DNA of 39,249 nt from Bacteroidaceae bacterium (GTDB lineage: Bacteria > Bacteroidota > Bacteroidia > Bacteroidales > Bacteroidaceae). Positions within the stretch are counted from its first letter, which is position 1. Each line of letters opens with the position of its first letter. The stretch lies in contig JAGCVH010000014.1 in NCBI GenBank assembly GCA_017962495.1, positions 1-39,249 of the forward strand, given 5' to 3'. Positions 1-39,249 of this stretch are shown in pieces. The translations under genes and the position numbers were made by a program. Below the pieces are notes generated by a model. The model was not told the origin of the DNA. It was given only the letters and a program-made list of their open reading frames with translations, and ran no database searches.

Positions 1-33
1 GGATCTGGAGATCCTGGCGATGTAACGCCCTAA
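1..33 (+). CDS. C-terminal tail of an upstream gene (possibly HU-related DNA-binding protein)
   Basis: Frame 1 is open from the window edge to a TAA at 31-33 and reads GSGDPGDVTP. Glycine- and aspartate-rich tails are common at the C-terminus of HU-related DNA-binding proteins of Bacteroidetes, and such genes often sit just before a smalltalk peptide, as here. Only ten residues are visible, so the assignment is inferred from context; the fragment could belong to another gene or be non-coding. Confidence 0.3.
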   Translation, partial: GSGDPGDVTP

Positions 34-59
34 GCAAAAGCGCCGGACTCTCCCTCGGT

Positions 60-204
60 CCCTCCCTTTTAGGGAGGGAAGAGGGATGGGGACGGCTCAC
101 GAGAATCAAAAAGGCCCCTCTCTGTCTCCCCCCCGTGGGGGAGGAGGAACATTGAAAATTGTAGAATCGTGAAATCGTGAAATTGTAAAATTGTGAAATA
201 GAGT
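60..204. repeat. GC-rich palindromes and an AT-rich tandem repeat in a short intergenic region
   Basis: Two hairpins are visible: CCCTCCC/GGGAGGG with a 5-base loop (60-78), and a C-run/G-run hairpin CTCCCCC...GGGGGAG (126-143). Between 150 and 204 there is a degenerate repeat built from variants of GAAATCGT and AAATTGT. The same kind of CCTCCCCC palindrome recurs at 32402-32527, 35311-35340 and 36229-36258, so this belongs to a dispersed REP-like family. Confidence 0.55.
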
Positions 205-321
205 ATGAAACAAGAACGTAAGAAGGAACTTTTCAAGTTCCTCTGGAAGCTCCTGACAGCCCTTATTGCCGCTCTCACAACCGCCGCTGGCGTATCTGCC
301 TGCTACACGGTGAATCTCTAA
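205..321 (+). CDS. Smalltalk-type small membrane peptide
   Basis: This 38-aa ORF (start MKQERKKELFKFLWK) has a basic N-terminus, one hydrophobic segment (about residues 14-31) and a late VSAC. The pattern of Lys-rich start, one short membrane helix with LTALIAALTTAAG, then a Cys near the end matches the tiny Bacteroidetes 'smalltalk' family, whose function is unknown. These peptides usually follow an HU-related gene and often precede an N-acetylmuramoyl-L-alanine amidase; no amidase follows here. The VSAC could be read as a weak lipobox, but only six residues would follow it. Confidence 0.65.
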   Translation: MKQERKKELFKFLWKLLTALIAALTTAAGVSACYTVNL

Positions 322-398
322 TCCTCTATTAATCCCTCCTCCTGTCCTCCTTCTTTGGGATAAGAGGGGGGAATTTTCTTCAATTCCGCCCGAAACGC

Positions 399-429
399 TT
401 GGAGGTATCAAAGGGAATTCGTAAATTTG
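399..429 (+). promoter_or_regulatory. Bacteroidetes-type promoter of the BspA-like gene
   Basis: A -7 box TAAATTTG (422-429) fits TAnnTTTG, with TTGG (399-402) 19 bp upstream at the -33 position. A transcript would begin near 436, about 26 nt before the ATG at 462. This argues against a more upstream start in the same frame at 399. Confidence 0.55.
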
Positions 430-461
430 TGGCAATTATTTATTTGAATAATCGTAATGAT

Positions 462-3131
462 ATGAAAAGGATTTTAACTTTCCTCCTTTTGTGGACATTG
501 GGAACAGGAATGATGTTGATTTATGGTCAGAGCTTTTCTGTCACGGAAGTAACTGCCATTCTCGGTGAGTGGGATATGGAAAATTCCCCTCAACTTGAAA
601 CGCAGATGAAAGGAATCGTTTACAGCAGTAGTCATCCCGAAGTGGCTGTTGTCTTGCAGGATAGCATTTTTGACCCTGTAAATGTAAAAAAGAAATATTT
701 GAAAGGTGGCACAGTTGTGCCCATAGCTGAAGGAACGACGGTAATAACAGCTTTTAACCCAGAAAACAATAAAACGGCAAGTTATACCTTGCACGTTGTC
801 TATCAGTCATCCAGCACCACTGGCACAAGTGAAACCATCACCGTCAGTCAGCCAGGCTCCCTGCGCGAACTGATGAGCAACCTAGAGAGCACGCGTGTGC
901 GTGACCTCACACTTCATGGCAAGTTAAATGCCGACGACTTGAAATACCTGCACGAATCGGCTGGACGGTTGCAGAACATTGAATCCATCGACATGAAGGA
1001 TGTCACCTTCGAATATGGCGGTGAGGCTTACGCTACTGCGACAAAGAAGGTAAGTGGTTTCATAGGAAGTATTACACATTATTACTACCTTTCTGATGAA
1101 AATCGTAAAGAGTCAGATGGTTCGGGCAATTTAGTTGGAGGATACGACGGCTGGGTTAAGCACTATTCGAACAGACTTGATGCTTTGTTTAGCGGAGTCA
1201 CGACGCTTCGCCGTGTGGTTTGGCCTGACTGTGTGAAGGGCATCGGCGAAGATGCATTGGCAGGTTCAGGCATAGTCTCTTTTATTTTCCCCAGTGACAT
1301 TACTTTTATTGGTGATGGCGCTTTTTCTAATTGTACTAATCTATATTCGGTAAATGTTCCTTCAACAGTTACCGAGATGGGGAGTGCTTTTAACGGTTGT
1401 ACATCGATAGTGAACGTTGGAAACCTTAGTCATATGAAAAAGATTGAGGCTTCTGCTTTCAAAGGTTGCAACTTTTTGATTGGCAATGTTAAGGATATGA
1501 CGCTCGACCTTAGTAATGTTGATACAATACCAGAGAATGCGTTCTATTATTGTCGCCTGCTCCATAAAGTTAAATTTGCTAAGGTAAAGTACATAGGACA
1601 ATCTGCCTTCTATGACTGCTGGAATCTAAAGCAGGTCAACATACCAAAAGGTATTGACAGGATTGACTCTTACGCCTTCTATGGTTGTAAGTCTCTTTCT
1701 GAAGTCGTTATTCCATCAAGTGTCAGACAAATGAATTTTAACTCGTTTTATGGCACGCCCTATCAGGAGAATATGCCTTTCGAGAACGGCATAAAATATC
1801 TGGGACACATTGCTGTGGAAAGTCATAGGGACGTTACAGAGCTGAACTTCAAGGAAGGCACCCGCGTGATAGCTGACGATTTCATTGTCGGGTATAACAA
1901 AACAGATATAACTACAGTATCAATTACCCTTCCCTCAACCATAAAGCGCATAGGAAACGCCGCTTTCAACAGTATGTACGGAGACGAAAGCTCGACTGGA
2001 GGATACTACGCCCTGTCTCTGGAAAGCATCAACCTGCCCGAAGGGTTGGAGGAAATAGGCCATAAAGCCTTCATTAACGATAAGAATCTCACTGGCATCA
2101 AGCTGCCTTCATCCTTGAAGTACCTCGGTAGTTTTGCTTTCGAAAAGTGCTTAGGCTTGGATCAGATAACTATCCCCGAAGCCACAGAACAGTTTGGATG
2201 CTGTATCTTCCAGGGATGCACGGGCCTCGTCCAGCTGAAGATTCTGAGTAAAGCAATTTCTCCCATAGAATTTGTAGCAGGAGATTTTACGTATAGTGGC
2301 AGCGACCGTGACCTGTATATGTGCCGCAATTGCACGGGATTGGAGAAGGTGGTTGTCGGAGGAGAGGTTCCCCGAATTCCCGATTATATGTTCTACGGAT
2401 GTACGAACCTTGCGAAGGTAGAGTTTGAAAACCGCCAGACAGACACGCTCGCAATAGGCGAATGGGCTTTTTGTGGTTGCAGCAACCTTCAGGTTATGTC
2501 CACGCAGGGCGCAAGCAATGTAAAAGGACTGGGACGTGCCGTAAGCGGCTCCAACCTGCCCCGTTTGGAAATCCCGATAGGCACCACCACGATTGGCGAG
2601 AATGCATTCACGAATTGCACTGGTATCAAAGATCTTCTAATCCCTGAAGGTAAGACAACAATTGGCCGTGATGCTTTTTATAATTGTTCCAATATCAAAA
2701 ATATTGAATTATGCGAGGGAATAACCACACTTAATGAGAGTGTTTTTGAAGGGTGCTCAGCCGTTGAAGAAATACATCTTCCCTCTACGATGGAATTGAT
2801 TGAGAAAAATGCATTGGCATTTATAAAGAAATATAACGAACACCCATTTAATCTTTATTGTGCTGCAGTAGAGCCCCCTACTGTAAACTATGCATTCCAG
2901 CCTGTGCTGACGGGCTGCAATCTCTACGTGAGACCAGAGTCTTTGGAGAGTTATCAAAACGCCAATTCATGGAAAAAATTTAATGTTATTGCCGATGAGG
3001 CTTTACCTGTAAATGACATTAATGTAAGTAACACCCACGACACAAACATATACGACCTCAGCGGTCGCCGAGTAGTCAATCCCAAGCGAGGGCTGTATAT
3101 TCAGGGAAATAAAAAGATAATAAAACAATAA
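462..3131 (+). CDS. BspA-like leucine-rich-repeat surface/secreted protein
   Basis: The 889-aa product begins MKRILTFLLLWTLGTGMMLIYGQ, a Sec signal peptide. Residues of roughly 25-125 resemble a bacterial Ig-like (Big_2) domain. From about residue 240 to 830 there are many LRR_5 (BspA/TpLRR) repeats, with recurring I.....F..C..L..V..P..V..I...AF. BspA proteins are cell-surface adhesins or binding proteins of oral and gut Bacteroidetes and spirochaetes. The last about 30 residues (YDLSGRRV...RGLYI...KK) resemble a shortened type IX sorting tail. The frame is open back to 399, but the ATG at 462 follows the promoter and starts the signal peptide. The gene stands alone, with its own promoter and terminator. 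The ligand cannot be told from sequence. Confidence 0.88.
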   Translation: MKRILTFLLLWTLGTGMMLIYGQSFSVTEVTAILGEWDMENSPQLETQMKGIVYSSSHPEVAVVLQDSIFDPVNVKKKYLKGGTVVPIAEGTTVITAFNPENNKTASYTLHVVYQSSSTTGTSETITVSQPGSLRELMSNLESTRVRDLTLHGKLNADDLKYLHESAGRLQNIESIDMKDVTFEYGGEAYATATKKVSGFIGSITHYYYLSDENRKESDGSGNLVGGYDGWVKHYSNRLDALFSGVTTLRRVVWPDCVKGIGEDALAGSGIVSFIFPSDITFIGDGAFSNCTNLYSVNVPSTVTEMGSAFNGCTSIVNVGNLSHMKKIEASAFKGCNFLIGNVKDMTLDLSNVDTIPENAFYYCRLLHKVKFAKVKYIGQSAFYDCWNLKQVNIPKGIDRIDSYAFYGCKSLSEVVIPSSVRQMNFNSFYGTPYQENMPFENGIKYLGHIAVESHRDVTELNFKEGTRVIADDFIVGYNKTDITTVSITLPSTIKRIGNAAFNSMYGDESSTGGYYALSLESINLPEGLEEIGHKAFINDKNLTGIKLPSSLKYLGSFAFEKCLGLDQITIPEATEQFGCCIFQGCTGLVQLKILSKAISPIEFVAGDFTYSGSDRDLYMCRNCTGLEKVVVGGEVPRIPDYMFYGCTNLAKVEFENRQTDTLAIGEWAFCGCSNLQVMSTQGASNVKGLGRAVSGSNLPRLEIPIGTTTIGENAFTNCTGIKDLLIPEGKTTIGRDAFYNCSNIKNIELCEGITTLNESVFEGCSAVEEIHLPSTMELIEKNALAFIKKYNEHPFNLYCAAVEPPTVNYAFQPVLTGCNLYVRPESLESYQNANSWKKFNVIADEALPVNDINVSNTHDTNIYDLSGRRVVNPKRGLYIQGNKKIIKQ

Positions 3132-3149
3132 CGCGAATAGTTAATAAGA

Positions 3150-3189
3150 ATCGAGGCGAAACCAATTTTGGATTTGCCTCGATGTTTTT
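3150..3189 (+). terminator. Rho-independent terminator after the BspA-like gene
   Basis: Arms ATCGAGGC and GCCTCGAT, extended by imperfect pairing toward an AATTTT-centred loop, are followed by G and a run of five T. It lies just after the BspA-like stop and before the convergent trkH end, and the T-run orientation serves the plus strand. Confidence 0.7.
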
Positions 3190-3220
3190 CATACCTCATT
3201 TTAGCTCCAAAGTTCGGGAA

Positions 3221-4708
3221 TCAGTTGCGCCAGAAGGAGGGGAGGATGAGGGTGATGAGGGTAATGATCTCCAGACGTCCGGCAAGCATAAGCAGGGACA
3301 TGACCCACTTGCCTGAGGCGGGAAGAAAGTCGTAGGAACCCGTGATGCCCGTGATGCCCGCACCCAGCCCGTTGTTCGACACACACGAGAAAGACGAGAA
3401 AAAGGCGTCGACAATGGGGAAACCCTGCGCCACAAGAACGACTCCGCCAAACACGATGAGGGTGGTGTAGATGAAGATGAAAGCGGAGACCTCGCTGCCC
3501 CTCTCGGCATTGACATGCTGCCCGTTAACATCGACAGAGGCTAACAAACGTGGACGAACGTAGCGACGGACTACGAAGGTGAAGTTCTTGAGCAGATAGA
3601 CCAGACGGTCGATCTTGGCTCCTCCCGTGGTAGAACCTGCGCAAGCGCCTACGTACATCATAAAGAAGGTGAGCGTGAGCACAAGAATGCCCCAACCTTC
3701 CCAGTTGCCGGCACTGAAGCCAGTCGACGTCAGGGCGGATACGATGTGGAAGAGGGGGTCGATGGTGACGCTTTCCCATCCTGTATAATGACCTCGATAC
3801 ACAATAGATGCTACCACCAGTACATAGAAGAAGGCGATGGTGCCTAGGTAGAAGCGGAACACATCGTTGCGCCACACTTCGCGCCACGAATTGCGATAGG
3901 CCAGAATGATGAGTCCGAAACTGACGCCACCAATGAACATGAACAGGACGAGTATGAACTTGATGTAGGGCGAATGATAGACAGCAATGCCCAGGTTGTG
4001 GGTGGAGAAACCTCCTGTGGAGATGCATGTGAAGGCGTGGCACACACTCTCGAACAATCCGATGGGACCGCAGCAGAGCAAGGCTATCAGGAGTATCGTG
4101 AGCACGGTGTAGAGCCCCCAGAGCAATTTGGCGGTGTGAGAGATGCGAGCGGCGAGTTTCTCGTGGGTGATGCCCGTGGCTTCGGCATGGAAGAGCATGA
4201 GGCTCCCGCTGTTGTTGAGGGCAGGAATGAAGGTGAGGGTAAAGAGGATGATGCCCAGTCCGCCTATCCACTGAGTGAGTGAGCGCCACATGAGAATGCC
4301 GTGACTACATTGCTCAACATCGCGAATGACAGTAGCCCCCGTGGTGGTGAAACCCGACATGGCCTCGAAGAAGGCTTCGTGAACGTTCAGCGGGGTTTGA
4401 CATAGCATGAAAGGAAGCATGCCAAAGAGGGAGAACACAATCCATGCCACCGAAGCGAGCAACATGCCGTCGCGACGCCTTAAGAGACGATTGCGTGGGT
4501 GGGTGAGATAGTTTATGGCGGCACCCGTCACCAACGTGATGGAAGCGATGAGGGCAAAGGGCTTCCAGTCTTCTTCGCCATAGAGCACGCAAACGACCAG
4601 CGGGAGCATCATGAAGGCGGCTTCCACCATCATCATCTGTCCCAAAATGCGCGTGATCATGGCAAAGTTGATGGCGTTGCTCTGTGGGTGGGCGAATAGG
4701 TATTTCAT
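3221..4708 (-). CDS. trkH: Trk-type potassium uptake channel subunit TrkH
   Basis: The 495-aa integral membrane protein has the four-fold M1-P-M2 architecture of TrkH/KtrB. The four pore-loop filter segments are visible as GFTTTGATV, CISTGGFST, ALTSTGFSAG and CVSNNGLGAG. It forms the K+ pathway and is gated by the cytoplasmic ring protein TrkA, whose gene lies 42 bp upstream on the same strand. Length is normal for the family (about 480-500). The gene order trkA-trkH implies one transcript. Confidence 0.95.
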   Translation of the reverse strand: MKYLFAHPQSNAINFAMITRILGQMMMVEAAFMMLPLVVCVLYGEEDWKPFALIASITLVTGAAINYLTHPRNRLLRRRDGMLLASVAWIVFSLFGMLPFMLCQTPLNVHEAFFEAMSGFTTTGATVIRDVEQCSHGILMWRSLTQWIGGLGIILFTLTFIPALNNSGSLMLFHAEATGITHEKLAARISHTAKLLWGLYTVLTILLIALLCCGPIGLFESVCHAFTCISTGGFSTHNLGIAVYHSPYIKFILVLFMFIGGVSFGLIILAYRNSWREVWRNDVFRFYLGTIAFFYVLVVASIVYRGHYTGWESVTIDPLFHIVSALTSTGFSAGNWEGWGILVLTLTFFMMYVGACAGSTTGGAKIDRLVYLLKNFTFVVRRYVRPRLLASVDVNGQHVNAERGSEVSAFIFIYTTLIVFGGVVLVAQGFPIVDAFFSSFSCVSNNGLGAGITGITGSYDFLPASGKWVMSLLMLAGRLEIITLITLILPSFWRN

Positions 4709-4750
4709 ATGATTCTTTTGTTAGAAAGCTCGGAGTTATCCATTCGCCTG

Positions 4751-6085
4751 TTAATTAAAGAAATTCTTGGCCTTGCGTAATCCGCCTTGTAGACAAACGA
4801 CGAGTACGTGATCCCCTGCTTTCAGCATGGTTTGACCCGTTACTACCTGACTCCTGCCTCCTCGGATGATGCCAGCTAGCGTGATCTCGCGAGGAATCTT
4901 CAGTTCGCGAACAATCTTGCCGGCTATCTTCGAATCGTTGTGGACAGCCAGGCGCACCATTTCGGCATCGGACAGGGCGAGGCACTTGGAAGAGAGCGAG
5001 CCGGAGTCAATCATCAATTGGAAAATGGTGTTGGCCATGAGTCTCTGCTTGTTCACGATGGTTCCGATGTTGAAGGCCTCGGCCATCTGCAACAGATGTT
5101 GCTGGCCAACGTGCGCCACCGTTTTGCGTATACCTATGTCTTTGGCAGTAAGGCACGAGAGAATGTTACCCTCCGAGGTTCCTGTCATTGCAACGAACGC
5201 ATCGGCCTTGTTCACGCCAGCTTCTTCCAGTACATCGATTTCGCCTGCCTCACCCACGATTACATCACAATTGGGACACTTTCGGATGAGTTCTTCTGCT
5301 CGGGCGGCATTGCTCTCGATGACGGTGAAATGGAGACCTTTAGGTGCCAAGCCCAGCATCATCTCCACCGTCTTTCCACCTCCGGCAACCAGCACGCGGT
5401 GGATGTCGAACATCTTTTTTCCGGTAAGGCGAGCCAATTCGGACTGACGTGAGGCGGTGGTTGTCACGAAGAGTACGTCGTCAGGCATCAGCATGCAATC
5501 GCCGTTGGGAATAATGGTGGTGAAGCGCCGACGGATGGCTACCACATGAAAGAATCGGTCGTTGGAGGCGAGGTCGCGCAAGTAGGTTCCGGAAATGGGT
5601 GCATCGGCTTCGAGACGAATTCCCATGAGGGTCATCCGGCCACGGTCGAACTCGAACCAGTTGCGTGTCCAAGGGTGCCTTAGCGAATCGATGATTCCGT
5701 TGGCGAGAATGTATTCAGGGAAGATGGCTTTGTCGACACCCATTGTTGCAAGCACCCTAAGGTTGTGGGGCTCGATGTAGTCGGGACGATCCACTCGGGC
5801 AACCGTCATGCGCGCGCCCATCGACTTTGCGACACCACACACCACGATGTTGCGTTCGGAGGTGTCTGTAACAGCTATGAACAATTCGCAATTACCAACA
5901 TCGGCTTGCCGCAGGGTTGAGAACTCGGTGGCGTCTCCCTCAATGGCCATCAGGTTGTGCTCGGAGTCGAGCAAGGCCAACTTCTGCGGGTCTTTGTCGA
6001 TGATGAAAATGTCCATCTGTTCGCCGGAAAGATACTTAGCGAGGTGGGTACCTATAGAACCGGCTCCTACTATCGTTATTCTCAT
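4751..6085 (-). CDS. trkA: Trk system potassium uptake regulator TrkA
   Basis: The 444-aa cytoplasmic protein has two tandem RCK units, each a Rossmann TrkA_N domain plus a TrkA_C domain. The first nucleotide-binding loop reads IVGAGSIGTHLAKYL near the start, followed by conserved acidic residues (IIDKD). The second, around residue 232 (VLVAGGGKTVEMML), is degenerate, as is common in double-RCK TrkA. It binds NAD(H)/nucleotides and gates TrkH, encoded immediately downstream. Length is typical. Confidence 0.95.
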   Translation of the reverse strand: MRITIVGAGSIGTHLAKYLSGEQMDIFIIDKDPQKLALLDSEHNLMAIEGDATEFSTLRQADVGNCELFIAVTDTSERNIVVCGVAKSMGARMTVARVDRPDYIEPHNLRVLATMGVDKAIFPEYILANGIIDSLRHPWTRNWFEFDRGRMTLMGIRLEADAPISGTYLRDLASNDRFFHVVAIRRRFTTIIPNGDCMLMPDDVLFVTTTASRQSELARLTGKKMFDIHRVLVAGGGKTVEMMLGLAPKGLHFTVIESNAARAEELIRKCPNCDVIVGEAGEIDVLEEAGVNKADAFVAMTGTSEGNILSCLTAKDIGIRKTVAHVGQQHLLQMAEAFNIGTIVNKQRLMANTIFQLMIDSGSLSSKCLALSDAEMVRLAVHNDSKIAGKIVRELKIPREITLAGIIRGGRSQVVTGQTMLKAGDHVLVVCLQGGLRKAKNFFN

Positions 6086-6228
6086 ATTATCAATGCTTTA
6101 CAAGGAGTGTTAGCCCCAATCTTTTGCAAAAGAATACAAAAAAAATGGTTCTGACAAATAATTAGGTAAAAAAGTAATAAATGGCTAAAGGCCATCAGGA
6201 AATGAGAGAATGAGAAAATGAGGTAATC

Positions 6229-7413
6229 TCAACTCCAAAACCCAAAGATCCCCTTTTTCCGGGACTTCTTCTCGGTAGGAAGAACTTCTTCGGGCGTGAT
6301 GGCGTCTATGTCGTCCAATGGGTCGGCAGAAGTGGAAGTGTCGGAGTGTCCTGCCATCTTGCCGTAGGCTTTCTCGAAGCCTTTCATTGCCCATGACAAT
6401 CCAGTGTTGCCCATCTGCTTTGGTATCTCCACCAATAGGGTGGGCACTTGCCCCAAGGCTTTCATCTTTGCTCTCAGTTTCACACGGCGTCCCTTGGCCC
6501 CCTTCAGTTCCTTGGAACCCTTCTGCAGGTAGTGTTTGGTGATGTAGCCTATGGCAACGGTCATAACAGCATTGGCCAGTCCGTCGGCCAACGGGGCGAT
6601 GGGAATGCCTGGTAGGTTGAGGTTCTTTACGTACTGGGTGAAATCGATGTTCGAGGCGTCGACATCGGGAATCTCCATATCTGCCACATCCACGTCCAAG
6701 GTGTCGATTTCGGCGTCGGTTATGCCATCGAGAAGGTCGTCTGCCGAATCTGTCGCACTTTGGAAGAAGTAACTGAGGAAGGCTGAGCTGATGACGTAGT
6801 AATATATTTTAACCAATTGTAGGTGGTTGGGGCGGAAACCCGAAGCACGCACTATGTCGGCCACCATGCGGTAATTGAGTCCCAGCGTGGCAAGTGTGTC
6901 AAGACGATTACTCGATGAGACGGCGGTAATGATGAACACCTTGGTGCCATAACTGATGATGTGCTTGTCAACTTTGCCATAGCGTTGCTTGAGTTCCTCG
7001 TTCAGTAATGATTTTACAGCATCGGTGTCGGTTGCCTCTTGGAGTTGGGAGAGCAACTGTTGTTGGTGCTCTTGACGTTGTTCGATGGGTAGGTAGTAAC
7101 AGTTGTTGCTCAGTTTGCGTCCGAAGGCTGTCAGGCGTTCGCGGTAGGTTTTTTCGTCAATGCCTTCCTCTTGGTCCTCCAATGCTAGCACGGGGAACTC
7201 CGGTGCAAAGTGAATGGCTATTAGGGGTTGGAACAGAGCCACGTAGAGTAACCATCCTACCACGATAAGAAGTACGATATAAAATGCATACTCGAACCAA
7301 GGTACACCCGCGACAGCGGTGATTTTCTCACCAATAACGATGACGTTGCCCACGATGACAATGAACGTGAACAATACAAATAGGATGACTGTGAACAGGA
7401 GTATCTTCTTCAT
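6229..7413 (-). CDS. DUF697-like membrane protein
   Basis: The 394-aa product starts MKKILLFTVILFVLFTF and has two N-terminal membrane segments (about residues 4-24 and 33-53), a soluble middle, and a C-terminal DUF697-like region containing YRMVADIV, VKIYYYVISSAF and a second apolar stretch IPIAPLADGLANAVMTVAIG. DUF697 occurs in YcjF-type membrane proteins of unknown function. An in-frame ATG at 7482 exists, but a near-consensus promoter lies between it and 7413, so 7413 is preferred. It ends in basic residues and GIFGFWS. Transcription with trkA is possible, but the 143-bp gap leaves that open. Confidence 0.7.
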   Translation of the reverse strand: MKKILLFTVILFVLFTFIVIVGNVIVIGEKITAVAGVPWFEYAFYIVLLIVVGWLLYVALFQPLIAIHFAPEFPVLALEDQEEGIDEKTYRERLTAFGRKLSNNCYYLPIEQRQEHQQQLLSQLQEATDTDAVKSLLNEELKQRYGKVDKHIISYGTKVFIITAVSSSNRLDTLATLGLNYRMVADIVRASGFRPNHLQLVKIYYYVISSAFLSYFFQSATDSADDLLDGITDAEIDTLDVDVADMEIPDVDASNIDFTQYVKNLNLPGIPIAPLADGLANAVMTVAIGYITKHYLQKGSKELKGAKGRRVKLRAKMKALGQVPTLLVEIPKQMGNTGLSWAMKGFEKAYGKMAGHSDTSTSADPLDDIDAITPEEVLPTEKKSRKKGIFGFWS

Positions 7414-7431
7414 AGTACAACGATTTTGAAA

Positions 7432-7463
7432 CAAAGGTATTACAACACCATTGATGCCACAAA
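7432..7463 (-). promoter_or_regulatory. Promoter of the DUF697-like gene
   Basis: On the minus strand, TTTG (7463-7460), a 20-bp spacer and TACCTTTG (7439-7432) match the Bacteroidetes sigma-ABfr consensus. Transcription would start near 7425, leaving a leader of about 12 nt to the ATG at 7413. Confidence 0.75.
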
Positions 7464-7668
7464 TGTAATCATTTTTTCTCATTTTCTAGAAAAGTGTGGA
7501 AGAAAATAACATATATCCTCCTCGTCAAATTTCAGATTGGGTAAATGGCCACAGAAAATGAGAGATTGAGAGATGGGCTTTAGCTCTTTTGCCAAAAGCA
7601 AAGCTCGCAGTTAGCCTTTAGCCATAAAACCCTTTCTCCGTTTTTCCGAAATAATTTGACACAAAAGT
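7464..7668. other. Intergenic region between divergent promoters
   Basis: There is no convincing ORF. The stretch separates the minus-strand DUF697 promoter from the plus-strand AraC promoter. It holds an AGAGATTGAGAGATG-type repeat (about 7560-7575) and a TTTAGCC-type repeat (about 7578-7625) that recurs near 6182 and 31371-31400. Confidence 0.5.
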
Positions 7669-7700
7669 TTTGCATCTTCCGAAAAAAATGTTTACATTTG
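7669..7700 (+). promoter_or_regulatory. Promoter of the araC-like/DPP III/alkD-like/purA run
   Basis: TTTG (7669-7672), a 20-bp spacer and TACATTTG (7693-7700) form a near-perfect Bacteroidetes promoter. It lies 21 bp before the ATG at 7722. It is the only clear promoter before four tightly packed genes. Confidence 0.75.
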
Positions 7701-7721
7701 CAAGGAGATAATCCTTGAGTC

Positions 7722-8150
7722 ATGCCAAAGTATAACATTACAGAAAAAAAGGAACGAGACGCGGCGTATCGAATGCTGTTGCGTCCGGAACTTACCGATG
7801 CCCTCTATGAAAAGATTCTTCACAAGCTCTTGGTCGAGAAGAAGTATCGAGATCCTGACTATTCGGCACAGAAACTTGCCAAAGAGTTAGGGACCAACAG
7901 CCGTTATGTGAGTGCGGTGGTAAACCTGCGTTTCCAGAAGAACTATTCAGAGCTGGTGAACGAATATCGCATTAGCGAGGCTTTGTATATGCTCATAGAC
8001 CATCGCTATGCCGAATGCTCCATTGGTGAGATTGCCCATCTTGTGGGCTTTTCCAATCGCCAGTCCTTCTATGCGGCTTTCTATCGCATAAAGGGCATTA
8101 CACCACGTGAATATCGCATACAGCAACAAGAAAAATTAGGGAAGAAGTGA
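7722..8150 (+). CDS. Short AraC-family transcriptional regulator
   Basis: The 142-aa protein consists almost entirely of an AraC-type double helix-turn-helix. The first HTH covers roughly residues 46-75 (YSAQKLAKELGTNSRYVSAVV). The second covers about 98-135 (IGEIAHLVGFSNRQSFYAAFYRIKGITPREYR), with the family signature GF....F...F....G.TP..YR. No ligand-binding or receiver domain is present, so its signal is unknown. Its stop codon overlaps the GTG start of the peptidase gene by 4 bp (GTGA), suggesting translational coupling and possibly autoregulation of the operon. Confidence 0.85.
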   Translation: MPKYNITEKKERDAAYRMLLRPELTDALYEKILHKLLVEKKYRDPDYSAQKLAKELGTNSRYVSAVVNLRFQKNYSELVNEYRISEALYMLIDHRYAECSIGEIAHLVGFSNRQSFYAAFYRIKGITPREYRIQQQEKLGKK

Positions 8151-10063
8151 GTTTCTCGTACGTTGGAGAGCGTTTTGCCGACATTCAGATGTTGCGCTAT
8201 CGGGTTGAGGGCTTTGAACGGTTGTCACTCAGGCAAAAGTTGTATGTCTATTACCTGAGCGAGGCTGCTTTGTCGGGTCGCGACATCTTGTGGAATCAGA
8301 ATTGTCGCTTCAATCTTCCTATCCGTCGCATGCTGGAGGCCATTTATTTGGGCTATAATGGCGATAGGAAGTGCGATGAATTCTGTCGTTTCGAGGTCTA
8401 TCTCAAACGCGTATGGTTCTCCAATGGTATTCATCATCATTATGGTTGCGAAAAGTTCCGTCCTGACTTCAGTGAGCAGTTCTTAAGGGATGCACTGGTC
8501 GATGTGGGATATCCCGTCGATGAGGAGTTGCTACGCGTAATCTTCGACCCTACTTTCCTTCCCAAGCGAGTCAATCAAGACGAAGGTGCTGACCTCTTGC
8601 TGACCTCCTCGTGCAATTACTATGCCTCCGACATTACTCAGAAAGAGGCAGAAGCCTTCTATGCACAGATGAAGAAAGCCGACGACCCACACCCTGTTAT
8701 GTGTGGAATGAACAGCCGTCTCGAGAGAGATGATAGCGGAAGGTTGGTGGAGCGTGTCTGGAAGTCTGATGGCATGTATGGAGGCACAATTCGGAAGATT
8801 GTTGGATGGTTGCGGAAGGCACAAGAAGTGGCCGAGAACGACCAACAATGTGAGGTGATAGAAACCTTGATTCGCTTTTACGAGACAGGTGATTTGTCCA
8901 CCTTCGACGAATACACCATCCGTTGGGTTCACCAGTTGGATGGCACCATTGATTTCACGAACGGATTTACGGAGGTCTATGGCGACCCGCTTGGCCTGAA
9001 AGCATCGTGGGAAGGTTACGTCAACATCAAAGATGCCGAAGCCACCCGCAGGAGTGAGAAACTGAGTCAGAATGCCCAGTGGTTTGAGGACCATTCGCCT
9101 GTAGCCCCAGAGTTTAAGAAGCAAGCGTGTCGAGGCATAGACGCAAGGGTGGTTGAGGTGGCCATGTTGGGTGGAGACTTATATCCCAGCAGTGCCATAG
9201 GCATCAATCTGCCCAACAGCAATTGGGTGCGTCAGGAACACGGTAGTAAGAGCGTGACGCTGGGCAATCTCACCAAGGCTTACAACGAAGCGGCTAAGGG
9301 CAGTGGCTTCTATGAAGAATTTGTCATACCCGAATCCCTGTCAATGGTCAAAGGAAAGTGGACAATGGATTTGGACGACCTGCATACCGACCTCCACGAG
9401 TGTCTGGGACACGGAAGCGGGAAGATGAAACCAGGAGTGGATGCAGATGCTCTGAAGGCCTATGGAAGCACCATTGAGGAGGCTCGAGCCGACCTCTTTG
9501 CCCTCTATTATATCCCTGACGAGAAGCTTGTAGAACTCGGTCTCACGCCTAATGCCGAAGCCTATAAAGGCCAGTATTATACATACTTGATGAATGGCTT
9601 GCTCACTCAGTTGGTTCGCATCGAACCTGGTCGTCAGATTGAGGAAGCCCACATGCGCAATCGTGCACTCATAGCCCATTGGTTGCTGGAGCATGCACCA
9701 GAGGCCTTGCAACTCGAGGTTATTGACGAAAAAACCTATCTTCGCATTCTCGATTATGAGGAACTTCGCACTCATTTGGGTCAATTATTGGCCGAAGTGC
9801 AACGCATAAAGAGCGAAGGCGACTATGAAGCGGCTCGTGATTTGGTGGAAAAGTACGGCATCAAGGTCGATGCAGCGCTTCATCGCGAGATATTATTGCG
9901 CTACAAAAAGCTTGGAATTGCCCCTTATAAAGGCTTCATTAACCCACAATTTAGTCATGTTCGCGACGAAAATGGGCAGATTACGGACATAAAATTAACG
10001 TATTGCGAGGCCTATGCCGACCAAATGATACGTTACGGTAAAACATACAGTTATGAGTGTTGA
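8147..10063 (+). CDS. Dipeptidyl peptidase III (metallopeptidase family M49)
   Basis: The 638-aa enzyme carries the M49 zinc signature HECLGH (residues 417-422, HEXXGH) and the second metal motif EEARAD (444-449). It removes dipeptides from the N-termini of short peptides. The start is taken as GTG 8147, overlapping the upstream TGA in a GTGA quartet. The next ATG at 8189 would remove residues (YVGERFADIQ) that look conserved in Bacteroides DPP III. No signal peptide is apparent, so the enzyme is predicted cytoplasmic. It overlaps the next gene by 11 bp. Confidence 0.92.
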   Translation: MSFSYVGERFADIQMLRYRVEGFERLSLRQKLYVYYLSEAALSGRDILWNQNCRFNLPIRRMLEAIYLGYNGDRKCDEFCRFEVYLKRVWFSNGIHHHYGCEKFRPDFSEQFLRDALVDVGYPVDEELLRVIFDPTFLPKRVNQDEGADLLLTSSCNYYASDITQKEAEAFYAQMKKADDPHPVMCGMNSRLERDDSGRLVERVWKSDGMYGGTIRKIVGWLRKAQEVAENDQQCEVIETLIRFYETGDLSTFDEYTIRWVHQLDGTIDFTNGFTEVYGDPLGLKASWEGYVNIKDAEATRRSEKLSQNAQWFEDHSPVAPEFKKQACRGIDARVVEVAMLGGDLYPSSAIGINLPNSNWVRQEHGSKSVTLGNLTKAYNEAAKGSGFYEEFVIPESLSMVKGKWTMDLDDLHTDLHECLGHGSGKMKPGVDADALKAYGSTIEEARADLFALYYIPDEKLVELGLTPNAEAYKGQYYTYLMNGLLTQLVRIEPGRQIEEAHMRNRALIAHWLLEHAPEALQLEVIDEKTYLRILDYEELRTHLGQLLAEVQRIKSEGDYEAARDLVEKYGIKVDAALHREILLRYKKLGIAPYKGFINPQFSHVRDENGQITDIKLTYCEAYADQMIRYGKTYSYEC

Positions 10064-10631
10064 GGAAACCATAGTGGAGATAAAGAAGGAATTGCGTGCC
10101 AACATGAATGGTGTGGCTTCTGCCCGCATGCGTGAAGGTGGCTTGAACTACCACGTAAACTTCGGTGTCGACCTGCCTCGCTTGCAGGAAATTGCCTCTC
10201 AGTTCACTCCTTCCCACGAATTAGCTCAGCAATTATGGCACGAAAATGTGCGTGAAAGCAAGATTTTGGCAGGATTATTGATGCCAGTGGACCGATTTTG
10301 GCCTGATATTGCCGACATTTGGGTCGAACAGATGCCCAATGCCGAGATAGCGCAGTTGACGGTCATGAACCTCTTCTCTCGTCTTCCATACGCCTCGGAC
10401 AAAGCATTCGAGTGGATGGGACACTCCGACGAGATGTTCCAACTGTGCGGTTTCCTCCTCATAACCCGTCTGCTCATGCAGGGTGCAGTGCTCACCGACC
10501 GCAGTCGCGACGAGGTGCTCGACCAGGCAAACTCACTTCTCGACACTCCTAACCTGCATTTGCGGAAAGCCGTGAATAATGCGATAGAAAGGCTCACTCC
10601 CACGCGCTTTGCTAATGACGAAATGAAGTAA
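10053..10631 (+). CDS. AlkD-like DNA alkylation repair / HEAT-repeat protein
   Basis: The 192-aa protein resembles AlkD-type HEAT-like repeat DNA glycosylases, with an N-terminal IVEIKKELRANMNG, amphipathic helical pairs, and LPRLQEIASQF. AlkD excises positively charged alkylated bases. It is shorter than classical AlkD (about 230 aa), and catalytic residues cannot be assigned with certainty, so a non-enzymatic HEAT-repeat role is possible. It starts 11 bp inside the peptidase gene and ends 56 bp before purA, so it is probably cotranscribed. Confidence 0.7.
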   Translation: MSVEETIVEIKKELRANMNGVASARMREGGLNYHVNFGVDLPRLQEIASQFTPSHELAQQLWHENVRESKILAGLLMPVDRFWPDIADIWVEQMPNAEIAQLTVMNLFSRLPYASDKAFEWMGHSDEMFQLCGFLLITRLLMQGAVLTDRSRDEVLDQANSLLDTPNLHLRKAVNNAIERLTPTRFANDEMK

Positions 10632-10687
10632 TCGGGTCGATTGGCCCGTCCAAGAATAAATAGTAAACGGTAAAAAGAAATAATATT

Positions 10688-11956
10688 ATGAACAAAGGTA
10701 AAGTCGACGCCCTGCTGGGCATAGTTTTCGGAGACGAAGGAAAAGGTAAGGTTGTGGATGTGTTCACACCCAAGTACGACATCGTAGCACGCTTTGCAGG
10801 TGGTCCCAATGCGGGTCACACCATCATCTTCGAAGGGAAGAAGTTTGTACTGCGTTCCATACCTTCGGGCATCTTCTCTCCTGACAAAATCAACATCATC
10901 GGCAATGGATGCGTCATAGCCCCCGACCTCTTTATGGCCGAGGCACAGGAACTGGAGACGGCAGGCTACGACTTGCGTTCGCGCTTACACATCAGCAAGC
11001 GAGCCCACCTAATCCTACCTACCCATCGCGTCCTCGACCGCGCCTATGAGGCCGCAAAGGGCAAGAACAAGGTCGGCACGACGGGTAAGGGCATAGGTCC
11101 CACCTACAGCGAGAAAGCCAGCCGTACAGGCCTTCGCGTGGGCGACATCCTGGAGAACTTCGATGAGAAGTACCAGAGCCTGAAAGCCCGTCACGAAGAG
11201 ATTCTGCGCCACATGGGCTATACCGACTACGACATCAGTGCCGAGGAACAGCAGTGGCTTCGTGGTGTGGAATACATGCGTACGTTCACGCTTAGCGATA
11301 CCGAGATAGAAATCAACCGAGCCCTCGCGGAAGGCAAGAGCGTGCTTGCCGAAGGTGCTCAGGGAACCATGCTCGACATAGACCATGGAACCTATCCCTA
11401 CGTCAGTTCCTCCAACACCGTCTGTGGCGGCGTCTGCACCGGTCTGGGAGTCTCTCCGCAAAGCATCGGCGAGGTCTTCGGCATCTTCAAGGCCTACAGC
11501 ACGCGTGTGGGTGCAGGACCATTCCCCGTTGAACTCTTCGACGAGACAGGCGACCGCATCCGTGAGATAGGCCACGAGTACGGTGCTGTCACGGGTCGCA
11601 ATCGCCGTTGTGGATGGGTCGACCTCGTAGCCCTTCGTTATGCTATCATGATTAACGGCGTCACGCAGCTTGTGATGATGAAGAGCGATGTGCTCGACAC
11701 CTTCCCTGTCATCCGCGTGTGTGTGGCTTATGAGAAAGATGGAGTACGCACGAGCGACATGCCTTTCGACACGGCAAGCTGGCAAGCCGTCTATGAGGAC
11801 CTCCCAGGGTGGCAGACCGACCTCACAGGACTGACCTCCGAAGACCAGTTCCCAAAGGCCTTCAGCGACTATGTGGCTTATCTCGAGAAAGCCCTGAACA
11901 CGCCCATCACGATACTCTCGGTTGGTCCCGATCGCGCACAGACCATTATGCGATAG
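10688..11956 (+). CDS. purA: Adenylosuccinate synthetase
   Basis: The 422-aa cytoplasmic enzyme makes adenylosuccinate from IMP, aspartate and GTP, the first committed step to AMP. The N-terminal GTP/IMP loop FGDEGKGK with the following GGPNAGHT is present, as are the conserved VGTTGKGIGP block, GRNRRCGWVD and the C-terminal SVGPDRAQTI. Length is normal. It is the fourth gene of the run that begins with the AraC regulator. Confidence 0.97.
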   Translation: MNKGKVDALLGIVFGDEGKGKVVDVFTPKYDIVARFAGGPNAGHTIIFEGKKFVLRSIPSGIFSPDKINIIGNGCVIAPDLFMAEAQELETAGYDLRSRLHISKRAHLILPTHRVLDRAYEAAKGKNKVGTTGKGIGPTYSEKASRTGLRVGDILENFDEKYQSLKARHEEILRHMGYTDYDISAEEQQWLRGVEYMRTFTLSDTEIEINRALAEGKSVLAEGAQGTMLDIDHGTYPYVSSSNTVCGGVCTGLGVSPQSIGEVFGIFKAYSTRVGAGPFPVELFDETGDRIREIGHEYGAVTGRNRRCGWVDLVALRYAIMINGVTQLVMMKSDVLDTFPVIRVCVAYEKDGVRTSDMPFDTASWQAVYEDLPGWQTDLTGLTSEDQFPKAFSDYVAYLEKALNTPITILSVGPDRAQTIMR

Positions 11957-11994
11957 TGGGTAACCCCCTCTGTATGATTCACTTACATAGGACC

Positions 11995-12149
11995 ATTAAC
12001 AGTTTTAACAGTTAACAGTTTTTTTCGAGCCCTTGCACGCAGACCTGAGCAGGGAATGTTAATTTTTATTATTATATATATAGATAGATAGAAAGAAATC
12101 TAGGTGACAGGGCACATAAAATTAACTGTTAACTGTTAAAACTGTTAAT
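11995..12149. repeat. 155-bp MITE-like element with 26-bp perfect terminal inverted repeats
   Basis: The left arm 11995-12020 and right arm 12124-12149 are exact reverse complements over 26 bp and are built from AACTGTT units. They enclose 103 bp of AT-rich sequence with a TATATATAGATAGATAG stretch and no ORF. ACC lies immediately outside both ends, a possible 3-bp target duplication. It sits between the convergent ends of purA and the SbcC-like gene, so a bidirectional transcript-end hairpin is an alternative role. Confidence 0.6.
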
Positions 12150-12154
12150 ACCTT

Positions 12155-12215
12155 GAGACTTCGTCTCGAGCCTGCTCACGCTCGGCATTCTGAGAACGAG
12201 TTCTCGACTGCCCTC
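12155..12215 (-). repeat. Dispersed hairpin element, intergenic copy
   Basis: Read on the minus strand, it contains GAGGGCAG (12215-12208), 19 nt with a GAGAA/TTCTC hairpin (12205-12192), ATGCCGAG (12188-12181), CGTGAG (12180-12175) and a GAGAC-GAA-GTCTC hairpin (12167-12155). The same blocks at the same offsets occur inside the FAH-family gene near 37032-37091. A related hairpin sits at 12257-12275. Confidence 0.6.
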
Positions 12216-12244
12216 GCTTAATCGCAGCCTTCACCCTTCACCCT

Positions 12245-15001
12245 TCATCCTTCATCCTCGAGACTTTGTCTCGAGCCCGTCCGTTTGTAGTTCTCCTCCT
12301 CCTCGGCCTTCAGGCGGGCAGTAATCTCTTCGTGGCGGTCGAGGGCTATCTGGTGGGAGGCGAGCTGCATGAGCACGTCGCGTCGCTGGCGTTCCAGTTG
12401 CTTCTGCTGGCCTACAAGCGATTCCATGATGGCCGCCTCGTCGGTGCCCGACGGACGCATTCCTTCGGCCTGCAGGGCTACGATGGCGCTGCGTAAGGCA
12501 TCCACTCGAGACTCCTCGAGCATAGACTCGATGCGTAGGCTACGCACTTTCGTTCGTGTGGCATTCCAGTCCTTGTCGAGAGCGAAGGCACGCTGCAGTT
12601 CGGCGTATTGCACAGGCGGATGGTTGGCGTTGAAACTCCGCATCCAGATGTCCAGCTGTGAGCGTTCGCCAGCAACCTGCTCGTCGATGGCTTGGCATTG
12701 CCTGCTGAGTTCCTCTTGTTTTCCTTGCAGGGTGGCCAGGCGCACTTGGGCGTCGATGGTCTCGTCACGCAATTGCGACTCCTGTGACAGCACTTTTTGC
12801 AGTTGCTGGTAGTGGGTGGCAAAGTAGTCTTTCACCTCTGTCTCACCCAGCATGCGTTCGTAGTTCTTCTCTCCCTCCTTGCGTATGATGCGTCGGCGTT
12901 CGTTGTCCTCGCGCACTTGCAGGTTGAGCGAGTCCAGATAGGTGCATGACTGCTGTTTGTCGGTGAGTTGGGCTTGTGCCACTTCCTGCTGTCGTTGCAG
13001 TTGCTGGATGTCGTCGTTGAGGCGTTGCCAGTCCTCCATCATCTGCTGGATGCGCAGGCGCAGTGTCTCGGGATTCTCCAGCCATGTGGGATACCACTCG
13101 TTGATGGTGACAAGGTTGGTCAGGCGCTCGTAGAGGTGAGTGTATTCGTCTTGCAGGGCAGAGCGCGTCTGGCGTGTCTTCTCCACTTGTCGGGCAAGAA
13201 CCTGACAACTGGTGTTCACCTCATTGAGGCGCACCATGAGGTCGTTTTTCTGCTGTTCCTTGCGTGTGAGTTGCTCTGAGATGTCGTTGATGCGTGTCTG
13301 GTTGAAGTTGTAGTCGTCGAGTTCCTTCTGGGCGTCGTCGGCATCGTAGGCTGTGTTCTCGATGAGTTGTCGGAGTAGGGCTGTGCGTGCTTCCATGTTG
13401 GTGCTCGACGAGCATTCCTCGAAAGTGCGGTCGAGGGATGCGAACACTTGCCACTCGCGCACGTCCTCAATCTGGCGTTGGCGCAGGCGTGAGAGGGTCT
13501 CTTCCTCCACGTCGCGTCGCGAGGTCTGTGCCATCTGCTCGAGTTTGAGTTGTCGCAGTTGTTCCTCCTTGCTCGCAAGTTCGGCACTGAGCAGTTCGTA
13601 GTCGATGCGCAGGTCATTGATGAGCTGGCTTTGCTCGAGCATCGTGTCGCTGTGATAGGGATGGTGTGTAGCTCCGCAGACGGTGCAGGCAACGCCTTCC
13701 TGCAGGTCGCCTCGCAGCTGGATCACGTTCTGGCTCTTGCTCAGTGTGAGGGTGTATTCCTTCTCGTGGCAGAGCTGGCGCATAGGCACAACTTTGTCTT
13801 CGAGTTCGGAGATATTGAGCTTCAGGTTGTCGAGGCTGAGTCGGAGACGATTGACGGTTTGCGTCTTTTCCTCAATTAGGGCGTATCCCAGCTGTATGCG
13901 GTTCCATAGCGATTGGGCAGCAATGAGCATCTGCCGACGGCTCTTGAGTTGCATGGCTCTCTCCTGCAACGAATAACTGCTGCGTCCGAGGTTGTTCTGT
14001 CGGTGGAGGTGGAGTTCGGCGTTCAGGGATTTGATGTCGGATTCCACGTTCTGATAATCGGCAAAGACGCGGTTGAGCATGTTGTTCTCTTCCTGTTGTT
14101 GGCGCAATTCCTCGTCCTGTGTGCGTTGTTGGCGAGCCAGTTCCTCGCGCATCTCTTGCAAGCGGTCGAGCAAGGTCACCACCATGTCGCCACGTTCCAT
14201 CAGTTGCTGGTGAGGCTCCATTGCCTGTCGTTTGGTGCGTTGCTGGCCAATGACCTCCTGCAGGTTTTCGAGATGGCTCTCGAGTTCCTCCACTTCCTTT
14301 CCGAGGATGGTGCGTTGTTGGTTGAGGGATTCGAAGAGGCGTTCTGTGGATTGCTCGTCGAGGTCGAGGATGGTATTTGCTCCGATGATGCGGTTGGCCT
14401 CCTCCAGTTGGTCGCGTACGAGCATCATCTGCTTCGTGGCATCGTTGTGGTCGTCGCGCATCTGAGTGAGTTGCTTCTGGCACTCCTCGAACTGCTGTTT
14501 CGTCTCCTCTATGGTGGTTTGCAGGGTGCCTTGTGATTGTTTGTTGGCACGTGATTGCTTCTCGAGCAACGTCATGCGTTGGAACAATCCCTGGATGGTC
14601 TCGAAGAGCTCAAAGCGATTGAGTTCCTTCTCGTCGTTTGCCACCATGGCCAGTTGCTTGTTGACTTCATAGAGGCGGTTGCGATGCTCTGTGAGCTCGT
14701 GTTTCTTCTCGTTGAAGCGGTGGAGCCATTCCTGTTGGTCGTGGACACGCTGGAGCGAGGATTCAATGTTGCGAAGCTTCGTCTCAGCCAGTCGGCGTGC
14801 ATCTTCAATGCGAGCCATCTTCTGAGGACTGAGCAGAGCGCTTGCCACATTCAGGCGTCGAGCCTCTGTGCGCACCATCTTGCGTATCTCCACAGCCACT
14901 TCATCGGGCATGGGCTCGTGAAAGTGCTCTTGCCACCATTCTTGATTGATAACGTCGTTGGAAGTATCGGGCGTTGTGTTCTGATTTTCGAGTTCTTGCA
15001 T
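12245..15001 (-). CDS. SbcC/Rad50-like zinc-hook coiled-coil protein without ATPase heads
   Basis: The 918-aa protein is almost wholly heptad-rich coiled coil (E, Q, R and L rich). A zinc-hook motif CTVCGATHHP lies at its midpoint (Cys439, Cys442), as in SbcC/Rad50 where CxxC joins two molecules through Zn2+. The C-terminal part (DEAAIMESLVGQQKQLERQRRDVL) resembles the end of the E. coli SbcC coil. Unlike SbcC (about 1000-1200 aa), it has no N-terminal Walker A loop and no C-terminal LSGGE/Walker B head. Upstream lies a promoter and divergent hisS, and downstream lie repeats, so no head-coding DNA was split off. No sbcD is adjacent. The last residues (GSRQSLEDEG) are encoded by a dispersed hairpin repeat. 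Function is unknown; tethering or bridging is conjecture. Confidence 0.75.
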   Translation of the reverse strand: MQELENQNTTPDTSNDVINQEWWQEHFHEPMPDEVAVEIRKMVRTEARRLNVASALLSPQKMARIEDARRLAETKLRNIESSLQRVHDQQEWLHRFNEKKHELTEHRNRLYEVNKQLAMVANDEKELNRFELFETIQGLFQRMTLLEKQSRANKQSQGTLQTTIEETKQQFEECQKQLTQMRDDHNDATKQMMLVRDQLEEANRIIGANTILDLDEQSTERLFESLNQQRTILGKEVEELESHLENLQEVIGQQRTKRQAMEPHQQLMERGDMVVTLLDRLQEMREELARQQRTQDEELRQQQEENNMLNRVFADYQNVESDIKSLNAELHLHRQNNLGRSSYSLQERAMQLKSRRQMLIAAQSLWNRIQLGYALIEEKTQTVNRLRLSLDNLKLNISELEDKVVPMRQLCHEKEYTLTLSKSQNVIQLRGDLQEGVACTVCGATHHPYHSDTMLEQSQLINDLRIDYELLSAELASKEEQLRQLKLEQMAQTSRRDVEEETLSRLRQRQIEDVREWQVFASLDRTFEECSSSTNMEARTALLRQLIENTAYDADDAQKELDDYNFNQTRINDISEQLTRKEQQKNDLMVRLNEVNTSCQVLARQVEKTRQTRSALQDEYTHLYERLTNLVTINEWYPTWLENPETLRLRIQQMMEDWQRLNDDIQQLQRQQEVAQAQLTDKQQSCTYLDSLNLQVREDNERRRIIRKEGEKNYERMLGETEVKDYFATHYQQLQKVLSQESQLRDETIDAQVRLATLQGKQEELSRQCQAIDEQVAGERSQLDIWMRSFNANHPPVQYAELQRAFALDKDWNATRTKVRSLRIESMLEESRVDALRSAIVALQAEGMRPSGTDEAAIMESLVGQQKQLERQRRDVLMQLASHQIALDRHEEITARLKAEEEENYKRTGSRQSLEDEG
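12257..12275. repeat. Hairpin repeat within the 3' end of the SbcC-like gene
   Basis: CTCGAGAC and GTCTCGAG flank a TTT loop, giving a perfect 8-bp stem. It is related to the GAGAC/GTCTC hairpin at 12155-12167. It lies inside the last codons of the SbcC-like ORF, followed toward the stop by GGATGAA-type tandem repeats that supply the TGA. Confidence 0.6.
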
Positions 15002-15044
15002 TATGAATTGCGGATTTTTAATGTCGTCTTTTGTTCATTGGTCA

Positions 15045-15052
15045 CAAAGGTA
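15045..15052 (-). promoter_or_regulatory. -7 element upstream of the SbcC-like gene
   Basis: The minus strand reads TACCTTTG (15052-15045), a full match to TAnnTTTG, giving a leader of about 37 nt. No clear TTTG is seen at the -33 distance. It lies back to back with the hisS promoter. Confidence 0.5.
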
Positions 15053-15128
15053 CGAAAAAGAATTAAGATTTAAGAAGTAAGATTTAAAATAAATATGAAT
15101 AATGAATGGCGAATTGTGAATTTAATCG

Positions 15129-15136
15129 TAACTTTG
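15129..15136 (+). promoter_or_regulatory. -7 element upstream of hisS
   Basis: TAACTTTG matches TAnnTTTG and sits 27 bp before the hisS ATG. The -33 region is occupied by an AATGAATGGCGAATTGTGAA-type intergenic repeat without an obvious TTTG. Confidence 0.5.
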
Positions 15137-15163
15137 CAAACGATTTGAAAAAAAGATGTAAAA

Positions 15164-16516
15164 ATGGCACAAAAACCAAGCATACCTAAGGGCACAAGAG
15201 ACTTTGGTCCCGTGGAAATGGCTCGTAGAAACTACATATTTGATACGATTCGCAGCGTCTATGCACTCTACGGATTCCAGCAGATAGAGACTCCTGCTAT
15301 GGAAAACCTATCGACTTTGATGGGAAAATATGGCGAAGAGGGCGACAAACTGCTCTTTAAGATACTGAATTCGGGTGATTTTATGCGTGATGTGACGGAA
15401 GAGAACATCCGTGAGGATTCGACCAACCGACTGGCTACACGCTTGTGTGAGAAAGGGCTCAGGTACGACCTTACCGTTCCCTTCGCACGTTATGTGGTGC
15501 AACACCGCGAGGAACTAACATTGCCTTTCCGTCGCTTCCAGATTCAGCCCGTTTGGCGTGCCGATCGTCCGCAAAAAGGGCGCTATCGTGAGTTCTATCA
15601 GTGCGATGCCGACGTTGTTGGTAGTGATTCTTTGCTCAATGAGGTGGAATTGATGCAAATCGTGGATACCGTGTTCCAACGCTTTGGCATTCGTGTGTGC
15701 ATCAAAATCAATAACCGCAAGATCCTAACTGGAATTGCCGAGATGATAGGGCAAGCCGATAAGATTGTGGACATCACAGTGGCCATCGACAAACTGGACA
15801 AGATAGGGCTGGAGAACGTGAATGCCGAACTGCGTGAGAACGGACTTCCAGAGGAGGCTATTGAGAAACTGCAACCCATTATCCAACTCAGCGGTACCAA
15901 TGAAGAGAAGATGGCTACCATGCGTGAAGTGTTGAAGGATAGTGAGACAGGTTTGAAGGGTGTTGAGGAAGTGGAGTTTGTCCTCTCTCAACTGTCCTCT
16001 CTCCGCTCTCAACTCGAACTTGACCTCACATTGGCTCGCGGTCTCAATTACTACACGGGTTGCATATTCGAGGTGAAGGCTTTGGATGTGGAGATTGGCA
16101 GCATCACGGGCGGTGGTCGATACGACAACCTGACCGGTATCTTTGGAATGCCTGGCCTCTCAGGAGTGGGTATATCCTTTGGTGCTGACCGCATCTATGA
16201 CGTTCTGAACCAACTCAATCTCTATCCCGAGACCGTAACCACGCAGACACAACTGCTGTTCATCAACTTTGGCGAACGGGAAGCAGCCTATTGTATGCCC
16301 ATCCTTGCGAAGGCACGTCAGGCAGGAATCCGTTGTGAAATCTATCCCGATCAGGTGAAGATGAAGAAGCAGATGCAGTATGCCAACACGAAACAGATTC
16401 CTTTCGTGGCTCTGGTGGGTGAGAACGAGATGAACGAAGGAAAGGTGACGTTGAAGAATATGGAGACAGGCGAGCAACAAATGCTCACTCCTGAAGAACT
16501 TCTGTCTCAATTCTAA
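15164..16516 (+). CDS. hisS: Histidyl-tRNA synthetase
   Basis: The 450-aa class II synthetase charges tRNA-His. It starts [16 protein letters not shown], with the class II motif 1 region following. Motif 2 is seen around [28 protein letters not shown], the histidine loop as [14 protein letters not shown], and motif 3 as GGGRYDNL...[17 protein letters not shown]-terminal anticodon-binding domain follows (about residues 355-450). It is single-copy here and converges with the GH89 gene. Confidence 0.97.
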
Positions 16517-16570
16517 CTCCTCGTCTTGCAGTCGTCTCCTGCTGCAAGAGCGGTTCCACTCCTATTTACT

Positions 16571-18739
16571 CTACTTAATAATTCTTTTCGCAACGTCTAT
16601 GGGATTGCCTTCGGGTTGTGCCAAGTAGGCGTTGTGTTCAAGTGTCCAAGGTTCTTCCATTCCGTACCAATCAACTTCGACAGCAGGGTTGCCCTCCTTG
16701 GGTACATACGAATTGCCGACAGCCATCATGGGCAGGCGTCCGTCGAGTTCGTCCTGAAGTATGCCGAAGAAATGCTTCCATCGAGGATAATAAAAGTCGC
16801 GCAGGATTCCTTGCCACTCCTTGTGGGCATAGTCGCGAAGTTTGCCTTCATCGGCACAATGGCGATTGCCCCATGTGGTTATCTGCACACGAGCATTCCA
16901 CTCATAGAGATTGCATTCCTCCAAGGTTGTGCCCAGTTGACGGGCTTGTTGTGTCCAGTTGCCAAGCCGGAATTCGCTACGTGTGGCAAGCAATGAATCT
17001 TGTTGCAGCAATAGGCGTAGGAATTCTTCACTATCTTGTTTGAAGGCTCGTTTGTCACAACTATTGAAGTCTGCAATGGTGCGATTATATACAATACGAC
17101 CTCGGTCGGCAATTGCTTGACGACAGATGTCCACCAAATCGTATTCGAAGTTATTGTTACCGCGATATTGGTCGGCAACGGAAAGCATCAGTTGGGCGGC
17201 TTCCCACGTGGTGGTGGGGTCGTAGTAATTGTTCATCTTGCTCCATGAGGATACCTGGAAGCAGTTGAAGGCAGGACGGGCACAGAAAATGCTTTCATGG
17301 GGACCTTGCTGATAATTGCCAAAAGGAGCGTTATAAATGCCGTCGGCGATAATCTGCCATGCTTTCCGGATAGTTTCGTCAACCTTGCCATAGCGTGCTT
17401 TCACGTAACTGTCCAACCAAGCCTCCTTAGTGGGTATTTCATTGAGCCAAGGCAACTCGGACATCAGTTCGAACATGGCGGGATTGTTTTCCGACCCTTC
17501 CATCGTCAATCCCCAACCCACAATGTGGCGAGCCATAGGACTGGTGCGTGTGAAACGGAAGTTATTGAGGAGCAAGTCCATGCGTCCGTGTAACCCGACG
17601 TTAGCACCAAAGTTCTCGAGCATACAGAATATCCAATCGTGGTCACCATAGCCATTATCGCGTTTGAAACGACTTGGAATGCCCCACATAGGCGAACATT
17701 CGCTAAAAAGGTCTAAGACGATGACTTCGCCAGCAGGAAGCGCATCGAGCATCTTCGGACGTGGGTTTTCATTCCATCCCTGCACCACCCATTTGGCTTG
17801 GGGCGCTGCTTGTTTCATGGCCGAAAGGATATAGCGTCCCATCTCGCCAATATCCACTCCCTGAGGCAAATTGCCTTCGTGGAAGGGGTCCATGCTATAG
17901 TATTCTGCTTCGCCATAAAGACGCTTTGTCTCCTCATAAAACATTTTTGCGTATTGGGCAAAGCGTGGGTCGTTGGGCAATAAGATAGCGGGACGCGTAA
18001 AACCGTTCCATTGTTGCTTGGGACCATCACTGAGGAATGAAGGAATCATTCCGCAATATCCTGGCAATACGGGCTTCATACCATACTCCTTCATCCTTTT
18101 AAGGATTCTCTTCTGCAACTTCTCTTGCTGACCATACCAACTCAATGGCAAAGGACCTCCCCAACCTTCAAGGTTGTTCATTTCCCACCAAGCAAGGAAG
18201 GCAGGACCTGGGATGAAGTTTGCCACCTCTTGCTCACTGTGCCCTAAACGCAAAAGCATGTTGCGCCAAACGCATTCGTGACCTACAGCAGCCAAAGGCA
18301 TATTGATGCCGTGTAGAGCCATCCAATCCAGTTCTGTCTGCCATCGCTTCCAATCCCAGAAAGCCATAGAGTAGGAGAATGTGCAATAATTGAAGTCATA
18401 ACGCAAGCGCAGGTTCGTCTCGTGGCGTTCCTTCTGCATAACAACTGGCAATTGAGCGGGTAGTTTAGCTTGCATCTGGTTCCACGTCAGATGAATGCCG
18501 GCATAGTGTTTCAGATACCAGTTCAGTCCTGTGGCGATGTTTACCCATGAATTACCTCGAATGACGGGTTTGTTGCCCTTCTGATCCAATTCGAAGAAGT
18601 CCACATCACTCTTTACCTGTTGAATCACAAACTTCTTGGATGCTCCTCGGTCGATGCGCTCCAGGAGGTCGTCGATTGGAGTCGAGAAAACGAGAGATTG
18701 GGAAAAGAAAAGGATGAGAAGTAAAGCAATGCGTCTCAT
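16571..18739 (-). CDS. Alpha-N-acetylglucosaminidase (GH89, NAGLU family)
   Basis: The 722-aa secreted enzyme begins MRRIALLLILFFSQSLVFS, a signal peptide. GH89 hallmarks are the N-terminal RYDFNYCTFSYSMAFWDW, WMALHGINMPLA, YYSMDPFHEG with a likely catalytic Glu, and QGWNENPRP. GH89 enzymes release alpha-linked GlcNAc from the ends of mucin glycans or heparan-type chains. An in-frame ATG at 18763 would leave no leader after the predicted promoter, so 18739 is chosen. The gene sits on the minus strand with GH92/SusD/SusC but is separated from them by a plus-strand helicase, so it has its own transcript. Confidence 0.93.
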   Translation of the reverse strand: MRRIALLLILFFSQSLVFSTPIDDLLERIDRGASKKFVIQQVKSDVDFFELDQKGNKPVIRGNSWVNIATGLNWYLKHYAGIHLTWNQMQAKLPAQLPVVMQKERHETNLRLRYDFNYCTFSYSMAFWDWKRWQTELDWMALHGINMPLAAVGHECVWRNMLLRLGHSEQEVANFIPGPAFLAWWEMNNLEGWGGPLPLSWYGQQEKLQKRILKRMKEYGMKPVLPGYCGMIPSFLSDGPKQQWNGFTRPAILLPNDPRFAQYAKMFYEETKRLYGEAEYYSMDPFHEGNLPQGVDIGEMGRYILSAMKQAAPQAKWVVQGWNENPRPKMLDALPAGEVIVLDLFSECSPMWGIPSRFKRDNGYGDHDWIFCMLENFGANVGLHGRMDLLLNNFRFTRTSPMARHIVGWGLTMEGSENNPAMFELMSELPWLNEIPTKEAWLDSYVKARYGKVDETIRKAWQIIADGIYNAPFGNYQQGPHESIFCARPAFNCFQVSSWSKMNNYYDPTTTWEAAQLMLSVADQYRGNNNFEYDLVDICRQAIADRGRIVYNRTIADFNSCDKRAFKQDSEEFLRLLLQQDSLLATRSEFRLGNWTQQARQLGTTLEECNLYEWNARVQITTWGNRHCADEGKLRDYAHKEWQGILRDFYYPRWKHFFGILQDELDGRLPMMAVGNSYVPKEGNPAVEVDWYGMEEPWTLEHNAYLAQPEGNPIDVAKRIIK

Positions 18740-18769
18740 GATGTGATTATGGTTATAGTTCATACGCTA

Positions 18770-18777
18770 CAAAGATA
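18770..18777 (-). promoter_or_regulatory. -7 element upstream of the GH89 gene
   Basis: The minus strand reads TATCTTTG (18777-18770). Initiation about 7 nt downstream falls near 18763, supporting the downstream ATG at 18739. No -33 TTTG is seen at the usual distance. Confidence 0.5.
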
Positions 18778-18821
18778 AGAAATAAATAGTAAATGGTAAA
18801 TGGTAAATGGCAAATAATTTA

Positions 18822-18829
18822 TATCTTTG
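18822..18829 (+). promoter_or_regulatory. -7 element immediately before the helicase start
   Basis: TATCTTTG lies only five bases before the ATG at 18835, predicting a leaderless or nearly leaderless mRNA. It is preceded by an AAATGGTAAATGG repeat (about 18791-18810) and pairs divergently with the GH89 promoter. Confidence 0.45.
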
Positions 18830-18834
18830 TCAAC

Positions 18835-20697
18835 ATGATTCAGAAATTGGTTCGACAAAGGGAACTGTTAAGGTTGGAATACGAGTATGAGAAGGAACAA
18901 TTCCAACGGCAAACGGAGGCTATGGGCGTGGAACGTAAAGTTCGGCGTGGCCTTTGTTGGTATCCTTTGAATGTAGGTCGGAACTATTACAATTCGCTCG
19001 ACCAGTTGGTGGTTGAGGTGACCAATGGTGTGCCGCAGGAGGATGTGGAACATCAGTTCGAGCCAGGCAAGCCCGTTTGCTTTTTCGAGCAGGATGCATC
19101 GGAAATGCTTCGTTACATGAAGTTTGTTGGGCAAGTGAGTTATGTGGAAGATAATAGGATGGTGATTGTCTTGCCCAATGCAGATGCGCTTCTGCAAGTG
19201 CAATCGGCTCAACGATTGGGTGTGCAATTGTATTTAGACGAGTACACCTATCGGCAGATGTTTGCGGCACTCGACCAAGTCATTAACGCACAAAAGGGAC
19301 GACTGGCCGAATTGCGTGATATCATCCATACTTCAACTCCTGCCCACAAGTTCACCTTTGTTCCTGTTCGTTTCCCTTGGCTCAATCCGAGTCAGGAACA
19401 AGCCGTGAACGAAGTTCTTTGGGCAAAAGATGTGGCGGTGGTGCATGGTCCTCCAGGAACAGGTAAAACCACGACGCTCGTTGAAGCCATCTATGAGACA
19501 TTGCGTCGGGAAACTCAGGTTTTGGTGTGTGCCCAAAGCAATATGGCTGTGGATTGGATTAGTGAGAAACTGGCCGATCGAGGTGTGTCTGTTTTGCGTA
19601 TAGGCAACCCTACGAGAGTGACTGATAAGATGCTGAGTTACACCTTCGAACGAAGGTTCGAGAGCCATCCTCGATACACCGATTTGTGGACGCTTCGCCA
19701 CGAAATCCGTCGCATGTATGATACCCAGAAAGGGCGTTCCGATTCCTTCCATCAGAAGATTGAACGCTTGCGGGATCGTTGCACAGAGTTGGAGATGACC
19801 ATTACTGCCGACCTTTTTGCCGATGCTCGAGTGGTGGCTTGCACGCTTACGGGCAGCGCCAACCGTTTGCTCGTAGGGCATCATTTCGCGACGCTCTTCA
19901 TCGATGAGGCTGCTCAAGCCTTGGAGGCTGCTTGCTGGATAGCTATTCAGAAGGCTAATCGTGTTATCTTGGCAGGCGACCATCGGCAGTTGCCTCCTAC
20001 CATCAAGTGCATCGAAGCCTTGAAAGGCGGATTAGACCAAACGATGATGCAAACCATCGTCGAGAATAAACCTGCTCAGGTGTCGTTGTTGACGGTGCAG
20101 TATCGAATGTCGGATGGCATCATGCAATTCCCCAACCAGGAGTTCTATGAAGGGCGCTTGGAGAGTGCTCCGCAGGTGAAGTATCGTGGTATCTTGGATT
20201 GGGATACGGCCATTGACTGGATAGACACACCAGAAGGAATGGAATATCAGGAACAGCAAGCAGGCGATGGGTTGAGCCGACAGAATCCTGCAGAGGCAGA
20301 ACTGACATTGCAAAGCCTGAAGAACTATTTCTTAAAGATAGGAAAGGAACGAATTCTGTACGAACAGATAGACGTGGGCATTATCTCGCCCTATCGAGGA
20401 CAGGTAAGTTTGCTCCGACGTATGCTTCGACGCGATTCTTATTGGAAACCATTCCGCCATCTGATAACCATCAACACGATTGATGGTTTCCAAGGTCAAG
20501 AGCGCGATGTTATTGTCATCAGCATGGTGCGAAACAACGAGGAAGGGGATGTGGGTTTCCTTCGTGATTTGCGTCGAATGAATGTGGCTATAACTCGGGC
20601 ACGAATGAAGATTCTGCTCATCGGCAATCGAACCACGCTTTCGCATGATCCTTTCTATCGACGATTGCTTCGCTATATTGATAATCAAATGAATTAG
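18835..20697 (+). CDS. Superfamily 1 DNA/RNA helicase (Upf1/IGHMBP2-like)
   Basis: The 620-aa ATPase has Walker A GPPGTGKT (residues 205-212), Walker B FIDEAAQA (D357, E358), motif III GDHRQLPPT, QYRM, and the C-terminal motifs TIDGFQGQERDVIVIS and NVAITRAR. This is the Upf1-like SF1B group, which contains 5'-3' helicases of RNA or DNA metabolism. The N-terminal about 190 residues form the beta-barrel/stalk seen in IGHMBP2-type proteins. The ORF is open to 18793, but MIQKLVRQRELL at 18835 is the natural start. It interrupts the glycan locus and has no evident link to it. Confidence 0.9.
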   Translation: MIQKLVRQRELLRLEYEYEKEQFQRQTEAMGVERKVRRGLCWYPLNVGRNYYNSLDQLVVEVTNGVPQEDVEHQFEPGKPVCFFEQDASEMLRYMKFVGQVSYVEDNRMVIVLPNADALLQVQSAQRLGVQLYLDEYTYRQMFAALDQVINAQKGRLAELRDIIHTSTPAHKFTFVPVRFPWLNPSQEQAVNEVLWAKDVAVVHGPPGTGKTTTLVEAIYETLRRETQVLVCAQSNMAVDWISEKLADRGVSVLRIGNPTRVTDKMLSYTFERRFESHPRYTDLWTLRHEIRRMYDTQKGRSDSFHQKIERLRDRCTELEMTITADLFADARVVACTLTGSANRLLVGHHFATLFIDEAAQALEAACWIAIQKANRVILAGDHRQLPPTIKCIEALKGGLDQTMMQTIVENKPAQVSLLTVQYRMSDGIMQFPNQEFYEGRLESAPQVKYRGILDWDTAIDWIDTPEGMEYQEQQAGDGLSRQNPAEAELTLQSLKNYFLKIGKERILYEQIDVGIISPYRGQVSLLRRMLRRDSYWKPFRHLITINTIDGFQGQERDVIVISMVRNNEEGDVGFLRDLRRMNVAITRARMKILLIGNRTTLSHDPFYRRLLRYIDNQMN

Positions 20698-20759
20698 TAG
20701 AGGGAAGGCTGTTAATAAGATGGAAAATGAGTAGCCTACTTCATCATTTCATCATTTCA

Positions 20760-23342
20760 TCACTCCCTCACTTCTTTCGCTTCCCAATTAATCTCTACGG
20801 GATTGTTTTGCATGCTCACAATCAACGGCAGTCGAATGTCATCGCGAACCCACATGTCGCCTCCTTCTTTTGTATCGATAAGGTGGAGCAGTGAATCTTT
20901 TTGTTCGGTTAGCACCCAATTGGTATTGCAGTAACGCACATTCCCCTTCTTCTTTATCTCCTTCAGCGCTTTCGTGGGGAAGAGGGCAAAGAGTTGGTTG
21001 TTGGGAAGTACGATGTGTTGCCCGTCGAGCGGTTGTTCATAGGATAGATGCGTAGCTTTGCGACGGGCTTTGGGCGTCATGGTGTACGAACCTGTCCAAA
21101 GGCGCAGATTCCTTTCGATGCTCCAAAAGAGAGTGAGTGAATCTTTGTGCTCTTTGAATGATACGTGGAAGCGACGCGTCTGACCATGCAGCTTGTAGGT
21201 AATGAGATATTGTTCGGGTGCAATCGAACCTATGTTCGATGGCTCTTGAACCTTTGTTCGATGACTCTCGAACCTAAGGCTTGGAACAAGAAGCATTCCA
21301 CCCTCTAAAAGTTGGGCGTGATTGATGCGCCAATCGCGTAAGGGAACTCCGTTGAGCAAAGGGGTTTCGATGGTGCTGTCCGCCTTGCAGGTAAGCTTGC
21401 CGAATGTCCACTCTTTGATGAAGGGCGAATGGATGAGATATTGATCAGTCCCTGCCAAAGGATAAAGGCCAAGGATGTGGAAGGCCAACCACGACGACAT
21501 AGCTCCTCCGTCGTCATTGCCGGGCAGTCCTTTGGAAGTGGTATCGAAGTGCTGGGTAATAATCTCGTGGATGCGTTGACTTGACCGTTCTGGCTTGCCG
21601 ATCCAATGGTAAAGGCAAGGGGTTAAGAACGAGGGCTCATTGGCAACGTTGTAGTAATTGTGACTGAAGAAGGTGTCAAGGCGGGCTTCGAACTTCTCAG
21701 GACCACCACACAACTGGATGAGGGTAAGGATGTCATGAGGAATGGAGAATGAGTATTCCCATGAAGAGGCTTCGTACATAAAGCAATCCCACCACGGACA
21801 ATACCACGGGCCTTCGTAACTGGTATCAGGCGTATAGCGGAAGGTGTATTTTTGAAGCTTGCTATGTCCGAAGGGTAAGTCGTCGAGCCATTGGCCTTGA
21901 TGGTCGCGAGGCATAATGAAACCGCGGGCTCCATCGTGTTCGTAGTTGGCTCTCCACAGATTCTGCCATCGACGACTTTGTTCCATATATTTATTATAAA
22001 GGTCTTCTTTCCCCAGATGTTGCGCTACTTGTGCAATTGCCCAGTCGCAGAACGAATATTCTACCGTTCTGTTGCCTGCTCGGGCAATACCATATGGAAT
22101 ATAACCCAAGGTGTTGTATTCCTCAAGCCCTCCTCGTCCTTCGGCTTCGTCGTCCTCGGGTGGAACAGTCGCGTCCTTTAGCATGGCTTCTAAAGCCAAA
22201 GCATAATCCAAATCGAGCCCTTTTGCTAATGCGTCAACCATAACGATTTCTCCATTACTGCCTCCTTGCGTGCGTCCGTTTGAGTTACCGCTTCTGGCAT
22301 CGGGCATATATCCGTCACGTTGGTAGATGGTAAGCAAGGAACGGGCTATCTCTGTGGCTCGTTGTTTGTCGAGCAGGGTGAGTAGGGGAGTACTTGTGCG
22401 ATAAGTGTCCCAAATGGCATAGTAATCATCGTATGTCCCATCCTCGCGGGTAGTCGGCATTAGGCATGTGTGATACAATGCGGTATAAAACTGGGTTTTG
22501 AACAACGATGACGCCGAGTTGTCTTCTATGTGGAATGATGATAACAGCTTTTCCCATTCATCGATACATGCCTGACGAACGGCATTAAAGCCTTTGCGTT
22601 CTATATTTGCATGAGCCTGCTGAGGACTGATATAGGAAATGCCTACTGTCATCTCCACATCGTTTCGCTGGCACTGAACATCCATTGACTGACCGCGATG
22701 AAATGCCTGTTCTTCAATTCGACTATTGAACTCAGCATAGAAGTAAACAGTATAAGGACCGCCATTATTCCATCCGCCGCTAATGGTTTGACTTCCTGCC
22801 ACAGCGTTGTCGTTCACACGATATATTTCAGCCCTTTCGAATTGTTGCGCTTCTCGTGCTTTTGGCACAGGATTGCGGCCAAGGAAGTGGGTAAGGTCGA
22901 AGCGGAAGGCAGGTGTAACACTATCAGGGAAAGTGATGCGATAACTCGAATAGAGACGTGAAGCCGTGATTTCAGTACGAATGCCTGTTTCCTGATAAGT
23001 GGTGGCATAATAGCCGAGTTCTATGGTCTCATCGCTACGATGTTGGGGAACAAGTCCAGGTTGAATAAGGATATTGCCATACTTCGGTCCGCCTCCCGTT
23101 CCACTGACGTGGGTTTGTGAGAAACCGCTTACGAGGGCGGGCATAGGAGTCCATCCTGCATTGTTGCCTGTTCCGCAATCAGGTCCAGGCTTGGCCATGC
23201 CGAAGGGAACGCAGGGACCAATATATGTGCGTCCAAGCCCTTCGCTTCCAATGCGTGGATCGACATAGCTCACAACCTGGGCGGTAGCAAATTGCAAAAT
23301 GCAAAATGCAAAATGAAGAATTAATATGGCTATCCTTTTCAT
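20760..23342 (-). CDS. GH92 alpha-mannosidase
   Basis: The 860-aa secreted enzyme has family GH92 hallmarks. The N-terminal beta-sandwich carries YVDPRIGSEGLGRTYIGP and GFSQTHVSGTGGG. The (alpha/alpha)6 domain has YAIWDTYRTSTPLL, SGNSNGRTQGGSNGE and GNDDGG (608-613). GH92 enzymes are calcium-dependent exo-mannosidases of N-glycans, mostly alpha-1,2. After LLEGGMLLVPSLRF there is an extra about 150-residue C-terminal region, introduced by a 22-bp tandem repeat. The signal peptide (ILHFAFCILQFATAQ) is encoded by a 7-bp tandem repeat. The gene lies 80 bp after susD behind an intercistronic hairpin. Confidence 0.94.
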   Translation of the reverse strand: MKRIAILILHFAFCILQFATAQVVSYVDPRIGSEGLGRTYIGPCVPFGMAKPGPDCGTGNNAGWTPMPALVSGFSQTHVSGTGGGPKYGNILIQPGLVPQHRSDETIELGYYATTYQETGIRTEITASRLYSSYRITFPDSVTPAFRFDLTHFLGRNPVPKAREAQQFERAEIYRVNDNAVAGSQTISGGWNNGGPYTVYFYAEFNSRIEEQAFHRGQSMDVQCQRNDVEMTVGISYISPQQAHANIERKGFNAVRQACIDEWEKLLSSFHIEDNSASSLFKTQFYTALYHTCLMPTTREDGTYDDYYAIWDTYRTSTPLLTLLDKQRATEIARSLLTIYQRDGYMPDARSGNSNGRTQGGSNGEIVMVDALAKGLDLDYALALEAMLKDATVPPEDDEAEGRGGLEEYNTLGYIPYGIARAGNRTVEYSFCDWAIAQVAQHLGKEDLYNKYMEQSRRWQNLWRANYEHDGARGFIMPRDHQGQWLDDLPFGHSKLQKYTFRYTPDTSYEGPWYCPWWDCFMYEASSWEYSFSIPHDILTLIQLCGGPEKFEARLDTFFSHNYYNVANEPSFLTPCLYHWIGKPERSSQRIHEIITQHFDTTSKGLPGNDDGGAMSSWLAFHILGLYPLAGTDQYLIHSPFIKEWTFGKLTCKADSTIETPLLNGVPLRDWRINHAQLLEGGMLLVPSLRFESHRTKVQEPSNIGSIAPEQYLITYKLHGQTRRFHVSFKEHKDSLTLFWSIERNLRLWTGSYTMTPKARRKATHLSYEQPLDGQHIVLPNNQLFALFPTKALKEIKKKGNVRYCNTNWVLTEQKDSLLHLIDTKEGGDMWVRDDIRLPLIVSMQNNPVEINWEAKEVRE
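21226..21279. repeat. 22-bp tandem repeat (2.4 units) inside the GH92 gene
   Basis: Units begin at 21226, 21248 and 21270, each opening with GAACCT and containing GTTCGATG(G/A)CTCT. GTTCGA and TCGAAC form an inverted repeat in the second unit. The 22-bp period is not a multiple of three, so successive copies are read in different frames (about GH92 residues 689-706). Confidence 0.65.
23287..23322. repeat. 7-bp tandem repeat encoding the GH92 signal peptide
   Basis: On the minus strand the unit CATTTTG is repeated about three times, flanked by ATTCTTC and CAATTTGC. It encodes the hydrophobic core of the GH92 signal peptide. Because the period is 7, each unit is in a different frame. AT-rich strings of this style are otherwise intergenic in this window (for example 150-204 and 15095-15120). 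Confidence 0.6.
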
Positions 23343-23360
23343 CCTTATTCTAAGAGAAGA

Positions 23361-23392
23361 AGGCGTGGAGACTTCTTGAGCACTCCACGCCT
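23361..23392 (-). promoter_or_regulatory. Intercistronic hairpin between susD and GH92
   Basis: AGGCGTGGA and TCCACGCCT form a perfect 9-bp stem with a 14-nt loop, followed on the minus strand by a pyrimidine-rich TCTTCTCTT. It could act as a partial terminator or as an RNA-stability element, lowering enzyme expression relative to SusC/SusD. Confidence 0.55.
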
Positions 23393-23422
23393 CCCGTCGG
23401 ATTTAGTTAGTATAGGTCGGTT

Positions 23423-25075
23423 TTAGTAACCGGGGTTTTGTTTCCAGTTAGTATTGTTGTTCAACACGTCGATTGACAAGGGCCACAGACGCATCTTGGG
23501 ATCGTTGCTTCCGTACTGTGTCTTGAAGCCCCAAGGACGCTCAAAGTCACCAAAACGGATAAGGTCATTACGACGCCAGTGCTCATCGAGGAACTCACGT
23601 CCGCGTTCGTCCAAAATGTCTTGCAGTGTAGGTGTTGCCGACAATGTGGGAGCACCTGCATAGCTGCGAATCTGGTTGAAGAGGCTCTGGGGCGTATCAC
23701 CATTGGTAGCACTACCTCCACGTACGATGGCTTCAGCCTTCATCAGCAGAACGTCGGCAAAGCGGAAGATGGGCACATCATTTGACTGGTTACGATCGTA
23801 TTCGTTGTATTGGGTAATGTTGGGGAAGAACTTGATAGAGCGATAGCCTTGGCACCAACCCTTCATGTCTGCACCACAGTTCAGCTCGGCACTCTCAGCA
23901 CCTTCCTTCAGCGTAATGCTGCGAGTGAAGGTTACAGCCTCGTCCTTATAAGTGTTGCGGACGCTGGTCTTCTCACCCGTGTTGGCATCGTACTGATAAA
24001 CGTCAAAGGTCTCGGCATTACCGTCACCCACGATGCAGTCGTTACGACGGTCGCCGGGGAGGTTAAACAAGGCTGCAAACTCAGGAGTCAGGGCAAAGTT
24101 GCCACCAACCGACTTTGTCATTTCTACAGAGTACAGACCATTGCCGTTCTGTCCGCGACGCCATGTGCGGAAACGTGCATAAGTCAAGCCTGTCTGTGTT
24201 ATGGCATCGAAAGGCATAGCATAGATAAAGTCCTTAATCTGAGGACCATTGTCATAGAAGAACTTCTTCTTGAAGTCGCTCTTTCCACCGCGGTTAGGAT
24301 TCTCGTCACCACCAGCCAAAGCGAAGTGGCCACTCTGGATCAAACGGTCGCAAGCAGCGATACAGTCGTTCAGCTTCTCATTTTCGCCGTATGCCCAGCT
24401 TGCACTGGTTACGTCTTTGGTATAGACGGGCCAGTTGATGTACAACTTAGCCAGCAGAGCATCCACCATCCAGCGAGTAGGCTTGCCATAGGTGCTTGCA
24501 CTTACTGCCTCGGGACATTTGTCGCGAACGGCCAGCAACTCTTGTTCAATCCATTTGGCAACTTCTGCACGCGGACTGCGATCCACGGCTTCGCCTTCTT
24601 CAAGGGGATGGTCTAATATGGGAGTGTCACCCCAGTGGTCCATCAAGAGGAAGTGGTAGAAAGCACGTACAGCACGCAAGGGAGCTGATGCTGCAGCATC
24701 ATCACCGCCAAATTCGATTATCAAGGGATTGCAACGTGTAATACCCGACATGATGTCGTTGTACACGTTCAGCATGTTCTTACAGTTATCGTAGTTGATA
24801 GTGTGTAACGAGAAATTGGCACAGTCGCCATTGTTGTAGTAGTCACCATCGAAGCTCACACCCGTGTACTCGTCGGAGTTCATCGAATTACCCTCGTCAA
24901 AGCGGCGTCCCAGTGCACCGCGGAAGGCAAAGTAGGCGTCGGCTGTTTTGGCTTCGAGGGCAATCTCAGAGTTGGGATATTCTGTGTAGTAAGACTTTAC
25001 GTCCACGTCCAGGTCAGTGCAACTGCCTGCCAAAAGGCCAAGCAGGGCAACAGACAATAAATATCTTGTTTTCAT
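23423..25075 (-). CDS. SusD/RagB family glycan-binding lipoprotein
   Basis: The 550-aa lipoprotein has signal sequence MKTRYLLSVALLGLLAGSC with lipobox LAGSC (Cys19). The N-terminal SusD-like domain holds TPR-type helices (YFAFRGALGRRFDE, NDIMSGI, AVRAFYHFLLMDHWGDTPIL). The C-terminal RagB/SusD region has FRFADVLLMKAEAIVRGG and ILDERGREFLDEHWRRNDLIRFG. SusD proteins cap the SusC transporter at the outer membrane and capture glycan. The gene follows susC by 21 bp. Confidence 0.96.
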   Translation of the reverse strand: MKTRYLLSVALLGLLAGSCTDLDVDVKSYYTEYPNSEIALEAKTADAYFAFRGALGRRFDEGNSMNSDEYTGVSFDGDYYNNGDCANFSLHTINYDNCKNMLNVYNDIMSGITRCNPLIIEFGGDDAAASAPLRAVRAFYHFLLMDHWGDTPILDHPLEEGEAVDRSPRAEVAKWIEQELLAVRDKCPEAVSASTYGKPTRWMVDALLAKLYINWPVYTKDVTSASWAYGENEKLNDCIAACDRLIQSGHFALAGGDENPNRGGKSDFKKKFFYDNGPQIKDFIYAMPFDAITQTGLTYARFRTWRRGQNGNGLYSVEMTKSVGGNFALTPEFAALFNLPGDRRNDCIVGDGNAETFDVYQYDANTGEKTSVRNTYKDEAVTFTRSITLKEGAESAELNCGADMKGWCQGYRSIKFFPNITQYNEYDRNQSNDVPIFRFADVLLMKAEAIVRGGSATNGDTPQSLFNQIRSYAGAPTLSATPTLQDILDERGREFLDEHWRRNDLIRFGDFERPWGFKTQYGSNDPKMRLWPLSIDVLNNNTNWKQNPGY

Positions 25076-25096
25076 ATTGATTATCAGATTAATGGA

Positions 25097-28000
25097 TTAG
25101 AAGTTGATATTAACACCGAACAAATAGGTACGAGTGCGAGGATAGGTGCTCTGGCGCCAATCGATACCAGGTTGCAAGCCACCGAGATTGATTTCTGGAT
25201 CGTTACCGTTATAGCCCGTAATTGTGAATACATTGTTTACGGTAGCATAGAGACGCAGATTCTGAATCCAGTCACCCAGACGACCGAAGTCATAACCCAG
25301 AGTCAGGGCAGACAGACGCAGGTAGCTTCCCTTTTCCAGATAACGAGTCGAGGGATACTGTGAGTTGGTGTCGTTGATACGAGTGGGGTCTTCCAGTACT
25401 TGGTCGTACAGAGACTTCAGTCCGTTCTTACCATTCTTCACATTGGTCATGTTGCTGTAGTAAGCTTCCTTAGCGTTGAAGATTTTGTTTCCACCCACGC
25501 CTTGGAAGAATGCACTCAGTGACCACTTCTTCCATGTCAGCGAGTTACTCCAGCTGAAGACAACCTTCGGCTGTGCACTGCCTGCCTTGCGATAGTCGCT
25601 TTCGTCGGGGCTGGTGGTGGTGCCTACCAGATTACCGTCGGCATCGTAATCGTTGAAGACAGAGACACCATTTTCGTTATAACCGGCCCATTCGGGCATA
25701 TAGAACTGACCGATGGGGCAGCCTTCCATAATGCGCTGAACATTGGAGTTGGTCACTCCACCGATGTCAGTATTACCCATGTTGATGTAAGGAACGGAGA
25801 ATTCGTCATTCGAAATCTTCTCTACCTTATTCTTATTGTGTGACAGTGTGAATGTGGTGTTCCACTGGAACTCCTTACCCTGAACGGGGATGGCATTGAT
25901 GGTCAACTCGACACCGCGGTTGGTAATCTCACCCACGTTGGCAGTTAGGGTTCCATAGGGATAACGACTCAATCTTACAGGATAACCATAGATAAGGTCT
26001 GTGGTCTTCTTGTAGTAGTACTCAATGGTACCGCCTAAGCGTCCACCCAAGAACTCCATGTCGAGACCAGTGTTGAACATACCAGTGCGCTCCCACTTCA
26101 ATTTGTCATTTGCATTCTTAGTTGCAGCCAAGGCCTTGTAATCCTTTGTTACGCCAGATTCATCGGTGTACTGGAAGAAAGATCCATTCCAACCGTAGGT
26201 CAACAGGGCTGTATAGGCATCGAAGCCCAGTGAGTTACCGCTGACACCATAACCAATGCGGAACTTTAGGTCATCAAATATGTTTTGGTCTTGCATGAAC
26301 TTCTCTTCGATGATGCGCCATGCAAACGAAGCCGAAGGGAAGTAACCCCAGCGGTTGTCCTTACCGAAAGCAGAGCTACCGTCGCGACGGATGGTTGCTT
26401 GGAACAGGTAGCGGTTGTCGTAGGCATAGTTTGCACGAGCATAGAAGCTAATCATACGCAGTGTGGAGAGCTGATGGCTGATGATGCCAGTCATGTCAAT
26501 GTTGTTTGCCATGCCCAGGTTGTAGTACAAAAGTGCATCATCATAGAAGTTGTTGACCGTCAGTCCGAAACCATCGCTGTGATCCTGCTGTTCCCAGCTG
26601 TAACCAGCCATCAAGGCCAGCTTGTGCTTGTCGTTCCAAGTGTGGCCATAGTTGGCATAGACTTCCATCTGCTTATCAATGTCGTTGATGGTGCTTCGGC
26701 TTGCGCGGCCGTGTTGCGACTTATAGATTTGCGACTGGGTGGAGTTGTAATTGTTATAAATCCACTGCTTATTCTGGTAACTGAAGTTCATGTTAAGGTC
26801 TAAGCCTTCAACGATGTGTGCAGTCAACTTACCCACACCATGCAACATCTTCTCGGTGGTGTTGTAACGGTCCTCATTAATGATGCTCAGGGGGTTGTAG
26901 TTCTGCGAGATGCTCAGGTTCTCATACCAAGAACCGTCGGCATTGCGAACGGGAACCAGCGGATTGTAGTAGTACATAGCATCGATGGCGTCGGTACCAG
27001 ATACTGAATTGCCACCTCCAACGGCTTCATTGCTGTGGTTGTTCTTAACACTACCATTCAAGCTGATAGAGAGATCGATGTGGTCTTTCAGGAACGAAGT
27101 TTGCACGAAGGTGCGAGCCGTCACGTGGTTCATGTCAGAGCCTCGAACAACACCTTGCTTGTCCAAGTAGTTGAGGCTGGCGCTGTATGAGGTCTTGTTA
27201 TGACCACCGTTGATGCTTATGCCATGACTGTGGGTAAATGCTGCTCGCAAGCCTTCATCTTGCCAATTGGTGTTGGCGGGGTTAGCTGCATCATAATATG
27301 TCGATAGGTTGTAACCTGCGCGGTTTCCGAAATCAAGCAATTGGGAAGCTGACATCATGTCCAGCGTCTTCATGGCCTTGTCGGCAGCAACGAAACCAGA
27401 GTAGGTGACATTGGTACGACCTGACTTCGAACCCTTCTTTGTGGTAACGATGATGACACCGTTGGCAGCCTTTGAACCATAGATGGCAGTGGCGGTAGCG
27501 TCACGCAATACATCGATGCTCTCGATATCCTCAGGAGCAACAAGACTCATGCTTACACCGGGTACACCGTCAACAACGTAATAAGGCTCCATAGCAGCAC
27601 CTTCGCGTAGTGATGATGCACCACGCAGTGAGATGCTGGCAGCACCATTGGGGTCGCTGGTGTTGGTAATAACCAAGCCGGGCACCTTACCCTGCAACAT
27701 CTGCTCGGGGCTGGTGACTACGGCAATGTCCATGTCTTGAGGACGGAGGGACGTGATGGAGGAAGCCACCTCCTTGCGGGCCAAGCTACCGTAACCGATG
27801 ACAACCACGTCGTTCAGCGTCTTGGCATCCTCAGTCATCATGATGTTCATAGGCTTACCATCAACGGCAACTGTCTTTTCTGTAAAGCCCATGAAACTGA
27901 AGACCAGGCTCTGGCCCTTGTTGGCACGGATAGAGAACTTTCCGTTGGCGTCGGTCATGGCAACGTTGTTTGTACCTTTGACCTGTACTTTCGTACCGGC

Positions 28001-28135
28001 GAGAGGTTCGCCCAGGTCGTCCTTAACGACACCTGTCACGGTTTGTTGCGCAAGAGCAACAACCGAGTTCACGAAGAGGAATGCAAGCACGAACGCCCAA
28101 CGCAGACCTCTTCGGTTCTTGTTTGTGTTAGTCAT
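25097..28135 (-). CDS. SusC/RagA family TonB-linked outer membrane transporter
   Basis: The 1012-aa protein has a signal peptide (WAFVLAFLFVNSVVALAQ), then a carboxypeptidase-regulatory-like domain (about 30-110, TVTGVVKDDLGEPLAGTKVQVKG). A TonB plug follows, with the VVVIGYG motif and the SusC signature around GAASISLRGASS and DVLRDATATAIYGSKAANGVIIVTTKKG. The C-terminal beta-barrel ends in a terminal aromatic (YLFGVNINF). It imports oligosaccharides captured by the neighbouring SusD. It is the first gene of the susC-susD-GH92 transcript. No HTCS, ECF sigma or anti-sigma gene is adjacent, so the regulator of this locus is not visible. Confidence 0.96.
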   Translation of the reverse strand: MTNTNKNRRGLRWAFVLAFLFVNSVVALAQQTVTGVVKDDLGEPLAGTKVQVKGTNNVAMTDANGKFSIRANKGQSLVFSFMGFTEKTVAVDGKPMNIMMTEDAKTLNDVVVIGYGSLARKEVASSITSLRPQDMDIAVVTSPEQMLQGKVPGLVITNTSDPNGAASISLRGASSLREGAAMEPYYVVDGVPGVSMSLVAPEDIESIDVLRDATATAIYGSKAANGVIIVTTKKGSKSGRTNVTYSGFVAADKAMKTLDMMSASQLLDFGNRAGYNLSTYYDAANPANTNWQDEGLRAAFTHSHGISINGGHNKTSYSASLNYLDKQGVVRGSDMNHVTARTFVQTSFLKDHIDLSISLNGSVKNNHSNEAVGGGNSVSGTDAIDAMYYYNPLVPVRNADGSWYENLSISQNYNPLSIINEDRYNTTEKMLHGVGKLTAHIVEGLDLNMNFSYQNKQWIYNNYNSTQSQIYKSQHGRASRSTINDIDKQMEVYANYGHTWNDKHKLALMAGYSWEQQDHSDGFGLTVNNFYDDALLYYNLGMANNIDMTGIISHQLSTLRMISFYARANYAYDNRYLFQATIRRDGSSAFGKDNRWGYFPSASFAWRIIEEKFMQDQNIFDDLKFRIGYGVSGNSLGFDAYTALLTYGWNGSFFQYTDESGVTKDYKALAATKNANDKLKWERTGMFNTGLDMEFLGGRLGGTIEYYYKKTTDLIYGYPVRLSRYPYGTLTANVGEITNRGVELTINAIPVQGKEFQWNTTFTLSHNKNKVEKISNDEFSVPYINMGNTDIGGVTNSNVQRIMEGCPIGQFYMPEWAGYNENGVSVFNDYDADGNLVGTTTSPDESDYRKAGSAQPKVVFSWSNSLTWKKWSLSAFFQGVGGNKIFNAKEAYYSNMTNVKNGKNGLKSLYDQVLEDPTRINDTNSQYPSTRYLEKGSYLRLSALTLGYDFGRLGDWIQNLRLYATVNNVFTITGYNGNDPEINLGGLQPGIDWRQSTYPRTRTYLFGVNINF

Positions 28136-28179
28136 AATTTGTTATTAGAATGTTGTTAATAAAAATAACTTAAACTTTG

Positions 28180-28210
28180 CAAATTTATATTTTATTAAGT
28201 GATTACCCAA
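28180..28210 (-). promoter_or_regulatory. susC promoter
   Basis: On the minus strand, TTG (28210-28208), a 20-bp spacer and TAAATTTG (28187-28180) fit the Bacteroidetes promoter, giving a leader of about 38 nt. It is divergent from the sialidase promoter in a 135-bp intergenic region. Confidence 0.65.
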
Positions 28211-28230
28211 GTTTTTATACATTTTTTTAC

Positions 28231-28238
28231 TATATTTG
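28231..28238 (+). promoter_or_regulatory. -7 element of the sialidase gene
   Basis: TATATTTG matches TAnnTTTG 32 bp before the ATG at 28271. The two divergent promoters nearly share their upstream regions, so one regulator could control both sides. Confidence 0.5.
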
Positions 28239-28270
28239 TCCCAGAATCTATGTAAAAATCGAGTTATATC

Positions 28271-29524
28271 ATGAAAAGAATCCTTGTTTCGAGCCTTATT
28301 GTCTGCTTTTTCTCTGTTGGAAGGGCACAGACGGAATTATTTACGACCGCCACAGAGCAATCGATTCCTTATCGCATCCCCGCCATTGCTATGGTGAAGG
28401 ATGGTTCGCTTGTGGCTGTCAGCGATTATCGTTACTGCCGTTTTGATATTGGTGCAGGCCGAATTGATTTTCATTTCTGCCGTTCGACCGATAATGGTCG
28501 CACATGGGGCGAAATCTATTCGCCAGCGACGATGCAAGGCGATGGTGACCTTACACCTGGCCATCAGGAGGCAGGCTTTGGCGATGCAGCTATTGTGGCC
28601 GACCGCAAGTCGAAGCGTGTGTTGTTAATCTCCTGTTCTGGTGGCCCATTATTCGGGCAGAGCACCATTGAGCATCATCAGGGAATGGCTCGATTCTATT
28701 CGGAAGACGGAGGAAAGACATGGGGTAAACCTACATATATTGGCGAAGAGACCATCTATCAGCCCTTGGCTGCAGGGAAGTATGGTGCCATCAAGGCGTG
28801 GTTCGTAGGCAGTGGGCGCATTTTCCAAAGCCGTACGGTTAGGGTAGGGAAGTACTATCGTCTTTATTGTGCTGGCGTCTCTCGCAATGAAGGAGGTAAT
28901 GCCAACTGGGTCATCTACTCCGACGATTTCGGAGAGTCGTGGCAGGTGTTAGGCGGATGTGATGCTTCGCCCGTACCAGGTGGCGATGAGCCAAAATGCG
29001 AAGAACTGCCTGATGGACGTCTGCTTATAAGCAGTCGCGCCTGGGGTGGGCGATACTATAACATCTTCACGTTTACCGATGTGCGTCGTGCCGAGGGAAC
29101 TTGGGCTAAAATGGCCTTTAGTGGGAATACTAATCATGGTGTGGAGGCTGACCAGAACTCGTGTAACGGCGAGGTTATGCTTGTTCCCGTTCGTCGTATA
29201 AGTGACAAAAGCAAGACTTATCTGTTACTACAGAGCCTTCCCTTCGGTCCCGGTCGCTCACACGTAGGCATTTGGTATAAGGAACTATCCTCTCCGTCCG
29301 ATTATGCTACGCCTGAAGCTTTGGCTGCAAACTGGACAGGCCGTTATCAGGTTACTCAACTCCCTTCGGCATATAGCACTATGATTATGCAACGTGACCG
29401 CTCATTGGGATTCTTCTATGAGGAAGAGACTCATTGCGGCACCAAGGGAGGAGGCTATACGATGGTTTATCGCAATCTCACCATCGAAGAGATTACCGAT
29501 GGGAAATATAAGGCTCGAAAGTAG
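28271..29524 (+). CDS. Exo-alpha-sialidase (GH33)
   Basis: The 417-aa secreted enzyme has signal peptide MKRILVSSLIVCFFSVGRA. The YRIP motif (Y34-P37) provides the first catalytic arginine. Three Asp-boxes are visible: STDNGRTW (72-79), SEDGGKTW (144-151) and SDDFGESW (216-223), the mark of the six-bladed sialidase fold. It cleaves terminal sialic acids from host glycoconjugates. It lacks additional carbohydrate-binding domains. Divergence from susC, next to GH92 and GH89 genes, fits desialylation as a first step of N-glycan or mucin breakdown. Confidence 0.93.
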   Translation: MKRILVSSLIVCFFSVGRAQTELFTTATEQSIPYRIPAIAMVKDGSLVAVSDYRYCRFDIGAGRIDFHFCRSTDNGRTWGEIYSPATMQGDGDLTPGHQEAGFGDAAIVADRKSKRVLLISCSGGPLFGQSTIEHHQGMARFYSEDGGKTWGKPTYIGEETIYQPLAAGKYGAIKAWFVGSGRIFQSRTVRVGKYYRLYCAGVSRNEGGNANWVIYSDDFGESWQVLGGCDASPVPGGDEPKCEELPDGRLLISSRAWGGRYYNIFTFTDVRRAEGTWAKMAFSGNTNHGVEADQNSCNGEVMLVPVRRISDKSKTYLLLQSLPFGPGRSHVGIWYKELSSPSDYATPEALAANWTGRYQVTQLPSAYSTMIMQRDRSLGFFYEEETHCGTKGGGYTMVYRNLTIEEITDGKYKARK

Positions 29525-29786
29525 GTCCTTAATTCTTTATGCGTCTCGCGCGTGCGTCACATATTTTTTTTTCTTGCAAAAATCTACAGAATCTACTGCA
29601 TGAGGGGTCTAATAGCCTGATAGCCAATGCGATGCAATGCAGTAGATTCGTTTTCAAATCTACTGCAAATCAGCTGATTTTTGGTAAAAACAGGGGTTGA
29701 AGGCTTACATGTCAGTTGCAAAAGACCTCCTTCTATGACAACCTCCAATAAGAAGTGAGGTGCGCTACGCTATTGACCGAGTGAAA
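29525..29786. other. Non-coding region after the sialidase gene
   Basis: No ORF is supported. A T-rich run (about 29563-29574) follows a GC-rich CGCGCG stretch and might end sialidase transcription, but no clean stem is visible. It contains the AATCTACTGCA repeats described separately. Confidence 0.5.
29590..29667. repeat. AATCTACTGCA direct/inverted repeat cluster
   Basis: AATCTACTGCA occurs at 29590-29600 and 29657-29667, and its reverse complement at 29638-29648; a partial copy starts at 29581. The inverted copy can pair with either neighbour: an 11-bp hairpin with an 8-nt loop (29638-29667), or a 12-bp stem with the upstream copy. The two alternative structures are mutually exclusive. 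Confidence 0.6.
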
Positions 29787-29872
29787 GTAACACTTGTGAT
29801 ACATATTTGTAACACTAATGTTACACGAGAGTAACACCTGTGATACACGAAGGTAACACCTGTGATACAACC
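29787..29872. repeat. Four iteron-like 22-bp repeats
   Basis: Units start at 29787, 29809, 29831 and 29853, exactly 22 bp apart, each opening with GTAACAC. Three continue as (C/T)TGTGATACA. Each core GTAACAC-CT-GTGATAC is nearly a dyad. The period of about two helical turns would put protein-binding sites on one face of the DNA. Units are contiguous without unique spacers, so this is not a CRISPR array. Confidence 0.7.
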
Positions 29873-30005
29873 CCATGATTGTGGGAGCTGGTGACATCGT
29901 AATATTGTGCGTGCAGCGTCTCTTGCCCGACCGTTTTCTTTCAACTATGTTATGGACACGTCTTCATTAATCGTGCGCATGCATGCGAAAAAAAATAAAG
30001 AAAGT
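29873..30005. other. Non-coding region upstream of the rplM promoters
   Basis: There is no convincing gene. A short ATG frame near 29875 of about 31 codons lacks supporting features. A perfect 12-bp palindrome CGCATGCATGCG lies at 29976-29987, followed by an A-rich run. Confidence 0.5.
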
Positions 30006-30037
30006 TTTGGTCAATCCGGATAAATATCGTACCTTTA
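30006..30037 (+). promoter_or_regulatory. Upstream promoter of the rplM-tsf cluster (P2)
   Basis: TTTG (30006-30009), a 20-bp spacer and TACCTTTA (30030-30037) fit the consensus except the last base of the -7 box. Transcripts from here would carry about 75 nt more leader than those from P1. Confidence 0.5.
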
Positions 30038-30080
30038 AACTACGTTTTTAGGTACTTTCGCTCGGAAATACACAAAAATA

Positions 30081-30112
30081 TTTGGTATTTCGCTCACTTA
30101 TTCGTACCTTTG
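30081..30112 (+). promoter_or_regulatory. Main promoter of the rplM-tsf cluster (P1)
   Basis: TTTG (30081-30084), a 20-bp spacer and TACCTTTG (30105-30112) form a perfect Bacteroidetes promoter. It gives a leader of about 130 nt to the rplM start at 30252. Confidence 0.8.
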
Positions 30113-30251
30113 CACGCCGATTATTATCAGGGGTACCCCTCTGAGCGTATCCTTCTGCGTGTGAATAGCCCGTTTCCATTGGCCTGGACGAGTGGTTCGT
30201 GAATCGCGGAGAAACCTAATAAGTAGTAACGAAATAAGATTTAAAACTAAA
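30113..30251 (+). promoter_or_regulatory. Long structured 5' leader of rplM
   Basis: About 130 nt separate P1 from the rplM ATG. A hairpin pairs TCAGGGG with CCCC(T)CTGA around 30127-30144 over a 3-nt loop, and the sequence AGGGGTACCCCT is palindromic. Further GC-rich segments follow to about 30215, then an A/T-rich tract before the ATG. Length and structure suggest an autoregulatory r-protein leader, but no known leader family was recognised. Confidence 0.35.
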
Positions 30252-30713
30252 ATGGACACACTGAGTCAGAAGACCGTAAACGTGAACAAGGTAACCGCAA
30301 CCAAGGAGTGGGTCGTAGTTGACGCCTCCGATCAGGTTTTGGGTCGCTTGTGCACTAAGGTCGCAAAATTGTTGAGAGGTAAGTACAAGCCCAACTTCAC
30401 TCCTCATGTGGATTGTGGCGATAACGTAATTATTGTAAATGCAGAAAAGATTGTCCTCACGGGCTCTAAAATGACCGATCGCGAATATCTGCGCTACTCT
30501 GGTTATCCCGGTGGTCAGAAGGTTAGCACTCCCGCTGAAATCCTTGCTAAGAAGAACGGTGCTGAGAAGCTGCTCCGCAAGGTAGTCAAGGGTATGCTCC
30601 CCAAGAACAAGTTGGCACGCCAGATCCTCGACAACCTCTACATTTACGAAGGCCCTGAGCACAAGCATCAGGCTCAAAGCCCCAAGACAATTGATATTAA
30701 CCAGTACAAATAA
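30252..30713 (+). CDS. rplM: 50S ribosomal protein L13
   Basis: The 153-aa protein carries the L13 signature stretch WVVVDASDQVLGRLCTKVAK, the YSGYPGG(Q) motif and VKGMLPKNKLARQIL. The frame is open to 30192, but the ATG at 30252 (MDTLSQKTVNV) gives the normal length and follows an A-rich tract. It is the first gene of the Bacteroidetes order rplM-rpsI-rpsB-tsf. Confidence 0.96.
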   Translation: MDTLSQKTVNVNKVTATKEWVVVDASDQVLGRLCTKVAKLLRGKYKPNFTPHVDCGDNVIIVNAEKIVLTGSKMTDREYLRYSGYPGGQKVSTPAEILAKKNGAEKLLRKVVKGMLPKNKLARQILDNLYIYEGPEHKHQAQSPKTIDINQYK

Positions 30714-30738
30714 TAAATAAAAGGAATGAAAGGGAATA

Positions 30739-30840
30739 AAAAGGTAGTTAAAAGGTAGTTAAAAGGACGATACATTTGTTACTTTGACTTCCGAGGCCAG
30801 AGGCCGATAACTCCCCTTTAACTCCTCTATAATTCCGATA
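30739..30840 (+). repeat. Duplicated intergenic element, copy 1 (before rpsI)
   Basis: The 41-bp core 30739-30779 matches 31460-31500 with one mismatch. It holds two GGTAGTTAAAA units and a TACATTTG -7-like box (30771-30778). Downstream AACTCCCCTTTAACTCC strings are partly complementary to the GGTAGTTAAAAGG units, so a large imperfect hairpin is possible. Confidence 0.6.
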
Positions 30841-30853
30841 AAAAACAAAACAG

Positions 30854-31240
30854 ATGGAAGTAGTTAATGCACTTGGTCGCCGTAAGAGCGCCGTTGCCCG
30901 CATCTATGTAACAGAGGGTACGGGTAAGATTACCATCAACAAGCGTGACCTCACTGAATATTTCCCCAGCTCTATCCTGCAGTTCGTGGTTAAGCAACCC
31001 CTGACTACGGTTGATGCTGTCGAGAAGTACGACATCAAAGTTAATCTCGCAGGTGGCGGCTACACTGGCCAATCTCAGGCTCTGCGCCTGGCTATTGCAC
31101 GCGCACTGGTGAAGATCAACGCCGAGGACAAGAAGGCACTCCGTGCCGAAGGCTTTATGACACGCGACAGCCGCGAGGTAGAGCGTAAAAAGCCCGGACG
31201 TCCCAAGGCACGTCGTCGCTTCCAGTTCAGCAAGCGTTAA
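30854..31240 (+). CDS. rpsI: 30S ribosomal protein S9
   Basis: The 128-aa protein begins MEVVNALGRRKSAVARIYV and ends RRRFQFSKR; the C-terminal SKR tail, which reaches the P-site tRNA, is typical of S9. GGGYTGQSQALRLAIARAL is the family signature. It follows rplM by 140 bp containing a repeat element with a promoter-like box. Confidence 0.97.
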   Translation: MEVVNALGRRKSAVARIYVTEGTGKITINKRDLTEYFPSSILQFVVKQPLTTVDAVEKYDIKVNLAGGGYTGQSQALRLAIARALVKINAEDKKALRAEGFMTRDSREVERKKPGRPKARRRFQFSKR

Positions 31241-31578
31241 TATATATACCATTATATAATAACGCGCACGCGAGTAACTGGATACTGTGTTTAGCATCTA
31301 AACCCGCGAGACTCTCATTAATCGGGGAGACTACCCGCGAGTTGATTCTAAAAGCATTTGGTAAAAGGCTTTAGCCATTAGCCTTTAGCCTTTAGCCGTG
31401 AAGCAAAAGAAAGAATTAAAAAGAAAGTAAACATTAACCGAAGGGCATAGAAGGGAAAGAAAAGGTAGTTAAAAGGTAGTGAAAAGGACGATACATTTGT
31501 CCCTTTAACTCCTGAGTCCAAAGGCATTTAACTCCCCTTTAACTCCCCTTCAACTCCCCTAAAAAAACAAAGAACAAA
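31241..31578 (+). repeat. Intergenic region rpsI-rpsB with duplicated element copy 2
   Basis: The 338 bp hold no ORF. Features seen are two ACCCGCGAG direct copies (about 31303-31342), a TTAGCCTTTAGCC repeat (about 31371-31400), and copy 2 of the GGTAGTTAAAA element (core 31460-31500) with TACATTTG at 31492-31499. Three or four AACTCCCCTT units follow to about 31560. The TACATTTG could be the rpsB promoter, with a leader of about 70 nt. Confidence 0.6.
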
Positions 31579-32403
31579 ATGTCAAGAACAAACTTTGACC
31601 AACTCCTCGAGGCAGGCTGTCACTTTGGCCACCTCAAGAGAAAATGGGACCCCGCCATGGCTCCTTACATCTTTATGGAGCGCAATGGTATTCACATTAT
31701 CGACTTGCACAAGACTGTAGCTAAGATTGACGAGGCTGCAGAGGCTATGAAGCAGATTGCCAAGAGCGGCAAGAAGATACTGTTCGTTGCTACCAAGAAA
31801 CAGGCCAAGAGCGTCATCGCCGAGAAGGCTACGCAGGTTGGTATGCCTTATGTTATCGAGCGTTGGCCCGGTGGCATGCTCACCAACTTCCCCACCATCC
31901 GCAAGGCTGTGAAGAAGATGACCACCATCGACAAGCTTCTTGCCGACGGCACTTATAGCAACCTCTCTAAGCGTGAGCTTCTGCAGGTTACTCGCCAGCG
32001 TGCCAAGTTGGAGAAGAACCTTGGTTCTATTGCCGACCTGAACCGTCTGCCCAGCGCACTCTTCGTAGTTGACGTACTCAAGGAGCAGATTGCTGTTCGC
32101 GAGGCCAATCGTCTGGGTATCCCCGTCTTCGCTATCGTTGACACCAACAGCAACCCCGACAATATCGACTTCATGATTCCTGCTAACGATGATTCTGCAA
32201 AGAGCATCGAGGTTATTCTCGACGCTTGCATCGCAGCCATCAACGAAGGTCTGGAAGAGCGTAAGGTAGAGAAGGCTGATGCCGATGCTGCCGCTGCCAG
32301 TCAGAAGGACGGTAAGGGCGAAGAAGAGGCTGAGGACGTTGAGGACGCAGCCGAAGAGGCACAGGAAGAGGCTCCTGCTGTAGAAGAAGAGGCCGCTGAA
32401 TAA
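31579..32403 (+). CDS. rpsB: 30S ribosomal protein S2
   Basis: The 274-aa protein has the S2 hallmarks GCHFGHLKRKWDPAMAPYIF, TKKQAK, ERWPGGMLTNFPTIRKAV and DTNSNPDNIDFMIPANDDSAKSI. After about residue 232 there is an acidic, alanine-rich tail (EEEAEDVEDAAEEAQEE), longer than in E. coli S2 and common in Bacteroidetes. Its stop TAA overlaps the left end of a REP-like element. tsf follows, as in most bacteria. Confidence 0.97.
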   Translation: MSRTNFDQLLEAGCHFGHLKRKWDPAMAPYIFMERNGIHIIDLHKTVAKIDEAAEAMKQIAKSGKKILFVATKKQAKSVIAEKATQVGMPYVIERWPGGMLTNFPTIRKAVKKMTTIDKLLADGTYSNLSKRELLQVTRQRAKLEKNLGSIADLNRLPSALFVVDVLKEQIAVREANRLGIPVFAIVDTNSNPDNIDFMIPANDDSAKSIEVILDACIAAINEGLEERKVEKADADAAAASQKDGKGEEEAEDVEDAAEEAQEEAPAVEEEAAE

Positions 32404-32527
32404 CCTCCCCCTAAGCCCCCTCCGAAAGAGGGGGAAAAAGGGAGAATAATGAATAATTATAATAAACGTGCCGCATCCCCCCACTAAAGGGCGCGGCCCC
32501 CTCCTTGGGAGGGGGAAGGGGGAGGTT
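32402..32527. repeat. 126-bp composite GC-rich element between rpsB and tsf
   Basis: The ends are inverted repeats, AACCTCCCCC (32402-32411) and GGGGGAGGTT (32518-32527). Inside are CCCCCTCC/GAGGGGG and CCCCCTCC-TT-GGGAGGGGG hairpins. The element overlaps the rpsB stop codon and supplies a purine-rich GGAGG 7 bp before the tsf ATG, so it may affect tsf translation or transcript processing. Confidence 0.65.
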
Positions 32528-32532
32528 GAATT

Positions 32533-33525
32533 ATGGAAGTAACAATGAATGATATCAAGAAGCTCCGCGAGATGACAGGCGCAGGTCTGGCCGACTGTAA
32601 GAAGGCCCTGGCCGAGTCTGACGACATGGACGGTGCTGTTGCATACCTCCGCAAGAAGGGTGCTGCTGTTGCTGCAAAGCGTAGCGACCGCGACGCCGCT
32701 GAGGGTTGCGTATTGGTAAAGGCTGCCGATGGTTTCGGTGCTATCATTGCCTTGAAGTGTGAAACCGACTTTGTTGCCAACAATGCCGACTTCGTGGCAC
32801 TGACACGTGAAATCCTCGATGCTGCTGTTGCCAACAAGTGCAAGACGCTCGACGAGGTTAAAGCCCTGCCTATGGGTGAGGGTAACGTGCAGGACGCAGT
32901 TGTTGCACGTAGCGGTATCACTGGTGAGAAGATGGAACTTGATGGCTATCAGACCCTCGAGGGTGAGGCCATTGCCACCTATAACCACATGAACCGAAAC
33001 GGACTCTGCACCATGCTCGTACTTAACAAAAAGGTTGCTGACGAAACCGTTGGCAAGAACATCGCCATGCAGATCGCTAGTGCTGCTCCTGTGGCAGTTG
33101 ACGAGAATGGCGTTGCTCAAGAGATTAAGGACCGCGAGTTTAACGTAGCAGTAGAAAAGACCAAGGAAGAGCAGGTTCACAAGGCTGTGGAAGCTGCCCT
33201 GCGCAAGGCTGGCATCAATCCCTCTCACGTTGATAGCGAGGATCATATGGAGAGCAACATGACCAAGGGCTGGATCACAGCTGAGGACGTTGCCCGTGCC
33301 AAGGAGATTATCGCCACTGTTAGCGCTGAGAAGGCTGCCAACCTGCCCGAAGCCATGATTCAGAACATTGCCAAGGGTCGTCTCAACAAGTTCCTCAAGG
33401 AGAGCTGCCTGCTCTCTCAGGAATACATCTGGGACAAGAACATGACCGTTGAGCAGTATCTGAAGTCAATTGACAAGGAACTCACCGTTGTCGATTTCAA
33501 GCGCTTCACCCTTCGTGCAGAGTAA
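32533..33525 (+). CDS. tsf: Translation elongation factor Ts
   Basis: The 330-aa protein has N-terminal UBA-type helices with the EF-Ts signature DIKKLREMTGAGLADCKKAL, the second signature CETDFVANN, and core domains that catalyse GDP release from EF-Tu. The start at 32533 (MEVTMNDIKK) matches family starts better than the internal ATG at 32545. It is the last gene of the cluster before a strong terminator. Confidence 0.97.
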   Translation: MEVTMNDIKKLREMTGAGLADCKKALAESDDMDGAVAYLRKKGAAVAAKRSDRDAAEGCVLVKAADGFGAIIALKCETDFVANNADFVALTREILDAAVANKCKTLDEVKALPMGEGNVQDAVVARSGITGEKMELDGYQTLEGEAIATYNHMNRNGLCTMLVLNKKVADETVGKNIAMQIASAAPVAVDENGVAQEIKDREFNVAVEKTKEEQVHKAVEAALRKAGINPSHVDSEDHMESNMTKGWITAEDVARAKEIIATVSAEKAANLPEAMIQNIAKGRLNKFLKESCLLSQEYIWDKNMTVEQYLKSIDKELTVVDFKRFTLRAE

Positions 33526-33552
33526 TCCACTCTCGCGAGAGCTTAAGTCCAA

Positions 33553-33584
33553 GCGTCTGACCCTTTAGGGTCGGGCGCTTTTTT
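33553..33584 (+). terminator. Rho-independent terminator after tsf
   Basis: An 11-bp stem (GCGTCTGACCC / GGGTCGGGCGC, with G-U pairs) closes a TTTA loop and is followed by six T. It ends the rplM-tsf cluster. A perfect palindrome CTCTCGCGAGAG lies just upstream at 33531-33542. Confidence 0.9.
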
Positions 33585-33679
33585 GTTATTACCTCTCTTT
33601 TATAAATGTTAAAATCGTGCTTTTTTGCTTTTTTATAAAAAAAGTTGCAAAAATGTTTTTTTGGTTCCCATAAAATCTG

Positions 33680-33687
33680 TATCTTTG
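33680..33687 (+). promoter_or_regulatory. -7 element of the secreted-protein/peptide pair
   Basis: TATCTTTG matches TAnnTTTG and gives a leader of about 78 nt to the ATG at 33772. TTTG at 33660-33663 is 16 bp upstream, closer than usual. Confidence 0.45.
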
Positions 33688-33771
33688 TTCCCGAAAAGGG
33701 TGCATTATGCCCCGAATAAAGAAGAGAGATTAACGTAAGTATAATAATAACAATTAAATACATTTAAAAAG

Positions 33772-35025
33772 ATGAAAAAGTTTTTACTTTCTCTTATTGC
33801 GCTGCTAGGCGTTGTAAGTGCCAATGCGCAGGTGACGACGACGGATGTATCAGGGTATGAGTATGCTATCTATGCAGAAAGCTTAGAGGCAGCCGTTGGT
33901 ACAACAGCAAAGTTGCCGATTTACATGAAGAATGCTGAGACCGTTGCTTCGTTCCAGTTCCAAATTGTTTTGCCGGCTGATTTGGCAGATACCTTCAAGA
34001 AAGCTGGACTGAATGCAGATCGCTTCAATGCAGATAACGGTGGAACCGTGTTTGATGCAAATAAGCAGCCTGATGGTTCGGTTATGGTTATTGCAACTGT
34101 ATTACACGATGATGGTTTTACCGCAGCTGATGCTCCAATACTTTATCTAGATCTCCCTATCAGTAGCACAATGGCTGCAGGAGAGTATCCCATCATTGTA
34201 AAAGCTACGGAGTTGAGTGGTGTAGGAGGTGTTGGATCTCGTTCAGAGAAAATCACTGAAGAGATTGTTTCAAAACTTACTATTGTTGATTTCGTAACTC
34301 TTGACGAGAACTCTACAACGGTACCTGAAGAATATGTGGGCAATGTTCTTGTTAAGCGTTCTATCAAGGCTGGTCAGTGGAGTACAATCTGCTTGCCATT
34401 TGCCATAGACGATCCCGTAGCTGTTTTTGGAGATGGTGTCGAGTTAGCTGATTTTACTGATTATGAGGAAACTTATGATGAGGCTGAAGAAAATGTAATC
34501 TCAATTGCTGTGCATTTCTCAACAGTTACTTCAATGGAAGCAAATCATCCTTATATTATTAAGGTAACAAATCCTGTTACATATGAAGATGGTTTCAAAG
34601 TTGAAGATGCTACTCTTGAACCTTCTCAGGATGATGCAATTGTTGAATACGATAATGGTCTGACGGGTAAACGTCGTGTAGTTTATGGTACATTCTATGG
34701 TACATATGTTGCAGAGACAGTTGTTCCTGAAAACTCATTATTTATTAGCAACAATAAGTTCTTCTATTCGACAGGTGCAACAAAGATGAAAGCTTTCCGT
34801 GGCTATTTTGACTTTGTGGATGAAATTGCTAATAAGGTGGTTGCTTCAACTGTTAAAATGCAGTTTGATGTTGACGGAACAACCAAGATTGATGACTTGC
34901 ATTTGGTTGACACAGCAGGTGCTGTTTACACGGTTGACGGTAAGTTCATTGGTCGCGATGTTGACCTGAAGAAATTGCAGAAGGGCATCTATGTAATTGA
35001 TGGCAAGAAGGTTGCTATTAAGTAA
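33772..35025 (+). CDS. Secreted protein with cohesin-like N-terminus and short T9SS-like tail
   Basis: The 417-aa product starts MKKFLLSLIALLGVVSANAQ, a clear signal peptide. Residues of about 30-165 alternate beta strands (ASFQFQIVLPADL, SVMVIATVLH, ILYLDLPI) in a pattern like cohesin/adhesin beta-sandwiches. A second region begins VKRSIKAGQWSTICLPFAI, a segment often seen in Prevotella secreted proteins. The last about 30 residues read AVYTVDGKFIG...KLQKGIYVIDGKKVAIK, similar to the BspA-like tail. Composition is AT-richer than the ribosomal genes upstream. A 57-aa peptide gene follows 40 nt later. The function is not known. Confidence 0.75.
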   Translation: MKKFLLSLIALLGVVSANAQVTTTDVSGYEYAIYAESLEAAVGTTAKLPIYMKNAETVASFQFQIVLPADLADTFKKAGLNADRFNADNGGTVFDANKQPDGSVMVIATVLHDDGFTAADAPILYLDLPISSTMAAGEYPIIVKATELSGVGGVGSRSEKITEEIVSKLTIVDFVTLDENSTTVPEEYVGNVLVKRSIKAGQWSTICLPFAIDDPVAVFGDGVELADFTDYEETYDEAEENVISIAVHFSTVTSMEANHPYIIKVTNPVTYEDGFKVEDATLEPSQDDAIVEYDNGLTGKRRVVYGTFYGTYVAETVVPENSLFISNNKFFYSTGATKMKAFRGYFDFVDEIANKVVASTVKMQFDVDGTTKIDDLHLVDTAGAVYTVDGKFIGRDVDLKKLQKGIYVIDGKKVAIK

Positions 35026-35065
35026 ATGATAATAGGTAGGTTTAACAGATAAAAAGAAGATTATC

Positions 35066-35239
35066 ATGGACAAGAAATTATATATCCAACCTCAGACTGA
35101 GATTATAGAGGCTGTATTAACTCAAATGTTGGCTGATAGTGTTACTGCACCTGATCAGGGTATCGGTTATGGTGGTGTTGCTACTGGTGAAGAAGACCCC
35201 GACGTTAAAGGTGAATCTTGGACCGATATCTGGGAGTAA
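35066..35239 (+). CDS. 57-aa conserved-type small protein ending in DIWE
   Basis: The small ORF reads MDKKLYIQPQTEIIEAVLTQ at the start, then a short apolar segment, a Gly-rich middle (GIGYGGVATG) and the acidic/aromatic end SWTDIWE. Prevotella genomes contain many unannotated peptides of this design: K-K-Y-I-x-P start, L-x-x-S-V, Gly-rich linker, terminal W-(D/E) motif; their function is unknown. There is no Sec signal peptide. It lies 40 nt after the secreted-protein gene and before a strong terminator, so the two are likely cotranscribed. Confidence 0.65.
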   Translation: MDKKLYIQPQTEIIEAVLTQMLADSVTAPDQGIGYGGVATGEEDPDVKGESWTDIWE

Positions 35240-35267
35240 TTCCGAAGATTAGATATCAATTATATCA

Positions 35268-35393
35268 TACGAAGCGCAAGGCCAATTGGTCTTGCGCTTT
35301 TTTTTGTAGCCCCCTCCCGTCCTCCCCCAAGGGGGAGGAGTGGAATATTCTTTAGTCATTTTATTTTTATTTCAAAATTAATCGTTATATTTG
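35268..35393 (+). repeat. 126-bp duplicated terminator/palindrome/promoter block, copy A
   Basis: It matches 36187-36311 with only a few differences. In order it holds the hairpin terminator (35272-35305), the CCTCCCCC-AA-GGGGGAGG palindrome (about 35321-35338), an AT-rich tract, and a TATATTTG -7 box (35386-35393) just before the first nucleotidyltransferase gene. Confidence 0.85.
35272..35305 (+). terminator. Terminator of the secreted-protein/peptide transcript (copy A)
   Basis: AAGCGCAAGGCC and GGTCTTGCGC form a long stem (with one G-U pair) over an AATT loop, followed by eight T. It is a very strong intrinsic terminator. Confidence 0.9.
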
Positions 35394-35409
35394 CAGGCGA
35401 ATAGTAAGT

Positions 35410-35742
35410 ATGATAAGAATGGAATCATATAATTTGAATCAGGTACTTGTAAAGCAAGGAGTGGATGCTGTCCTGCAAGGGAAAGCGGGCGCACAAGCCA
35501 TATTGTTTGGCTCTCGGGCACGTGGCGATGCACGTGAGGACTCGGATTGGGATGTGCTTATCCTTCTTGATAAAGAGCGTATCACACAAGCCGACATGGA
35601 CGAGATTTCCTATCCTATCCGTGAATTGGGATGGACGCTCAACGAGATGATAAACCCCATCATGTTCACCAAGGCAGAGTGGGAAAAGAAGAGCTTTACT
35701 CCATTTTACAAAAACGTAACAAGTGAGGGCATCGTAATATGA
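35410..35742 (+). CDS. MNT-type nucleotidyltransferase (pair 1)
   Basis: The 110-aa protein is a minimal nucleotidyltransferase with the polymerase-beta signature GSRARGDAREDSDWD (Gly34-Ser35; metal-binding Asp46 and Asp48). Such proteins pair with HEPN-domain partners as toxin-antitoxin-type modules, in some of which the MNT AMPylates and silences the HEPN RNase. An alternative ATG lies at 35419. Its stop overlaps the next gene by 4 bp. It is preceded by copy A of the 126-bp block, which carries the likely promoter. Confidence 0.88.
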   Translation: MIRMESYNLNQVLVKQGVDAVLQGKAGAQAILFGSRARGDAREDSDWDVLILLDKERITQADMDEISYPIRELGWTLNEMINPIMFTKAEWEKKSFTPFYKNVTSEGIVI

Positions 35743-36167
35743 GTCTAACAGCAGAAGAACGCAAGGCCGTTGTCGAATTCCGTATTGAGAAAGCGCGTCG
35801 TGCCTACGAACAGGCATGTGGCGTCATTGGCCTTAAGTATTGGGAGACCGTTGCCAATCGGCTCTATTATGCTGCATACAATGCTGTCTCTGCTTTGTTG
35901 ATAGCTAATAAAGACACGGCACAGTCCCATAGTGGTGTTATCCATCTGTTCGGTCTTCGTTTCATCAAAACTGGTATATTGGAAGCCGAACAAGGACGCC
36001 TGTACCATAATCTTTTTTCTAAGCGTTTGACGGGTGATTACGACGACACGTATGGTCTAACCGAAGAGGACGTAATCCCCCTTGTGGAGCCAACGGGCAA
36101 ATTTATAGACCGAGTGATATCTTTGGCTGAGGAACTTATAAATGATTCTCTGACATCTGAAAGCTAA
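35739..36167 (+). CDS. HEPN-domain protein (pair 1)
   Basis: The 142-aa protein has HEPN helices with the pattern NRLYYAAYNAVSALL (about residues 40-54), SHSGVIHLFG and KRLTGDYDD, as in PF05168-type HEPN proteins encoded next to MNT genes. It starts in an ATGA overlap with the nucleotidyltransferase. A canonical R-X4-6-H RNase motif is not obvious, so toxicity is uncertain. It differs clearly from the DUF86/HepT partner of pair 2, so the two modules are not simple duplicates of each other. Confidence 0.82.
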   Translation: MSLTAEERKAVVEFRIEKARRAYEQACGVIGLKYWETVANRLYYAAYNAVSALLIANKDTAQSHSGVIHLFGLRFIKTGILEAEQGRLYHNLFSKRLTGDYDDTYGLTEEDVIPLVEPTGKFIDRVISLAEELINDSLTSES

Positions 36168-36186
36168 TCAGTATTGATAGATATTC

Positions 36187-36311
36187 TACGAAGCGCAAGG
36201 CCAATATGGTCTTGCGCTTCTTTGTAGCCCCCTCCCGTCCTCCCCCAAGGGGGAGGAGTAGAATATTCTTTAGTCATTTTATTTTTATTTCAAAATTAAT
36301 CGTTATATTTG
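36187..36311 (+). repeat. Duplicated terminator/palindrome/promoter block, copy B
   Basis: It is nearly identical to 35268-35393. The hairpin persists, but the T-run is interrupted (TTCTTT instead of eight T), so termination may be leakier. TATATTTG lies at 36304-36311, 26 bp before the second nucleotidyltransferase gene. Confidence 0.85.
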
Positions 36312-36337
36312 TGGGCGGATAACTAAAAAGTTTTGCT

Positions 36338-36637
36338 ATGGCTACACAGGAAATGATTCATACCATTGCCGAATACTTCAAGACGCAACCCGTAGTGAGG
36401 GCATGGCTCTTTGGTTCTTATTCGCGTGGGGAGCAAAATGAAAATAGCGATGTTGATATCATGGTTACTCTTGATCATGAGAAACCTATCGGGCTTCGTT
36501 ATTTTGGAATGGTTTTGGATCTGGAAAGCCTGCTTCATCGTCAGGTCGATCTTGTAGAGGAGGGGCAGCTCATGCCTTTTGCACAGCCTACAGCGGAAAG
36601 AGATAAAATATTGATATATGAGAGAGCCAATTCGTGA
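36338..36637 (+). CDS. mntA: MntA-like nucleotidyltransferase antitoxin (pair 2)
   Basis: The 99-aa protein contains the MNT signature GSYSRGEQNENSDVDI (Gly26-Ser27; Asp38, Asp40). In characterised MntA/HepT systems MntA attaches AMP to the tyrosine of the HepT R-X4-H-X-Y motif and so neutralises its RNase. The next gene starts 20 bp inside this one, with exactly that motif. The likely promoter is in copy B of the repeat. Confidence 0.88.
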   Translation: MATQEMIHTIAEYFKTQPVVRAWLFGSYSRGEQNENSDVDIMVTLDHEKPIGLRYFGMVLDLESLLHRQVDLVEEGQLMPFAQPTAERDKILIYERANS

Positions 36638-36977
36638 TTTAGGTCGTTTGGAGCATATTCTGGAACAAATAGATAATGCTGAAGAGTTTGTTGCAGGCAA
36701 GTCTTTGGTTGATTTGCAGGGCGACAAGGTACTTCAGTATGCTTTAATAAAAAGTATAGAAATAATAGGTGAGGCTTCTTATATGCTTTCACTGGAGTTT
36801 AAGGAGCAACATACAGATGTCGCGTGGAATCAAATTATCAAGATGCGACATGTACTTGTACATGGCTATTATCATATTTCTTTGCCAGTTGTATGGAGTA
36901 TAGTTCACGACGATCTTCCCCAGTTGCGCCCATATATCGTCCAGTATATTGAGGAACTGCGCAAAGGTCAGTCTTGA
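36618..36977 (+). CDS. hepT: HepT-like HEPN RNase toxin (DUF86, pair 2)
   Basis: The 119-aa all-helical protein has the catalytic motif RHVLVHGY (Arg77-X4-His82-X-Tyr84) of HepT RNases. Tyr84 is the expected AMPylation target of the upstream MNT. IKSIEIIGEAS is the conserved DUF86 helix. The 20-bp overlap with mntA implies coupled translation. The FAH-family gene follows by only 15 bp, so read-through into FAH and porU is possible. Confidence 0.9.
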   Translation: MREPIRDLGRLEHILEQIDNAEEFVAGKSLVDLQGDKVLQYALIKSIEIIGEASYMLSLEFKEQHTDVAWNQIIKMRHVLVHGYYHISLPVVWSIVHDDLPQLRPYIVQYIEELRKGQS

Positions 36978-36992
36978 TGTATATAATTCTTT

Positions 36993-37685
36993 ATGAAGAT
37001 ATTCGCCGTTGGAATGAATTACCCGAGCAGTGAGGGCAGAACGGAGTTTACTTCGGTTATGCCGAGTCGTGAGGGTGAAGGAACGAAGTTCAATTACCAG
37101 GAGCACAATAAAGAGCTCGGTAATACGTTATTAAATATAGAGGAGCCCGTCATCTTTACCAAGGCCGACTCGGCGTTGCTAACTGGAGGGAAACCCTTCT
37201 TCGTGCCTGAGTTCACGAAACGATGCGACTACGAGACGGAACTGGTGGTGAGAATATGCCGACTGGGACGAAGCATTGCCCGGCGTTGGGCGCATCGCTA
37301 TTACGACCAGGTGACGGTGGGCATCGACTTCACGGCTCGTGACTTGCAACAACAGTTGCGTGCGAAAGGATTGCCTTGGGAGATCTCGAAAGGGTTCGAC
37401 GGCAGTGCTGTGATAGGGGAGATGCAACCGCTTGCTGATTACGCCGACGTGCAAGACTTGCACTTCCAGCTCGATAAGAATGGAGAGACGGTGCAAAGCG
37501 GACATACTGCCGACATGATACACGGGGTGGATGAAATCGTCTCGTACATCAGTCGTTTCTTCACGTTGAAGATGGGCGACCTCATATTCACGGGAACCCC
37601 GGTGGGCGTAGGCCCTGTCAAGGAAGGCGACCATCTGGAGGGTTACCTCGAAGGAAAGAAAGTGTTGGAGTTTAATGTGCGGTGA
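36993..37685 (+). CDS. Fumarylacetoacetate hydrolase family protein with 25-residue insertion
   Basis: The 230-aa protein has the FAH fold hallmarks DYETELVV, GIDFTARDLQ, KGFDGSAVIGE, and the C-terminal GDLIFTGTPVGVGPVKEGD. Family members hydrolyse or decarboxylate beta-diketo or acylpyruvate compounds; the substrate is not evident. The N-terminal motif, normally a continuous GMNY...HNKEL, is split by residues 11-35 (PSSEGR...TKFNY), a 75-bp in-frame insertion flanked by AATTACC. porU follows by 64 bp. Confidence 0.88.
   Translation: MKIFAVGMNYPSSEGRTEFTSVMPSREGEGTKFNYQEHNKELGNTLLNIEEPVIFTKADSALLTGGKPFFVPEFTKRCDYETELVVRICRLGRSIARRWAHRYYDQVTVGIDFTARDLQQQLRAKGLPWEISKGFDGSAVIGEMQPLADYADVQDLHFQLDKNGETVQSGHTADMIHGVDEIVSYISRFFTLKMGDLIFTGTPVGVGPVKEGDHLEGYLEGKKVLEFNVR
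37017..37098 (+). repeat. 75-bp in-frame insertion with duplicated target in the FAH gene
   Basis: AATTACC occurs at 37017-37023 and 37092-37098, exactly 75 bp apart; the similarity extends to AATTACC.(G)GAGCA. The inserted DNA has GAGGGCAG (37032), ATGCCGAG (37059), CGTGAG (37068) and a GAAC-GAA-GTTC hairpin (37081-37091), matching the element at 12155-12215. Removing it restores a GMNYQEHNKEL junction. Confidence 0.7.
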
Positions 37686-37861
37686 GGCACAGAGAGCACA
37701 GAGAAGACAGAGAGCACAGAGAAGACAGAGGGCACAGAGGAAGAGAAACATGAAAAAAAGAAATACTATAATAAATATAATGTATAATGGGGTTTGTACA
37801 AGACTCCATTGGGTCTTATTCTTTGTGTTCTCTGTCTTCTCGGTGTGCTCTGTGTCGTCGC
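37685..37861. repeat. Inverted repeat pair around the porU start codon
   Basis: The left arm (37690-37738) is an 18-bp repeat, AGAGAGCACAGAGAAGAC, in about 2.7 copies. The right arm (37817-37861) is its near reverse complement and encodes the porU signal peptide. TCTCTGTCTTCTC (37829-37841) pairs perfectly with GAGAAGACAGAGA (37701-37713). The porU ATG at 37750 lies in the loop. Confidence 0.7.
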
Positions 37862-39249
37862 AGACGATAACCACCCTCGACTGGGACGAGTTGCGCATCG
37901 ATTCCGTGCTTCCTGTCTATACTGAGGTCGTGCCTTTGGAGACCGACTATCGGCTCTATGACTATCAAGTATCGATTGAGTATCCGGAGTGGGAAGACCT
38001 TAGGTCCTCCGAGATAAGACAACTGGTGCAAATCGGGAAGACCTTAGGTCCAAATCTGGAACCCCAATGGCGCGTTGGCGTAAGCCGTAAGCGTGGCATG
38101 CTAGACATCTCTTTTGTGCCCATCGTTAAGCGCGAGGGTAAGTACATGAAGCTGGTTAGTGCAAAGATCACTATAACAGCCACTCCCAAGGACAAAGGGC
38201 TAAAGTCTAAAGTCAAAAGGCTAAAGTCTAAGGCCGAGGATGCAGAACGCTATACGCGCAAGAGCGTGCTGGCCGAAGGCAAGTGGATGAAGTTGAGCAT
38301 TACGGAAGACGGAATGTATCGTCTTACGCGCAGCGCTTTGCAGAAGATGGGCTTCAGCAATCCCGATAATGTCCACCTGTATGGTTATGGAGGTCATCGA
38401 CTGAGTGAGATATCGAATCCCGAAGAGGAGTATGACGACCTGCAGGAAGTGCCTCTGTATAAAGTCGGCAACGACACTTGGCTCTTTTGGGGTAACGGCC
38501 TTGTTTATTGGGAGGGAAACGAGCGCATTTTCAATCCCTATTCCACGATGGCCTATTACTTCCTGACCGAAGCCGACAGTCCCAGCGAGATTGCTACGGC
38601 AAAAGCTGTAGAGTCGTGGGATAGTGCTTATGCCACCTTTACCGACCATGTGCTTTATGAGAAGGACGAATACGCTTGGTTCCATGGTGGGCGAAACCTT
38701 CATGACGGCACAAACTATGCCAACAGCAACAGCCACACCTATAAACTTTCTACTATTGGAAGTAAGGGAGGGGAGCAGTTGACCATTGTCTTCACGGCAG
38801 GCGCCAGTAAGATGACGGAGATGATACCCACCGTCAATGGAACTGCATTGGCGAAGATGACGATGTCAAAATTGGGTAGTTATGAGTATTTTACCCAAGC
38901 AAAAAAGACCACCGATGTGAGCAAGTACGCCAACGGAAGCGACTGGACCATCAAACTCACCAGCACTGCAGGCAACGTCGCCCGTCTCGACTATATGGCA
39001 CTTCACTACAAACGCCTTATTGCTCCTAATCAAGGCTTTGTGGCATTCTCCGTGTCAGACCCCAATCCTGTCTTATTCAATATTACGGGTTCGGGCTTGC
39101 AGGTGATGCGTATTGGCGAAGCAGGTTCCCCTGCAACGTTGATGCCAGGAAAGCAGGAAGGCAATCAGTACCAAGTAGTTGTGGACGATGGTTCACGACG
39201 CTATGTGGCTTTTGATCCGAACTACTCATTCCCTCAACCGACATTGGTA
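37750..39249 (+). CDS. porU: Type IX secretion system sortase PorU, N-terminal part (cut by window end)
   Basis: The frame is open for 500 codons to the window edge. After a signal peptide (residues about 19-38, FFVFSVFSVCSVSS) comes a PorU-type N-terminal region: EGKWMKLSITEDGMYRLTRSALQKMGFSNPDNVHLYGYGG, then DDLQEVPLYKVGNDTWLFWGNGLVYW. PorU is the C25-type cysteine protease that removes sorting domains of type IX cargo at the cell surface; the catalytic domain lies beyond this window. Low-complexity repeats encode the signal peptide and residues about 148-165 (GLKSKVKRLKSK), and a 17-bp direct repeat is read in two frames. The start could also be the in-frame ATG at 37780. Confidence 0.88.
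   Translation, partial: MKKRNTIINIMYNGVCTRLHWVLFFVFSVFSVCSVSSQTITTLDWDELRIDSVLPVYTEVVPLETDYRLYDYQVSIEYPEWEDLRSSEIRQLVQIGKTLGPNLEPQWRVGVSRKRGMLDISFVPIVKREGKYMKLVSAKITITATPKDKGLKSKVKRLKSKAEDAERYTRKSVLAEGKWMKLSITEDGMYRLTRSALQKMGFSNPDNVHLYGYGGHRLSEISNPEEEYDDLQEVPLYKVGNDTWLFWGNGLVYWEGNERIFNPYSTMAYYFLTEADSPSEIATAKAVESWDSAYATFTDHVLYEKDEYAWFHGGRNLHDGTNYANSNSHTYKLSTIGSKGGEQLTIVFTAGASKMTEMIPTVNGTALAKMTMSKLGSYEYFTQAKKTTDVSKYANGSDWTIKLTSTAGNVARLDYMALHYKRLIAPNQGFVAFSVSDPNPVLFNITGSGLQVMRIGEAGSPATLMPGKQEGNQYQVVVDDGSRRYVAFDPNYSFPQPTLV
37991..38051. repeat. 17-bp direct repeat in porU read in two frames
   Basis: GGGAAGACCTTAGGTCC occurs at 37991-38007 and 38035-38051, 44 bp apart. The first copy is read W-E-D-L-R-S and the second G-K-T-L-G-P. 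The core GACCT-T-AGGTC is palindromic. Confidence 0.8.
38198..38231. repeat. GGCTAAAGTCTAA repeat inside porU
   Basis: GGCTAAAGTCTAA occurs at 38198-38210 and 38219-38231 (21-bp period), separated by AGTCAAAA. It codes for the Lys-rich GLKSKVKRLKSK stretch. The pattern resembles the GGCTAAAGGC/GCCTTTAGCC strings found between genes at about 6182, 7612 and 31385. Confidence 0.55.

Follow-up and report, generated by a model that had tools for sequence, protein, structure and literature searches.

The insert in the FAH-family gene

The window, meaning the whole stretch of 39,249 nucleotides analysed (contig JAGCVH010000014.1 of a Bacteroidaceae bacterium), carries a gene for a fumarylacetoacetate hydrolase-like (FAH-family) protein whose residues 31-229 match PF01557 (Pfam, E=1.9e-43). 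Direct reading of the sequence gives its N-terminus as MKIFAVGMNY-PSSEGRTEFTSVMPSREGEGTKFNY-QEHNKEL, with 25 codons added in frame after GMNY. A perfect 7-bp direct repeat, AATTACC, is found on both sides of the added segment with its copies 75 bp apart, as a preliminary description of this DNA had stated. The insert duplicates the codons for N-Y, so that NYxEHNKEL, a conserved motif, is restored on its downstream side. The target repeat itself supplies part of the outer stem of this copy (Table 1). In an AlphaFold2 model obtained with 47 sequences, residues 11-35 are the sole stretch of at least three residues with pLDDT below 50; elsewhere, residues 41-50 average 56 and later blocks average 79-97.

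Table 1. Positions of the FAH-family gene, its insert and other element copies in the window
Feature	Position	Strand	Evidence and remarks
FAH-family gene, 230 aa, insert after codon 10	36993..37685	+	PF01557 and orthologues
Target-site repeat AATTACC, left copy	37017..37023	+	Sequence reading; period 75
Target-site repeat AATTACC, right copy, restoring NYQEHNKEL	37092..37098	+	Sequence reading; insert-free L039 and L071 read MKIFAVGMNYQEHNKEL
B-type element body, 68 bp	37024..37091	+	R1 36.5 bits (outside training set); R2 92.7 bits (inside training set)
Outer stem, left half TTACCC, mostly target repeat	37019..37024	+	Pairs with GGGTGA at 37073-37078, one T-G wobble; covarying helix 1 (alignments A2, A4)
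Outer stem, right half GGGTGA	37073..37078	+	Pairs with TTACCC at 37019-37024
Central variable hairpin GCA..TGC	37036..37062	+	Helix 2, 94.8% of cells paired in alignment A4
3' hairpin GAAC-GAA-GTTC, abutting the right AATTACC	37081..37091	+	Helix 3, 97.1% of cells paired in alignment A4
A-type copy, intergenic	12151..12232	-	R1 97.2 bits; inside R1 training set
Degenerate or incomplete copy, consisting of an outer arm and the 3' hairpin, at the ORF 12245-15001 C-terminus	12256..12311	-	Weak: 23.2 bits, with E=5e-4 for the window and 0.04 for the whole genome
Promoter-type (P) copy, full length, AAAGGTACGA repeat flanking both sides	30032..30111	-	56.7 bits

The genes upstream (35410-36977) code for a nucleotidyltransferase, a HEPN protein and a HepT-like protein, in MNT-HEPN toxin-antitoxin-like modules, and a 104-bp repeat, 95% identical, is placed at 35300-35403 and 36218-36321. 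Within the FAH gene, codons 13-16 (CAC AAT AAA GAG) and 20-22 (ACG TTA TTA), at window positions 37104-37131, have nearly invariant synonymous sites among 60 Bacteroidales orthologues (AAT in 59/60, AAA in 51/52, ACG in 28/28 and TTA in 43/44). The motif CACAATAAAGAG-N10-CGTTAT, allowing one mismatch, occurs at 45 places in 43 of 81 genomes, and 42 of those places are within FAH matches. The gene seems to be overlapped at 37104-37131 by a DNA- or RNA-level signal.

A dispersed family of hairpin elements

On sequence comparison, the 75-bp FAH insert is assigned to a large dispersed family of hairpin elements of about 68-82 bp. The preliminary description had pointed to an intergenic relative at 12155-12215; the relative exists, its extent is longer than proposed and it lies on the minus strand. 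The shared features listed there hold: blocks GAGGGCAG, ATGCCGAG and ACGAAGT fall at identical offsets in both copies (0, 27 and 51), CGTGAG is one position apart (36 in the FAH copy, 35 in the intergenic one), and both 3' hairpins have a GAA loop, closed by GAAC/GTTC in the FAH copy and by GAGAC/GTCTC in the intergenic copy.

BLAST with the two window copies located about fifteen more places in the genome at E<=0.003. Two covariance models were then used, R1 from 12 aligned full copies, with the FAH copy left out and the window intergenic copy included, and R2 from nine copies of subtype B (see below), the FAH copy among them. R1 finds the FAH copy at E=1.5e-5 in the whole genome and at 2e-7 in the window. 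E-values here and in the searches below are rough by the tool's own statement, and the larger searches were run with stricter filters and a limit on the candidates scored. The genome search suggested in the preliminary description returned 75 places at E<=0.01 in the source genome and hits in 48 of the 50 genomes from the same genus, the source genome counted in. From 151 genomes sampled across the family Bacteroidaceae, 71 match R1 at E<=1e-6, with 19 of 30 genera represented. With R2, 38 genomes of the genus out of 41 have a match at E<=0.001. Rfam 15 at the gathering threshold gave no match in 13 element loci, and the FAH copy had no match in the phage collection.

Copies also occur in head-to-tail arrays with a period of 73-77, and B copies are found nested in P copies, flanked at either end by CAAATTT, in the source genome and at three loci of relatives (L387, L170 and L365).

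Subtypes and covariation of the arms

Three subtypes, named by us A, B and P, were distinguished. Subtype A reads AAGGCTGCGATTAAGCGAG..hairpin..CGAGCGTGAGCAGGCTCGA followed by the 3' hairpin; in subtype B the order is GGAGCAGCGAG..hairpin..CCGAGTCGTGA, then an arm and the 3' hairpin; and subtype P reads AAAGNTACGAATAAGCGAG..CAAAT..ATTTG.., its left end being TANCTTT on the opposite strand. The preliminary description is refined accordingly: the FAH copy is of subtype B and its intergenic relative of subtype A, while the third subtype is found at gene starts.

RNAalifold folds the 12 full copies into a single long, imperfect hairpin; of its 19 pairs, 10 show changes on both sides. The alignment of nine B copies has 86.6% of its cells paired vs 68.2% when shuffled. 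Covariation was measured on a model-fitted set of 61 matches (59 distinct; 42 sources), in which the training copies and a number of A and P copies are included; its score of 0.658 compares with 0.182 for shuffled alignments and at most 0.137 for slid controls. Two-sided changes fill 334 cells of this set and one-sided changes 14. The outer arms pair mutually yet differ from copy to copy: 33 distinct left arms are present among 59 aligned copies, and an arm pairs with its own partner at 5.41 of 7 positions on average vs 3.26 with the partners of other copies. The A-type arms are AAGGCTGC/GCAGGCT. Unpaired cells number 129 of 1202, and G-T (17) barely exceeds A-C (11); therefore, pairing looks kept at the DNA level. 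We infer that the palindrome is maintained as DNA and that its arms would change jointly, as by quasi-palindrome correction or replacement, and not by slow RNA compensation.

Promoter-type copies

A gene start, taken as an ATG opening a long frame, lies leftward within 250 bp of 40 of the 41 P copies (median distance 37) and rightward of 13, whereas gene starts are evenly distributed around A copies (39/74 and 41/74). The -7 TA and the next TTTG are 19 or 20 apart in 33 of the 41. P copies were selected by their -7-like left end, and hence the independent evidence consists of the gene starts and the spacing. Both suggest that P copies act as promoters or lie within promoters, and a regulatory role for them is possible.

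Insertion signature

Identity of at least 7 bp between left and right flanks was found at 31 of the 69 own-genome copies with usable flanks, vs 10.5% for flanks taken from different copies. When relatives are added, 94 of 214 distinct copies have such a repeat vs 11.4% in mismatched flanks; the positives include tandem and heptamer arrays, which inflate the count, and the remaining 120 copies lack a repeat of this length. A second refinement of the preliminary description is that flanking repeats, where seen, are of at least 7 bp. They differ in length (from 7 bp to 16 bp or longer) and in position relative to the left arm. Repeats such as AATGGTGA and CATTGAA lie outside the arm; others run into it and are up to 14-16 bp long (AAGGATGCGGCTAT in L368, AAGGTTGCGATTAAGT in L344). 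A derivation of the outer stem from the target in every case was considered and rejected, and a role of the stem as target guide is not general either: the near-identical A-type copies L014 and L015 share their arms and have different flanking repeats.

Runs of at least 10 at a lag of 7 are present in 21 of 366 element flanks (5.7%) vs 2 of 412 controls taken 300 bp away (0.5%), and lag-14 runs in 4.4% of flanks vs none of the controls; these controls are often coding sequence, so that coding status was unmatched. Among the lags from 3 to 15 that were tested, none besides these two showed a comparable excess in the element flanks. Heptamer arrays, such as those of TTCACCC, adjoin elements for example at window positions 12220-12260. 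The arrays may be either preferred targets of the elements or footprints of 7-bp duplications.

Several copies (L344 and, in the source genome, C95:9805-9874, C90:28077-28157 and C19:18375-18454) sit exactly at gene ends reading GKKVVIK-stop-like, which resemble C-terminal sorting signals of type IX secretion. The flanking repeat of L344 spans the stop codon.

Copies inside genes

In-frame copies were found in the source genome in the genes for FAH, Vsr, a DHDPS-family protein and methionyl-tRNA formyltransferase (Fmt), and in relatives in those for precorrin methylase, glutamate synthase (GltB), phosphoglucomutase, iron alcohol dehydrogenase (Fe-ADH), GNAT and others. The list for relatives holds 42 open frames with at least 110 residues outside the element, many of which, particularly the antisense frames, are unlikely to be genes. 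In a Pfam scan of 10 insert-bearing proteins (3 from the source genome, 7 from relatives) 8 have the insert within a domain or at its edge, and two, the Fic and HipA-like proteins, have it outside the matched part. Glutamate synthase with the insert has 365 residues on 339 profile positions.

The DHDPS-like gene is free of the family copy in 28 of the 29 relatives read, some of which have other, shorter length changes at the site (e.g. L287-L291); in the remaining one, G026 (L286), a different copy lies 5-6 codons upstream. Of the 44 relatives matching the formyltransferase, 29 were retrieved and 28 had a readable C-terminal part; all 28 lack the insert, which sits in a linker of variable length. 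Other short in-frame repeats occur in L287, L266, L267 and L275: palindromes resembling CCCTCCCTTTAAGGGAGGG (SLPLREG, SLPLKGEG) and, in the linker of the formyltransferase, tandem repeats.

The periods from repeat to repeat leave remainders of 0, 1 and 2 on division by 3 in 35, 32 and 27 copies. Frame keeping as a built-in property of element length is thus unsupported; since the periods are unbiased, it is what selection leaves and not a trait of every copy. The fraction of open frames exceeds that of plain shuffles in some A and B frames (at best 0.76 vs 0.36 and 0.57 vs 0.35), while one frame of A copies is below shuffles (0.18). About 25-28 residues can be added in frame because some frames are often free of stops and about one third of the measured copies have a period that is a multiple of 3. 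Among five B copies examined in genes, four (L377, L379, L382 and L390) are read in a frame that the FAH copy does not use, because its GAGCAGTGAG holds a stop there; L393 differs.

Empty and filled sites in FAH orthologues

The 117 FAH loci collected, some of them the same place from two collections, yielded 116 readable N-termini and 106 distinct proteins including that of the window. The preliminary description had proposed to look for the absence of the 25 residues in orthologues, and 103 of the 106 proteins have no insert after NY. They include L064, the closest named orthologue (94% identical over residues 34-230; uncultured Bacteroidales assembly RUG14659). The family insert is present in the window gene and in L065, where a diverged copy at the same site has a changed hairpin (GCGGAGCTTGCTTCGGC for ACGGAGTTTACTTCGGT) and its own perfect repeat, AACTATC. 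L065 has a second in-frame copy downstream in the same gene, in opposite orientation and flanked on both sides by ACCCGTAATCTT. At this second place L249 and L251 have short in-frame pieces (GCTCGACGAAGTCAA) that by eye resemble the 3' hairpin of the element, and pieces with poorer likeness are found in L250, L252 and L253. The last of the three proteins, L082 (835-1524), has another insert of 24-25 aa at the identical site, also ending in NY, which matches R2 marginally (15.5 bits, E=0.006 in 6.6 kb) and had no R1 match at E<=0.01 in a search over 60 loci; it may be a degenerate copy or something else.

Between the window gene and L065, dS is 1.41 and dN 0.13 over the last 537 nt, and between their inserts pS is 0.27 and pN 0.23, on only 15.7 synonymous sites. 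These values suggest little protein constraint on the insert, whose age may be below that of the gene split; against a younger insert counts that synonymous changes are scarce too in the 45 nt directly after it (0.5 on 7.7 sites), which belong to a stretch constrained in all relatives. As the nearest orthologue, L064, is empty and the more distant L065 is filled, the history of the insert is not a simple single gain. Two separate insertions at one site would fit the data, as might transfer or loss.

Nature of the elements and a model for their insertion

The elements are dispersed, many have direct repeats, their arms covary, copies are nested and orthologous sites in relatives are empty, filled and empty sites being compared between species and mobility being read from that comparison. 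The proposal of a family of small mobile-like hairpin elements that enter genes in frame is supported by the empty orthologous sites and the many further copies. We consider it highly probable that these are small, non-coding, non-autonomous mobile hairpin elements of Prevotella-like Bacteroidaceae, moved by a putative enzyme acting in trans and tolerated when inserted in frame. In the model, an enzyme supplied in trans would make a staggered cut in the target, offset by about 7 bp, and insert the folded element, and gap filling would then yield the direct repeats. The 25-28 or so residues gained by a protein would form a floppy loop that is tolerated. It is probably as selfish DNA that the element persists, selection removing those insertions that break the frame.

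A RAYT was rejected as the general mobilising enzyme. Y1_Tnp (PF01797) gave no match in the source genome and is absent from 44 of the 50 genus genomes (E<=1e-5, the assemblies being incomplete), and also from genomes rich in R1 matches such as G045 (56), G000 (66) and G033 (82).

Two other accounts of the movement are possible, and we regard each as tentative. In one, the copies would be MITEs, miniature derivatives of an insertion sequence with a DDE transposase and a 7-bp target duplication. This would account for the perfect repeats of 7-8 bp at or beside the ends of several A-type copies (AATGGTGA, AATGAAG, CATTGAA, AAGGGTT), and in one copy, L014, the ends AGGCTGCG/CGCAGCCT are similar by eye over a short length. 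However, a consistent terminal inverted repeat was not seen, the left arm differs between copies, and the longer repeats, up to 16 bp, overlap the arm. In the other, about equally tentative, a structure-recognising recombinase (either a tyrosine recombinase like that acting on integron attC sites or an enzyme related to the integrases of conjugative transposons) would insert a folded single strand through a short overlap common to element and target. The conserved scaffold with its outer stem and variable terminal hairpin and the head-to-tail arrays agree with it, as do targets that resemble the left arm (AAGGCTGCG, AAAGCTGC, AAGGTTGCGATTAAGT) and the P-type left arm, which on the opposite strand is GTANCTTTG, presumably the CTnDOT attB core. 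Yet identical repeats on both sides would be an unusual product unless the overlap must match, and A-type copies have unrelated repeats outside their arms.

A bolder version is rather unlikely. It would make the family a mobile recombination site devoid of cassettes: an enzyme that recognises structure would insert the folded single strand at a 7-bp staggered cut, and the outer stem would be made or chosen by pairing with the target. Repeated arrival and loss would leave 7-bp tandem arrays, while copies would serve as in-frame linkers inside genes and as ready-made -33/-7 promoters at gene starts; if true, proteins and promoters would have been reshaped by it across a whole bacterial family.

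It is very improbable that the hairpins are regulatory RNA elements (terminators, attenuators or leader RNAs) spread by descent, to which the FAH insert bears an accidental likeness. The strong stems and the P copies at gene starts would fit, but empty orthologous sites, direct repeats, nested copies and in-frame copies within enzymes do not; the G-T and A-C counts give no clear RNA-strand signature, and R1, built without the FAH copy, still finds it. Least credible of all is a natural, lineage-specific loop in the FAH protein with no insertion, for which the segments of L065 and L082 at the same place and small length changes farther along in other orthologues might speak, against the perfect repeat, the 103 proteins lacking the segment, the low pLDDT confined to it and its membership in the family by the covariance model (rough E=1.5e-5).

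Relation to known systems

In the accessible parts of two articles, the palindromic elements of Rickettsia and Wolbachia are described as small palindromic repeats in frame inside unrelated genes, with a length given as 100-150 bp or about 150 bp for those of Rickettsiales (RPE) (PMC10969869; PMC3767692). Compared by description and not by sequence, the elements described here share with them the in-frame copies within protein-coding genes. They differ in order (Bacteroidales), in length, about 68-82 bp being outside the 100-150 bp range, and in scaffold; direct repeats at many copies and promoter-type, nested and head-to-tail copies are further features of the present family. By analogy, the best reading of the family is that of a Bacteroidales counterpart of the Rickettsia palindromic elements, RPE being the nearest to it in behaviour.

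Dispersed small palindromes and tandem copies are also typical of REP/REPIN with RAYT, from which the present family differs in the lack of Y1_Tnp (source genome and 44/50), in its copies inside genes and in the direct repeats at insertion. Integron attC sites have an outer stem, an inner stem and a variable terminal hairpin, form arrays and have arms with a GTTRRRY core. The likeness to them is one of outline, a folded site with a variable terminal structure and arrays, whereas here the 73-77 bp unit has no cassette gene, copies are scattered inside genes and the A-type arms, AAGGCTGC/GCAGGCT, appear not to be of that kind. Target duplications are general for MITEs and are seen here too (94/214 vs 11.4%; AATTACC in FAH); constant terminal inverted repeats were not seen, and variable covarying hairpins are present instead. 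MITEs, as short non-coding mobile DNA, are known from the same bacterial order, in Porphyromonas gingivalis, from what is accessible of PMC4596501. In the literature searched, which left out most subscription papers, a hairpin family of this kind in Prevotella or Bacteroidales is not described; the palindromic structured-RNA candidates from Bacteroidetes reported in the accessible part of PMC8040213 may include it.

In-frame colonisation of genes by palindromic DNA, as described for Rickettsia and Wolbachia in the portions available of PMC10969869 and PMC3767692, appears here as a large process in Bacteroidales. For annotation, recurring segments of 25-28 aa, such as KAAIKRE...EREQAR, should be taken as translated repeats and not as protein domains. 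The P-type copies suggest a route of promoter turnover. As related species offer both empty and filled sites, insertion, tolerance and loss can be studied directly.
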